Origin: Phlyctochytrium arcticum
Lineage: Eukaryota; Chytridiomycota; Chytridiomycetes; Chytridiales; Chytridiaceae
NCBI GenBank assembly: GCA_025602905.1
Contig: JAHLKI010000023.1
Location: 186,001 to 250,000, forward strand
Length of the DNA stretch: 64,000 nucleotides
Direction: 5' to 3'
Under the pieces are notes generated by a model, which saw nothing but the letters and a program-made list of their open reading frames with translations, had not been told where the DNA came from and searched no databases. The position numbers and the translations under genes were made by a program. Numbering within the stretch: position 1 is the first letter of the stretch; each line of letters opens with the position of its first letter. Shown one piece after another: positions 1 to 64,000 of this stretch.

Positions 1-350
1 GCGCTCTCCATTCTAGGGATACCAGTTCATGGGTTTGGAAAGCAAAAGATGGACGCGTCGTCGGAATTACAAAGCAGGAGTATGTGCTCTCTTTTTACAA
101 GTTTCATGAGAACACCACGTTTTAACAGTTACCTGCTAGGAAATTCCTATCTCACCTAGCATCGACACTCGAACTACGGACATTTGTGGCATCGAAATTG
201 GGCATGGTTTACAAACACGCATGGCAAATGAAAGTCAAAGAACTAAAGGGCGTGGCGGCAAAGGGTTGTAGTAGCAATGATGCAAGCAGTGCAAGTGAAT
301 GGCTGAAAAAATTGGTTGAGGAGGAGCGGCATGGGTTTCTCGGATTGTAA
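1..350 (+). CDS. 3' end of an unrecognised protein-coding gene (partial)
   Basis: Two terminal exons of a gene that begins left of the window. Exon 17-79 follows a CATTCTAG acceptor, intron 80-128 starts GTATGT and ends TTTTAACAG, and exon 129-350 ends with TAA at 348-350. The second exon encodes about 74 residues in one open frame and finishes in a charged Glu/Lys-rich helix ending GFLGL. Without the intron the frame meets a stop at 123-125. I do not recognise the family and see no catalytic motif. It converges on RER1, whose stop is at 610; the 260 bp between them look non-coding. Confidence 0.45.
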
Positions 351-609
351 ATAAGCTGGATTTAATTATGGGTGGACTTCCCACTGGGAATGCATTGGAA
401 ATACGTTCGCGTGGCAGGGATTATCAATACAATACATTGCAACTGGAATTAAAAGGGTATGACATGCGACAAAGCGCTAAATTAGCGGGCAACGAAGCCA
501 CAGGCCATGCTTATGACCAGATCAAAATGGGGTACGTGTCCGGGTTTATGAGAATGGGTTTATAGGGGTTCGAAGGAAGTATGTACGTCGGGATGTGAAA
601 TATTCCTAT

Positions 610-1505
610 CTATTTGCTTCCGCTGGTTCGACGAGCGGCACCATATTTCTAAGGAAAAGTGAGAAATTGATGGAAAAAAAGGAAGCATTTCTACACTCTT
701 ACCTTCTTGCCCAAATTCCAGGGGACGTACTTGTATTTCACCATGTGCGCAATCTGTCTCCTCATGGTTATCGTGAAAAGGATGATAAAGTAAAGGCTAT
801 CGGCAAATCGTTAGACATGTACAACCGCTATTCGACTGAAGAATAGGCGACTCACAGCAGGATAGGCCAGAAAACTGGCACATCGAAGAACTTGAAGAAT
901 GTACAGAACATAGCAATCACCAACGCCCGGGTTGCCGCATACCTAAACATTTCTGAGTAAGAAGAGGGGCAGCGCCAATTTGTCCGTGTAAGCATACCAA
1001 AATTTAAATTCTGGTAATCGTCGAATGAACGGCTTGAACTCGTCATTAGTTTTGGTTGGCAGGGATGGGCCTTCATCCGCATTGTCCAATTCTTCCATGG
1101 CCGGATCGAATTTCGGCGTCAAGAAGGCAAGGAAGAGGTTCAGAAGATAGATGCCGAGCGCGTACTAATGAAGTGCACAAGATGAGCTTCTTTTTGTATG
1201 CAACAAGACAACGGAGGGGACATACCGTAACAATGTACCACCCTTTTACGAGGAAAACTCGCAAGATATACAGAAACACAGTGACGATTGTAAAGGCCCA
1301 TCGTTGCATGTAAAATGGCGCGGTATCGTCCAAAAGCTTTTGATATTTCTAGATCATTGAGTAGGTTTTAGAAGACGGTACGACAAGGCTTCTGGTCCAT
1401 AAAAGGTGCAGACAGTATCCTTACACGTTGCAGAACTGACGCTTGGTATGGAAGACCGCTCGGTGGGGGAAGTCCGCCATTAGAGGCTGGACTGGCAGCT
1501 TCCAT
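610..1505 (-). CDS. RER1: RER1 family ER retention receptor
   Basis: Golgi membrane protein that returns escaped ER membrane proteins to the ER through COPI vesicles. Six exons on the minus strand: 1505-1425, 1348-1226, 1164-998, 942-856, 796-703, 648-610. They total 591 nt and encode 196 aa, the usual family length. Seen in order: [12 protein letters not shown] N-terminus, helix ending [26 protein letters not shown] in the cytosolic loop, the [12 protein letters not shown] and VPVFWPIL membrane segments, and the [17 protein letters not shown] tail followed by a basic C-terminus. All five introns (54-76 bp) have GT-AG ends and keep phase. The start ATG at 1505 gives a Pro-rich leader before the conserved core. 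Identification is by these family motifs and is strong. Confidence 0.93.
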
Positions 1506-1903
1506 GATTGGGCTTGAACAAAATCCGGATAACCTTAACTTCTCAACGACGGAGGGTAATAGGAGTTCGTTTTGCGGTTTTGATCCGGGCAGTTTTTACA
1601 GATGGGTCTTTTGTAAATTGGATCGTGGCAGCTTTGAAGCGGCGGACTTTTGGCTGGTAACGTGACCTGAACCGCTTTTGAAGTTTTGGAGTTTTCCACC
1701 TTCAACCCAGACTCCAACAAAACCCTCTAAAAAGTCAAGGCAAAACTGGAGACAGGTAGCAGGGTAATTGGAAAAGTTATGCTAATCAAGCAGTATTCTA
1801 GAAGTGTAGGGTAAATGCAGTCAGGGAACCACCCAGAAGCAAAATAATAGCAAAATGAAGAAAGGAAAAGCACTATGCAAACTACAGGGCGATGAGAAGG
1901 GAA

Positions 1904-3403
1904 TTATCGTCCAATTAGCTCTCCCTGCTTGGTCTCCCAAGGGGATTTGTTACTGCCGGTGCGGGAAGAGCACCCACGTAGGAAGGACGACATATAGGCC
2001 CGAGGGTTTCGCGAACCCGACAAGAAATCATAGTTCTCATCAGCGCAGCAGTCATCGGTCGGTGTAATAGCATTGCCATTCGCATCTATGCGCTTTCCAC
2101 ATTCGATTAAACCGAGACCAATTCGCGTGGCGCTTGATGTTCGGCGAATTGGAAAGGGCAGTGATGAGGAAAAGGGCGATCGATGACCATGAATCGAGGG
2201 GCGACGATTGAGAGGATTGGAAGTTGTGCTGGTGCCCGTCGTTCGGGCACTAGAATTACGCCGATGAACAAAGTGACGACTTGAATCGATATCCTCTTCG
2301 TCCTCATTTCCATTGGCATCCAGATGTATCCCAGTGAGCATTGCGAGGGTATCGCTTTCATTGAAGAGATCAACATATGAGGAAGATGTTGACGATGGAA
2401 TAGAATCCCCAAGACTGCTCGCTGAAGGACCAAATAGGTCATCCATTTCGGCCAAAGTGAGTGGCATGGCAGTCCGGCCCGGACCTCCTCGTCGAGGGGC
2501 CGCATCCGGTAAGTCGGCAAAGTTACTGCGCGTACGAAGCTGAGGGTTCGGGCGAATGAAATTGGAGGCAGCATTCAGGGTTCCCGTAAGCCACGGTGCA
2601 AGGGTAGACATGGGACTCCTCGCTGATGCTCGAGCATTGCGCAAATTGAGTTCCTCAGTCTCGAATGCATCTAGTAACGCGGTGGTAATGCGCTCTAGGT
2701 ACTCTTCATACCACGAGCGCAAAGACGTAAACTCGCGACGGATTGCTAGTTGGTTCGATGCGATGCGCTGACGAAGGGCGGCGACCTCCAAAGCTTCCGC
2801 GCTCAAGGGCTCCTCATCCTCCTCGTGCGATTGCTCGCCAACGTCAGAATCCTCATGGACATTCCCAGCATCCGGTGCCTGACCAGCGCGAGCAACTCTC
2901 CGGGCAGCTGATGTGGGTGAATTTGTTCTATGAGCATCCACTTCTTCTTCTTCTTCATCTCCGGCACTCTCCTCGTCCGCGTCATGCCCTTCGTCCGTGT
3001 CGCCGGCTTCCTCGAAACATTCTATCGAAATCTCATCTGAAAACTCGAAACGGTATCCCCCCTCTGGTCTGCTGGTATAGTAAATGCTATCTGATGAGGA
3101 GTCGCGAGTGTTGCCCTCTGAATGGAGGCCACTAGTCCTTACAGCCCGCGCAGGAGTCCGCGGCCGTCCGTCAGCGTTATTGGGTGTTTGAGCAGGACGC
3201 GCCAGGTATTGTTCGATGTCGGCTCGCACGCTCTCCAGATCCGACGATATTTGTGTGCTCTGCGCATCCAATTCGCCAAGAGCTTCGTATATATCCATAG
3301 TACGAGGAGTGCGAAAGGCTCGAAGGACTGGAGGTTGTAACCGGTATATAGAAGCCGTTGAAAAAGAGTGTGAAGAGGAATCAGTACTAGGAGTGTATAC
3401 CAT
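1904..3403 (-). CDS. Hypothetical acidic, largely disordered protein
   Basis: A single uninterrupted 499-aa frame with ATG at 3403. No known domain is recognised. Residues about 40-70 and 225-270 are predicted by eye to form charged helices, possibly coiled coil (the second contains LRSWYEEYLERITTALLDAF). Between them lies a strongly acidic Asp/Glu run (about 120-165), and the C-terminal half is Ser/Arg-rich and probably disordered. The many antisense frames across it are shadows. Upstream (3404 onward) no divergent gene is seen. An alternative start at an internal Met about 35 codons in cannot be excluded. Confidence 0.7.
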   Translation of the reverse strand: MVYTPSTDSSSHSFSTASIYRLQPPVLRAFRTPRTMDIYEALGELDAQSTQISSDLESVRADIEQYLARPAQTPNNADGRPRTPARAVRTSGLHSEGNTRDSSSDSIYYTSRPEGGYRFEFSDEISIECFEEAGDTDEGHDADEESAGDEEEEEVDAHRTNSPTSAARRVARAGQAPDAGNVHEDSDVGEQSHEEDEEPLSAEALEVAALRQRIASNQLAIRREFTSLRSWYEEYLERITTALLDAFETEELNLRNARASARSPMSTLAPWLTGTLNAASNFIRPNPQLRTRSNFADLPDAAPRRGGPGRTAMPLTLAEMDDLFGPSASSLGDSIPSSTSSSYVDLFNESDTLAMLTGIHLDANGNEDEEDIDSSRHFVHRRNSSARTTGTSTTSNPLNRRPSIHGHRSPFSSSLPFPIRRTSSATRIGLGLIECGKRIDANGNAITPTDDCCADENYDFLSGSRNPRAYMSSFLRGCSSRTGSNKSPWETKQGELIGR

Positions 3404-4774
3404 TGATCACCAATGTGAAATTCTCACACAAGAATGAAGAAAAACACTATGTTTTTATGATTTTCGCATATCGGTCGCAAGCAGCCAGCTGCCGCTTCCG
3501 AATGTATTTTAAAAAACACTGCATTCGAAAATACGATTTTTTGACAGCAACAGATGGTGGAAGCCCCCAGCCTTCACCTGCGATGGACGTCTATTTGTAA
3601 CGGAAACCTGTCTAAAATTGGAAACCCTTTTTACCTTACCTTGCCTCATGTGAACAATGTTTATGAGCTGGATAAACAGAAGGAATGCTTTTTTTTCATT
3701 GTGGGTTTTACGGCGGTACTTGCGTTAATTGGGTCTTACATCTACGGCTAACGTTATGTGCTTGTGGGCCTTGTTTTTGCTTGAAGGAATCGAAAATGCA
3801 CGACGGATAGAGTCAAGGAAGGAAGTTGTGGCTAGGATTTGCAACGGCACACACTGCATTGATTCGGTGAGTAGACAATTGTAGTCACGTACGATTTTTC
3901 GGTGCTCACAAGAAGAATTTTTCTCCTTTACATTGGAGTCTGGGATGAACTACAGAATTATGGCAACTATCCATGCCACTCTTCTCCTTTTCACCAATTT
4001 GAACCCGGATTTTTTTCTGTAATGACGATGCCAAGTAAATAAACAATTATTTGTGAAGGCGACGACCCTTGCAAGATTACGTTGTGTTGGGTGGTACTTA
4101 CTGCGTTCAGGGATTTTTGCCGAAAATCGTCAACCACGTTTTTTATGCGTAACAGAGCATCTGTGATTTTCTGTTAGCGCTTTAATTTTTTTGGTGTGCA
4201 TCGTGGAGAAAAATTCTCGTTCAAAACGACAAATGGCAGCGGGAAACTCCAAGGCCGGATCTCGCGCGCAACTCCCCCGGGGTGGAAATAGGAAGGCTCC
4301 CGGGTCAAACCCTGTAGGAAAGAATGATGGCAACATGCTGGATTTGCGAACCCAACAGATCTGGTACTGACTTTGCATTCTTTTTTTAATGGAAGCAACG
4401 AGTGATGGAGGTGTGCGATCCTGTATAAGGAAGGATGATGTGCTTTAGAAATCGAATCTAACGAGATTTTTCCCTTCATTTCTTTATCCGTACCTTATAA
4501 TCAATGGGATGCGTGGTTCATGCCAAATAGGAAGGATCGGTTGACAAAAGAGCTCCAGACTCAGCGAGAGTGGGAGGATCGGTGGGGTTGTCTGGTAGAT
4601 CCCCGACTCTATTCCGAACATGCGGATCCTGCGAGGTGGAAGAAATCGCCAGTAGGTTGCATTGCATAAAGCAGATGTCCCTGATGGCATTTTTGACGGA
4701 CACTTTATGTTCCACAATAGCCAAAGCATCATAGCCCCTTCAGCATTCTCAACCCGCCTGGAAAGCACGCCCTG
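3404..4774. other. Intergenic stretch, no supported gene
   Basis: About 1.37 kb with only short, unconvincing frames. A minus-strand frame at 4518-4724 has a faint WD-repeat look (CNLLAISSTSQDPHVR) but no partner exons were found, so it is not called. Confidence 0.5.
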
Positions 4775-5227
4775 ATGGATGAGGAGCCATCATCTGTACC
4801 CGCCGCCTTCTCCCAAAACAACTACAAAGTCACAGGCGACCGCTCCAACTTTCTTGCACATACCCCGCGCGCAGGACAACCCCGGCCGTCGGCCAACCTC
4901 CAATTTGCCCCCGCCCCCACCACGCCGTATAAACTTCGCCATGAACCTGCCCATCACTCGGCGCCTTTTGCCGTCGCCACACCTCTCAAGTCGCAACCAT
5001 CCATATCAGGCACGAATAAGAACCGGGGCACGTTACCCATGTCCCATCATAGGCATTATCCTCGACCTAACCCACAGGAGATGTACAAGTATCCGCCAAC
5101 ATCGAATACCGAATATGGCTGGGGGTGGGGTGGACAACATACTTTGGAGGTGTACGGGAGCACGAGTGCAAACTTTGTAAAGGAAAGTTGGAAACGCCTG
5201 TCACGGAAAGACCTTGTAGATTTATGA
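4775..5227 (+). CDS. Small hypothetical protein, 150 aa
   Basis: Single-exon frame from ATG 4775 to the stop at 5227. The N-terminal two thirds are Pro/His/Ala-rich and low complexity. The last 50 residues are more ordered, with a NTEYGWGWGG segment followed by YGSTSANFVKESWKRL. Tyr-Gly-Trp segments of this kind occur in several ciliary microtubule inner proteins, which would suit a zoosporic fungus, but this is only a resemblance and no function is assigned. The gene converges on the FMN-binding protein gene ending at 5469; the 240 bp between them are A/T-rich and non-coding. Confidence 0.5.
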   Translation: MDEEPSSVPAAFSQNNYKVTGDRSNFLAHTPRAGQPRPSANLQFAPAPTTPYKLRHEPAHHSAPFAVATPLKSQPSISGTNKNRGTLPMSHHRHYPRPNPQEMYKYPPTSNTEYGWGWGGQHTLEVYGSTSANFVKESWKRLSRKDLVDL

Positions 5228-5468
5228 TGTACTCTGAGCTTTGCGGCATCATCAGTTCTTTTTTTGTTTTTAATACATTTTTGGCCATCATTGCGAAGTT
5301 TCAAATGTCCCATTGTAACATTTGCACTTTCGCTTTATTTAACTCGAAGCCTTGCGCAGCGTGATTTCTCACGGACATCAAGAGACAACTACAATTTTTT
5401 TTTGGGAATGATATGAACCTTTTATACAAAGAAAATGAAACGAAAGGAATGCAACAATCAAATGATAT

Positions 5469-6682
5469 CTACTCGACAGACTGCATCAGCCAATGATTCA
5501 TGTGCTTGATTTTGCCCTCATACGGACTAAACTCATCATCACTTTGTCCATCGCGGGAGGTAGCTCGGCGGAACTTGAACCGTGTTCCATCGGCGCGGTG
5601 ATAGTCCACCCCATCTACGTCCAGAATCAACAGTGCAAGTGTGTCAGGTGTTTCATTGGTGTCACTCTTTGGCTCGGCCGTCATGCGGGGTGCAGGAACT
5701 GAATCACTGGACGGGGTGGACGAATACGCTTCAACAATCGAAAAGCGTCGGGCACTAGCATACCGGACGTGCTCATCCATCTTGGAATCAACTTGCTCGT
5801 CTCCTCCATTGTTCTGAGAGAGGGTTTGCTTCTTGTGGTCTGATAGGGCCTTCCAAGCCGTTTGGCGTTGAGCTTCCCAATCGATGACCGAGGCGGAATT
5901 GGTAGGCGATAGCTTGGATGGATGCGGAGGGCAAAGACCAGTGGCTTTCAGAGGATGGGTAGGAGGTAGGATGGGGTACAGTTTACCGGACAGACGGAAC
6001 TGGTCGCCGGTTTTGGGCATAGGCCTTTGCGCAGTCGGTAAGTTCTACTTGATGAGTGCCCGTTGGGGAAGTCGACTTACCAGCCAACTTCGGTAAAGCG
6101 ACTTCCAAAAATAACGTCGTCCACGACCTTGCTTCTTGCATCCGCCACAAAGACCATCGCTTCCTTTGCGTGGTCTCGTTCTTCCCCATTCCCTTGCTGA
6201 ACAAATTGCTGAACCGCGTCGCCAACTGAACTGTCATAGTCATTTCCTCCCATCAAATCCTTCAGAAAGGAGCTGAGCGCATTGCCAATTTTGGCATTTT
6301 TGCCCAATTCCGTGGAGTGGCTTCCTTGAGCCTTTGGGGTAGGTTGAGCAGTCGTGGTGGTATTTTCAATATCGGTCAAGAAACCGGTAAAAGAGACGAG
6401 GCGATTAGCTGGACGTCCAAATGGACGGATAGTAGCCAAGCTAACTTGATCTGGATGTTTATGTGAGAGACTGATTTTTTAATATTGCAACGTAAAAGCA
6501 TCCTGCTTACAATCTTTCAGCTCTTTTCCTTCGTAGTTTTTCTTGATGCATGCCTCAAGAGCGCTACGCCAAGGGGCCACATCGCCTTCGGTCGTCACTC
6601 CTAGCTTGCTTTCGATGCTTTTGGCTTTGATGTGGTCCATCGGGGCAGGCTTTGCAACCGCTGGTGCTTGAACCGGGGCCAT
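5469..6682 (-). CDS. Pyridoxamine-phosphate-oxidase-like FMN-binding protein (Alr4036 type)
   Basis: Three exons, 6682-6511, 6450-6081 and 6024-5469, joined by introns of 60 and 56 bp, give 1098 nt and 365 aa. The split-barrel flavoprotein signature of the Alr4036/Pyridox_oxase_2 family is seen in order: PWRSALEAC near residue 37, YQVSLATIRPFGRPANRLVSF, VADARSK, and the closing EVGWPMPKTGDQFRLSG. Proteins of this family bind FMN and are annotated as pyridoxamine 5'-phosphate oxidase-like; the substrate is usually unknown. Two oddities: about 75 low-complexity residues separate the RPANR strand from VADARSK, where the family normally has a short loop, and the C-terminal third is extended and acidic. 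Start ATG at 6682 is the first in frame. The upstream exon is needed because the second exon lacks an ATG. Confidence 0.85.
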
Positions 6683-7117
6683 AATGGACGACGTTCGTAT
6701 GCAAAGATAAATGTATAGGTGGATGTTTTGTGGGAGTTGTTGCAATGATCTGAGAAGTATTCACAATTCAGAGGAAAACAAGGACAAAGGGATTATTTTA
6801 TACTTTTTTTCCCCATTCGTTAGTCGGTTTATGTTCAAGCCTCGTCAATGTGACTAATCTCTTGTTTCTTCCGACACATTTTTGGGCTTCCCCTCGAAAA
6901 ACTCATCACAAGGCCCCAGACCCCCCTTTTTGTAAGGAAAGCGCTTTGGCTCCGGAGCTGAAAGTTTTAGTACTCTGGCGCAAGCCGAATCCTTTGATCG
7001 GACAATCCAGCCCTTTGCTGAATGAATATTACCTCAGAGCCCAGATCATCATAAAATTCGTTTGTTTAGGCTAAAAAAAAAACAAGAAAATATGTCACAT
7101 TCGTAAGGTGTGCATCC
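6683..7117. other. Intergenic, no gene seen
   Basis: Promoter side of the FMN-binding protein gene, with a T-rich stretch near 6803. No coding or RNA feature recognised. Confidence 0.5.
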
Positions 7118-7275
7118 CAAAACATGGATTGATGCACCGATCGTGACAGTGACCCCGCTTTGGGGTCGTCACCTCGCGACCTGTTTAAAATGGAGTGTTT
7201 ATCAAAAGGCAGTGTTGCAAAATTTTGAGAAAAGGGATACGAGGACCAAGAGAAATTGCAATGCTAAATCTATAT
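7118..7275 (+). repeat. Dispersed repeat copy 1
   Basis: Matches 13858-14040 in three blocks: the ACATGGATTGATG..CCGATCGTG block, the CCGCTTTGGGGTCGTCAC block, and the TGTTGCAAAATTT..GAGAAA / GCTAAATCTATAT block, with indels between them. At the second locus the first two blocks are the 3' end of the Crinkler-like frame, so this copy is probably a relic of a related gene or of shared flanking DNA. Confidence 0.6.
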
Positions 7276-7914
7276 GATAGGGCGCAAAAAATAGTGCACT
7301 ACATACAAATACAACCGGTTCAGTAACCTCTATATAGCTGCCGGTTAGCACTATGATTTTGAAGGGGATAGTGCTCCTCTCGGACACAAGGTCCACAGGC
7401 ATGTCATGTATATATGTAGCCAACTATGAAAAGACCATTTCGCAACACATCCTCCCATCGAAATATCTCACGATTTTGGCCGCAATGCATATGTTTCTCG
7501 ATATTGGTACTTGAAGAGGCATGTTGAATTTGATTTGGCGTAGTCTCCTTTCTTTGATGATCCTTGTTGAAAGAATCTCGACTTGATATGTTGCTTGATG
7601 TTCTTGAATGTGTAGGATAACGGATCGTATTGATTCTTCCAGTAAATTGAATCCGTTTAGTGAAGTTTCTTTGTGATCTATTCAAGAAAACTGTAAGCCA
7701 AAATTTTGAGTTTCTTTCGGATATCGATCAATGTGCATAACCACTCAATTTGCTTGATTTCATAACACCAATGGTACTAGCGTATGGAATAAATTCCAGT
7801 TGTACATAATGATCCGTACTAGGACCCCACGGAGTCATGCTCCTTTGCAAATCTTTGAACCAGCATTGGCCTGCTGTTCAAGATACTCTCTGCTATGCCG
7901 AAACGAGCTAGGAT

Positions 7915-8295
7915 CTATTGGATCCAATGGATGACACAATCGTTCAATACAGTGGTGATTTCTCTGATCAGTCGTGCACTACCGACCGTTGGAATATCAT
8001 CCACGTAGACAGTGACGATCACAGTTTCTCCATTTCGCTTCGTAACAATGCGGAGCAAGAGTTTGCTTGTTCTATGGTCAGCCTCGGTGAGCGCGCTCAC
8101 CAGCTGTAGGAACCAGATCTTGCCGGCATCCTTCCATTTGTAGTACAGTGCTTCATTGAGCTTCACGTTTGTATCATCACGCTGTTGTTTCCGTTCCTCA
8201 AATTCGGTGGCGGTCGAGACGTGGAGTGAGTTTGGTAGGGTCTCGTACGCGTGCTTGTTACCCAGCTTGTTACCGTCCTTGTCCAAAAGTGTCAT
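7915..8295 (-). pseudogene. Copia reverse transcriptase fragment
   Basis: 126-residue frame aligning by eye to the middle of a Ty1/copia reverse transcriptase: LNEALY near residue 47, a KIWFLQL segment, and the TVYVDDI polymerase box near residue 97. Both ends are truncated and no ATG start is appropriate. It lies between the LTR pieces of the copia relic. Confidence 0.7.
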
Positions 8296-8584
8296 TCCGG
8301 TATTGTCTGCTATGATGTCTGTCGATCAGGTCCCGTATTTGCCAAATTTAATTTTACCGGTCCATGTTCTTGAATACTTTTTCGCTCAGTTGACAGTACA
8401 TCTTCTGTGTAGATAGTCAGTGTGGGAAAATATGGAGATTATCAATGAGATCCTCATCCAGTTCGGGTTTGTTGCTTTTGAGGAGTTCAGTTGCCAATTT
8501 CAGAGCAGCAGGGGTAGCAGTAGTATCAGTGGATGACGATAGTCTTTGGTCTGTCATAGTGGAGAGACTATGGTGCTGATAACG

Positions 8585-8726
8585 TGTTGAGAACTAAAAG
8601 ATTTGGTGTATTGATATGTGTAACATGTGCAAAAGAGGGTGAGGGATTTCGATGCTCATACATAGGGGAAATGCTAATGGCTTTCATTACGTGTAGCCAA
8701 CTATGAAAAGACCCCATTTCGCAACC
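8585..8726 (-). repeat. LTR of the copia relic
   Basis: About 142 bp. On the plus strand it starts TGTTGAGAACTAAAAG and ends ATTTCGCAACC, so the ends are near-inverted TGTTG/CAAC(A). A diverged copy stands alone at 46771-46921, and the last 40 bp recur at 7408-7447. Confidence 0.7.
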
Positions 8727-8855
8727 ATATTCAAAACTTAAAACGAGAAAAAAAAGAAAGAAAAACGACAACGACAGAAAAACAACCCAATGGGAAAAAA
8801 CAAAGAAGGACGAGAAAGAATAATAAATGCAGATACTGAGAGATGCAGACACGGG

Positions 8856-9782
8856 TTAAGCCTGGGAACATTTCTGACGTTTGGCGTCATAAAAGACTTG
8901 CATTTCGGCATCCGTAACCCCACTTTCAACCATAAATCGGTGAATCTGAGAAATGCGCTCTAGGGGGCTCACCTCGGGGCTACGGTCATCATCATCGGGG
9001 TCTGTCAACTGGGTTGCGTCCGGATCGTCCAAGGTTTTGAGGTCATCAATTCCGCCATTGGCGTACTGTGAGTCGTTCCCCAACAGATCCTCGTCCCCGA
9101 AACGCCCAGCACCGCCAGCAACAGAAGGCATGGGGGATCTAGTCCCCAACACGCCTTCTGTTCCTTGGGCGCTGGTGCTTCCCAGCTGAGGTTCCTCATC
9201 AGAGCCTTCACCATCTAAGTCCGCCGCAGGGTCCGCCACCGCTGCTGCTGGCATATCTTGCATACCGTGGTAGGTTTCATGGTCGTAATTAAGTAAGTCT
9301 GTCCAGAAGTTATCAGGTTGGGTGCGGCGGACATACTTGATGACGAATATTTCTATCGCAGTCATAGTACATTTGTTGGGGAAGCGACGGATTGCTTTCC
9401 GCTGTGAAAAGACACCAGCCAGAGTTAAACGCCAACAATGTTTGCTTGACTTACTAGGAGCGCGGCCCTCCGCGAACGGGTCAAGAACTATGGTCTTTGC
9501 GATTTTCCGCGCTTTCTTCTTCAGCGTGGCGTGGTCGCGCACGGCGTTGACGCTCGAGAGAACAGAGTCAATCTTGGAGGTAATCTCGTTCAAACGCGTT
9601 GCTTGAGAAGCGACAATTTCGGTGAGGGCAGCGATACGGTCGGACTTGAATGTTTTCCGTCAAAATGTGCGGCCAAGTACGCCTAGGGAAGATTTCACTT
9701 TGGAAGGGGTGTTCAAAGCGCTGCTGCCTTGAGTCGAGCCTCGCCGGGATGCTTTCTCTGCACTCCTCGAGGCAGTACTCAT
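8856..9782 (-). CDS. Hypothetical protein with N-terminal coiled coil and acidic tail
   Basis: ATG at 9782 opens a Ser/Lys-rich leader. A possible 36-bp intron (9645-9680) joins it to a helical segment (about 60 residues, LNEITSKIDSVLSSVNAVRDH) and then KKKARKIAKTIVLDPF. A second GT-AG candidate (9402-9454) has good ends, but removing it shifts the frame and needs a further intron, so the middle is unresolved. The C-terminus is acidic (Asp/Glu-rich) and ends with an ERISQIHRFMVESG helix. No family recognised. It lies just downstream, on the same strand, of a transposon-type pseudogene and may itself belong to a mobile element. Confidence 0.4.
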
Positions 9783-10054
9783 ACTATTTGAAGACGTTTA
9801 TGAGCCCTCACTCAGCCAGCTGCAAGTCACAACAGATACAATGGACACGAGAGTAAACACGAGACAGAGATGGATGTGGGTGGGACGGGTAGACGGCGGT
9901 AGTGGTAGATTGGGTGCAGTGCAGGAGGGTGCAGGTGGGTGGTGGTAGTGGCAAGAGATGGAGGACCGAGAAATTCCCGTATCCAGGCAACGACGGTAGC
10001 ACTGCGCAGTTGAGAATTGAGATGATGTTAAGATTTATGGGCGAAACTGCTCTC

Positions 10055-10731
10055 TCACCTCAAATATCTCAAGATAAACTGCCATGAAGAGCCTCCGCCA
10101 ATTCTCCATCCAGAGTGTCCGCAGGGAGCCAAGCGTCGGGGATGAGATCGGCAAAGCAAAACATATAGGTCTGTGTCGTCGTGCTCGATGGTGTCCACGT
10201 ATTCGGCGGCTACTTCTTGTTCTCTGCGGACCGTTCCAGTCGCCGAGCGTACACAATTGGCCTCGGCGCAATGGTGCTGAACGTTGATTTGGACGCATCG
10301 CCAGAGCCTGATGGGTTGAGGAGGGCGATCGTTGACACGGCGCACGATGGGACAGCCATAGAAGTGGGCGTTTTCAACTCGATCGTATTTGCAAACTTTG
10401 GCCATGTCTTTTCCAACAATGTCGACAATTTTGCCGACCCAATTGTCCACCAAACAACAGTATCCAACTTTCCACTTGCGATTGGTTGAGACCGGAGCGT
10501 CATACCAACCGATGCGGTAGCCCAGCGGTCCATCTCTCACTGTAGCTATGACCTTTTCCGAAGCCTGCTGCACGACACCATGCTCGTCAATCCAAACACC
10601 ACCCGCAAGGATGTGGGAGAGTACGTTATAGGTGATAAACCTTCGCGCGATATCTTGGGAGGTGCCTTGCGATTGCTGTAGATCGATGCCTCACGGATGG
10701 GTTGGTTGAACCGCTCAAAATGCTCAGACAT
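10055..10731 (-). pseudogene. Transposon-type protein relic (SNRxAPSxDI family)
   Basis: The frame from ATG 10731 encodes EHFERFNQPIRE and SNRKAPP; the sense then continues one base out of frame as SQDIARRF and HILAGGVW, and runs to 10055 through a Cys/His-bearing segment (VQHHCAEANC) and REQEVAAEY. The order SNR-APS-DIA, then a GG-W, and later QH-C-C and RQE-type boxes resembles hypothetical proteins that are abundant and mobile-element-associated in Agaricomycete genomes. That family assignment is from memory of motif order and not verified. The one-base frameshift near 10660 makes this copy a likely pseudogene. The N-terminal zinc-binding part expected upstream was not found. Confidence 0.4.
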
Positions 10732-10739
10732 GAACAGAG

Positions 10740-11074
10740 CGCAAGAAGTTCGCGGGGGGCGACAAAGTCACGCGGTGGCGCAGCAGCCATTCCCGTGACT
10801 TAGAAAATGTTTGATCTTTGAGGCTCTGATTTCCGACTTTTTTGCAGTCTTGGCGATAGATTCCCGACAAATACTCTCGTAAAAACTTCCGAAAGACATT
10901 CCCGAGACAAAGGGGCCTACTTTGGCTTAAATGTTTGGTTTATATTCACAAATATAACTCGAATAGTGTTCGCTGTTGGAAAGCGCCAGTCTTAACGTCA
11001 AAGGTAGACTTTGGCACTAGGTAACTGAGACAAAAACGCATAGTATTTTCAGCGGGGGATTGAGGAGAGTCTCG
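10740..11074. other. Intergenic, no gene seen
   Basis: No supported coding frame. It separates the transposon-type pseudogene from the unresolved exons at 11.1-12.7 kb. Confidence 0.4.
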
Positions 11075-12689
11075 TTATATAGAGATTTTCAGCTCCCCCA
11101 TTGCCCAAGTAGAGTACAAATGTAAAAACAGAAAATACACAAAGTTGGAGTCAAAACATACTGACGAACTACCTAACCGAACTATTGTTCTTGTTGGTTT
11201 TATCTTGTAGTGGGACACGCATATGTCCAATGGCAGAAAAATTGCTGATGTTTGTCTCAATATTGAGAAAAACCATCTTGTCGCCCCACAACGCAAGTGG
11301 TAGAATTCTTTCACAGAACGTAACAATAATCGTTGGAGGTGGGCTGATAAATGTAGAAATCTTCGTGGTAGGCGGCTTCGTGCGCTTTTTTCCCACAACA
11401 GTGGCAGATGCCGATTCGCCCTGATCCGGAGCAACTGCATACCGGACTTGGTATCCGCGGACCTTTCTTTGGGTAGCTGAGTATGAAAAGATCATCTCGC
11501 CCTGGATGTAAATGTTTGTCGAGTTGACACAACAGTTTGCGCAGTGATGCCATCATGATAACAAGATGACGGTCGAAATACTGATCCCGTGGCGTCAAGA
11601 CTCGCCGAGACGAATGAATGATGAATTTGCCTTGAAGATGAGCACCCAGGACTCGCCGCTTCCTATCCTTTTGTTTCTGCTTTGATACTTGCGCCAGGAA
11701 AGACCTGGCACTCAAGTTCTTCTTGGCAGAGAGATAGAGGGTCTTCAGAGTTTCAACGGAGTCAGAGTCATGAGGCCGGATTGTGGCCCGAAGTAATGAA
11801 TTATGGAATATGATACTTCAGGCCCTCCGAACTTGCCAAAGATAACTTGCTCTGGAACGCCCTCATGAGCTCGGCATCCCCCCGTGACTCAATATCTTGA
11901 ATGACGGAACGTATTTGAACTACAATGGTCACGTAGTTTTCTTTATGTACCGGATAAAGAGAGGTGGGAGCCGCTGATTAACTTCTTTGTACGAAGCAAC
12001 ATTCCCAGCCGCCATGGCTGTCGCCGCATCCAAGACGAGCGGCAGCTCTTCATCGAAAACTCGAACGAGCGACTGAATGATTACCCGTTGAAAGACGGGC
12101 AAGTCCGATGAGTTGTTCACCTTCTCTATGATGGCCACTCGGTTGTTTTTCCAGGCCAGGAGAATCATAGTCAGCAGCATCATTCGCCGCACTGGCCGCA
12201 ACTTTACCAAATCAATTGCGAAACCGGGAAACGCTGCCGACCAAATAGGCATAAGAATACTGTAGTTATGTTCTATAAATGCGGAAAGAAAGAACTGGTC
12301 AGTTAGTGATTCTCGCTGGGTGGCATCAAAGACACTCACCTTGCTGCGCAGTCAAAGCAATATGCATATTATCCTCGGACAGTGTCCAACTCGAGGAATC
12401 CCCAGGCACTTTGGACGCGCCTAGTATCCGGCCACGGAAAGAGCACATTCACTAACCAAAGGTGGTCTCGGTCCGACTCCTGGCCCAAAGAAATTTCATA
12501 ACATTTCGCCATACAGAAATGTGGGACAACACTTCGGGGTACCCTCAGCATGAACAAAGTTTCATCCTCCGCACGAGAGATTTCCTGTACTATAAAAGCG
12601 GGAGAGGTTCGCCTCCCCGGATGAAAAACAAGAGAGAATTGTACCCACAATTCTGACACTACCCAAGAGACACCCTTTTTCCCAACCAA
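11075..12689 (-). CDS. Unresolved multi-exon hypothetical gene(s)
   Basis: Three sizeable minus-strand open stretches suggest exons: 12689-12369 (106 codons), 12339-11929 (136 codons, helical, with MLLTMILLAWKNNRVAII) and 11830-11311 (containing KKNLSARSFLAQVSKQKQKD and a later Cys-Cys pair, CSCSGSGRIGICHCC). The segments 11920-11835 and 11830-11311 read well in different frames, so either short introns or frameshifts join them. No family recognised. It may be a decayed accessory gene in the transposon-rich block between 7 and 18 kb. Exact boundaries are not claimed. Confidence 0.3.
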
Positions 12690-13374
12690 AAAGATTGACA
12701 GCTACATAGATGTTTGCCTCCAGAATTGCACTTGTGGTCCTAACGGTTCTTCCACACCCAAGTATTCATTCCTCTTTACCACTAATTCTTCACAGTTATC
12801 AGCCATGGGCCGTCATGGCAGAAAATCAACTGGGAAAGTGTGACAAGCGACTGCGCACTACCTTGTGAACGCGTCCCAGCGTCTCGCGACGCGTCGCGCG
12901 TCTGCAGCTGGCCCACGTCTGTTCTTCCATCCTTTTGTACATAGTATATAGCAGCATAGACTTCTGTTGAGATGTGAACTGGAGCAAGTGTGGGAAGCTG
13001 GGAGTCTTAAATCATGTAGCCAATTTTAGATAGATTATTAGTATACGTGAGCATGGGAACGCGTCTCTACGCGTACCGTTGGCGTCGTTAGATAGCAGAC
13101 TGCTTGGCAGCTTAGAACTACAACCGTTTTCTTCTCAATACATTTCTTCATCGCAACAACCAACTAATCGCTCTGCGACCAGTATATGACTATCGTGACC
13201 AGGAGGTGCCATCAGAGACCTTGTTACGACAACTTCTCCCTTCCCCTCGTAACTTAGACCCAACCTTCACAGAACTGTACTTTGACCATACGGTACTTTA
13301 CACCGAACAAAGTTACCTACTTAAGTCTATCGAATCCTGTCCCTGCTAGCCTTGTTATAGATAGCCCGTAACAG
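12690..13374. other. Mostly non-coding; possible upstream exon of the Crinkler-like gene
   Basis: 12690-13140 holds GC-rich ACGCGT-type repeats (12865-12905 and 13048-13075) and no gene. From about 13180 to 13349 one plus frame is open for about 56 codons (segment PSETLLRQLLPSPRNLDP), ending in TAG at 13347. It could be an exon of the gene that follows, but no convincing donor site was found. Confidence 0.3.
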
Positions 13375-13923
13375 AATTACAACTGGCAGTTCGTAACCCG
13401 GTATCAACTGAGGAACCCAAACGGTGAACCACTACTGAATACAGGCCTTGACGACGTCGAGCTGCCGCAAAATGCGACCGTGGGCGAATTGACAGTTGCG
13501 GTAAAGGAAAAGTGGGCCAACATGTTTGAATATTTTGAATCTGGCCTCCTCGAAGTCTACAGACCTGACACCATGACTCTTTTGGATTTCCGCGAGGACT
13601 TGAATACGTTCAACACAAAGGAAACCCCATTACTGGTTGTGGTGCCGGGCATCGGTCAGAAGTTATTATTTGGAGAACCAAATCATCATGACATTATGCC
13701 ATTCTGCCATGCATACCTTCTCTCATTGTCCGTACACAACGTATTTGACCAGCCTTTGTCATCTTCATTCGATGACCAATATGTCAAAGTTAACGGCATC
13801 AACTTGAACAGCCATTACCTCCGTCGTACTCAATTAGTAGATGATCAAGGTCTGAATGCAGAACATGGATTGATGTACCGATCGTGGGGTGGCCCGCTTT
13901 GGGGTCGTCACCCGCGACCTTGA
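13375..13923 (+). pseudogene. Crinkler-like effector, header-domain fragment (locus A)
   Basis: Open frame after a CCCGTAACAG acceptor at 13374, ending TGA at 13923. It has the layout of the ubiquitin-like header of Crinkler (CRN) proteins: VGELTVAVKEKW, an LEVYRP strand, and closing LLVVVPG. A downstream LNSHYLRRTQLVDDQG segment follows before an abrupt end. No start codon sits at the N-terminus, and no NTPase or nuclease-type C-terminal domain follows, so this is a 5'-incomplete, truncated copy. The KETPLLVVVPG to MPFCHAYLLSL stretch is clearly homologous, at DNA level, to the minus-strand locus at 54.3 kb. CRN proteins are known in oomycetes, chytrids and arbuscular mycorrhizal fungi; the role in free-living fungi is unclear. 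Confidence 0.5.
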
Positions 13924-14040
13924 GGAAGTATTGATCAATATGTAGAAGAGTTCAGCATTGATTCACGCGGTTCAAAAATGTTGCAAAATTTCGAGAAAAA
14001 CGCTGCAAAAAACAAAAGAAATTACATGCTAAATCTATAT
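13858..14040 (+). repeat. Dispersed repeat copy 2
   Basis: Counterpart of 7118-7275. It covers the last 22 codons of the Crinkler-like frame and about 115 bp beyond, with an insertion relative to copy 1. Confidence 0.6.
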
Positions 14041-14132
14041 TCAAGCTATCTAAAAAGGTATCTACGATGAAACTACCGCCAAAAAAAGAATCAATCTATA
14101 TATGTACATATCGGCGCCAAAAATCCCCCACT

Positions 14133-15323
14133 CTATGGTTCTGCGGTCGACGCTTTTTCCATCTTTTGTCTCGACCATATCTTCTTCTTTTTTGGCACTG
14201 ATGGACTCGAAGGAGATGTCAAAGTCGTTGCAGCGCGGTCAGGTTTTGTCGCGTACCATTCCAAATAACGTGTGCCACTGCTGATGCCCATAAAACCCAG
14301 CGCTACCCACGCTGTCACCCCCGCTAAGCCGAAGCGTTCGATGCAGCCTGCGCCCTCTGCCGTGCTGCAATCTGGGACAGCGGCCAGCGGGAATACAAGC
14401 CAAAAAAGGGTAAGGAGAGAAGAGATGGCCAACTCAACATAGACGCGAATGGTGTGATATCGGGGATTGCCAAATGCCGTCACTGGATAAGGGAACTCTG
14501 GCTGAATGGTAGGTCTTGTGGCAAGATAGCAACAGAGAGTTGCGAGTGCCATTGCGACGGATGCCCCCGCCGTAAACAGTCCAAATTGGCGGAGCATGGT
14601 TATTGCAGGGGTCGAGGTGCCGCTGGGAGGGTTCTCGATGATCAGAACCGCAAAAACGATTGCAGCTGCAATCAATTGGCCAGATGACAGATAGTAGCGG
14701 ATTTGCAGAAAAGGCGAGCGAAGTTGCCAATAGTTTGATCTTGCGGTACTTCGGTAGTGAACAAAGAACGGTTCTTTGACGGGTGTTGACTTTGAAAAGT
14801 TGGTACTCCATGGTGGGGTTGATGTACTGCGGGAGTCTACGCCATCACTCAATGTATAGTCTGGATGTTCTGCCACGTCCATCATGACCGAGTCGGGAAA
14901 TCCAGACGTGCGCTTCAACGACAGTGTCGGATACTCTGATCCATATCCTTCCTGTATGCCCCCCAATTGAATGACTGTTTCTCGGAACTGAACACCACGC
15001 TTTCCCTTGCCTTTGGGGGCAGACAACATGGCAGTAAGTCGACTGAGGCGGTTACTGCGTTCAGTGGTTGAGCGATTGGGTGTCCACGCCGACCGTTTTG
15101 ATCCCACGGATCGGTCCAATGCTTTCCTCGGCGGCGTCGGCTCTGTATCGACCCTGTTCTGAACCTCTGCGAACCATTTTGATGCATTCCTGGAAAAGCT
15201 GTCTGAAGGGCGGTCCCGGTTGTCAACGCCAAACGGTAACGGTAACTCCAGATCCCCACTATACCGAATCCGTTTGCTTCTACGTCGTTTATCCCCATAG
15301 ACCGGCGCCATTTGCCGTACCAT
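14133..15323 (-). CDS. Four-TM membrane protein, MARVEL-like
   Basis: Single-exon 396-aa frame, ATG at 15323. Residues 1-200 are basic and Ser/Thr-rich, probably cytosolic. Four hydrophobic segments follow at about 215-233, 245-268, 297-317 and 330-350, then a basic Ser/Lys-rich tail. The third segment ends LFWLVFPLAAVPDC and is followed by a Cys-bearing loop, a layout typical of fungal MARVEL-domain proteins, which sit in sterol-rich membrane domains and vesicles. The MARVEL label is an inference from topology. It diverges from the coiled-coil gene at 15777 across a 453-bp shared promoter. Confidence 0.65.
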   Translation of the reverse strand: MVRQMAPVYGDKRRRSKRIRYSGDLELPLPFGVDNRDRPSDSFSRNASKWFAEVQNRVDTEPTPPRKALDRSVGSKRSAWTPNRSTTERSNRLSRLTAMLSAPKGKGKRGVQFRETVIQLGGIQEGYGSEYPTLSLKRTSGFPDSVMMDVAEHPDYTLSDGVDSRSTSTPPWSTNFSKSTPVKEPFFVHYRSTARSNYWQLRSPFLQIRYYLSSGQLIAAAIVFAVLIIENPPSGTSTPAITMLRQFGLFTAGASVAMALATLCCYLATRPTIQPEFPYPVTAFGNPRYHTIRVYVELAISSLLTLFWLVFPLAAVPDCSTAEGAGCIERFGLAGVTAWVALGFMGISSGTRYLEWYATKPDRAATTLTSPSSPSVPKKKKIWSRQKMEKASTAEP

Positions 15324-15776
15324 ATACGGTACTTAGTGAGCGTATCCCCGAGCGTCAGTCGCCGTTTGTCGATTTCTTTAGGCGATCCCTCGTCCAGCAA
15401 GGGTGCGAAAGTTGCTTCTGTGTTTTTACTTGCGAGCAGACGGTGGTAGCCGAGCCAATCTCTTCGGATGCCGAGCCCTTATTTGCCAAATTTCGCGGCC
15501 CAATCTCTCGTTTCGTTTATCAGGCTGAGACGGAGCGCTGTCGGAGTCTTTGGCCTCAGCCAAGCAAGCGCAGGCCGCTCGCCGCAACCTGAAACCTGAC
15601 GCTGTGTAACCGTCACTTCTCGATTTGGACAAATGGACATTTGACATCCAGATTCCAGAGTTCAGACCAGAGTTCAGACAATTTTTGGCCGCTGAAAGAA
15701 ACGAAACTGTCAAAAACATTCCTCTCCCTTCCCGTTGTCCCCAAACACATTTTGTACAGCACCCGCATCGTAAGCG
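15324..15776. promoter_or_regulatory. Shared divergent promoter region
   Basis: 453 bp between two outward-facing start codons (15323 minus, 15777 plus). No convincing TATA box. The CCCGTTGTCCCC and CCTCTCCCTTCC C-rich tracts near 15720-15745 are typical of fungal promoters. Confidence 0.35.
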
Positions 15777-16973
15777 ATGGTCAAAGTTTACCAGCACGGG
15801 CTGCCCTGGAGGGAACTCGGCTCGCCACTATATTGGGACATCCGTAATACGCTGGAAGGAAGATTTCGCGGCAAAAGTCTGACGTTCTTAGCTCCTAATA
15901 CAGGAATCGCATATGTATCGTACAACGATGTGGGGGACCTCAGTAAAGATACCGGCGGCCGTACACTACCCCTGAGCTGGAAGTACGAATGGGAGGGGAA
16001 AACCTATAAACTATGGGCTAGTTTCAGCAAGACGCCGCCGCAGGAGAACGTCTTCGTCGTAGCCGGCATGGCGTTCAGCGTGGTTGCCCAGGCTCCACCG
16101 GCCACGGTCGCTGTCGTAGCGTGCGCTTCATCCAAAAGTAACGGTCCCAAAGTCAAAGCGGTACTCGACAATAAGCTCGGTACCACCACCGACAACACCG
16201 ACAATAAGAAGGAATCCGAGGTCGAATCTAACGCTGATGCACCGGGTGCCCTTGGCCACGCAGACGAGATCAGGCGTTTACAGCAAGAGATTGCCACTCT
16301 CCAGGGCGATAATCGCCGTCTGAAGTCCCAGCATAAGGAGGAGATTGCCACTCTCCAGGCCGATAATCGCCTTCTGCAGTCCCAGCAAAAGGAGGAGATT
16401 GCCGCTCTCCAGGACGATAATCGCCTTCTGCAGTCTCAGCATAAGGAGGAGACTATGCAACGCTATAAGCTGGAGGGACAGTGCGACGTCTTCAAGTCGT
16501 TGGCAAGTATGGCTCATGCTAGTCTTGCCGAAGAACGTTCTAGTCTCGCCGAGGAACGCGCCAACGTTCAAAAGGCCGAAGCGAACCTGACGGACCTGAA
16601 AAACCGCTTAGCCGCCCGTGCACTGTTAGAGGACTTTGTCGCACATCTCGGCAGCAAGCATACGGACTCAGTTGCTGCTCACCGTGGTGGCAAAAAGACC
16701 GTCTTGAACTGCGAATGTAGCGACTGTTCGGCTATTTTTGACGATGCGTACAAGACCATCGTCAAAAAGTATAAGCTTGTCAGCACGTTTAGCGTGAACA
16801 CGCTGCGCCGTTGCTTGACCCACTCCTATGAACGCCTCAGCAAGCTGGTACATTCGTCTGAGATGGTGACATTACGATTAGGCGGGCGGCTGGGAGATCG
16901 CCAGGAAGAGCTCTGTATTGAGGCTATAGCGGGTTGTGTCGGGTGGCCCATAGAGACGACGAGCGAATGTTGA
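15777..16973 (+). CDS. Hypothetical coiled-coil protein with 18-residue repeats
   Basis: 398-aa single frame, ATG at 15777. Residues 1-105 form a globular unknown domain with Trp/Tyr-rich strands (LPLSWKYEWEGKTYKLW). Residues 115-160 are a low-complexity linker. Residues 163-290 are a long coiled coil that contains three near-perfect 18-aa (54-bp) repeats of the type EEIATLQADNRLLQSQQK. The C-terminal part has a CECSDCSAIFD cluster and a helical end. No family is recognised. Its 3' end overlaps by 40 bp, in a different frame, the open frame of the Fanzor relic, so the two could have been neighbours in one mobile element; this is an inference only. Confidence 0.55.
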   Translation: MVKVYQHGLPWRELGSPLYWDIRNTLEGRFRGKSLTFLAPNTGIAYVSYNDVGDLSKDTGGRTLPLSWKYEWEGKTYKLWASFSKTPPQENVFVVAGMAFSVVAQAPPATVAVVACASSKSNGPKVKAVLDNKLGTTTDNTDNKKESEVESNADAPGALGHADEIRRLQQEIATLQGDNRRLKSQHKEEIATLQADNRLLQSQQKEEIAALQDDNRLLQSQHKEETMQRYKLEGQCDVFKSLASMAHASLAEERSSLAEERANVQKAEANLTDLKNRLAARALLEDFVAHLGSKHTDSVAAHRGGKKTVLNCECSDCSAIFDDAYKTIVKKYKLVSTFSVNTLRRCLTHSYERLSKLVHSSEMVTLRLGGRLGDRQEELCIEAIAGCVGWPIETTSEC

Positions 16974-17709
16974 GGTGGGCTTTTCGACCACTTGGAGCGA
17001 GGTACGTTGATGGTTACGTTCTTACTAAAGGATGCTCATGCAATCAGACAGGCGCGATTTTGCTTCATAATAAGACGGTCATTGGAGTGGATCCGGGGAG
17101 AATCGACGTCTTTACAGCCGTCGGGGGTGACCAATTAGAAGGTGATCAAGTCCGCAAGCTGAGTCGGAGGGAATAGAGGCTCCTGACGGGTGCAGCTGCA
17201 GGTGCGAAGCGGTCAGAACGATGGGCCAAGAATTGGTGCAAAAGTGCGGACGATTGTTGCAGGCATTCCTTTGAGTCGAACGTTCAGCGCGGAAAATTTG
17301 CTCGCAACATGCTCCATATATCAGTGAGCCACCTTCCGCAGCTTCGAGAGCAAAGTTCGGGGCCTGTATCGCTAGAGAAAAGGCATGGGCCAAAGTACTC
17401 GAATGGATCATATGCAACAAGAATCCGAACGAGATCTTTGTTGCTTTTAACGTTTAAACACAACTCGCGCGGAGGATCGTCGACACCCACAAAATCTCGT
17501 ATTGACCGGTTGAGGAGAACATGTGCGTTGCGTCTCGTCGACCAGTTCCGCACAAGCCTTACCTGCTCGCTTTGCGACAGCGAGCTGCCGAAGCGGATCA
17601 AACACTGGCAGGTGAAGGATTGTCGTGAGCTTTTCTGACTAACTGGAACCGCGACGTCAATGGGGCCCGCAACATCCGCACAAAGACCGTGGTCATTCAC
17701 CTGAACGCC
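16934..17709 (+). pseudogene. Fanzor (eukaryotic TnpB-like RNA-guided endonuclease) relic
   Basis: C-terminal half of a TnpB/Fanzor-type protein. Seen in order: RuvC-I block VIGVDPGRIDVFTAV with the catalytic Asp codon at 17090-17092; LSRRE followed by an in-frame TAG at 17174-17176 where the family usually has an aromatic residue; a KHNSRGGSSTPT block where RuvC-II lies; LVDQFRTSLTCSLC, the conserved strand leading into the first zinc-binding CxxC pair; and, after a frameshift near 17630-17640, TNWNRDVNGARNI (17638-17679), the RuvC-III block with its Asp. Apart from the stop and the shift everything is collinear, so the decay is recent. The N-terminal wedge and recognition region is not seen; the coiled-coil gene occupies that place. 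Known Fanzors travel with several eukaryotic transposons, including Cryptons. Confidence 0.8.
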
Positions 17710-18770
17710 GTAGACCTAGCTCTAGTTGTAGACGCTCCTTACTGTAGACTCTGTGTAGAGTACGTAGACTCGGTATATACATGTTATTCCGTTCATTTTG
17801 TACTTGGTTTTGTCATAAATTATATATCTTTCAACAGATTGTTGCTGCAAGTCTGGCCACAAATGAAGCAGATAACAGACGGTCGTTAGCGATGCGCTGT
17901 TAAATCATGTTGGTTGTTGTTCCCAATTTCGAGGACGGAGGCCATGCCGCATCTTCAATAGCTGCACAGTAGTTTCGAGCTGGGGCTCTACATAGGGGGC
18001 TTGTTTTTGGTTACCTGATGCCCCCGACAGATATGTCTCATCCCATTCACCGGTTGAACATACGATGCTGTTATCGATATCACTCTCCGAATCCTCAGAT
18101 GTGCAATGAATTGCAGTAAATCATCCCTTTCCTGCATGCTTTCCACCTGATCAAAGCCAAATACATATTTACCACGCAGTCCACCAGTTAATGCGTCTTC
18201 TGATCCTGACCAAGCGCTTCCGTTCAATCAAGTAGTAAGTTATCCTCAGTGATCTGTGCTTGTTGCTGATGGTTTCGACCTGCCACATGTCTGGTCATCA
18301 CTGAGGAAAACTCGTTCGTTGAGACGTTGCATCGTTGACAATTGACTCGACCAGGCCCCGTTGTCTTGGAGGCGCTATAGTTCTCCTGCAGACCAAGAGG
18401 ATCGTCGCTATCATCGTAATCGGCATTGTAAAGTCTGTTGAGTGTGATCTGTTTAAGGGATTGTAAAAGAGGTTGCGAAACGAAGTCCGCTGTTGTGCGG
18501 AAAACTTGTCGTGGCCAAGTTCAAGCGATGTGTTCTGCATATGGAAAGTTCAGGTGGATCACCGTTTTGAAGTACGGGCGATACCCAGATGAGATTATGT
18601 TGGAGGCCAAAAAGAACGCGCCCTTCCATCCTCATTCCAAACAACAGATCTTGCAGCACGATCTCCCTTAGCCATGCGGCAAGCAGACTCAGAGTTCAAA
18701 ACATAGGGCGCACCACGCATACTGTCGTGGGCTAGGGAGAGCGTTCACCGTTGCATCTTCAGGGAAAAGA
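17710..18770. other. Non-coding stretch downstream of the Fanzor relic
   Basis: About 1.06 kb without a supported gene. Four GTAGAC hexamers lie at 17710, 17728, 17744 and 17764. In RNA-guided TnpB/Fanzor loci the guide RNA is encoded at this side, so the segment is noted, but no structure was computed. Confidence 0.4.
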
Positions 18771-20293
18771 ATGGATCACCACCAAACCCCACTGCCAAGA
18801 CCCGTACTGGACAATGTGAACGATATCCCCATGGCCGCCTTCTCGGAGGCGGTCCGCGAAAACATCCTGGCGCTACTGGCCGGCATCCTCATGATGGCCA
18901 TCTCGGGCTGGCTCGTCAGTTATTTCCGGTATCACCGGCCGAGTCCGCGACGAGACGACGTTCAAGTCAATTTGACGCGAAGTGATGATCTACGCGACGA
19001 CAACGATGCCTTCCAGTCTCCGTACCAGAAAGAAGCAGAACGGCGGGTTGTCGTATGCGAATCCGACGAGGAAGACGAGCTTACAGAGTCATCTCTTGGC
19101 GTTCTGTTTTGCTGTTTGGGATTGGCGACGGCACTGGGTAATTTGGCCATAGTGCCGACAACGGCTGCCCTCAGCTGGTGGATGGGACCATCAATATTAC
19201 ATAGGTAACTAACTAGTGAACTCCCCCTCGGGGCCACATTAGTGAAAGCATTCACTCATGTCGGACTTTTAACAGATTCTGGAACTATTCTTCGATAGCA
19301 GCGTCCTTTTCTCTTTACGCCCTCATGCCTTTTTGCTATTTCTTCTTGGAAGCGAATGGCACGCGGTGGTCCTCAAAAACCAAGGAAAGCCTCAAAGTCT
19401 TGGCCCTATTCTGGCTTCTCGTCGCTTCCCTGATCTATATCATGACACGATCTTTGGGTGTCGGCGAATTACTGGAATCTCATCCCTGGTTATCCGCACT
19501 CAACATCTTTACGAGTATCCCGGGGGGTATCGCTGCATTATTTGCTGTACCTCGAGGGATCGTGTATATGTACCACTGGACCGCTCAATGGACGATTCCA
19601 TTGAACCATCGCGAACAAATTCGCAATTTGATTACGGAAAAGGAGTTTGAGATTATGGCACTCGATAACAAGTTACATGATGGACAGCAGCAGCAGCGCC
19701 CAGAATCTGTTTTGCTGCGGCGGAGGAGTGCACAACAACAACAACCACCTCAGGAGAATCTGGAAGAGATTGCTCGGAAAATTTCTATTTTGCGAAAAGA
19801 CATTAAATCCCTTCACCGGAGCGCCAATGCCCATCCCTTGGTCCGGATCATTCTGGTCAGCCTAGCCTATCTCTTGACCACTGCAGGACTAGTCGGTGCC
19901 CTGATGAAGCTCGTGTCACGCCTGTTTCATAGCGTAGCGACTCACCGTGCCCCATCATCATCACCGAAAATGGCACTTTTTTGGTGGACACTGCTGGAAC
20001 CCGTCGCCGTCCTCTTTTTCACCTTGACAGCCGTCATCGGATTCTTCCGACTCACACCCCGACTTGGTCTCTCGCCCCGAAAAACCACTGCGCGACATTT
20101 GATTGGCAGCATCATGCTCCTTTTGGCCGTCTCCATCATTCTTCCCATAGTCACGCAGAGTTTGGGGATATCGACATTTGAGCCGGGGTTAACAGTCGAG
20201 CTGGGATTCCTACATACCCGATCTTGGATTTTACCTGTATATCGTGTAGTCATGATTTGGTCCATTATTTCCATGGGTCGTACCCTCCATTGA
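18771..20293 (+). CDS. LMBR1-like multi-pass membrane protein
   Basis: Two exons, 18771-19204 and 19276-20293, with a 71-bp intron (GTAACT...TTTTAACAG); 1452 nt, 483 aa, close to the family length. Eukaryotic LMBR1/LMBD proteins are nine-TM receptors or trafficking proteins. Seen: an N-terminal TM (about 30-50), a Ser/Asp-rich loop, TM pairs around 125-150, the family-like FSLYALMPFCYFFLEANG segment created exactly at the splice, a TM with IPGGIAALFAVPRGIVY, then a long cytosolic Gln/Arg-rich coiled region (about 265-325), and four more TMs to the C-terminus. The order (PFCYFFLE, then a TM pair, then a cytosolic coiled loop) fits LMBR1. Assignment is from motif order and topology. Confidence 0.75.
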
Positions 20294-20536
20294 CTTATAT
20301 ACCAAATTTGTTTTTTTGTTGATATGATAATTTATTTGTACATATAGAAAATAGCACACATCACAGCATACTACGAAAACTGGAAATGTTCTGTCAACTT
20401 TAGAGTATCGCTGTTTGAAAATTACACGACAAAAAGAGTGGTATGGGCGCAAAGCCTAGTGAAAAAGAAAGAGTACATACAGAAGGCAAAAAAAAACAAA
20501 AACATTCAAAGACGCTGCATACAAACTAGTTTCAAA

Positions 20537-22782
20537 CTACGCGTGACCGTCCTGTACAGGGTGTTGTTGCTGGTGGTTATGTCGCTCAGCTTTCAAATGC
20601 GACAGGGCGCCGTCCCAATACCCACGAGCTCTCGCACTTTTAATGGCATCGCCAAAGCGGCCGATTTTCAAAGTACAACTGAGCCCGGGCCACGGAGAAT
20701 GGAACCCGGCACAAAAGACGACTGCGTCTCCTTGGTCCAGTCCCAGTTTTTGCACAGATACGGCTTGGAGAATATCGCGCTCGGCGCGGGCGTAGATTTG
20801 ATCCGTGTTCAAAACTTGGAATGTCACGCTGGTCTTACTCAATACCGTCGGAGCAACGACAGAAGATCCGCCCATAACGGGTGGTGCTGCTACGGGGGTA
20901 AGAGCGACGCCATCTCCCGCTGTGGGACTATGCTCAGCTTCTGTCGGTAATTCCTTGGTGGACAACGCAGGTCGGAGCGGGTGCGGCTTATGGCTGAGAA
21001 CTGGGGTTAGGATGGGGTACACGGCATAGACGAGAGCAAGGCGGGAAAAGAGGGACAGGGAGGACGTGACGGCAATGACGGGTCGCTTGGGGCGGCGCTT
21101 GGACACATAGATGGGCATGTCCCCACGGGTCGTGAATACAATGATACTGGCTGCCCGAGCCTATTGTGATGAGAATAAGTGTCAGTGGGTAACTCAGGGT
21201 AAAAGAGGGAGAGAAGATTTACCTCTTCAGCTGCTGCCACTGTTGCATCGGCGATAGGATTTGCGAAAGCACTAAACTCGGGAGTGGCACGCTCCAACGA
21301 CGGAATCACTTGAGGGTGCATGTAAATGTCGCCAGCTTCTGCCCGCTCACAAACGCTACTCATCTAACAAGTCATGATACTTAGTTACCGTAATCTCAGG
21401 AGCGTGGTCTGTAGGCGAGGGAAAACATACCATTTGTACGGTTTCGATGGGGAAATTGCCGGTAGCACATTCCGCAGAAAGCATGACGGCGTCGGTCCCA
21501 TCAAAGACGGCATTAGCGACATCGCTGACCTCGGCCCGAGTGGGGACGGGCGAGTTAATCATCGACTCTAGCATTTGCGTTGCCGTAATGACAGGTTTGC
21601 CTGCCGCGTAATCGATTAACACAACATACACGAGATGGTGCCGCTGCATCAGCTCATACATACCAGCCATATTTGTTTTGCGAATAAGCATTTTTTGGAT
21701 AACAGGGACTCTGGGTAGACTGATTTCCACACCCATGTCACCTCGGGCAACCATAATTCCATCGCCAACACGAATCAGCTCATCGATGACATCAAGTGCC
21801 TGGGGCTTTTCAATCTTGAGAATGATATGGGGCCGCCACAACTCTTCCAACTCATCAATCTCGCCGGCGCCGTTCTCCAGGGTATAAGTGTATCCGCGCC
21901 CGCCCGTAGACAGGTTGGCATCTTCCGCTTTCAATTTCTTAAACATGTCTTGCAGCTCCACAACATCTTCGGGACGTTGTACAAAGGACATGGCGACATA
22001 GTCTAGCCGCATTTTGAAAGCAAAGGCAGCATCCCGCTTGTCCTTTTCAGTCAGAGCAGGGACGTCCAGGCGAATATCGGGGACATTTACGCCTTTGTGC
22101 GATTTCAGGATTCCACCGACCAGAATATCACATTCAATCTCTATTTCAGAAATGCGGCGTGCGACTTTGATGGAAAGGTTTCCATCGTCGAGGAGAACGC
22201 GGTGACCAGGCTCCAGTTGACGGACCACCTCGGGAATCTTGGTAGTGATGACCCCGTCTGTTCCAGGTCCATCCGACACGACCAGTCTGACTTTACCCCC
22301 TGTCTTTAACTCAATGGTGGGGTTGGGCGTAAAGTCATTGCAGCGAATCTTGGGACCTCCCAAATCACCTATTACACACGAAAATGATGAGAACTCACGC
22401 GTTCATTTTAAGGAACGCGATGCTAGCAACTCACCCAATATACCAACAGGAATCTTTAGATCTTTGGACTGCTTTCGAATTTCATTCACAATTGGAGTCT
22501 GCGTGTTGGGGTCCTGCACATGGGAAAAGTTCAATCGGAATACATTGACACCTAGGACGCGATCATGAGCTCTCAATGCCTATGCATATAGTAATGCGAC
22601 GTTCCAAACATACCAGCAATAATCAGTTCTCGAATTTTGGGAACTGAAGCCGGTCCCAGAGTTCCCACAATCTTGGTTCTTCTTTTCTGTACTGGAGGAT
22701 TGATCCTTTCGGCGACCGGCGCCGTCACAGCACTGGTGAGGGTCGGCAGGATGCTGTTCAGGATGGCAGAGACGGGAGCCAT
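20537..22782 (-). CDS. PYK1: Pyruvate kinase
   Basis: Last glycolytic step, phosphoenolpyruvate + ADP to pyruvate + ATP, cytosolic. Six exons: 22782-22614, 22551-22435, 22368-21664, 21600-21431, 21363-21223, 21160-20537; 1926 nt, 641 aa, longer than the usual 480-530. Seen: [20 protein letters not shown] (made by splicing), GDLGGPKIR, the KIEKPQALD strand with catalytic Lys, ARGDMGVE near residue 300, [11 protein letters not shown], and [13 protein letters not shown]. The C-terminal allosteric domain carries an extra Pro/Ala-rich segment of about 50 residues (about 487-537) absent from ordinary fungal enzymes, and a long basic end. The gene symbol is the conventional fungal name. All introns are 62-67 bp and keep phase. 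Confidence 0.93.
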
Positions 22783-23098
22783 TTTGGAAGAGGTTTTCTG
22801 TTGGATTCAGCTAAGTTTCTATAGCTGTTGTTGATGGTTTTTAGACTAGATTGATCGTGTGAAGATGAGTGTTGCTTTTAGCTTTTGAAAGTCATTCACC
22901 CTCGCGTGGGCTTGTACGTCACAAGATTATTTGTCCAAAGAACCAACGACCGATTTTCTCCTTCATCAACCGATTTACATACCACATTCATTCATTTTAT
23001 AGCATCAAATAGGAAAAGCAAAACTCTAGGCACAGTACACACATCTTGAATCAGTGGCTACAGAAGTGGCTCTGGAGTTCAGCAAAAAAAAACAAAAG
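22783..23098. promoter_or_regulatory. Pyruvate kinase upstream region
   Basis: 316 bp between the pyruvate kinase start and the tRNA. No TATA box or other discrete element recognised. Confidence 0.35.
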
Positions 23099-23181
23099 TG
23101 ATGAGAGTGGGATTTGAACCCACGCCTCCGGAGAGATCAGGGCCTTAACCTGACGCCTTAGACCAACTCGGCCATCTCACC
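23099..23181 (-). tRNA. tRNA-Leu (AAG)
   Basis: 83 nt, class II. Seven-bp acceptor GGTGAGA/TCTCATC, discriminator A, D-arm GCCGAGTTGGTCTAAGGC, anticodon stem TCAGG/CCTGA with loop TTAAGGC (anticodon AAG), long variable arm, T-arm GTGGG-TTCAAAT-CCCAC. No intron. Followed on its own strand by CTTTTGTTTTTTTTT, a Pol III terminator. Identical copies at 45111-45193 and 61232-61314. Confidence 0.95.
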
Positions 23182-25078
23182 CATTTCGTGAAATCGGCCC
23201 TCGGATTTGCGGCTATAATGCTAGCAATTTCGATCACATTGGTAGTTTGGTCTTGAATTTTGATGTGGGTCGTCAGAAGCAGTCTCGGCGGCAGAATGAA
23301 GAGTGCAAAAGCTCGTCAAATGAAACGAGGGAGGACCGCAGAGGACTGGCTCAAATGCCAACCATAGAGCGGTAGCCGTGCAAAGGATGAGATGAGTGAG
23401 TATAAGCCCAGTCAAACATTTGTATGGCAGACACGAGACGTAGGACCTGGTTGACCAGGCAAATCACAACCTTTTGCTTGGCTAGTATTTACAAGCAACT
23501 CTTTCGCACAAAAGTTCTAACCGCTATATCCAACTTCTGGAATGATTCAACATCCAAGTTGAATCACTGTCCCAGGCAGATGTTCTCCTCAAGAGAGATT
23601 GTACAAAACATTTTTTGTAATTCATTTTTTTTCAACCAAAAGCGTTCGTAAGGAAGTTGTTTTTCTAGTTGAGAACCAATTCTGGATTCTGGTGTGCCCC
23701 GCAAAAACCTCATCAAAAAAGCGGCAAGGTCTGATGGCAAAGGGCAGACTAGAATCAGAAATGACCTCATATAGAAAACGTCGTAAAAATGCGAGTTGAA
23801 AAGTTGCGCCAAGAGCAAGATCCAAAGGGATAGATAGAAGTCAATCCTCAAATAGAAGAGGCTGTTTTGCTGCTGAAAGACAGGGCAGCCACCAGCATCG
23901 TCTATTTGATTCTTACTTCTATGAGTCCCTTGGGGTCAGCCAGTGTCTTGAGTTGGAAAGTTGAGTTGGAGGGGGGCTGGCAGGTCCTCCTTTTATAGCC
24001 CGTGGCCGAGCTCTGGTGGCTGCAAACATTTTGGCGGCGACCGTTTGTGACGGTGGGCAAAATCAGGGAACGAGAGCAAAAATGGCGATAAGACCGGCCG
24101 CTGGATCTCGCATCTCGATGCGCATGGGTGTTTGTTGTTTGTCTCGCTTTATCCGGCATATTAATCGGTGTATATTTAATGATGTTTAACCGAACGACCA
24201 TGTGGATTGTGGACCTTGAAGCATCGAAGAACGACGAAGATGTTGTTCATTTTTTTTATGAATCAGGAAAAAACATTTTTTTATGAAGTCTCGATCAAGC
24301 TGAATATGAGCACTTCAGTCGGGCCCGCTGCTCGAGTATGCCAGACATTCAGAGTATGTACTAGATCTATAGAGTAGCGCAGGAAAAATTATGCATCTGA
24401 TGGGGTTTGTGTTGGCAAGATGCAGGATCTGGACTCGATCAAATCATTAGGACAGCATCGTATTATTTTTGGAAAGTACTTATAGTGACTTGACTTTCCA
24501 CATTTACTCGAGTTTCCAGGTGCATAAGCTTCCCGGCCTTGAGAATCTCTAGCAAAACGAGACATTTGAGAAAATGAATTGGGTGAGATTTACAAGCGTG
24601 AGGAAAGATGCGGTACATTTCTGCGTGGGAGGTAATTTTCTGATCTACGATTCAAGCAAAGCGGGTAGCAGGAAAAATGAATATACAGTATGATGAAATA
24701 TATGGAGCTTGCAGGAAATGCCGGAATTTGCTCTGACAGATCCTACCGAGATCCTAGTGTCAAATCGGGAAGCGAAATGAGAGCATTATGGCTGCGCCTA
24801 ACCGTTCGGCTTTGTATATAGCAGTCTGGTCAAATTACAGTAGGTTTATATATGCAAGGCATTCGGTGGGTTTAACACGAATTTGGATCTATCAAGCCAT
24901 GTACCAGTGGTCAGTCAGCCAGCGAGAAGGATATCAGTGAGTACGTGCAGATTGATGGCGAGAGACATGATATTGCGGACGTCGAGAGACAGGATTGACG
25001 CAACTGAAGAGGTGCGTGATTTACTATATATTATGCGCTAATTCCGGAATAGTTTGCATGCGCGCAAAAGGTATTGGC
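23182..25078. other. Gene-poor left flank of the Crypton array
   Basis: About 1.9 kb with only short, unconvincing frames and several A/T-rich tracts. The last bases before the array read ATTGGC and then TACC. Confidence 0.5.
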
Positions 25079-28000
25079 TACCTAAAAAGTGTCCAGGACG
25101 CGCTCATTAAAGAACACATGACCTGTGAGCGGCTCACAACTAATTGATTCAATGGGCTTGTCACTGAGATCACAGACGCGCACTGATACTTTCAACTCCG
25201 CCAAACTCCGCTCGCTTGTTGGCCTTTCCTTTCTTTCCAGCATTGCTTTGCGACAAAGTCCTCACCCCCGTTCTTTTACCCATACTTTACACTCGTTCTC
25301 TTTCTACCTACCCCGTCATCATCTTTTGCTGTATCATAGGAGTTGATTTTATTCCGTAGCTGAATGTATGTGCTTGCTGGCGAGCTTTGTTTATAATTTC
25401 GGACAAACTTATTAATATACATCTGAATGCCATTTTAGCCTATCCATCATGCCACGAAGGGCCAGAAAGGTGCAGGGGGTTCCCCTGTATATGTACCATG
25501 AGATATCATTGACCGCAGAGGAAATTGCTGCATTATCTCCCGAAGACCATGCTCGCTACCTCGAACAACAGTCGGTAGCCTCTACCACTCGGCAAGCCAG
25601 ATCGACCAGAAACTCCAACACCGAAAAAGCATACTCTCGATGGCAGAGGGAATACATTCACTGGTGCGAGGGTACCGCGGCTGTTGGATGCATGGTCCAA
25701 AATGACGGCACACTTGGGTACCCTTTGGAGACCACGTTGGTAGGGACCAAGTGCAAGTCATTGGTATCGGGTCGAAAGCTGCATATGTTTCTCAAGGATT
25801 GCGTACTGGCGATGGGCAATCAGGCAAAGAATCGTGTCGGTTATGTGCCGGGAAATAAGAAGCAGAAGCAGAAAAACCAAAGGGCTGCCGTTCGTGCTAA
25901 TGCCGGCTCTCGCAGTGGCAGTGGTGTTGGCGCTGGTGTTGGAGGTAGTGGTAGCGGTAGTGGTAGCGGCAGTGGAGATGCTAGTGGTAGCGGTGGTGGT
26001 AGTGGTAGCGGCAGTGGAGATGCTAGTGGAATCGCTAGTGGAAGTGGAACACAGTTTACATACGAGATGGTGGATGATAAGGGGGAGCCTGGAACTTACA
26101 AAAAGAAAGGTGCTGACCACTCGGTACGGACTTCATTGAACCCAAAACCTAATCTACAATGACAGGACATCCTGAATTCGTGCAATATGAATTTGGAGCA
26201 ATTAAGATGGTCGTCAAGTCAGTCGTTGATTTGTGGAGCCTGCAGAAAGATCAAGGACTAATTTCAGATCAGTAAGTGATACTAGAGCATCTTATTGAGC
26301 CTTAATAGCCTGATCGCACATAACAGATCCCATCCGCATCCTCGTATCTCCCTGGTGAATGCCATCTTAGAACAAATGCAGGCCCAAAAGCAAAACCATG
26401 ATGACCGAACGTTTAAGGACAAAGGCATCAATGGAATTGTAGACCAGTATGATATAGCAGACGATCGCAAACTCAATGTCTTCTGGTGGAACTTACCCCA
26501 AACGGGGCTTCGTAATCGCGCTCACCACAACTGCCTCCGCGCGGTCATGCAACGTTCCCAGTTCATGAGACGCCTGAAACTCTCTGACATCGCATGCAAG
26601 GTTGTTAACGATGAGGGTGTCACTGAGTGTGACATTGCCGCATTCACATGCAACAAGTCTAAAACCAATACGGAAGCCAAGCGCGAGGACTATGCGTTCA
26701 TCCGTCACAAAGATATATTGCTGTGTCCATGGAATTCTATGGCGTTTTGGGTTTTCGAACGCTACGAGATCAATCAAGAGCAACCACCCAAGTGCGATGT
26801 CTCCGCGGAATGGTATGACATCTTTTTTATGAAGGTAGGGTCTTGGCAGATATGCATGTTCAAATCATCACGTTTTAACGTGTTTTTGCCAGCCTTCCGA
26901 TCAGCAACAGGCAGCGATGGCGACCCGCAAAAGAAAGCGCAAAGCAAAAGGGCCGGCAAGACAACCCATCATTATTGGAGTCTGGGATGGCGCGGATCCC
27001 GTGGAGGACGAAGACGACCAGGACGACCCGGAGGAAGAAGTAGGGATCACGTATGATACCCAGTACAATCTGCAACGCACTGCGCTGGACGCGTGCGGCG
27101 TTCTATCCTCCAAAGTAACTCACTGCTGCCGTAAATGGGCTGCAATGGAAAATGAGCGCAAGGGAGTCGACGGGGATCAGAATGGCCGAATGGGAGGTTG
27201 GGCGCGTGATGCCAAAAACGGAGCCTATACCACCGGCCTGCCCTATCAAGCCATCCGTGCGTTAGGAGACTTTCCAATTAATGGCATCTGCTTTTTTCTA
27301 GCTATAGCGGTGCCAGTCCCGCAAGAGCTTCTGCAGTCCATTTTCCCGTGGATTGAGGAGCTGGAGCAAAAATGCCATCAAGTTCACACCGAGAGTGCGG
27401 GCATGTTGGCTGCCCTAGGGTTTTTGCGATGCCTGAAGGCTTGCCGCAAGGTCATTTGCCAGGACGCGCCAACTTTGATGCAAATGTATCCGAATCACGC
27501 TATTTGGCAGCATAGCTTCTTTAAAAGTCCTGCTTTCCTGAGGTACAAGGATCACAACCTCCAGGTATCAGCAACTGCCGTCAACCCGAGAGATTCAACG
27601 TTTGCCGCCATCGCTCCCTTTCTTAACGACCGCCTCACCACCCAAGATCTGGCCATGAAAGTCATTGGCACAGACGTTGCACACACAGTCGAGCGGGTGC
27701 GTTATGCGAGTATAAGTCTTCTGTGAGATCCCTAGCTGACCCGGACTCTATACTCTTCTTATCAGATCGACCGTGTCGACACTCAGCTAGAACAGTTCCA
27801 GACCCGGCAGTCTACCTTGATTGGCACTACAGCCCGGCTGACGGACGCCATCCTCAACTTACAACAAACTGTCAATGCATACCATGCGATTCTGGTTGCG
27901 AGCGGTCGCACCCACACAACTGCAGCTGCCGACGTAGCCACGACCGTCATGTCGCAGATTGCAAGAAACACTGAGACGCATCTTCAGGGGAACCGCGAGG

Positions 28001-29317
28001 TCTATCAATCGCTGATGCGCCTCTTCCCACAGCCCAACTCAGCATCATCCACATCACAGTCCCAACTAAATGTTGGTCTTCAACCCCAACCCCAAGGAGG
28101 TAACAACGGCTGCCCTTGCATTCATGGTTCAGGTTGTTTTTAATTCTGTACAGCTTCTACGCAAGCAACGTCAGCTGGATCATCCGAAACTCGCGACAAT
28201 GCAATCGGAGCCGAGGCAGCAGCAGGTTCGTATTTTCACACCATTGTATCAAGCGGACAGCATATCACTGATTTTCAGCAGCTCAAGTAGAGCAGGTCCC
28301 CGTGCAGAAGCAATGCCGGACAATCAAAACGGTGACGGCCGCATGGACAGAGTATGAAGTTGGTCCTTCTGGTGGACTACCCTGCAAGGTTGCCTTGCGC
28401 TGTTCATTCTTATTTCTGCCAACCCTTGGGCTAACTTGTGTGCACAGGAGCTTGAAGACAAGTGGCAAGCGCGGTGGAGGAACAGTCCATCAGACCGACA
28501 GTTTTGGAGTAAGCGCAAGCCTCTCTACGATGCTGTGACGCGTTTAGCCTCGGCCACAGCTAGAAGCAATCTGCAAGCTGCCCAGCGTTTGGAGCAGGAG
28601 CGACTCGCGATACACATCAGGTTCATTTGCTTTGAGACGGACATTTAACTCGTAGCAGTTCTAACAATGCGATTATTGTTTTACTACAGATTAGGCCTCG
28701 GTACAGTAGCCCCGTCCCTGTCCAGGTTCCAAGCCATGTTGTTAGAGCAAGGCGATGATATTATCACCTATCTGACCACAAACTAATTATCTCTAGGCGG
28801 CGTACAGTCTTCTCCTTATCAGTTCGTTTGCAGCGTGGTTTTGTTCATAGTTCGTCTAGTTCCTTCTATTGATTGGCGTAGTTTCTCATTTTCCGTTCAT
28901 TTTTTGTCACATCTTTATTTATTTGTTATAGTTTTTCTTTATCAAAATGGTCTACCATCCTGCTAGATGCAACACTGAATCTTTACGAAGTAGTTTGAGT
29001 GGATAGCAGTGCATGTTCTTGCATATTGATGTTGGATACCCGGGCTCTCGACGCGTCTGCCAAAAATCCCCAGAAATTAAACGACATTCTGGCCACCGTA
29101 TACATGATACATACTACAAACAACTACCACCCAGTCTCATGTAATTCATGAATGACCCGTCCAGTAGTGTCTGTCTGGTATTTTATGTCCTCAATACGTG
29201 TAAAAGTCGATTTTGACCCGGATACTTTGAGGCTACCTAGTGGTTGTGACTGGAGACCCAGGATACTTTCAAAACAGGCCAAGGATACTTTCGCTCACAA
29301 GCAAAACAGGTCAAGGA
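25079..29317 (+). mobile_element. Crypton-type element, unit 1
   Basis: Autonomous-looking DNA transposon of the tyrosine-recombinase class: one intron-containing gene (25449-28786), about 370 bp of 5' and about 530 bp of 3' non-coding sequence, no terminal inverted repeats, no transposase DDE gene, 4-bp TACC at each edge. A perfect 13-bp palindrome GTGAGCGGCTCAC lies 46 bp inside the left edge (25125-25137). The right end has repeated GGATAC motifs. Cryptons are thought to move as excised circles that recombine with a short matching site. Confidence 0.85.
25449..28786 (+). CDS. Crypton tyrosine recombinase with GCR1_C domain (unit 1)
   Basis: Site-specific recombinase that would excise and integrate the element. 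Nine exons: 25449-26109, 26166-26271, 26327-26834, 26893-27696, 27766-28099, 28154-28225, 28279-28388, 28448-28620, 28690-28786; 2865 nt, 954 aa. All eight introns (53-69 bp) have GT-AG ends and preserve frame. Residues 1-80: core-binding-like domain with NTEKAYSRWQREYIHWC. About 155-205: Ser-Gly repeat linker. About 230-560: Ndc10/Crypton-type catalytic domain with a candidate Arg332 (MQRSQ), the THCCR box giving His502 and Arg505, and candidate nucleophile Tyr537 (NGAYTTGLP). About 690-760: helical. About 845-905: GCR1_C-type DNA-binding domain (TVTAAWTEYEVGPSGG ... RQFWSKRKPLYDAV). Active-site numbering is my alignment by eye. Confidence 0.88.
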
Positions 29318-29321
29318 TACC
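29220..29321 (+). repeat. Subterminal repeats at the right end of unit 1
   Basis: GGATACTTT occurs at 29220, 29261 and 29283, and GGATACC closes the unit at 29315-29321. A 19-bp repeat CAAAACAGGYCAAGGATAC is present at 29270-29288 and 29302-29320 with one mismatch. GGCTACC, identical to the chromosomal left edge, is at 29231-29237. These are candidate recombinase binding arms. The same set recurs 4,239 and 8,478 bp further on. Confidence 0.6.
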
Positions 29322-32300
29322 TAAAAAGTGTCCAGGACGCGCTCATTAAAGAACACATGACCTGTGAGCGGCTCACAACTAATTGATTCAATGGGCTTGT
29401 CACTGAGATCACAGACGCGCACTGATACTTTCAACTCCGCCAAACTCCGCTCGCTTGTTGGCCTTTCCTTTCTTTCCAGCATTGCTTTGCGACAAAGTCC
29501 TCACCCCCGTTCTTTTACCCATACTTTACACTCGTTCTCTTTCTACCTACCCCGTCATCATCTTTTGCTGTATCATAGGAGTTGATTTTATTCCGTAGCT
29601 GAATGTATGTGCTTGCTGGCGAGCTTTGTTTATAATTTCGGACAAACTTATTAATATACATCTGAATGCCATTTTAGCCTATCCATCATGCCACGAAGGG
29701 CCAGAAAGGTGCAGGGGGTTCCCCTGTATATGTACCATGAGATATCATTGACCGCAGAGGAAATTGCTGCATTATCTCCCGAAGACCATGCTCGCTACCT
29801 CGAACAACAGTCGGTAGCCTCTACCACTCGGCAAGCCAGATCGACCAGAAACTCCAACACCGAAAAAGCATACTCTCGATGGCAGAGGGAATACATTCAC
29901 TGGTGCGAGGGTACCGCGGCTGTTGGATGCATGGTCCAAAATGACGGCACACTTGGGTACCCTTTGGAGACCACGTTGGTAGGGACCAAGTGCAAGTCAT
30001 TGGTATCGGGTCGAAAGCTGCATATGTTTCTCAAGGATTGCGTACTGGCGATGGGCAATCAGGCAAAGAATCGTGTCGGTTATGTGCCGGGAAATAAGAA
30101 GCAGAAGCAGAAAAACCAAAGGGCTGCCGTTCGTGCTAATGCCGGCTCTCGCAGTGGCAGTGGTGTTGGCGCTGGTGTTGGAGGTAGTGGTAGCGGTAGT
30201 GGTAGCGGCAGTGGAGATGCTAGTGGTAGCGGTGGTGGTAGTGGTAGCGGCAGTGGAGATGCTAGTGGAATCGCTAGTGGAAGTGGAACACAGTTTACAT
30301 ACGAGATGGTGGATGATAAGGGGGAGCCTGGAACTTACAAAAAGAAAGGTGCTGACCACTCGGTACGGACTTCATTGAACCCAAAACCTAATCTACAATG
30401 ACAGGACATCCTGAATTCGTGCAATATGAATTTGGAGCAATTAAGATGGTCGTCAAGTCAGTCGTTGATTTGTGGAGCCTGCAGAAAGATCAAGGACTAA
30501 TTTCAGATCAGTAAGTGATACTAGAGCATCTTATTGAGCCTTAATAGCCTGATCGCACATAACAGATCCCATCCGCATCCTCGTATCTCCCTGGTGAATG
30601 CCATCTTAGAACAAATGCAGGCCCAAAAGCAAAACCATGATGACCGAACGTTTAAGGACAAAGGCATCAATGGAATTGTAGACCAGTATGATATAGCAGA
30701 CGATCGCAAACTCAATGTCTTCTGGTGGAACTTACCCCAAACGGGGCTTCGTAATCGCGCTCACCACAACTGCCTCCGCGCGGTCATGCAACGTTCCCAG
30801 TTCATGAGACGCCTGAAACTCTCTGACATCGCATGCAAGGTTGTTAACGATGAGGGTGTCACTGAGTGTGACATTGCCGCATTCACATGCAACAAGTCTA
30901 AAACCAATACGGAAGCCAAGCGCGAGGACTATGCGTTCATCCGTCACAAAGATATATTGCTGTGTCCATGGAATTCTATGGCGTTTTGGGTTTTCGAACG
31001 CTACGAGATCAATCAAGAGCAACCACCCAAGTGCGATGTCTCCGCGGAATGGTATGACATCTTTTTTATGAAGGTAGGGTCTTGGCAGATATGCATGTTC
31101 AAATCATCACGTTTTAACGTGTTTTTGCCAGCCTTCCGATCAGCAACAGGCAGCGATGGCGACCCGCAAAAGAAAGCGCAAAGCAAAAGGGCCGGCAAGA
31201 CAACCCATCATTATTGGAGTCTGGGATGGCGCGGATCCCGTGGAGGACGAAGACGACCAGGACGACCCGGAGGAAGAAGTAGGGATCACGTATGATACCC
31301 AGTACAATCTGCAACGCACTGCGCTGGACGCGTGCGGCGTTCTATCCTCCAAAGTAACTCACTGCTGCCGTAAATGGGCTGCAATGGAAAATGAGCGCAA
31401 GGGAGTCGACGGGGATCAGAATGGCCGAATGGGAGGTTGGGCGCGTGATGCCAAAAACGGAGCCTATACCACCGGCCTGCCCTATCAAGCCATCCGTGCG
31501 TTAGGAGACTTTCCAATTAATGGCATCTGCTTTTTTCTAGCTATAGCGGTGCCAGTCCCGCAAGAGCTTCTGCAGTCCATTTTCCCGTGGATTGAGGAGC
31601 TGGAGCAAAAATGCCATCAAGTTCACACCGAGAGTGCGGGCATGTTGGCTGCCCTAGGGTTTTTGCGATGCCTGAAGGCTTGCCGCAAGGTCATTTGCCA
31701 GGACGCGCCAACTTTGATGCAAATGTATCCGAATCACGCTATTTGGCAGCATAGCTTCTTTAAAAGTCCTGCTTTCCTGAGGTACAAGGATCACAACCTC
31801 CAGGTATCAGCAACTGCCGTCAACCCGAGAGATTCAACGTTTGCCGCCATCGCTCCCTTTCTTAACGACCGCCTCACCACCCAAGATCTGGCCATGAAAG
31901 TCATTGGCACAGACGTTGCACACACAGTCGAGCGGGTGCGTTATGCGAGTATAAGTCTTCTGTGAGATCCCTAGCTGACCCGGACTCTATACTCTTCTTA
32001 TCAGATCGACCGTGTCGACACTCAGCTAGAACAGTTCCAGACCCGGCAGTCTACCTTGATTGGCACTACAGCCCGGCTGACGGACGCCATCCTCAACTTA
32101 CAACAAACTGTCAATGCATACCATGCGATTCTGGTTGCGAGCGGTCGCACCCACACAACTGCAGCTGCCGACGTAGCCACGACCGTCATGTCGCAGATTG
32201 CAAGAAACACTGAGACGCATCTTCAGGGGAACCGCGAGGTCTATCAATCGCTGATGCGCCTCTTCCCACAGCCCAACTCAGCATCATCCACATCACAGTC

Positions 32301-33556
32301 CCAACTAAATGTTGGTCTTCAACCCCAACCCCAAGGAGGTAACAACGGCTGCCCTTGCATTCATGGTTCAGGTTGTTTTTAATTCTGTACAGCTTCTACG
32401 CAAGCAACGTCAGCTGGATCATCCGAAACTCGCGACAATGCAATCGGAGCCGAGGCAGCAGCAGGTTCGTATTTTCACACCATTGTATCAAGCGGACAGC
32501 ATATCACTGATTTTCAGCAGCTCAAGTAGAGCAGGTCCCCGTGCAGAAGCAATGCCGGACAATCAAAACGGTGACGGCCGCATGGACAGAGTATGAAGTT
32601 GGTCCTTCTGGTGGACTACCCTGCAAGGTTGCCTTGCGCTGTTCATTCTTATTTCTGCCAACCCTTGGGCTAACTTGTGTGCACAGGAGCTTGAAGACAA
32701 GTGGCAAGCGCGGTGGAGGAACAGTCCATCAGACCGACAGTTTTGGAGTAAGCGCAAGCCTCTCTACGATGCTGTGACGCGTTTAGCCTCGGCCACAGCT
32801 AGAAGCAATCTGCAAGCTGCCCAGCGTTTGGAGCAGGAGCGACTCGCGATACACATCAGGTTCATTTGCTTTGAGACGGACATTTAACTCGTAGCAGTTC
32901 TAACAATGCGATTATTGTTTTACTACAGATTAGGCCTCGGTACAGTAGCCCCGTCCCTGTCCAGGTTCCAAGCCATGTTGTTAGAGCAAGGCGATGATAT
33001 TATCACCTATCTGACCACAAACTAATTATCTCTAGGCGGCGTACAGTCTTCTCCTTATCAGTTCGTTTGCAGCGTGGTTTTGTTCATAGTTCGTCTAGTT
33101 CCTTCTATTGATTGGCGTAGTTTCTCATTTTCCGTTCATTTTTTGTCACATCTTTATTTATTTGTTATAGTTTTTCTTTATCAAAATGGTCTACCATCCT
33201 GCTAGATGCAACACTGAATCTTTACGAAGTAGTTTGAGTGGATAGCAGTGCATGTTCTTGCATATTGATGTTGGATACCCGGGCTCTCGACGCGTCTGCC
33301 AAAAATCCCCAGAAATTAAACGACATTCTGGCCACCGTATACATGATACATACTACAAACAACTACCACCCAGTCTCATGTAATTCATGAATGACCCGTC
33401 CAGTAGTGTCTGTCTGGTATTTTATGTCCTCAATACGTGTAAAAGTCGATTTTGACCCGGATACTTTGAGGCTACCTAGTGGTTGTGACTGGAGACCCAG
33501 GATACTTTCAAAACAGGCCAAGGATACTTTCGCTCACAAGCAAAACAGGTCAAGGA
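29318..33556 (+). mobile_element. Crypton-type element, unit 2
   Basis: Same content and length as unit 1, offset 4,239 bp. Both of its edges are internal junctions of the form GGATACCTAAAAAG, which is the sequence expected at the closed joint of a circular copy. Confidence 0.85.
29688..33025 (+). CDS. Crypton tyrosine recombinase with GCR1_C domain (unit 2)
   Basis: Identical gene to that of unit 1 (add 4,239 to each exon boundary: 29688-30348 to 32929-33025). Intact, 954 aa, same candidate catalytic residues. No private stop or frameshift is seen. Confidence 0.88.
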
Positions 33557-36500
33557 TACCTAAAAAGTGTCCAGGACGCGCTCATTAAAGAACACATGAC
33601 CTGTGAGCGGCTCACAACTAATTGATTCAATGGGCTTGTCACTGAGATCACAGACGCGCACTGATACTTTCAACTCCGCCAAACTCCGCTCGCTTGTTGG
33701 CCTTTCCTTTCTTTCCAGCATTGCTTTGCGACAAAGTCCTCACCCCCGTTCTTTTACCCATACTTTACACTCGTTCTCTTTCTACCTACCCCGTCATCAT
33801 CTTTTGCTGTATCATAGGAGTTGATTTTATTCCGTAGCTGAATGTATGTGCTTGCTGGCGAGCTTTGTTTATAATTTCGGACAAACTTATTAATATACAT
33901 CTGAATGCCATTTTAGCCTATCCATCATGCCACGAAGGGCCAGAAAGGTGCAGGGGGTTCCCCTGTATATGTACCATGAGATATCATTGACCGCAGAGGA
34001 AATTGCTGCATTATCTCCCGAAGACCATGCTCGCTACCTCGAACAACAGTCGGTAGCCTCTACCACTCGGCAAGCCAGATCGACCAGAAACTCCAACACC
34101 GAAAAAGCATACTCTCGATGGCAGAGGGAATACATTCACTGGTGCGAGGGTACCGCGGCTGTTGGATGCATGGTCCAAAATGACGGCACACTTGGGTACC
34201 CTTTGGAGACCACGTTGGTAGGGACCAAGTGCAAGTCATTGGTATCGGGTCGAAAGCTGCATATGTTTCTCAAGGATTGCGTACTGGCGATGGGCAATCA
34301 GGCAAAGAATCGTGTCGGTTATGTGCCGGGAAATAAGAAGCAGAAGCAGAAAAACCAAAGGGCTGCCGTTCGTGCTAATGCCGGCTCTCGCAGTGGCAGT
34401 GGTGTTGGCGCTGGTGTTGGAGGTAGTGGTAGCGGTAGTGGTAGCGGCAGTGGAGATGCTAGTGGTAGCGGTGGTGGTAGTGGTAGCGGCAGTGGAGATG
34501 CTAGTGGAATCGCTAGTGGAAGTGGAACACAGTTTACATACGAGATGGTGGATGATAAGGGGGAGCCTGGAACTTACAAAAAGAAAGGTGCTGACCACTC
34601 GGTACGGACTTCATTGAACCCAAAACCTAATCTACAATGACAGGACATCCTGAATTCGTGCAATATGAATTTGGAGCAATTAAGATGGTCGTCAAGTCAG
34701 TCGTTGATTTGTGGAGCCTGCAGAAAGATCAAGGACTAATTTCAGATCAGTAAGTGATACTAGAGCATCTTATTGAGCCTTAATAGCCTGATCGCACATA
34801 ACAGATCCCATCCGCATCCTCGTATCTCCCTGGTGAATGCCATCTTAGAACAAATGCAGGCCCAAAAGCAAAACCATGATGACCGAACGTTTAAGGACAA
34901 AGGCATCAATGGAATTGTAGACCAGTATGATATAGCAGACGATCGCAAACTCAATGTCTTCTGGTGGAACTTACCCCAAACGGGGCTTCGTAATCGCGCT
35001 CACCACAACTGCCTCCGCGCGGTCATGCAACGTTCCCAGTTCATGAGACGCCTGAAACTCTCTGACATCGCATGCAAGGTTGTTAACGATGAGGGTGTCA
35101 CTGAGTGTGACATTGCCGCATTCACATGCAACAAGTCTAAAACCAATACGGAAGCCAAGCGCGAGGACTATGCGTTCATCCGTCACAAAGATATATTGCT
35201 GTGTCCATGGAATTCTATGGCGTTTTGGGTTTTCGAACGCTACGAGATCAATCAAGAGCAACCACCCAAGTGCGATGTCTCCGCGGAATGGTATGACATC
35301 TTTTTTATGAAGGTAGGGTCTTGGCAGATATGCATGTTCAAATCATCACGTTTTAACGTGTTTTTGCCAGCCTTCCGATCAGCAACAGGCAGCGATGGCG
35401 ACCCGCAAAAGAAAGCGCAAAGCAAAAGGGCCGGCAAGACAACCCATCATTATTGGAGTCTGGGATGGCGCGGATCCCGTGGAGGACGAAGACGACCAGG
35501 ACGACCCGGAGGAAGAAGTAGGGATCACGTATGATACCCAGTACAATCTGCAACGCACTGCGCTGGACGCGTGCGGCGTTCTATCCTCCAAAGTAACTCA
35601 CTGCTGCCGTAAATGGGCTGCAATGGAAAATGAGCGCAAGGGAGTCGACGGGGATCAGAATGGCCGAATGGGAGGTTGGGCGCGTGATGCCAAAAACGGA
35701 GCCTATACCACCGGCCTGCCCTATCAAGCCATCCGTGCGTTAGGAGACTTTCCAATTAATGGCATCTGCTTTTTTCTAGCTATAGCGGTGCCAGTCCCGC
35801 AAGAGCTTCTGCAGTCCATTTTCCCGTGGATTGAGGAGCTGGAGCAAAAATGCCATCAAGTTCACACCGAGAGTGCGGGCATGTTGGCTGCCCTAGGGTT
35901 TTTGCGATGCCTGAAGGCTTGCCGCAAGGTCATTTGCCAGGACGCGCCAACTTTGATGCAAATGTATCCGAATCACGCTATTTGGCAGCATAGCTTCTTT
36001 AAAAGTCCTGCTTTCCTGAGGTACAAGGATCACAACCTCCAGGTATCAGCAACTGCCGTCAACCCGAGAGATTCAACGTTTGCCGCCATCGCTCCCTTTC
36101 TTAACGACCGCCTCACCACCCAAGATCTGGCCATGAAAGTCATTGGCACAGACGTTGCACACACAGTCGAGCGGGTGCGTTATGCGAGTATAAGTCTTCT
36201 GTGAGATCCCTAGCTGACCCGGACTCTATACTCTTCTTATCAGATCGACCGTGTCGACACTCAGCTAGAACAGTTCCAGACCCGGCAGTCTACCTTGATT
36301 GGCACTACAGCCCGGCTGACGGACGCCATCCTCAACTTACAACAAACTGTCAATGCATACCATGCGATTCTGGTTGCGAGCGGTCGCACCCACACAACTG
36401 CAGCTGCCGACGTAGCCACGACCGTCATGTCGCAGATTGCAAGAAACACTGAGACGCATCTTCAGGGGAACCGCGAGGTCTATCAATCGCTGATGCGCCT

Positions 36501-37795
36501 CTTCCCACAGCCCAACTCAGCATCATCCACATCACAGTCCCAACTAAATGTTGGTCTTCAACCCCAACCCCAAGGAGGTAACAACGGCTGCCCTTGCATT
36601 CATGGTTCAGGTTGTTTTTAATTCTGTACAGCTTCTACGCAAGCAACGTCAGCTGGATCATCCGAAACTCGCGACAATGCAATCGGAGCCGAGGCAGCAG
36701 CAGGTTCGTATTTTCACACCATTGTATCAAGCGGACAGCATATCACTGATTTTCAGCAGCTCAAGTAGAGCAGGTCCCCGTGCAGAAGCAATGCCGGACA
36801 ATCAAAACGGTGACGGCCGCATGGACAGAGTATGAAGTTGGTCCTTCTGGTGGACTACCCTGCAAGGTTGCCTTGCGCTGTTCATTCTTATTTCTGCCAA
36901 CCCTTGGGCTAACTTGTGTGCACAGGAGCTTGAAGACAAGTGGCAAGCGCGGTGGAGGAACAGTCCATCAGACCGACAGTTTTGGAGTAAGCGCAAGCCT
37001 CTCTACGATGCTGTGACGCGTTTAGCCTCGGCCACAGCTAGAAGCAATCTGCAAGCTGCCCAGCGTTTGGAGCAGGAGCGACTCGCGATACACATCAGGT
37101 TCATTTGCTTTGAGACGGACATTTAACTCGTAGCAGTTCTAACAATGCGATTATTGTTTTACTACAGATTAGGCCTCGGTACAGTAGCCCCGTCCCTGTC
37201 CAGGTTCCAAGCCATGTTGTTAGAGCAAGGCGATGATATTATCACCTATCTGACCACAAACTAATTATCTCTAGGCGGCGTACAGTCTTCTCCTTATCAG
37301 TTCGTTTGCAGCGTGGTTTTGTTCATAGTTCGTCTAGTTCCTTCTATTGATTGGCGTAGTTTCTCATTTTCCGTTCATTTTTTGTCACATCTTTATTTAT
37401 TTGTTATAGTTTTTCTTTATCAAAATGGTCTACCATCCTGCTAGATGCAACACTGAATCTTTACGAAGTAGTTTGAGTGGATAGCAGTGCATGTTCTTGC
37501 ATATTGATGTTGGATACCCGGGCTCTCGACGCGTCTGCCAAAAATCCCCAGAAATTAAACGACATTCTGGCCACCGTATACATGATACATACTACAAACA
37601 ACTACCACCCAGTCTCATGTAATTCATGAATGACCCGTCCAGTAGTGTCTGTCTGGTATTTTATGTCCTCAATACGTGTAAAAGTCGATTTTGACCCGGA
37701 TACTTTGAGGCTACCTAGTGGTTGTGACTGGAGACCCAGGATACTTTCAAAACAGGCCAAGGATACTTTCGCTCACAAGCAAAACAGGTCAAGGA
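33557..37795 (+). mobile_element. Crypton-type element, unit 3
   Basis: Same content and length as unit 1, offset 8,478 bp. Its right edge is the outer junction GGATACC-CGTGTGG with chromosomal DNA. Confidence 0.85.
33927..37264 (+). CDS. Crypton tyrosine recombinase with GCR1_C domain (unit 3)
   Basis: Identical gene to that of unit 1 (add 8,478 to each exon boundary: 33927-34587 to 37168-37264). Intact, 954 aa. Only the sequence beyond the final TACC distinguishes this unit. Confidence 0.88.
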
Positions 37796-37799
37796 TACC

Positions 37800-39507
37800 C
37801 GTGTGGCGTTGTGGCACAGTTCCACGTGCTTGTGACTGAGAGACGCGAGGAACATGCGCAGCCACGGACCTTGTGAGTCGCGTATATATGCGGGCAATTG
37901 TGAATAGGGATTTTCGGGGGCATACACCCATAGTTTAGGATCAATAGAAGGTGAGCAGGATACTGCCGCCGATGCCGCTGATTGGCATGCTTTTAAAAAT
38001 TGGGGACTCGTTTTCCGTGCGAGTCCTGCACACCAGTCCGGTAATGTTACTGTCCTTCTAAAATAAATTACTTGCTCCTCAGATGACCAGGGCCCTGCTC
38101 GAAGAGTTTATCTGACCGGACAAGATCCCACCCAAGAAACGAGGAAACCCATCATCTCCAAATCATCAGCTAGTATCTTGACTCAATCACAAGGTCCAAG
38201 TGCATAGTCATAGTCAGAATGGCTCTCGACCAAAAAAACTGCACCCTCTGCAATTAGGCCTCACTGTTCAAACAATGAAAAAAAAACCCTCCCTACATCC
38301 CCCCAAACAAAAACGAAAAACGTTTTGCTCGCTATTCGATTGTCAGATTATTTAGGCAATTTCTGTTTATCCACAAGAGTGTTCAGAACAGGTCTGTAGA
38401 AATGTTTATCGTCATTCAAAATAGCATCAGCCAAGAATCGAACTCGCGACTCTTGCGCGCGCGCGTTGGTCGAACGCGGCTCGGCCAAAGTCGCGGCAAG
38501 ATTCACAAATGGGGTGGAATAAAGATTGTATAGCGTGCCGGGGGGATTTGCATCAGGGTCATCATCTGAACCGCATCAATGTTGCAACAGACAGATACAC
38601 TCAAGGAGACTCAGGGGATTCACCGGGGGTTTCATGCTGCTGTCGGGAGGCAATTAGGTTCTCGTCATATATGCCCTGCTCTGGATCTACATACAAAAAG
38701 CCATGGATTTCCCGACGGTAAAACCAAACACATTCAGTTGCTGTAAGATCATCCATCACAGGCAACACTTTTGATATGTGATTTGGAGACGGATAAAGCT
38801 TCAAACTTTCCAGAGGCTCTCGATCAACAGGCCCACATTTTGAATCATTCAAAATGGAACAATGATGGAGCAAAAGCTTGTGGCGTTATACTTTTATACA
38901 GGAAGGATATCAAACCGCCATTTACGATGCCTTCCCACAATACCCGAGATAATTCACTGCTGCATTTCTACAGGAAATGTCCAAAGTCGAGCTCTGTAAA
39001 ATTGGAAATTGGAAAGCTGGTACTCGAGTATAGCGCGGCCTTTCATGGGGAACGAACGCAAAGTTTGGACCGGACCTTTGTCGAATCAGCGACTGCGCCA
39101 CGACAGATCAGTTTGCCAATTTCAAATTTGGTCAAAAATTTCAAAATTTTGAAAGGAGTGTCCCTGGCATTATTGGCAGGTCAGGTCAGGTCGGGTGGCA
39201 GCAGGAGGAGCAGCAGTGGTTGTAAAATAAGTTCTTGCCCTGAACGTATAGCTGGCAAAAGGAGCTTTGGTTTTCGGTTGTGGCATTTCCGTTACGATTT
39301 GCGTCGGAGCACTCTCTAATTGCCGTGACCTCATTTTGTACTTGGGAGGAGCAGATACCCTGAAGACGACGACGACGACTGATCCAACTCCGCCGTGCAT
39401 AGTCGCTCTCGGCGTATATACGGGACTGCCAGCGCATATATACGCGTAAAAGGCCTTACGACCGACTACTACCCGCCGCCCAAGTTTTCCATTAAACAAA
39501 AAAAACA
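37800..39507. other. Gene-poor right flank of the Crypton array and ABC transporter promoter
   Basis: 1.7 kb without a supported gene. It begins CGTGTGGCG directly after the array. The frames at 38601-38873 (minus) and 38771-39319 (plus) lack motifs. A/T-rich TATATA tracts near 39414-39442 lie 65-95 bp before the ABC transporter start. Confidence 0.45.
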
Positions 39508-42500
39508 ATGGAGTGGAACACTGACAAGTTGTGTGCTGGAGAGCCGTGGGTAAGCCAGCCTTGTTATTCCTTCTTTAAACGAGCTCCTTCTGACGGACAT
39601 TTTGGTATATAGGGACCATGGACTCCGAGTGGCGATGACTTTACTGACTGTTTTGAACGAGTGTAAGCCAAGAATGGAGAGCAATACTACAAGACTCGGG
39701 GCTAATCGATGAGATTTCGATTTGTAGAGTCTTGATATCCCTCGTCCCAACCATCCTTCTTTGGACATTTGGCACGTACTCCCTCCTCCACTACATCTTT
39801 TGGCGCCGCGACAATCTGGGTCCAAACGCCTACGTCCCTGTTCCCGACGCCTACGCTGCCGATACGCCCGACGACGTGCCAAATGACAGTGATTATGGGG
39901 GTGGAGATGGATCGTACCCCTCTGCAGTAGGGGATGGGTCTGGCCGGCGTCACGATCTATGGATTTGGATACTTTTGCTGATTCTAGCAGTGGTAGAGGC
40001 GGGGTTGGGTTTTGGAAAGTGGTATATTGAATCAGGGTTCGAGCCCTTCAAGGTTCTCGAAGCACTGGCTACTGGTGGTGGATGGTTATGCAGTTTTCTC
40101 CTCCTACTCGCCTTTACGATCACGACATGTCCACCCTCCCGGCCCTCCCTGTACTTTCCGTTTGAACGCGCCAAACGCAAGTCGCTGCGGTACTTGCTAC
40201 CTGTATGGTTGGGATTCGCCATTGTCAAGGCCATCCAACTGCGATCCATCTCGTTAAGCCACGAAGCGGGACATGCTGGACAGGTGGAAGTCAGCGTTGT
40301 CGGGATACAGATGAGTCTCGCGGCGATTCTGTGTGCACTTGGCGCAACCATTTCCGGGGAACGAATGCTTCGGTCCCGGTCCCGACGGCGATTGACTCCC
40401 GCATCTACACACTCTGGATCGTCAGCGCGGGAGCTGCCGATTTCGGGAGAACTCACGGCGGGATTGTTTAGCAAACTCACATTTCGGTGGTTTAATCCCC
40501 TCATTCAGAAAGGATACCGGAAAACACTTACCATGGACGATGTGCCCGATTTGATAGAAGCGGATAAATCCGCTCATGTTTGCCAGCAGTTTATGAAGAT
40601 TCGGTATGTGATTTGACTCTGACTACCACGCCCTCATCCCCCTGGCTAAACTCGTGTTTATTTTTGCCTGTAGACTTCGCCATGCAAGTTTGCCTACCGC
40701 CTTGTTTTATTTGGTCCGCCCGCTGCTGTCGGTACAGTTGATCTTTGCCATTGTCTCGGCACTCCTATCCTTCTCGGGCCCCTTTTTCCTTAACCGTATT
40801 CTTGTCCATGTATCCACACCCGACGCTCCAGCCATTCAAGGCATCGGATATGCCGTGGCCATGTTGACTTTAACAGTGATTCAAGAAATATGCGATGGCC
40901 AGCTCTACTTTATCGGCCGTCGAATCGGCATGCGCGTTCGGGCAGTTATCATTGGACAAATCTACAGCAAAGCTCTGTTTCGACGGAGTGCCGCACAACA
41001 AGCTACCACCACCAACGCTGAAGGCTCGGAAGAGAGTACGAGCGCGAGTACGGGTCAAGTCACCAATCTGATGGCCGTCGACGCCCAGAAAATCCTGGAA
41101 GTGTCGTCGTACCTGACCTACTATGTCGCATCACCCTTGCAGATTGTTATTTGCATCGGATTGCTATTGACTGTCTTGGGATGGCCTGCGCTTGCTGGAG
41201 TGGCCGTTATGCTCATCATGACCCCTACTGGAGTCTTTATTGGACAGCTCATGGGCAAGATGCAAAAGCGGTTAATCAAGGCTACCGACAAGCGGATGAC
41301 CGGCATGAACGAGACACTCCAAGGGATCCGCATCATAAAATTCTTTGCCTGGGAAGAACACTACTATAAACTCATCACGGCACTCCGCGCAAAGGAACTC
41401 AGAAAACTGCGCGATTATCTGTACGCGGTTGCGGCCAACGGTCTGGTCTGGTTTGCGGCTCCAATCATTGTATCCGTGCTGACATTCATGACATTTACGT
41501 TGCTGGCTGGCCGTGAGTTGACGGCCGAAATTGCGTTTACGGGGCTGGCGCTGTTTAATGCCCTCCGAAACCCTTTGCAGGTCTTTCCCGAAATGGTTGT
41601 GAGGGGGGTGGAATCGCTTGTGAGCGTGCGTCGGGTGGAAGCGTTATTGGCTGAACCCGAGTTGGAACGCTACCAACAGGACTCGTACCGCGACCACCAC
41701 GTTGCGGATGATGCAGACCAAGATGTTCCCATTGGATTTACGGGACCTGCAACGTTTTCATGGCAAGCTTCCCAAAATTCCTCATCGTCACCGACCAACA
41801 CTTCAGCAATCCGGAGAAAAGAGTTTACGCTCCAAGACATTTACGTCAAATTCCCGGTCGGTGGATTGACTTTGCTGGTGGGAACCACCGGCTGCGGCAA
41901 AACCAGTATGATTAACGCGCTCCTGGGTGAAATGAACCGGCTGTCAGGGCAGGCCCATCTTCCCGACAGCCGATTCGCAACCGTTGACCCAAAGACGGGG
42001 TTATCCTCTTCTGTCGCGTACGCGGCCCAAACCTCCTGGTTGATGAATGCCACGATCCGGGACAATATTCTGTTTAGAGAGCCTTGGAACGCTACACGGT
42101 ACAACAAGGTCGTCAAGGCGTGCGCTCTTGTCCGCGATTTTGAGACGTTGGAAGGAGGGGATATGACGGAAATTGGCGAAAAGGGGGTGAATGTATCCGG
42201 TGGACAGAAAGCGCGAATATCGTTGGCACGAGCTGCGTATTCTTCTGCTGCGTTTGTGCTCCTTGACGACCCATTATCGGCCGTGGATGCACCGACTGCT
42301 CGCCACCTATTTGAAGAATGTATACTGGGACTTTTACATAACCGAACCCGTATCCTCGTCACCCATGCCGTTCATCTCTGTATACCGAAAGCGGATCACG
42401 TTCTTGTCATGCAACAGGGTCGTATACTCTTGCAGGGGCCACCGGGGACAGTTTTGGGACGGGGGCCCGGGAAAATTGATTTGGGGACTTTTGCGCACCA

Positions 42501-44874
42501 CGGCGAGGATATTATTGCCGAGGAGGATGGACTGCCTGCATTAGCGGAAGAGGAGATTGACGAGCCGCCAGTAGTGCTTCAGGACAACAACACCAAGCCG
42601 CTGCCCATCCCGCCCGTATCCATGACCGAATCTGAAGTCGCTCGTGATTTGGCTTTAGGTGATGCAGAACCCTCCGTAGAAGACTCTGACAATGTCCTAC
42701 CCACTCGACAAGTCTTGCGACTGACCCAGGAGGAAGGCCGGTCATCCGGAACAGTCAAATATGCCGTTTACGAGACGTACATTACTGCTGCGGGAAGTAC
42801 TGTTTTTGTGTGTTGTGCGGGGGTGGCATACCTGCTGGTCCAAACCTCTTCTATCGGACAAGACTGGTGGCTTAAACAGTGGTCTTCGGCTTCCAAAGCA
42901 TCCAATAACGGCGATGAAAAATCAGTGTATTATTACTTGACGATTTATACCATCATTGGCGGAATCAGTATCCTCACATTATTTATCCGCGCGATTGTCG
43001 TGACAATAGGCTCACTGAATGCATCCCGACGCTTGCATAGTACTTTGTTGAAACGGATACTGTACGCTCCCATGCGGTTTTTCGATACCACACCCATGGG
43101 CCGGATACTGAACCGGTTCTCGCGGGATATTCAGGTGTTGGACCAAGAAACAATTCGATACGCCGGCGAATTTGTCTCCCATGTTGTATCGGCTATAGCC
43201 ATCTTGACCGTTATTGCCATTGTCACGCCCGTGTTTTTAGCGGGCGTGGTGCCCATTGCCGTGTTATATTACTCGGTTGCGAGATTGTACTTGCGCACAT
43301 CAAGGGAATTGAAGCGGCTGGAATCGGTGACGCGGTCACCCATCTATTCTCATTTTGGCGAGACGATTGTGGGGGCGTCAACGATCCGGGCCTACGGGGC
43401 CGAAAACCGGTTCCTGCAGGAAAATCATGCGAGGGTGGATACCTGTCATCGCGCCTTTATCCATTTGTGGATATCCAACCGCTGGCTCAGTGTTCGCATT
43501 GATTTTATCGGGGCTTTAGTGGCGTTTACTTCTGCCATGGCCATTCTCGCCACGTTGCATTGGGGTCAAGGACTAGACGCCGGTGCGGCCGGTCTGAGTC
43601 TTAGTTATGCATTGACGTTTACCGAGGCTTTACTCTGGTGTGTCCGATTACATGCGGCAACCGAGATGGCCATGAATTCTGTGGAGCGGATCAGGGAATA
43701 TTTGGAGATTGAGCAAGAGGCTCCTGCCAAAATCAAAGAGGCTGAACCCTTACGCGATTGGCCGTCAGCGGGCCGAGTCGAATTTAAGGATTTGACTGTA
43801 CGCTATGCACCGGATTTGACGCCCGTCCTGAAAAATGTCAGTTTTACGATCCTACCCGGCGAAAAAGTGGGGATTGTCGGACGAACGGGTGCGGGTAAAT
43901 CAACGCTTTCGCTTGCTCTGTACCGGTTCCTTGAAGCCTCCGAGGGATCTATCTACGTGGACGGTGTGGATATTAGCCAGATTGGACTGTTTGATTTACG
44001 CTCACGGCTGACGATTATCCCACAAGATCCTGTGTTATTTACCGGCACGGTTCGGTCCAATCTGGACCCCTTTCATGAACATTCCGATTTAGAGTTGTGG
44101 ACTGCGTTGCGCCGGGCTCATTTACTGGATACATCATCAGCAAGTCATGAATCTGGTACTACTACTGCTCCCATTTCTGTGCCTCGACCGGATACGCCGG
44201 GGAGTACGGGGGCTGGATCTTCAGTTAGTGGGAGTCTTGTTCTGGACAAGTCAGGGTCACTCATTGCACCGGCACCCCTATCGATTCCACCACCACCACC
44301 CAGTTATACTATCCCATCTTCCTCGCTATCCCGCCGCACATCGACCCACTCCCTGAGTTCTGAATCGAACAACCAGCGCCCCAACCTTCGCCATCGCGGC
44401 TCCAATGCCTCTATCGCGTCTTCTTCCCGTGGTAATAGTGGAAGTGGGATATCCATACGACTGGATACGGTCGTCTCAGAAGGCGGCTCCAATTTCTCCC
44501 AGGGGCAACGCCAATTACTCTGTCTAGCCCGTGCACTCCTTCGATCGTGTAAAGTGATTGTCCTGGATGAAGCTACAGCTTCAGTCGATCATTCCACTGA
44601 CGCAAAAATCCAAGAAACGATTCGGACAGAGTTTCGGGGTGCGACCCTTTTATGCGTTGCGCACCGTCTTAGAACTGTGGCAGACTATGACAAGATTTTG
44701 GTGTTGGCAGCAGGTCAAGTCGTCGAATTTGGATCTCCATTGGGGCTCATGTCAAAATCACCCTCACCAGACGCCGTGTTCCAGGCCATGTGCAATGAGA
44801 CGGGGGAATACTCGAATTTATTGGATATGGCGCAGAAGGCCGATGCAGAGCGGAAATTGAAACAGACTCGATGA
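39508..44874 (+). CDS. ABCC (MRP/YOR1-type) full-length ABC transporter
   Basis: ATP-driven export or vacuolar sequestration of conjugates and drugs. Exons 39508-39549, 39613-39662, 39728-40603, 40674-44874; 5169 nt, 1722 aa. N-terminal TMD0 begins with the MRP-like PWTPSGDDFTDCFE segment made by splicing. Then TMD1, and NBD1 with Walker A GTTGCGKTS (about 726), signature VSGGQKARIS (about 830) and Walker B LLDDPLSAVD. TMD2 follows, then NBD2 with Walker A GRTGAGKST (about 1392), signature FSQGQRQL (about 1597) and Walker B IVLDEATASVD. NBD1 has TGCGK and DDPLSAVD, as in other ABCC proteins with an asymmetric first site. Unusual: a Ser/Pro-rich insert of about 110 residues (about 1475-1585) inside NBD2 between the Q-loop helical region and the signature. 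Substrate unknown. Confidence 0.93.
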
Positions 44875-45110
44875 TGAGAACCTTTTCACTCTTGCCCGAA
44901 ATATATCCTTCTACTTTTGTAATTCTAATGTTCAATACCGTACATATCATACACGTCAGTTGTGTTGGTCAACATCCATATATTTATAGAGTGATCCGAA
45001 GGTAGGTGTATTTTCATCGTGTTCGGAAAGAATGTCCAAACGATAAACCAACTTGGACCAAGAGCTGCTAGCATTACAGCCGCTAATCCACAGGCCAATC
45101 TCACGGAATG

Positions 45111-45193
45111 GGTGAGATGGCCGAGTTGGTCTAAGGCGTCAGGTTAAGGCCCTGATCTCTCCGGAGGCGTGGGTTCAAATCCCACTCTCATCA
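45111..45193 (+). tRNA. tRNA-Leu (AAG)
   Basis: Same 83-nt class II tRNA as at 23099-23181. Anticodon loop TTAAGGC, long variable arm, discriminator A. Intronless. Confidence 0.95.
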
Positions 45194-45194
45194 C

Positions 45195-45204
45195 TTTTTT
45201 TTTG
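45195..45204 (+). terminator. Pol III terminator of tRNA-Leu
   Basis: Run of about nine or ten T residues directly after the tRNA 3' end. Confidence 0.8.
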
Positions 45205-45302
45205 TTTCTGTCCTGAGCATACTTTCATTGCTCTGTTATAGCCTCTGTGTGATGTCACCACGTCACTAGCGCGTCGTGTTCCGTCACTGGATTCTCAGAG
45301 GG

Positions 45303-45309
45303 TATAAAA
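45303..45309 (+). promoter_or_regulatory. TATA box
   Basis: TATAAAA, 98 bp before the ATG at 45407, in a GC-rich setting. Confidence 0.5.
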
Positions 45310-45406
45310 CGGCCGCCGCCTGGGGTTTCCTGCTGTTCCCCACCCGGCCACTATTTTACGAATTCCCACTACGAACCGTCTATACACTCCATCCAGCCAT
45401 CGCTCC

Positions 45407-45808
45407 ATGCGCATTCCTATTACTACCCTGCGAGCGTCTACTAAATCTACCACTACTCGCACCTTCCTCACCTGCACCACCCCCCGTCTCGCTGATAAAC
45501 CACACTCCTACGACCTCCGAACCACCCTCAAACCCACAGACTCTTCTGCCCACGTCCGTGTCAACAAGCCAGGAATGGACCATAATCCCACAGGAATGCT
45601 CGTGACTGGAGCAACGGGCGGCAGCAAATCCGGGCCTCATGCGACTTCGGATAACTCCCAGTCAGATTCAGAGCGCCAGGCCCACTTGGATACCACCGCC
45701 GAGAAACACTGGGGAACTACCCAAAAGTATCAGACCGAAGAAGAGGCCTATGCCGACCAGAATCATCCCAAGGCTGATGCTGATGCTTCGGGAAACAAGA
45801 AGAAGTAG
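45407..45808 (+). CDS. Small hypothetical protein, possibly mitochondrial
   Basis: 133-aa single-exon frame with a TATA box upstream. The N-terminus is Arg/Thr-rich without acidic residues (MRIPITTLRASTKSTTTRTF), consistent with a mitochondrial targeting peptide. The remainder is hydrophilic and charged, rich in Asp, Glu, Lys and Asn, and ends in a short Lys tail. Such small soluble proteins with a presequence-like start are common in fungi but I cannot name the family. Alternative in-frame Met codons exist at residues 57 and 64. Confidence 0.6.
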   Translation: MRIPITTLRASTKSTTTRTFLTCTTPRLADKPHSYDLRTTLKPTDSSAHVRVNKPGMDHNPTGMLVTGATGGSKSGPHATSDNSQSDSERQAHLDTTAEKHWGTTQKYQTEEEAYADQNHPKADADASGNKKK

Positions 45809-45917
45809 TAGTGCTACATCTCTCATTTAACTTGTATATAATATATATTACATCTCATTCTTTATCTGGCAAATCACTCTCCATCCCCAGCTCCCCATCT
45901 CCCCGACTGACTGATCA

Positions 45918-46149
45918 CTACGGGAACGCCAGATAAATGTCCGTCACGGCAACCTCAAACAAATACATGGCCGCTACATGATGTGTCAAATCAGGTTAAC
46001 CATTTACTCATGATCAAGTGAAAAAAAATGTAAAACTTACACAGTAATCCAACCGCAACCGCGGCAAGCACTGCTGCTTGAGAATGGTCTTGAGATGAAT
46101 GCTTGAGTTGGATTCGCACTTTTCGCGTGGGAATTGTTGGAGTTGTCAT
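45918..46149 (-). CDS. Very small single-TM protein, 54 aa
   Basis: Two exons too short for ordinary ORF calling: 46149-46041 and 45973-45918, with a 67-bp intron (GTAAGT...CATGTAG); 165 nt, 54 aa. The N-terminal half is basic and polar (TPTIPTRKVRIQLKHSS). Then comes one hydrophobic helix assembled across the splice (AAVLAAVAVGLLSAMYLFEVAV) and a short DIYLAFP end. The size and charge pattern resemble small subunits of mitochondrial or ER membrane complexes; none is named. It converges on the plus gene ending at 45808. Confidence 0.5.
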
Positions 46150-46770
46150 ATATGAGGGTTAAACAGATTTCTGGAGGGGGGAACTAATGTCCTACGCCCA
46201 TTCATTTATATATTCCTTGGTTGGGAAGCAAAATCCACTGTTTATTGGCACGGGGGCATGTTTGACCCTGAACACTAAAAAAATTAAGCCGTAATTAGCA
46301 ACACCTTCTTCTTTCATTTGGCTTCCTTGTTTATGTGACGGCGGTGCAATGGCAAGTCGGCAATAGGAGTTTCTTTTTTGTCGCATTTACACGCATTTGC
46401 CCGCGCAGGCTTGCCGCAATGGAACCCACCCCCTGATCCGCATCCGTCCAAGATTCTTCCTGATTTGGCACACACAACACCCAAATGGGCACTAAAGGCG
46501 TGAATGACCCGGTTGGGTCACTTCTGAGGTTTTTGAGAGTTGAGAAATGCTCAGTGACAAAGTCAATTTCCATCCTAAACGGAATCTTCGGGTGGGTTCT
46601 GTCCCGTGGATCCCGTTGAAAAAGGCGACCCAGCCATCAAGCCGCATTCGGATGAAGAAAGTCCTGATTTGGTGCAAAAAATACCCAAAATGAGAGTAAA
46701 GTTGTGAGTGACAAGGGTTTGTGCTGTGATGCTCGGTAAAGTCCTTTGACAATGGAAAATATCAGGCAGC
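46150..46770. other. Intergenic, no gene seen
   Basis: Several overlapping minus-strand frames of 60-90 codons lack motifs and reflect composition. They are not called. Confidence 0.45.
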
Positions 46771-46921
46771 TCTTGAGAACTAAAAGATTTGGCTCGATAT
46801 ACTGATGTATACAAGTTAAGATTACAGAAGAGGGAGAGAGATTTCGGTGCTCATACATAAGGGAAATGGTAAAGGCTCTCATTACGTGTAGCCAACTACA
46901 AAAGGACCCCATTTCGCAACA
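46771..46921 (-). mobile_element. Solo LTR related to the copia relic
   Basis: On the plus strand it starts TTGAGAACTAAAAGATTTGG and ends CATTTCGCAACA. It is similar over its length to 8585-8726, including GCTCATACATA and TTACGTGTAGCCAACTA. No internal coding sequence is attached. Confidence 0.65.
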
Positions 46922-47583
46922 GCAGCGTCTTTGTTGATCCTTTTCCAAAAAATAACAGCAACACAACAATGAAAGGCAACTCCACAAAGGTAACAGCAGT
47001 TGTGTTGTCGTTTCTTATTTCCTTTGGCTCATACCTGATAGCTTATATCTCAATCGATGACGGCTCCACAGTCTTCAGTATCAATACCTAGTCAGGTGCA
47101 CCAAGCGCTTCTGTCGTCTGCAGGGCATACAATCTAATGGACGTCTTCACAGTTAGGGCGGGTGGATAGGGAGGAATTTTACGATTCTGAAGACGATTGG
47201 CAAACTAATGAATAGGCCCAAAAAGAGGCTGCTCACCTAGTATAGGTGGTCGGCTTGAGCGTGGACCGGCAACAACTGGCTACAAAATGGCAGTGCGCGA
47301 ACGTAGTAAACAGTGTTTTTAGGTGAGATTTATAGATCCATTCATAAAAACTAATTTTTTTCGTTAGAAGAAGGGGAAGAATAGGGGCAAATTGAGAATA
47401 TATTCCAAAACGGTCGTTTGCTACCATAGTTTTCTTTCTGTGATGTGAAGCATGATGTGAAGTTGGAAGCACTAACATAATTTGGAAAAAGAAAAATATA
47501 GTGTCTAAAACCAAAAAAAAAAATCGGAATATAGACGGGGAGGTACTGATCTACATAGAAACAATGGACCCACAATCAAATTT
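46922..47583. other. Intergenic, no supported gene
   Basis: A 40-codon plus frame at about 46969-47091 encodes a hydrophobic signal-like peptide (VTAVVLSFLISFGSYLIAYI). No continuing exon was found, so it is not called a gene. Confidence 0.4.
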
Positions 47584-48270
47584 CTACTGCCTGCACGCTT
47601 CTTCGGAAGGGAGCTTCGGGGCGGTAGTTTCCTCGGGGCCAGTAGATAGCTTTGGAGCGGTAGGTTCGTTCGTAGCGGCCGGCGCAGCAGTGGGTGCTTT
47701 GCTATTGGAGGGGGTTGTCGGAATCGCCGCACCCGGATCTTTGTTGTTATCTGCTGCTGCTGATGATGATGTACAGGTTTTTGGGTTCTCGGATTGAATG
47801 CAGCTCGCAGCGATTTCGTTCAAGTTGGGAAGAGGCTTTGGCATTTTGTCGTCAATGCACTTGCGAAATCCTTCCGAATCTTTGACCGGACTGGGACACT
47901 CACGATCGGCGTTGGCCGGCTTTGGGAGGAACGGAAAGTTGGGAGCAATTTTTTTGACGCATGTCAAGAGCTTGTCTGCGTCCGGGCCGCAAAAGCATTG
48001 TCCGTTGACGGAAAACGTTGAGCCTGTGCCAGGGTTACCACTACATCCAGATCCTATAATGGTTCCGCTATTGATTATACTTCCACGAGCGCTGAGAGTG
48101 TTTGATGAGGGTTGAGGAAAACCGTGAACAAGCACGGCAGTGATTGCACCAAGCACAAGGGTCCACCGGGGAGGAATGTCGGCAGTATGATAAACAATCG
48201 GGAAAGTCTGATGAGTGGGAGAAACCAAAGATGGATGGACATCCTGCCCTTTTATACTAAATTTTCTCAA
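47584..48270 (-). CDS. Secreted Cys-containing protein with low-complexity tail
   Basis: An open frame with a clear secretion signal core (RWTLVLGAITAVLVHGFP) followed by a mature region. The mature region has eight Cys over about 90 residues (CSGNPG, QCFCGPD, LLTC, REC, FRKC, AASC, KTC) and then an Ala/Pro/Thr-rich tail ending near 47584. The Cys spacing suggests disulphide-bonded extracellular folding; no CFEM or hydrophobin pattern is exact. A TATAAAAGG lies at about 48256-48248. Oddity: there is no in-frame ATG before the signal core; the nearest ATG after the TATA box is in another frame. The true start must use an unseen splice or a near-cognate codon, or the frame is broken. Confidence 0.55.
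   Translation of the reverse strand: MRKFSIKGQDVHPSLVSPTHQTFPIVYHTADIPPRWTLVLGAITAVLVHGFPQPSSNTLSARGSIINSGTIIGSGCSGNPGTGSTFSVNGQCFCGPDADKLLTCVKKIAPNFPFLPKPANADRECPSPVKDSEGFRKCIDDKMPKPLPNLNEIAASCIQSENPKTCTSSSAAADNNKDPGAAIPTTPSNSKAPTAAPAATNEPTAPKLSTGPEETTAPKLPSEEACRQ
48248..48256 (-). promoter_or_regulatory. TATA box of the secreted-protein gene
   Basis: TATAAAAGG on the minus strand, just upstream of the signal-peptide-coding region. Confidence 0.4.
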
Positions 48271-49337
48271 GAATGGTCATAAACTAGGTACTAGGCATTT
48301 GATGCCAGGACCCCGAAGACTACATTATTAAAACACTTCATCCCTTGCTTGGTCCAGGCAGGGTCCAGGACAGGGCCTCGAAGAAGTTTCTTTCAAACAC
48401 CCATGAGCCCATGCGACAACTGTAATATGTATGCCAGTTATATACGCGAGTTTAGCGAAACGTACCGAGTGACATACCCCGGGAATCCTCGATTGTAATG
48501 AGTACAGAGTGTATGTGTTGTCATTTTTTTAAGGGATTTCTCGACGCAAAAGTCCGTTGATGCCCATCCCGGGCCAATGATGTGTCAATATCTCCAACCC
48601 CATTTATACTTACTATAGTCAGTCCAGCGACGGTGTTTCATCCGAGGCCCCCATATCTGCGCACCGATGAGACGGCGTACTGTACAGAGTTGAAATACTA
48701 AAAAATCGTGGGAATTCCATAAACACCAAACTTTTGATGTTGAAAAGGCCAACCATATGTTTATTCTTTTGCTGTTCGCACTGAAGGTGTTTCAGCAGCA
48801 GGGGTTCCCTTCCCTCATCTTGGAATTGCTACTTATGAGACATATACACCCTTTCAGCTTTGCTCTTATCTTTTCCTCTCTAAAAATTCTCAGTCATATT
48901 GTTTTCTGCACAATTTCCTACATTTTCCCAACTTTGTTTCTATACGTTTCCTTGCAAGATGTTAATATGATCGTTTGTTCCAGTCAAAAAGTTTTTTGGA
49001 GGTTGTCTTATATCCGACAAGACTTCTCATTGTTTTACCAATACAAATGCCCCGAGGAGTCGTTCGAGGACAAAAATTGGCATGGCCGCCACACACACTG
49101 TAGAAACGTAAAGAACCATACGCTACAATTCCTGCACTACGAATCGTGGCTAAAGAAAGTCAACAGAGTGAACTATACGATATTAGCAAGAGATTTGAGA
49201 GCGACGTGAGATAGGAGCAGATTCTATTCTTTTTAAAAAGTTGGTATTAGAGGGACACATCAAAATCCAGAGATGGGGCGTTCGGAGGTCCATGATTTTT
49301 GAAGAGAAAGGTGTTTAATGCATTTTTGAGGAAATAA
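48271..49337. other. Intergenic; one doubtful 150-codon frame
   Basis: A plus frame at 48757-49209 is A/T-rich, hydrophobic at first and then polar, and resembles no protein. The rest is empty. Confidence 0.4.
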
Positions 49338-49936
49338 TTATTGGAGGTTGTGCTGTGCGGAAGCCTGGCACTGCTTGAGCATGTCCAAGTAGAATTGGCT
49401 GTTGATTATAATTAGTATTGTGCTTTTTCGCCCAAAGAGTAAGCAACGAGTTCACACATACCATGCGTTAATGTCATTAGAGTTGACATCCAGGCAGCGG
49501 AGGAAGGCCTTTTGATCTGGGGCGCAGGTGTTGACGCTGTCCTGGTTGAAGTTTTGCGACGACGTGTATTGTTGCTGAACCGGAGCACCTTCGGCCTGGG
49601 GAGCAGGGGCACTGGAGCCACCACCACCAAACATGCCCGTCAAACCAGCTCCAAGGGTATGTCCAACCTATTCGCAATCAGGTCAGATTCGATACAAATT
49701 CACAAAACCTGGGTATAACGTCAAAGACTTACCGCGCTACCGACGGCAACACCAGCAGCTGTTGTGGCCATTTGGGCAAACATGCCTGGCTGGCGGGGTT
49801 GACCTTGTTGGACGGCGGGAGGAGCGGGAGGAGCCTGGTGGGCTGGAGGGTGAGAAGCGGCAGTGGTGGCAGGACGGGTTTGCGTGCGCTGGGCAGCAGG
49901 GCGGGAAGGAGCGGCAGAACGACGTTGACGAGCCAT
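49338..49936 (-). CDS. MIX17: MIX17/CHCHD2-type twin CX9C mitochondrial protein
   Basis: Small protein of the mitochondrial intermembrane space, imported and oxidised by the Mia40 pathway and linked to respiratory-chain function. Exons 49936-49733, 49667-49462 and 49398-49338, introns 65 and 63 bp; 471 nt, 156 aa, the family length. Seen: an Arg/Ser/Pro-rich N-terminus, the conserved hydrophobic Gly-rich helix with FAQMATTAAGVAVGSAVGH around the first splice, a Gly-rich loop, and the CHCH domain with both CX9C motifs (CAPDQKAFLRC and CQFYLDMLKQC). The first Cys of the second motif is created by the last splice, which confirms the gene model. Confidence 0.92.
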
Positions 49937-50227
49937 TTCGAGATGTGTATGTGTGGGCGGAAGCGTTGTTTGAGATTTGCAGGAGCAAAGATTCTGGTGG
50001 AAGTTTTGACTGCGAAATTCGTTCGGTATTTGATGGAGTTCAACCCGAATGATTCCGCACTTGTTGTCATGACACTCCGTGGCACAGTCATCCGGCCGGA
50101 GAGTAACCAGTCTGCGACTGCCACGCGTTTGCGCAGCCGTAAAATGTTTTGCCAAGACTATCCAAGAATACTTATGAAGGTAAGAAGGGGAAAAAGCTCT
50201 GAAAGATGTGTATGGATTTCATCTATT

Positions 50228-52094
50228 CTACGCTCCTCCTTCTAGCAAATCAGAGACGAAGGGGTTATAGCTAGTCTCGGGAGCAGACTCGTCTGCAGCA
50301 CCGAAACTGAAAACTCCACTGACAAACGCTATATACGACTGGTATATACTCGGCTGGGGTATAAAAGAAGAAGCAGACGAGGAAGAAGGGGGTGCGACTA
50401 GCGTTTGCGCAGAGGAGGACGTGGATGACGAGCTCATGTTTTGCAGAGTTGGAGGTGGAGGAGGTGTGGGAAAGGAGGAAGGGGACTGGGAGGCGAATGG
50501 CATGGTCACAGATTCATTGACGTAGATAAATACGGCGGAATTGGAGTGACGGTGGGATGGGCGACTGGATGTGCGGACAATATCGCGTTTGCAGATGGGA
50601 CAGAGGAGTGAATGGTTGAGGATCCAGGGATCGATACTGCAAAAACACATAAATGGAGTTAGATAAAAGCTGGTTTTCAAAAGAGATCAAAAACTTGAAG
50701 AAGGAAACGTACCAGCCAATGTGAAAGGTATGCTTGCAAGGTAGCTCCCGCACACCGCTGCCGACCCGGAATTCGTCGATACAAATCGCGCAGCAATCGG
50801 TGGCCAGTTTGCCGAATGAGACGAGGGGTAGGACCGGCTCACGGGCAGATAATGTTGTGACTTGCTTGGTACACTCACGCGAATCACGTTCCTCGTTATT
50901 GACACTCTTGGCCAGTGCGGTTCGCTCCTTTTCGGTTACATCGACTGATGGATTGACCACCATCAAATCCTCCATAGTCACGATCCGCATAGGAATAATT
51001 TTCTTGTCAATCATCATTTCCCCATCGGCAGCAATGGTAATACATCGTTTCATCTCCTGGCTCTGTCGTCGTGAATGCGAATTCCGGGTCGCGGATGATG
51101 GGTGGGCAGTCCCAAAAATGCGGCGATGGATCAGAATGAGTGCCATGCCAAACGCCAATGCAGAAGCTCCGCCCAGAAACAAACAGGTTGCAGACAGGAA
51201 GGCAGCCGACCATGGACTCTCGTCGTCATCATCGGGGTCAATCCACGAATGATGATCTACATCCGAATGATCGAGTTCGCGTTCCAGTCGAAACGGTTCC
51301 ACTACCGCATCCACAACATGAAGCCCGGGACTAATCACCCGCCCCGCGCTTTGCAACACGTTTTTGTCGGCTTGAGTAATGAACAGTCCCGGGATCGTGA
51401 CATGTTCACCGGCATCATTCATGGCAGCCATCCGGATGGGGAAATCAAATTCGGTATGCGAATGTGTTACATGGTGAACACATACGCCGTCGTACCCCGC
51501 CCGCTGCGCGTTCATAATTTTGGAGTCGAATGAACAACTTCCCCTTGGCAAGAGGATAAACCGTAACGGGCCATGTTTGCGTGGAATGGAGGCCGGGGTT
51601 GGTTGGTGTCGGGGATCTTCAAGATGGAAGTCTGCGCATCCGTTCAGCCCGGGGCGCATATGGATTTCAACTTGAGACGTGCCGGGAATACTGGGTCCAA
51701 ACAGGGCCGGCACCGCCAAAATCGTGGATAATGTCCCAGCCGGCTGAATCTGAGTCAAATCTCTCATCCCATACCCAGTCAATGACGATGACCGCAGAGA
51801 AGGGATGATAGATCCACCCCGGTTTGCCGAGTATGTAGAAGAGGGAGTCCATGAAGGTGGGTGGGGATTGAGCACGAGAAGTAGGAAGCAGGCGGCAGCA
51901 AACGCGATGGAAATTCGAGCCAAGGTTGTTGCGAGACTCATCAATGTGGTAAAACAGCGATTCAAAATCGATGCGGCTGATGATGATGCATCACCTTCGT
52001 TGTGGAGGTACTGGTACGAATGTTGATAGGTGACCTGTTGTTGTTGCGGATGATGATGATGAAGCGGCTCTGGGATCGGAGGAGGAGGATCCAT
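50228..52094 (-). CDS. PA-TM-RING E3 ubiquitin ligase
   Basis: Exons 52094-50713 and 50636-50228, intron 76 bp; 1791 nt, 596 aa. Layout: His/Gln-rich N-terminus, TM or signal anchor (about 48-75), protease-associated lumenal domain (about 140-275, with LLPRGSCSFDSKIMNAQRAGYDG), acidic stalk, second TM (about 315-342), cytosolic linker, and RING-H2 from about 435 (CAICIDEF ... CKHTFHIGC ... CPIC). The sixth zinc ligand, a Cys, is completed only by the splice. A Ser-rich tail follows. Family members ubiquitinate membrane cargo in endosome and vacuole sorting. The two-TM arrangement and lumenal PA domain fit this group; the substrate is unknown. Confidence 0.88.
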
Positions 52095-53256
52095 CAGAAA
52101 GAAATTGTACCGTCTTTTTCGTATCTGGGTACTGAGATATTTTTTGTCGAAAAATGAGGCGTTTTGATTTTTTACTTGAGAATAAGATTTGTTTAGAAAC
52201 GTTGAGCCTTAAAAGTTGGGATCTCTCAGCAGATCAAGTGAAACTATTTACCATGGAATATTCTTTAGTGCGAAATCCCAAGGTGGTGAGCTGATACTCG
52301 GTCACTTGTAGTATATTATGTGAATGTGTGGGAAAATGAAGAGCGTTCAATCAATGATGAAAAAAAAGTTTTTTTTAAAAAAATTCAAGATGGACCACCA
52401 AAACGCATTTTGGTGCACTTTTGCAAGAGCTGAGGGGTCGAGAAGAGTGGTTTCTTTACGACGACGCCGAGAGAATGTGACGTCCCGGATATACTTGTGG
52501 ATCTTTGGTGGAGAGGCGGCGCACTTTTTGGCCCATTTAATCAAGTGCACTACTCTAAATACTTTTTCCAAAAGAACTCAAGATGCCCATGGCCCCACTT
52601 CCGCCGCTGGTTGTATGCCGGTGCAGTCACGGATCTCCCTTTGCTCTCCATATACTTTGCGTCTTTGAGGGTCCCCTCGAGGGTCGGCTGACATATATTT
52701 ATAGATTTTTAAGTCAACCCCAGTTCATGTGGTTTCGACTGTCGCGCAGCCCAAATTTGCCGAAACGCAGTTCAGATTCGAGTTTTTCCACTAAACCCAG
52801 AGTGCTAGGGGGTTTTGGGTCAGGTCAAACTTTTGAATTTCAATAAATTCCTTACATTTTTTCCTCCCATGTACATGTTCCATAAACCCGCTTATCTGCA
52901 CCGTAAAACTCCATCCGCTCCCTTCCTATACTTGTAATTATCATAAACCAGAGAACAGACCCCCTTAGCACTCCAGTATAATTATCATAAACCAGAGAGT
53001 ATACGACAATATGAAGTATTATTACAAACAAACGACGCTTAACAAAAACCGCGATACCGACCCGACCAACTACAGAGTCAACTGGTCATCGTAGCCAAAC
53101 ACAAACTGGCACGAACGGAAGTGACCGGTAGAAATCTATCTCGCCCGCGATCCGCTCACTTACCTACTAGCCAGGCTCAGGAAAGACAGTGGATAGTTCC
53201 GGGCATATGGCGCATGAAGCTGGAGTGCACGCTGCAATCGATTGCATCAACATGTG
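52095..53256. other. Gene-poor A/T-rich stretch with a 20-bp direct repeat
   Basis: No supported gene. A perfect 20-bp repeat beginning TAATTATCATAAACC lies at 52935-52954 and 52979-52998. A near-palindrome CACCAAAACGCATTTTGGTG lies at about 52395-52414. Confidence 0.5.
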
Positions 53257-54410
53257 TTAAAAGGTGGCCTCCTTTGGAAACTCCTTGCTGCCGGGTGTAA
53301 CAGATGAAAGGAGGATTTGATTTGACATGTCGGAGATGGCCTCTTTCATCAACGTTTTCAGGTCAGTCGGGACAGTAAAAGATCTTTTTGGGAACAGCCA
53401 CCTGCCATAGAATCGTTTCGCTAATGGGGAGGAGAACAAATTTGCCCATGCCGACTTCCACCAGCAATCCAACCTCAATCATGAAGGAAATGTGTTTTTT
53501 GGCTTCTTCATCAAAGGTTGATTTGACCAAATTGTCCGGTAAAAGGAAGCATTCCTGCAAAAACGTTCTCAGGGCTGCACCCACTGGAGCCGTCTGGTTG
53601 CTGCCGAAACATCGATTTGCGTGAGGCAGAAAGTCTTGGGAAAAATAATACTGGATGATGTCCGTTTCGGTCGGCGGTTGCTTAGTTGCTTATTCTTGGC
53701 AAATCGTGATGTTATCGCATCAATGGAAAGGCGGACTCCGGCTACTAGCCCGTTTCATTCCTTGGCGATGATTCGCTCAATCAGCTTGGTGCTGTACCCT
53801 TTGGGAAGGCGAAAAGGGGCCTCTGCCCGGAGCATTTCAAATACCTCGTTGGAAGAAAGTCGAAAGTCTTCTCGACTCAGCCGACTGAGTGATTCAGGAC
53901 TTTCTTCTTGGCCCTCCAGTAAATGTGTCGCAGACACCACCAGTCTCACATGCAGCAATGTATGCATTACACCTTTGACCAGAAATTTCCACGCCTGAAT
54001 GTTCGAGTACACCGCTTGCGCATCATCAAACCAAACGTAGTGGCAGGTGCTAGGGTCCAACGGATATTCATAGCCTTTATGAGAAGGCTGCCTTGCGACA
54101 ATCGAGAAACAAACGAATCGAAATCGAAACCACTTCCTCCTACACACCGAATGAGAATGCTAGTTGATGCCATCAGGTAGGACATATCGGTCAACGGATC
54201 TCCCCGACAAGACGGGTCAATTACATGGCGTGTCGCTGAAGGGCAATGAGAGAAGGTATACGTTAGAATGGCATAATGAAATGATGGTTTGGCTGTCTCT
54301 TACCACTTGCTCCAAATGGTAACGTCTGCGGGATGTCCGGCACCACAACCAGTAATGCGGTTTCCTTGAATTCCTTCCAAGGGTCTTGGCCGACTTTGCC
54401 TTCATTTATT
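53257..54410 (-). pseudogene. Crinkler-like effector gene with breaks (locus B)
   Basis: Pieces of a CRN-type gene on the minus strand. The end of the header domain (about 54390-54320, with ALLVVVPD) is followed by an intron-like gap, a segment containing YVWFDDAQAVYSN (about 54040) typical of the CRN middle region, a helical stretch with LVVSATHLLEG, and a C-terminal part from about 53665 (YYFSQDF) to the stop at 53257. Breaks: an in-frame TGA at 53755-53757 where related proteins usually carry Cys, and a change of frame near 53670. The N-terminal header start is not found. DNA homology to locus A (13375-13923) around the LLVVVP and IMPF segments shows both derive from one family. Confidence 0.55.
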
Positions 54411-54645
54411 TCGGCTGTAAAAAGCCTGAGTGGCTGAGTCGCAAGTCGATTTGGCGTTGGCTCAGACTTTTCGCGAGGCCATTCTTGTCAGCCAGGTCAG
54501 CCAGGTCAGCCTCAAGTAAGAAGTTATTCCGTTTCCGGCGTCTATATATTCCCCCATCAGAGGAGAGAGATACGCGCAGATTTGCTCGCTAGCATAAGGT
54601 CTCTGGTTGTATTCATCGATTTTGAACAACTCCTCAGTGGCAGCA

Positions 54646-55532
54646 ATGGAAGCAGTGTCGCGTCCTAATCGAACAGGCAACCCTTTTGGAGCCGGTGTCC
54701 GTCGCACCTCTTCATGGCAAACCGCCGCGCAGCAGCAAAATGGATCAAGCGCTGACGACGATAACTCGGGCGACGAGGTTGCTCAGCTGGTGGCACTCTC
54801 CAAGAAGGCGCTCGAAGTGCAGGAAGAGTCGGCGAACGCGACCGCTAGAATGCTGGCAACAGCAAAGATGACCGAGTCCCTGGGGAACGAAAATCTGACC
54901 AAACTTCATATGCAAGGAGGTAAGAAAAGGCATCATTACACCCCCTGCGAACATCATAGGCTAACATCCCTGCAGAGCAATTGGACTCAATACATACACG
55001 TACGGAGGAATCAAGTCACAAGATTGAGGTTGCTCAAGCACGGACCTCGTACCTCGACAAGTTGTCCGACTCATTTCTGAAGCCGGTCTTTGGGCGGGAA
55101 AAAGTTGTCAAGGAGAAGAAATCGAACGTAAATTTTGAATGGAAAGCGCCAGCTGGAACAAATGGGCAGCCACTATGGGGCCGCCGCGTCAGTAGTTTGC
55201 CCGAAGAGTTTCCTGGTGCAGTCCCGGGTGCGGGTGCGGCTGCTGCAGAGCCGGGCAGCTTGCGCAATAGCAAAGTCCAACCTGGCGGAGTATTGGGAGA
55301 GTGGGCTTCATCTGACGACCGACAAAAGTCAGAAATGCATGAAGCAACTATCGAGAACAACTTGAATCAAATCTCTGGAGTGGTGGCTGGGATTCGTCAT
55401 CAGGCGCAGGTTATGGGAACCGAATTGGACCGGCAGACCCATGTGATCAGGTCGACACAGGACAATGTGTCTGATCAAACTGACAAGTTACGGGGTGTAA
55501 ACCAGCGTATAGACAAGATTCTGAGAAAGTGA
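54646..55532 (+). CDS. SNAP-25/Sec9-type Qbc-SNARE
   Basis: Target-membrane SNARE that contributes two helices to the fusion complex at the plasma membrane in exocytosis. Exons 54646-54919 and 54976-55532, intron 56 bp; 831 nt, 276 aa. The Qb helix (about 35-95) contains VALSKKALEVQEESANATARML and, across the splice, EQLDSIHTRTEESSHKI. The linker has a KPVFG segment and a Gly/Ala-rich stretch. The Qc helix is at the C-terminus (about 212-276: NLNQISGVVAGIRHQAQVMG ... VNQRIDKIL) with the central-layer Gln in place. There is no Cys palmitoylation cluster in the linker, as in fungal Sec9. Start ATG 54646 precedes an NPF-type tripeptide (GNPFGAG), also seen in Sec9 proteins. Confidence 0.88.
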
Positions 55533-55761
55533 TCCTCCGTAGAGACACTTCCTTTGCATGTAGATATTTCACAATCACTTTGTACAATAGTTTTTTAATT
55601 GTCGATATTCCGACCTTCTGTTATTACTCTGAGGAGCGATTTTTGCCGTTCAGTACTCATGAATAAATTAGAAAGTTCAAAAGGAAGACGGAAGCTATCT
55701 ACATTAATTTCCACTATTCTATGGCATCTATGTTATGTACACGAATTACGCACAATCTATT

Positions 55762-57102
55762 TTACCCCACCACCCTCTTATAAAAATCGTGGGCCCATCC
55801 CGTCAACTGTACGCCGTTAATATACACCTTGTTTACGTGCACCATCGGTAAGTCCCGGGCAGCCCCATATCCCAGTATGCCTGTATGCGATAATATCCGA
55901 TACTTGAGAGTTCTCCTGCCGTCCGGGTAAGTGTAGTCCCATGCGATGGCATTCTCGAGAGCATGGAGATTCGGATGATGATTGTGGTCGAGTAAGCAAA
56001 TGGATTTCAAGATTTTTTGATGGTCGAAATGAGCGCACTCTGAGCAAGAGTGCTCGATTTTGGCGCCGCGCGGGATAGGAATGTGAGCTGACGTCGGGGA
56101 AGAAATGGAAGTCATGACTGGGGTTACTGGCGGGATTGAGGGTGGGATTTGGCCAGTGCGGACACGCTCCTTGAGATCATTCTGGTAACAGGGAAGAGTG
56201 TCCCGATGTTCAAAGAAAGTTCTGTAAAAAAGGGAAAAATGAGTTTCTTTGGACTTGAAATGATAATGCGACATTTTGAATACTTACGCTCGACCAAATC
56301 CGGACCGCCCAAGACCCACCGAAACTCCACCAAGGAAATCAAACTCCTCGTTGAAAGCTCGATGTTCGAAAAAGACTTCTTCCTCCCGAACTCCCGCCTT
56401 TTTCCCCTCGCCTGTTCCATTCCACACTCCGAATAAGACGTGATCAAAAAGACTGATTTTGGTTTGCACCAACACCATGTTCTCAATCTGGTCCGAGCAA
56501 GCAGTGGGATCCATGTACGACAACCAAGCCGAGCGAGACTGGAAAAGAGTACGAAAGAAACGGGAGGTGTGCATGAGCTTGAGGGTGGGGAAGAAGCCGG
56601 CGTGGTTTGCTATGGCGTAGAGGATTTCGAAGGGAAGGTTTTCCAGAATCAAGTCTTGATGCGGTACTGGCTTGCTGGATTTTGGACTCCGCTTTGGTGG
56701 TGGTGTAGCGATGCGTTCCTCCAGGGTCATGTCTACGAATGTTGGCGACAGGAATGATTCCGCGGCGCATGCGATACCAACTTCCTCGGGACTGGCCATG
56801 TCCGGCGAGCGACGGAGTCGGCTTGCTCTCCGTAGCTCTGCTGGCGGCTTGACATCCATGGTATGTGTCCAGTCCACCACTTTGCGATTTTTCCCAGCCT
56901 CCCGCAACGATTCCGCCCGTTTCAACCTCTCCTGCTCTCCCAATTCGGCTGCGTCCAGGGTATTGACTTTGAGACGGGGCCGCTCAACAAAGGAAAGGGA
57001 GCGTCGAGCTGCTGCGGCGACATTTCGGGCAATAGTGCTTCCAACTGATGATGCTGTTCGTCGTCGATTTCCGTTGATGACACGTTCGGCAAGGTCTGCC
57101 AT
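55762..57102 (-). CDS. F-box protein
   Basis: Exons 57102-56288 and 56221-55762, intron 66 bp; 1275 nt, 424 aa. The F-box (about 153-195) reads ENLPFEILYAIANHAGFF then LKLMHTSRFF, the usual Skp1-binding helix pattern, so the protein is likely the substrate-recognition part of an SCF ubiquitin ligase. The N-terminus is basic and low complexity. The C-terminal region (about 270-424) has no recognised WD or leucine repeats but includes a CSECAHF pair and ends WAHDFYKRVVG. The upstream in-frame GTG at 57159 was not used because the ATG at 57102 suits the context. It diverges from the MGRN1-type gene at 57593. Confidence 0.72.
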
Positions 57103-57592
57103 AGAGGCTTGTAGTGGGTGAAAGGGTGTAGTGATGCCGACTTGTGCTGATTCGTACACAAAAGTCCCGTCTTTGATGATGGCAAGGTAGAGCGTTTGTA
57201 AAGAGACTTGAACTGCTTGTTTCCGGCATTGCGTCGACCTGAGATATATAGGATAGCTCTTTCTTCAGTGAAAGTACGGCAGCGGTCATCCCAAGCGGCG
57301 AACAGACTCTAAAGCTAAAAATGAGGGTCCTTACGCGACTTTTGGGGGTCAGTAACAAGCGCCGTGGTAGCAAGCTCATTCCTCAGCAAACAATGAATTG
57401 GAAAGTCGAAAAGCAACCGTCTGTCAAACTACCGGCGTCAACACTCGCTTGTCTACCGATTTGGATGCAAAGGTTGGGAAGCACTTGAGTTGAGGGCCTC
57501 CAATATCCAATAGCGGAGTTTTGCTTACGTAAAGTGTACATTTTCATGAATTGTATGGAGAAATTGCAGCTAAATGTTGGATTAGCAGTAAG
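57103..57592. promoter_or_regulatory. Divergent promoter of the F-box and MGRN1-type genes
   Basis: 490 bp between two start codons on opposite strands. No sure TATA box. Several short frames here are not coding. Confidence 0.35.
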
Positions 57593-59180
57593 ATGGGCAA
57601 CAGCCATTCAGCTGAAGTATCAGTGCCAGAGCTTGTACCAGATGGACCACAAAAAGCACAGAATAGTCTTGATTTTGGGCCCGCTTTCGTCGGACCGGCG
57701 GGAGAAGGGCTTACGGGCGGATGGTGCATAATGAATGACGGCGAGAATGAAGTGGAAGGGGCGGCGCCTCAAGAACCACCAGACGGACCAGCCATCCACC
57801 ATGAAGAGCCAGAATGGACCGGCAAAGTCAGTCAAAAGTTTGGTGATGAACAGGCCAGAATCACAAAGTGTGTTTATGATGCTGTAAGTTTGCCGGCATT
57901 TGCTTTCCTTCAGTAGAGAGTACAGGACTCATGCGGACTTTATTGGTCGAATAGAAACCACAAACCCCGGCGACAACTCTCCTTTCTCAACTTCACTTGC
58001 GTCGCAATACCATAAAACTTGATCGGCCAGCCTTTGGTCCACTCAATTCTGCTCATCTGAGCTTTCACATTGATTTATCGGCGCCGGCCCGAATCCACAT
58101 AAACTCCAACAATATGAGTATGAGTACCCCCTACATTTGTCAGGCAGGATTGGAGCAAGACATTTCTCTTTCTGTATCGCTGGATCATTTTGAGCCCAAT
58201 CAAGAGTACTCGGCCACAATAGTTTTGGACACGATAAATGAAGGCGCGGACGAGACGACTCCTCTACATGACGACTTTCTGCATCAACGGCATATCACGC
58301 AGCTGAAATTCATTGATCACGGGTCAGCGATGGAAGAAAAGGGGAATTTCGAAATTAAAGTCGGCAAGCAAGAAGTCACTGTACGTGAGATGGGTTTGCG
58401 TTACAACCATCGCATCAATATATCTAATGAGCTTTACCCTAGATTGGCAATATAAAGTATGCCCTTCAAGAGATATACGGTCTCAGTCCCACATCCATGA
58501 CTTCTACTAGCGATACCGACTGCGCAATTTGTTTGACGGAGACCCGGGATGTCGCAATTTTACCTTGCCGTCATATGTGCCTCTGCTTTGGATGTGCGGA
58601 AGCTATACGGATGCAGGGAAGAGGAGCGACCGCGGGGAGACAGGTGCCCGGTGTACCCCGTTGCCCCATTTGTCGCACAGGTAAACTGGACTTTTTGCGC
58701 GTATTCAATACTGCGACTTCTGACCGACTTTTTATTTTCTGATTATATGTAGTGATCCAATCTCTTTTACGAATCACGCTTCCGGAGACATACAGGCGTG
58801 CGTTGAGCACTCGAAGCGTGCCCTCCCTCAATCGGTCCCGTCAAACTACGACAGAACCTCGTCCCAGTCTCCCGCCGGCTAGAGCGATACAACCACTTCC
58901 GTCTGCACCGGCTCCCTCTCTCTCTTCCAGCCTGGATTCTTCAGTTGAACGTATACCCAAGGAAAGCCTGACAACGCTTGCCCATTCTGTTTCTGAACTA
59001 CATCATCAGCATACGAGTAATTCCCAGTTGCCGCAAGTGGAGTTGCCTATACCCGGGGCAGTTGCAATGGATAGACAGCATGACGAGGATGAACCCGATT
59101 CAACCAACTCTACAAGCCAGGCCCACCGTGATACCAACTCGGATATTGAGATGGGGGTACTTGACAAAGCAAGGCACTAG
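57593..59180 (+). CDS. MGRN1/LOG2-type RING E3 ubiquitin ligase
   Basis: Exons 57593-57883, 57955-58380, 58443-58680, 58753-59180, introns 71, 62 and 72 bp; 1383 nt, 460 aa. MGNSHS at the start is a good N-myristoylation signal, as in human MGRN1. A beta-rich domain follows (about 100-240, SLDHFEP and ITQLKFIDHG) corresponding to the DAR2-type domain, then IKYALQEIYGL, a hallmark helix of the family. The RING (Cys266 to Cys316) has the order CAIC, LPCRHMCLCFGC, CPIC. IQSLLRI after the RING is again as in MGRN1. The tail is Ser/Pro-rich. The gene model is supported because every splice restores a conserved block. Probable role: ubiquitination at endosomal and plasma membranes. Confidence 0.9.
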
Positions 59181-59447
59181 CTTGTTTGGTAGTGCTTGTG
59201 AACCCTGCCATTGGATGATTTTCTGACGCCAACCTACATGTAAATACTGTAAACATAATTTTACTGCTGAATCACTGTTCGTTTTCCTCTGATCTCGGTT
59301 TTGTTGTAATTTTCATCACCCCAGAACCAATCTATGCATTAGATAATCAGGGTCGGCAAGATCTGTTCTGTTTAGGGAGCAAGTAAATAATTAACGCTCG
59401 TTTTTTCCCCAAGTCTTACAAGTTTAAAGCTAAGTTGTCGGGTAAAA

Positions 59448-60937
59448 ATGGCCACGCCACTATCAATCCTTCTTCCATCTGCTGAATCGCCAGTCAACCC
59501 CAATCCACTCTTTCAACTCCCTCTCCCAATTTTCGACGAGAAAAGCAATCAATCCGAAATTGACCGAGAAAGTGTCCGACCTTTGCTGGAATGGCAGTTG
59601 AGCCCTGCGATAGATCGAGCAAGTCTATCGGGCCGAAGGGCAATTTTGGAATTGTATCATGGAATGACTAGGGACGGCGAAGTTGTTGCGCAGGCAGAAC
59701 GAAATTTATCGCTGGACGAATTCGCTGAGAGGACGGCGGACGTATTGCGAAAGACGTTCAAGGAGGCTTGTGGGGTTGATATCGACGCCGGGGTACGACG
59801 ATTGTTTCGCACAGTGGGTTTTGCCAAGAACAATTTTTTAACAAATTTGACAGACGTCCCAACAAATCGTATCAGCGTACAATTTGCGTCTGGATGGTAT
59901 GTATGCGTTGGTCCTGGCGATACTGTATACGCATTAAATTTTTATATGTAGATCCAACATCTGTGCAGGATTTGATTTTGGGGATAAAAGTATTTGCGGA
60001 CGGACATCAACGTATTTGTAAACAGATGCTCATCAATCCACGTAGGGCGGACTAAATCCTTACCGTCTCGATCTCGTACGCGACGTTTTTCGGTACATAT
60101 CCTCCAAGGCTTCATCCTCGAAACACTTTCTGAAAACAGCCAAAGCGCTTTTCAATCCAGCCGGGCATCCCCGATCTCGAGAGCTAGGCACCGACCGGAT
60201 CCTTCAAGAATTTCACAACTATTGGGGACGAGCTGCAAGCGCTTCCGCCGGCTCTGCGAGTGAACCAAAGTTTGATAGCGTGGAGCTTATTGAGTTCGAG
60301 TATTACTATGCAGGAGTGTCGGCCGGGTTTGAGGGGGATGAGCGTTTTGAGAAAATGATTTTTGGCTGCTGGCCAGGTCTAAAAGATAAAGTTCCCGCGG
60401 GTGCCACTGGTGACTTTAAGTTGGGAAGTATATCGGAAGACAAGCGGGCTGTCGCCAGCCGTGTGCGAAAGTTGGAAGTACTAGGTGAGTGATATGGAGA
60501 ATGCTTCCTGGCTGAGGATTTGTTCATTGATGTATAAACCTTTAGTGAACGATTCGCGGATGTTTCGTACTGCGCTCGACTTGTGCATGACCCGTCACCC
60601 ACCTCCCCCGGCACCTCCCGCCCACCGACCTTTCTGGGCCCGCACGTATATGTGCAGTATTTTATCCGAGTTGTTGTCTTTAGTAGGGTACACGCTATCA
60701 AACGGCGCAGATGACGAGGAAATTTTGGATTCGCTCTATAGGCGAGTCTTGAAAGAAGCTGGTGTGCGCAGTCCCGAGATGGTTAACAAGGATGGAGGAC
60801 TCACAGGAGCTGCTGGGGGTCAAGCAGCTGGCGCTTTGGGTGGGATAATGGAATTTGAGGGTAGTTTGAAGAGTGCCTTACGCCGGGAATGTAACTTTTT
60901 AGAGTACAAAATTGTTGCTCGAGTTGCGCAAGTGTAA
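59448..60937 (+). CDS. Unrecognised multi-exon protein
   Basis: Exon A from ATG 59448 to about 59900 (150 residues; RRAILELYHGMTRDGEVV and VRRLFRTVGFAKNNF). A short exon B lies within about 59990-60045 (DINVFVNRC). Exon C is 60109-60484 (SKHFLKTAKALFNPAG ... LIEFEYYYAGVSAGF) and exon D 60546-60937 (HRPFWARTYMCSILSELLSLVGY ... LEYKIVARVAQV). The C-D junction (GTGAGT...CCTTTAG, 61 bp) is secure; the A-B and B-C joints are uncertain. The protein looks mostly helical, about 430 aa. I do not recognise the family. Confidence 0.55.
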
Positions 60938-61231
60938 GGAACGTGCCCACTTTTTTCTGATTCCGGACAATTTGTATCTTCTACTTATGTTGGTATCAAC
61001 ATCTGTATATATCGATTGAATCATTTTTGTCACCAGGCAATCGTATATTTTCCGGCAAAATATGACATGAACGACAAAACAATATTAAAAAACCGGCCAT
61101 GTAGGAGTCCCGATACGTATGATAGCATAATTTTCCACCGGGCTGAAATTCACCATACAACAAGGAGAACGACGACAAAGAGAAAAAAATCAGAAGAAAA
61201 GATCGGGTCGCGAATAACAAAAAAACAAAAG

Positions 61232-61314
61232 TGATGAGAGTGGGATTTGAACCCACGCCTCCGGAGAGATCAGGGCCTTAACCTGACGCCTTAGACCAAC
61301 TCGGCCATCTCACC
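61232..61314 (-). tRNA. tRNA-Leu (AAG)
   Basis: Third identical 83-nt copy. The downstream side on its strand is CTTTTGTTTTTTTG, a Pol III terminator; the upstream side shares ATG directly before the tRNA with the other two copies. Confidence 0.95.
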
Positions 61315-62491
61315 CATTTTGTGAAATTCCAGTTCTGGCGTTTGTTTGTATTCCTTCTGCGCATCCCATCGCAACATGCTTTATCTTTCGGAGTTTTTCG
61401 CATAGGTTTTCGCATCATTGAATTGACGAAGCTTATCAACTGCCCAGAAGATTTAGCCTCAAGATCTATATATACACGGATCGCTCTTTGTCTCATATGT
61501 CGTTCATGCCAGTCCCGTCTCCGGAAACGAGAAACTTGTGGCAGTTTGTTCTCCGGATGTCCTATAAACCCGTTCCGCGCCGATTTAAGGGAGATCTACA
61601 TAATGATATGCCAGTATTGCTGAGAATGCCATCAACCACGATAATCATGCCTGGTTGCGGGATAATTCACTGGGTTGAATTATCAAATTTTGGACAAGCT
61701 TATTGGCATTGTTTCGCGGGACCGTCCTAGGGCAAACCTTTGCCGAGTTTCCGTCCTCCATGGTCCAACATCATTCAGTTGGCTGTGGGATGTAGCACGA
61801 GTTCTAGATCTTTACCACTGGACACCAGTAGGATTAATGAGCGTCCATGGATTAATGCCAAAGAAAATGCCCGATGAAAGCCGGATGAGTTGCTACGCCC
61901 GCCACAATGTCAGATCCAGTATTAGACAACAACCATCATAAAAAAGATGAGGCGTCCGGACTTCTTTCCAGAGTTGTTTCTCCTTGCCGTGAGCTTGCAT
62001 CAATAAATCCAAACGAAATCCCTATTTTTAGACGCAGCTGCAGTGATTGAATCCCGGTTTTTGAGCCTCAGCGCTTGTTTGGACACCCAAAGAAGCGTCT
62101 CGAAACCCCCAATGCCATGGCCAATGCCAACAATGGAGCCCCCCCCACCCTGCTTTTTCCTGCTTTTTCCGCCTCGTTGTACCGTCCAGATCGGATGCTC
62201 GCGCCCGCGCCGACAGGAATAGGAAACAACCGATGGCAAACAATGCCTGTCGACGCTTTTGGCAACGCAGATGTCCTATTTGCGCTTCTTGTCGTCTGTT
62301 TTAGGCTCCAGAAAAAAAGAAATTGGGAAAAAAGGAGGCTTTGCGGGCTCACGGTGGGCCAGGCGGCGCGTCCATAAAAGGCCCCGCAGCAGCGGTTTCC
62401 TCGTCTTTCCTCGCTCGCTCCAGATTGCACACATTGCCATCTACCTCTTTCCTTACTTACAACTTCAACCTTTAATACCTCTACTACAAAC
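61315..62491. promoter_or_regulatory. Actin upstream region
   Basis: 1.18 kb without a supported gene. The last 150 bp are pyrimidine-rich before the start codon (CTTTCCTTACTTACAACTTC), as in highly expressed fungal genes, and CATAAAAGG at 62373-62381 is a possible TATA element. Confidence 0.4.
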
Positions 62492-63814
<1,323 letters not shown>

Positions 63815-64000
63815 GCGGGATCGGCCACAGCGTTGGGCTAGGAGAAAAAGAAAAACCCATGAATCCGTGTGCGTGAAAATGACATTTAAACGGCACCGGC
63901 GGCGGCGATACGGCGTTGCCTGAGTTTTCGATATTACCTGTAGACGCAGTTATTGTATGAGCTTTTAATATACCTGAAGTTATATATTCCCTTGATTTGA

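Follow-up and report, generated by a model that had tools for sequence, protein, structure and literature searches.

How does a eukaryotic DNA transposon come to stand three times in a row, head to tail, with no chromosomal DNA between its copies? Such an array occupies positions 25079-37799 of the window, which is the whole 64,000-nucleotide stretch of DNA from the chytrid Phlyctochytrium arcticum analysed here, and it consists of three direct 4,239-bp units plus 4 bp (TACC). Unit 1 (25079-29317), unit 2 (29318-33556) and unit 3 (33557-37795) lie on the plus strand and are 100% identical, and unit 1 starts at a true left end, TACC^TAAAAAG (the caret marks an element boundary or the position of a joint). 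A comparison of the window with itself at an offset of 4,239 gave a single exact run from 25079 to 33560 (8,482 bp, zero mismatches). The original prediction of three identical direct units, amplified very recently and set side by side without intervening chromosomal DNA, is thus borne out. It had named an old segmental duplication as the alternative; we observed no internal differences between the units, and the flanks (23400-25078 and 37879-39400), when searched in the 31.5-Mb assembly, matched only themselves and are thus single copy. Elsewhere in the window are an ORF of 1,406 aa (40654-44874) that matches a P. arcticum ABC transporter at 100% identity, three tRNA-Leu(AAG) genes within 38 kb (23098-23181, 45111-45194 and 61231-61314), and a 54-bp tandem repeat of 3.1 copies (16287-16452) within ORF 15777-16973.

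Each unit carries an intact nine-exon recombinase gene, as predicted. The gene of unit 1 (25449-28786, plus strand) has its exons at 25449-26109, 26166-26271, 26327-26834, 26893-27696, 27766-28099, 28154-28225, 28279-28388, 28448-28620 and 28690-28786, and the genes of unit 2 (29688-33025) and unit 3 (33927-37264), on the same strand, give the same spliced open reading frame and an identical protein of 954 aa. All eight introns are GT-AG introns of 53-69 bp, and there is one terminal stop. A Pfam scan of the protein at E 0.01 identified NDC10_II (1.1e-37) and, at residues 842-917, GCR1_C (PF12550; 3.7e-16), and nothing else. We placed the residues R332, H502, R505, W528 and Y537. All four residues of the R-H-R-Y tetrad align in L050 and L052, two of the three further recombinase genes read from this genome; in L051 the two arginines and the histidine match, but the tyrosine sits one column away. 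Based on this domain combination, the window element is a CryptonF transposon, in keeping with its earlier assignment to the Crypton-type tyrosine-recombinase (YR) elements. A structure prediction for exon 4 alone, run with no alignment as input, had too low a quality (mean pLDDT 51) for the YR fold to be confirmed. A search of a large protein database with the element protein at E 1e-3 found no relative among 7,989 candidates scored, many of which may have been attracted by a Gly-Ser stretch, and a search with residues 225-720 at E 1e-5 found none among 5,056 candidates. Among solved structures (E 0.1) there were 12 matches, the best of which match the Gly-Ser stretch, and Ndc10 accounts for only two of the 12 (E 0.02 and 0.047). 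Within the genome, we observed at least 131 NDC10_II matches, a count that includes several exons per gene, and at least 74 GCR1_C matches at E <= 0.001, both of these being lower bounds.

To define the ends of the element, we compared its copies across the genome. A first DNA search returned at least 22 matches, which is a lower bound because none of them lay on contig C23, in which the window lies, or on C26; the left-end pattern occurs 13 times in the genome and the right-end pattern 11 times. Eight independent left ends, with the duplicates on C41 and C63 taken once and four array joints excluded, have unrelated flanking DNA up to xxxC^TAAAAAG. The preceding bases are TACC in five of these eight, and C is at position -1 in all of them; going outward from the left-end T, the bases are C in eight, C in seven, A in six and T in six, beyond which the sequence looks random. 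At the right end, eight sequences were compared, the window among them; five copies other than the window carry a full 99-bp tail past element position q4239 that ends in GGATAACT, and the TACC at the right of the window array is thus internal, in contrast to the TACC^TAAAAAG at its left, which is a true terminus. The shared 4-bp TACC of the original prediction is present at the joints, but it does not mark both ends of the element, a possibility ruled out by the five longer copies. The last copy of the window retains 83 bp of the tail (37796-37878, plus strand) and lacks the terminal 16 bp, GGAGACCAGGATAACT; a search with the right-end 15-mer, allowing up to two mismatches, found no copy in the window. 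The right tail of L005 stops at base 57, where the terminus of another transposon starts; in L009 the tail has undergone rearrangement and runs into this same foreign terminus at base 72. A complete element measures approximately 4.34 kb, and the copy on contig C4, which has a few small deletions, is 4,293 bp long.

The bases that the two ends share are few. The base that follows GGATAAC, or one-base variants of it, is T in 10 of 11 right-end rows (joint J1 of the second array, described below, being one row), the sole exception being L046 with GGATTGC^G. Left ends mostly read TACCT and right ends AACT, with CT alone common to all. The flanks of the insertions on C4 and C26, in which both ends are present, have no shared duplication beyond CT, and the two ends of the single C4 copy lie in unrelated flanks without an array-type joint. 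We also searched the genome for the empty sites that the C4 and C26 insertions predict; neither turned up elsewhere, and the matches were limited to their own halves and one weak or partial match each.

Several other copies are rearranged or incomplete. On C43, the foreign terminus that follows the Crypton tail in both L005 and L009 is GGGTGCGTATCGGGCGCTGTGGAATTTGG, belonging to an unnamed DNA transposon. On C17 (476904-488310), about 7.3 kb of unrelated DNA interrupts a Crypton copy (L007/L008) at q1723-1726. The C28 copy appears to be split near its left end into L001 (164860-169009) and L018 (135707-135765), which cover q52-4239 and q1-59, are separated by 29 kb, point in opposite directions and have the 8-bp CGGCTCAC in common; each piece adjoins the end of another transposon, GGGTGCGTATCGGGCGCTG or its complement, and the arrangement suggests an insertion with an 8-bp duplication followed by an inversion. 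Three right-end stubs of about 25-50 bp that end in ATAAC^T (L041, L043 and L044, on C27, C47 and C6) have no corresponding element body within 1.5 kb upstream, and two of them start at nearly the same base. The C6 stub has in its vicinity a recombinase of 24% identity that is oppositely oriented.

With the termini defined, the window joints can be read. Joint 1 (29315-29328) and joint 2 (33554-33567), both on the plus strand, have the sequence GGATACCTAAAAAG, in which the left end is fused to an internal GGATACC site and not to the true right end. The window array is consequently not a row of complete elements placed end to end, as had been supposed, since its right-hand partner at the joint is an internal site 99 bp short of the terminus. 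Because both joints are identical, they count as one event at most.

A second array, on the minus strand of contig C26 from 80.2 to 67.4 kb, contains three head-to-tail copies of an approximately 83%-identical subfamily, and its units are 100% identical to each other over their overlaps. Its outer left end is CATTGTCC^TAAAAAG. The first joint, J1, unites the true right end with the left end (CCAGGATAACTAAAAAG) and has the sequence that would be expected of a circle joint. The second, J2, unites an internal site, TATTGGATA^CCC, with the left end (TATTGGATAACTAAAAAG), and units 1 and 3 still have this internal site intact. Successive left ends are spaced by 4,395 and 4,032 bp, which makes the middle unit 363 bp shorter. 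J2 most likely derives from a J1-type joint, since it carries AAC, as J1 does, where the outer left end has TCC. The bases before the left-end T are probably derived from the target, because the outer GTCC and inner TAAC differ in units that are otherwise identical. A self-comparison of the C26 array (E 1e-10) gave unit-to-unit matches only and thus no long terminal repeats, and no inverted-repeat core or palindrome was evident at J1 (best 47% complementary).

All four joints have the form GGATA[A/C]CTAAAAAG, i.e. GGATA[A/C]C^TAAAAAG, and the left partner in each is the element terminus. The 14-mer pattern GGATAMCTAAAAAG occurs six times in the genome, namely at the four array joints, at the C28 left end and at C1:1750749, and a reversed-pattern control gave one match. 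The C1 occurrence (L049, 1750749-1750762, minus strand) reads GGATACCTAAAAAGTGT and then CACGTGACCTGTG; it may be the left end of a more distant Crypton family at a target of the same kind, or a chance match, given that what follows bears only a loose likeness to the left end of a Crypton. Taken together, the joints and the bases at the two ends suggest that the exchange takes place at or just left of C^T and that the target resembles the right-end core of the element.

Could such joints have arisen without the recombinase? Host repair at short matches (TACC; GGATA) might have made the first tandem duplication, which homologous unequal exchange then enlarged. The 4 bp shared at the window joint and the approximately 5 bp shared at J2 would suit such repair, and the identical units and joints of the window are compatible with later homologous exchange. 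However, all three joint types combine the left terminus with a GGATA site. As a null for microhomology, we took the C4 copy with its flanks and all direct pairs of at least 4 bp at a distance of 3.0-5.5 kb: among 22,416 such pairs, 35 touch the left terminus and five of these also a GGATA site, and for pairs of at least 5 bp the corresponding numbers are 5,621, nine and two. The chance per joint is thus about 2 in 10,000 if all pairs are equally likely. By this estimate repair without guidance is unlikely to produce even a single such joint, and less likely still to produce two unlinked arrays; the pattern recurs at two unlinked places in two subfamilies, and J1 moreover unites both true ends. 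We thus consider host repair unlikely as the origin of the arrays. The shared core and the microhomology null uphold the original view that site-specific recombination fits the joints better than chance duplication does.

The arrays might instead have been created by the assembler, the true loci holding one or two units that were then repeated. The analysis covered the assembly alone, and the 100% identity of the units and their number, three in both arrays, would fit such an artefact. Simple stuttering would not, however, generate what is seen on C26, where the two joints differ and the middle unit is shortened. Both arrays lie inside contigs (435 kb and 416 kb), the window array between single-copy flanks, and the single copy on C4, with its unrelated flanks, has no joint of this kind. 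An assembly artefact is accordingly improbable. Nested insertion of a new copy into the internal GGATACC of an older one fares worse still. The site does resemble the TACC^T preferred at left ends, but the tail of the interrupted copy would have to remain after the insert, whereas the window has one tail only, and on C26 the sequence past the last right end is non-element. As it stands, this explanation is contradicted by the single window tail and would require extra deletions at both loci, and we regard it as very improbable.

We consider it probable, based on the sequences of the ends and joints, that the Crypton's own recombinase made the joints, via circles or an equivalent exchange. The enzyme would connect the left end (C^TAAAAAG) with GGATA[A/C]C, a site of the right-end type, which would usually be the terminal GGATAACT and at times an upstream GGATACC. 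The product would be a circle or an equivalent sister-chromatid exchange, two possibilities that sequence cannot separate, with the joint GGATA[A/C]C^TAAAAAG. By recombining with the end of a resident copy, this product would give a head-to-tail array without flanking DNA. If the resident copy in the window already lacked the true right end, this would explain why the nearest internal site was used there. The three window units might reflect two equal rounds, or one round followed by homologous unequal exchange. From the intact genes, the selection on them described below, the defined termini, the two unlinked arrays, the three joint types with one core and the TACC^T preference, all of which were observed, we infer the encoded recombinase as the agent, the circle and the order of events.

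Comparison of the window element with the C26 subfamily gave a dN of 0.069, a dS of 0.73 and a dN/dS of 0.094 (941 codons; gapped and stop codons excluded), and all eight GT-AG introns and their splice sites are kept. A full open frame is present in three of nine copies compared (window, C26 and C28), the other six being broken or truncated. Within subfamilies, dN/dS values range from 0.4 to 1.5, with too few differences to be informative. The element ends are conserved: the first 350 bp are 96% identical and the 83-bp tail 99%; between them, several 120-bp blocks are at 48-80%, the lowest at 48%, and other gene blocks reach up to 98%. These values speak for past purifying selection on the recombinase and for very recent spread, without thereby proving present activity.

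The internal site used at the window joints is one of a cluster. Near the 3' end of unit 1 (29001-29321, plus strand), six GGATA sites are at 29001, 29034, 29220, 29261, 29283 and 29315. In plus orientation, all GGATA sites of these two elements lie close to the right end, six within the final 400 bases of the window element, counting the tail, and seven within the final 420 bp of the C26 element; the C4 element has one more at 2071; in minus orientation there are three each in the window, C26 and C4 elements. Shuffles of the 420 bp of C26 contained on average 0.35 GGATA, and none of 5000 reached seven, for a region that was picked after the cluster had been noticed. The repeats CCCGGATACTTT, AGACCCAGGATACTTTC and TTGTGACTGGAGACC surround the sites. 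We propose that the recombinase may act at the clustered sites, which are akin to the true right end, AGGATAACT. Both internal joints are at GGATACC sites, and none is at GGATACT or GGATAGC. It is conceivable, if rather doubtful, that extra right-end sites (GGATACC/GGATACT), which resemble the true end and the preferred target, let the recombinase build, shorten and enlarge its own arrays. If this is true, it would amount to phage-like multiplication at one locus. In the part of the open-access literature covered by our search, we found nothing like such array-building by a eukaryotic DNA transposon.

Comparison with known systems places the chytrid element among, and in part apart from, the CryptonF transposons. 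CryptonF elements combine YR and GCR1_C domains, and the model cited for them is excision as a circle and reintegration (PMC3212892, Kojima and Jurka 2011); as that paper reports, Goodwin et al. drew on the analogy of prokaryotic elements when they proposed movement as a circle, and it describes Crypton boundaries as difficult to characterize. Chytrids, the group of the host, are absent from the portion of its Table 1 consulted.

Crypton Cn1 of Cryptococcus has one intron-rich gene, as does the chytrid element. Like the CryptonF elements as far as described in our sources (Cn1 and its relatives), the chytrid element has YR and GCR1_C domains, no long terminal repeats and very short shared end bases. 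It differs from them, on the same sources, in forming head-to-tail arrays with preserved joints, in the several right-end-like GGATA sites near its 3' end, two of which are found in joints, and in an end repeat that most copies have in no longer form than A[A/C]CT, as opposed to a perfect repeat of 4-6 bp. The open-access literature that we searched in part describes no Crypton arrays, and the founding Crypton paper of 2003 may still hold a report of them.

The element protein contains no reverse transcriptase, a hallmark of DIRS/Ngaro elements (Pfam, E 0.01), and the recombinase gene is the only one modelled in the unit. As for the hallmarks of DDE transposons, the C4 and C26 insertions have no target-site duplication beyond CT, J1 has no palindrome and the protein is of the YR type. 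Starships, the large, cargo-carrying tyrosine-recombinase elements known, in the sources seen, from the Pezizomycotina, bear cargo genes and a captain with a DUF3435 domain; by contrast, the chytrid element has no DUF3435 match (Pfam, E 0.01), no cargo and one gene in 4.3 kb. It shares the NDC10_II domain with Ndc10, the CBF3 subunit of yeast centromeres. Ndc10 is a domesticated relative that has not kept its catalytic site, according to the part of PMC3212892 consulted, whereas the chytrid protein appears from its alignment to retain R-H-R-Y.

The two arrays supply defined ends, an exact end-to-end joint, a TACC^T preference, conserved end regions and several intact genes, and with them the old circle proposal comes down to an enzyme and a few DNA sites, which can be tested in vitro or in yeast. 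They suggest that a Crypton-type recombinase can build tandem arrays, multiplying without scattering. A parallel in working is provided by tandem prophages and integrative elements, in which a tyrosine recombinase integrates a circle beside a resident copy and thus creates arrays with a shared att core. The chytrid element resembles the bacterial tandem prophages in this respect without being a member of that group, as it is eukaryotic, intron-bearing and single-gene, and its circle is a proposed one.
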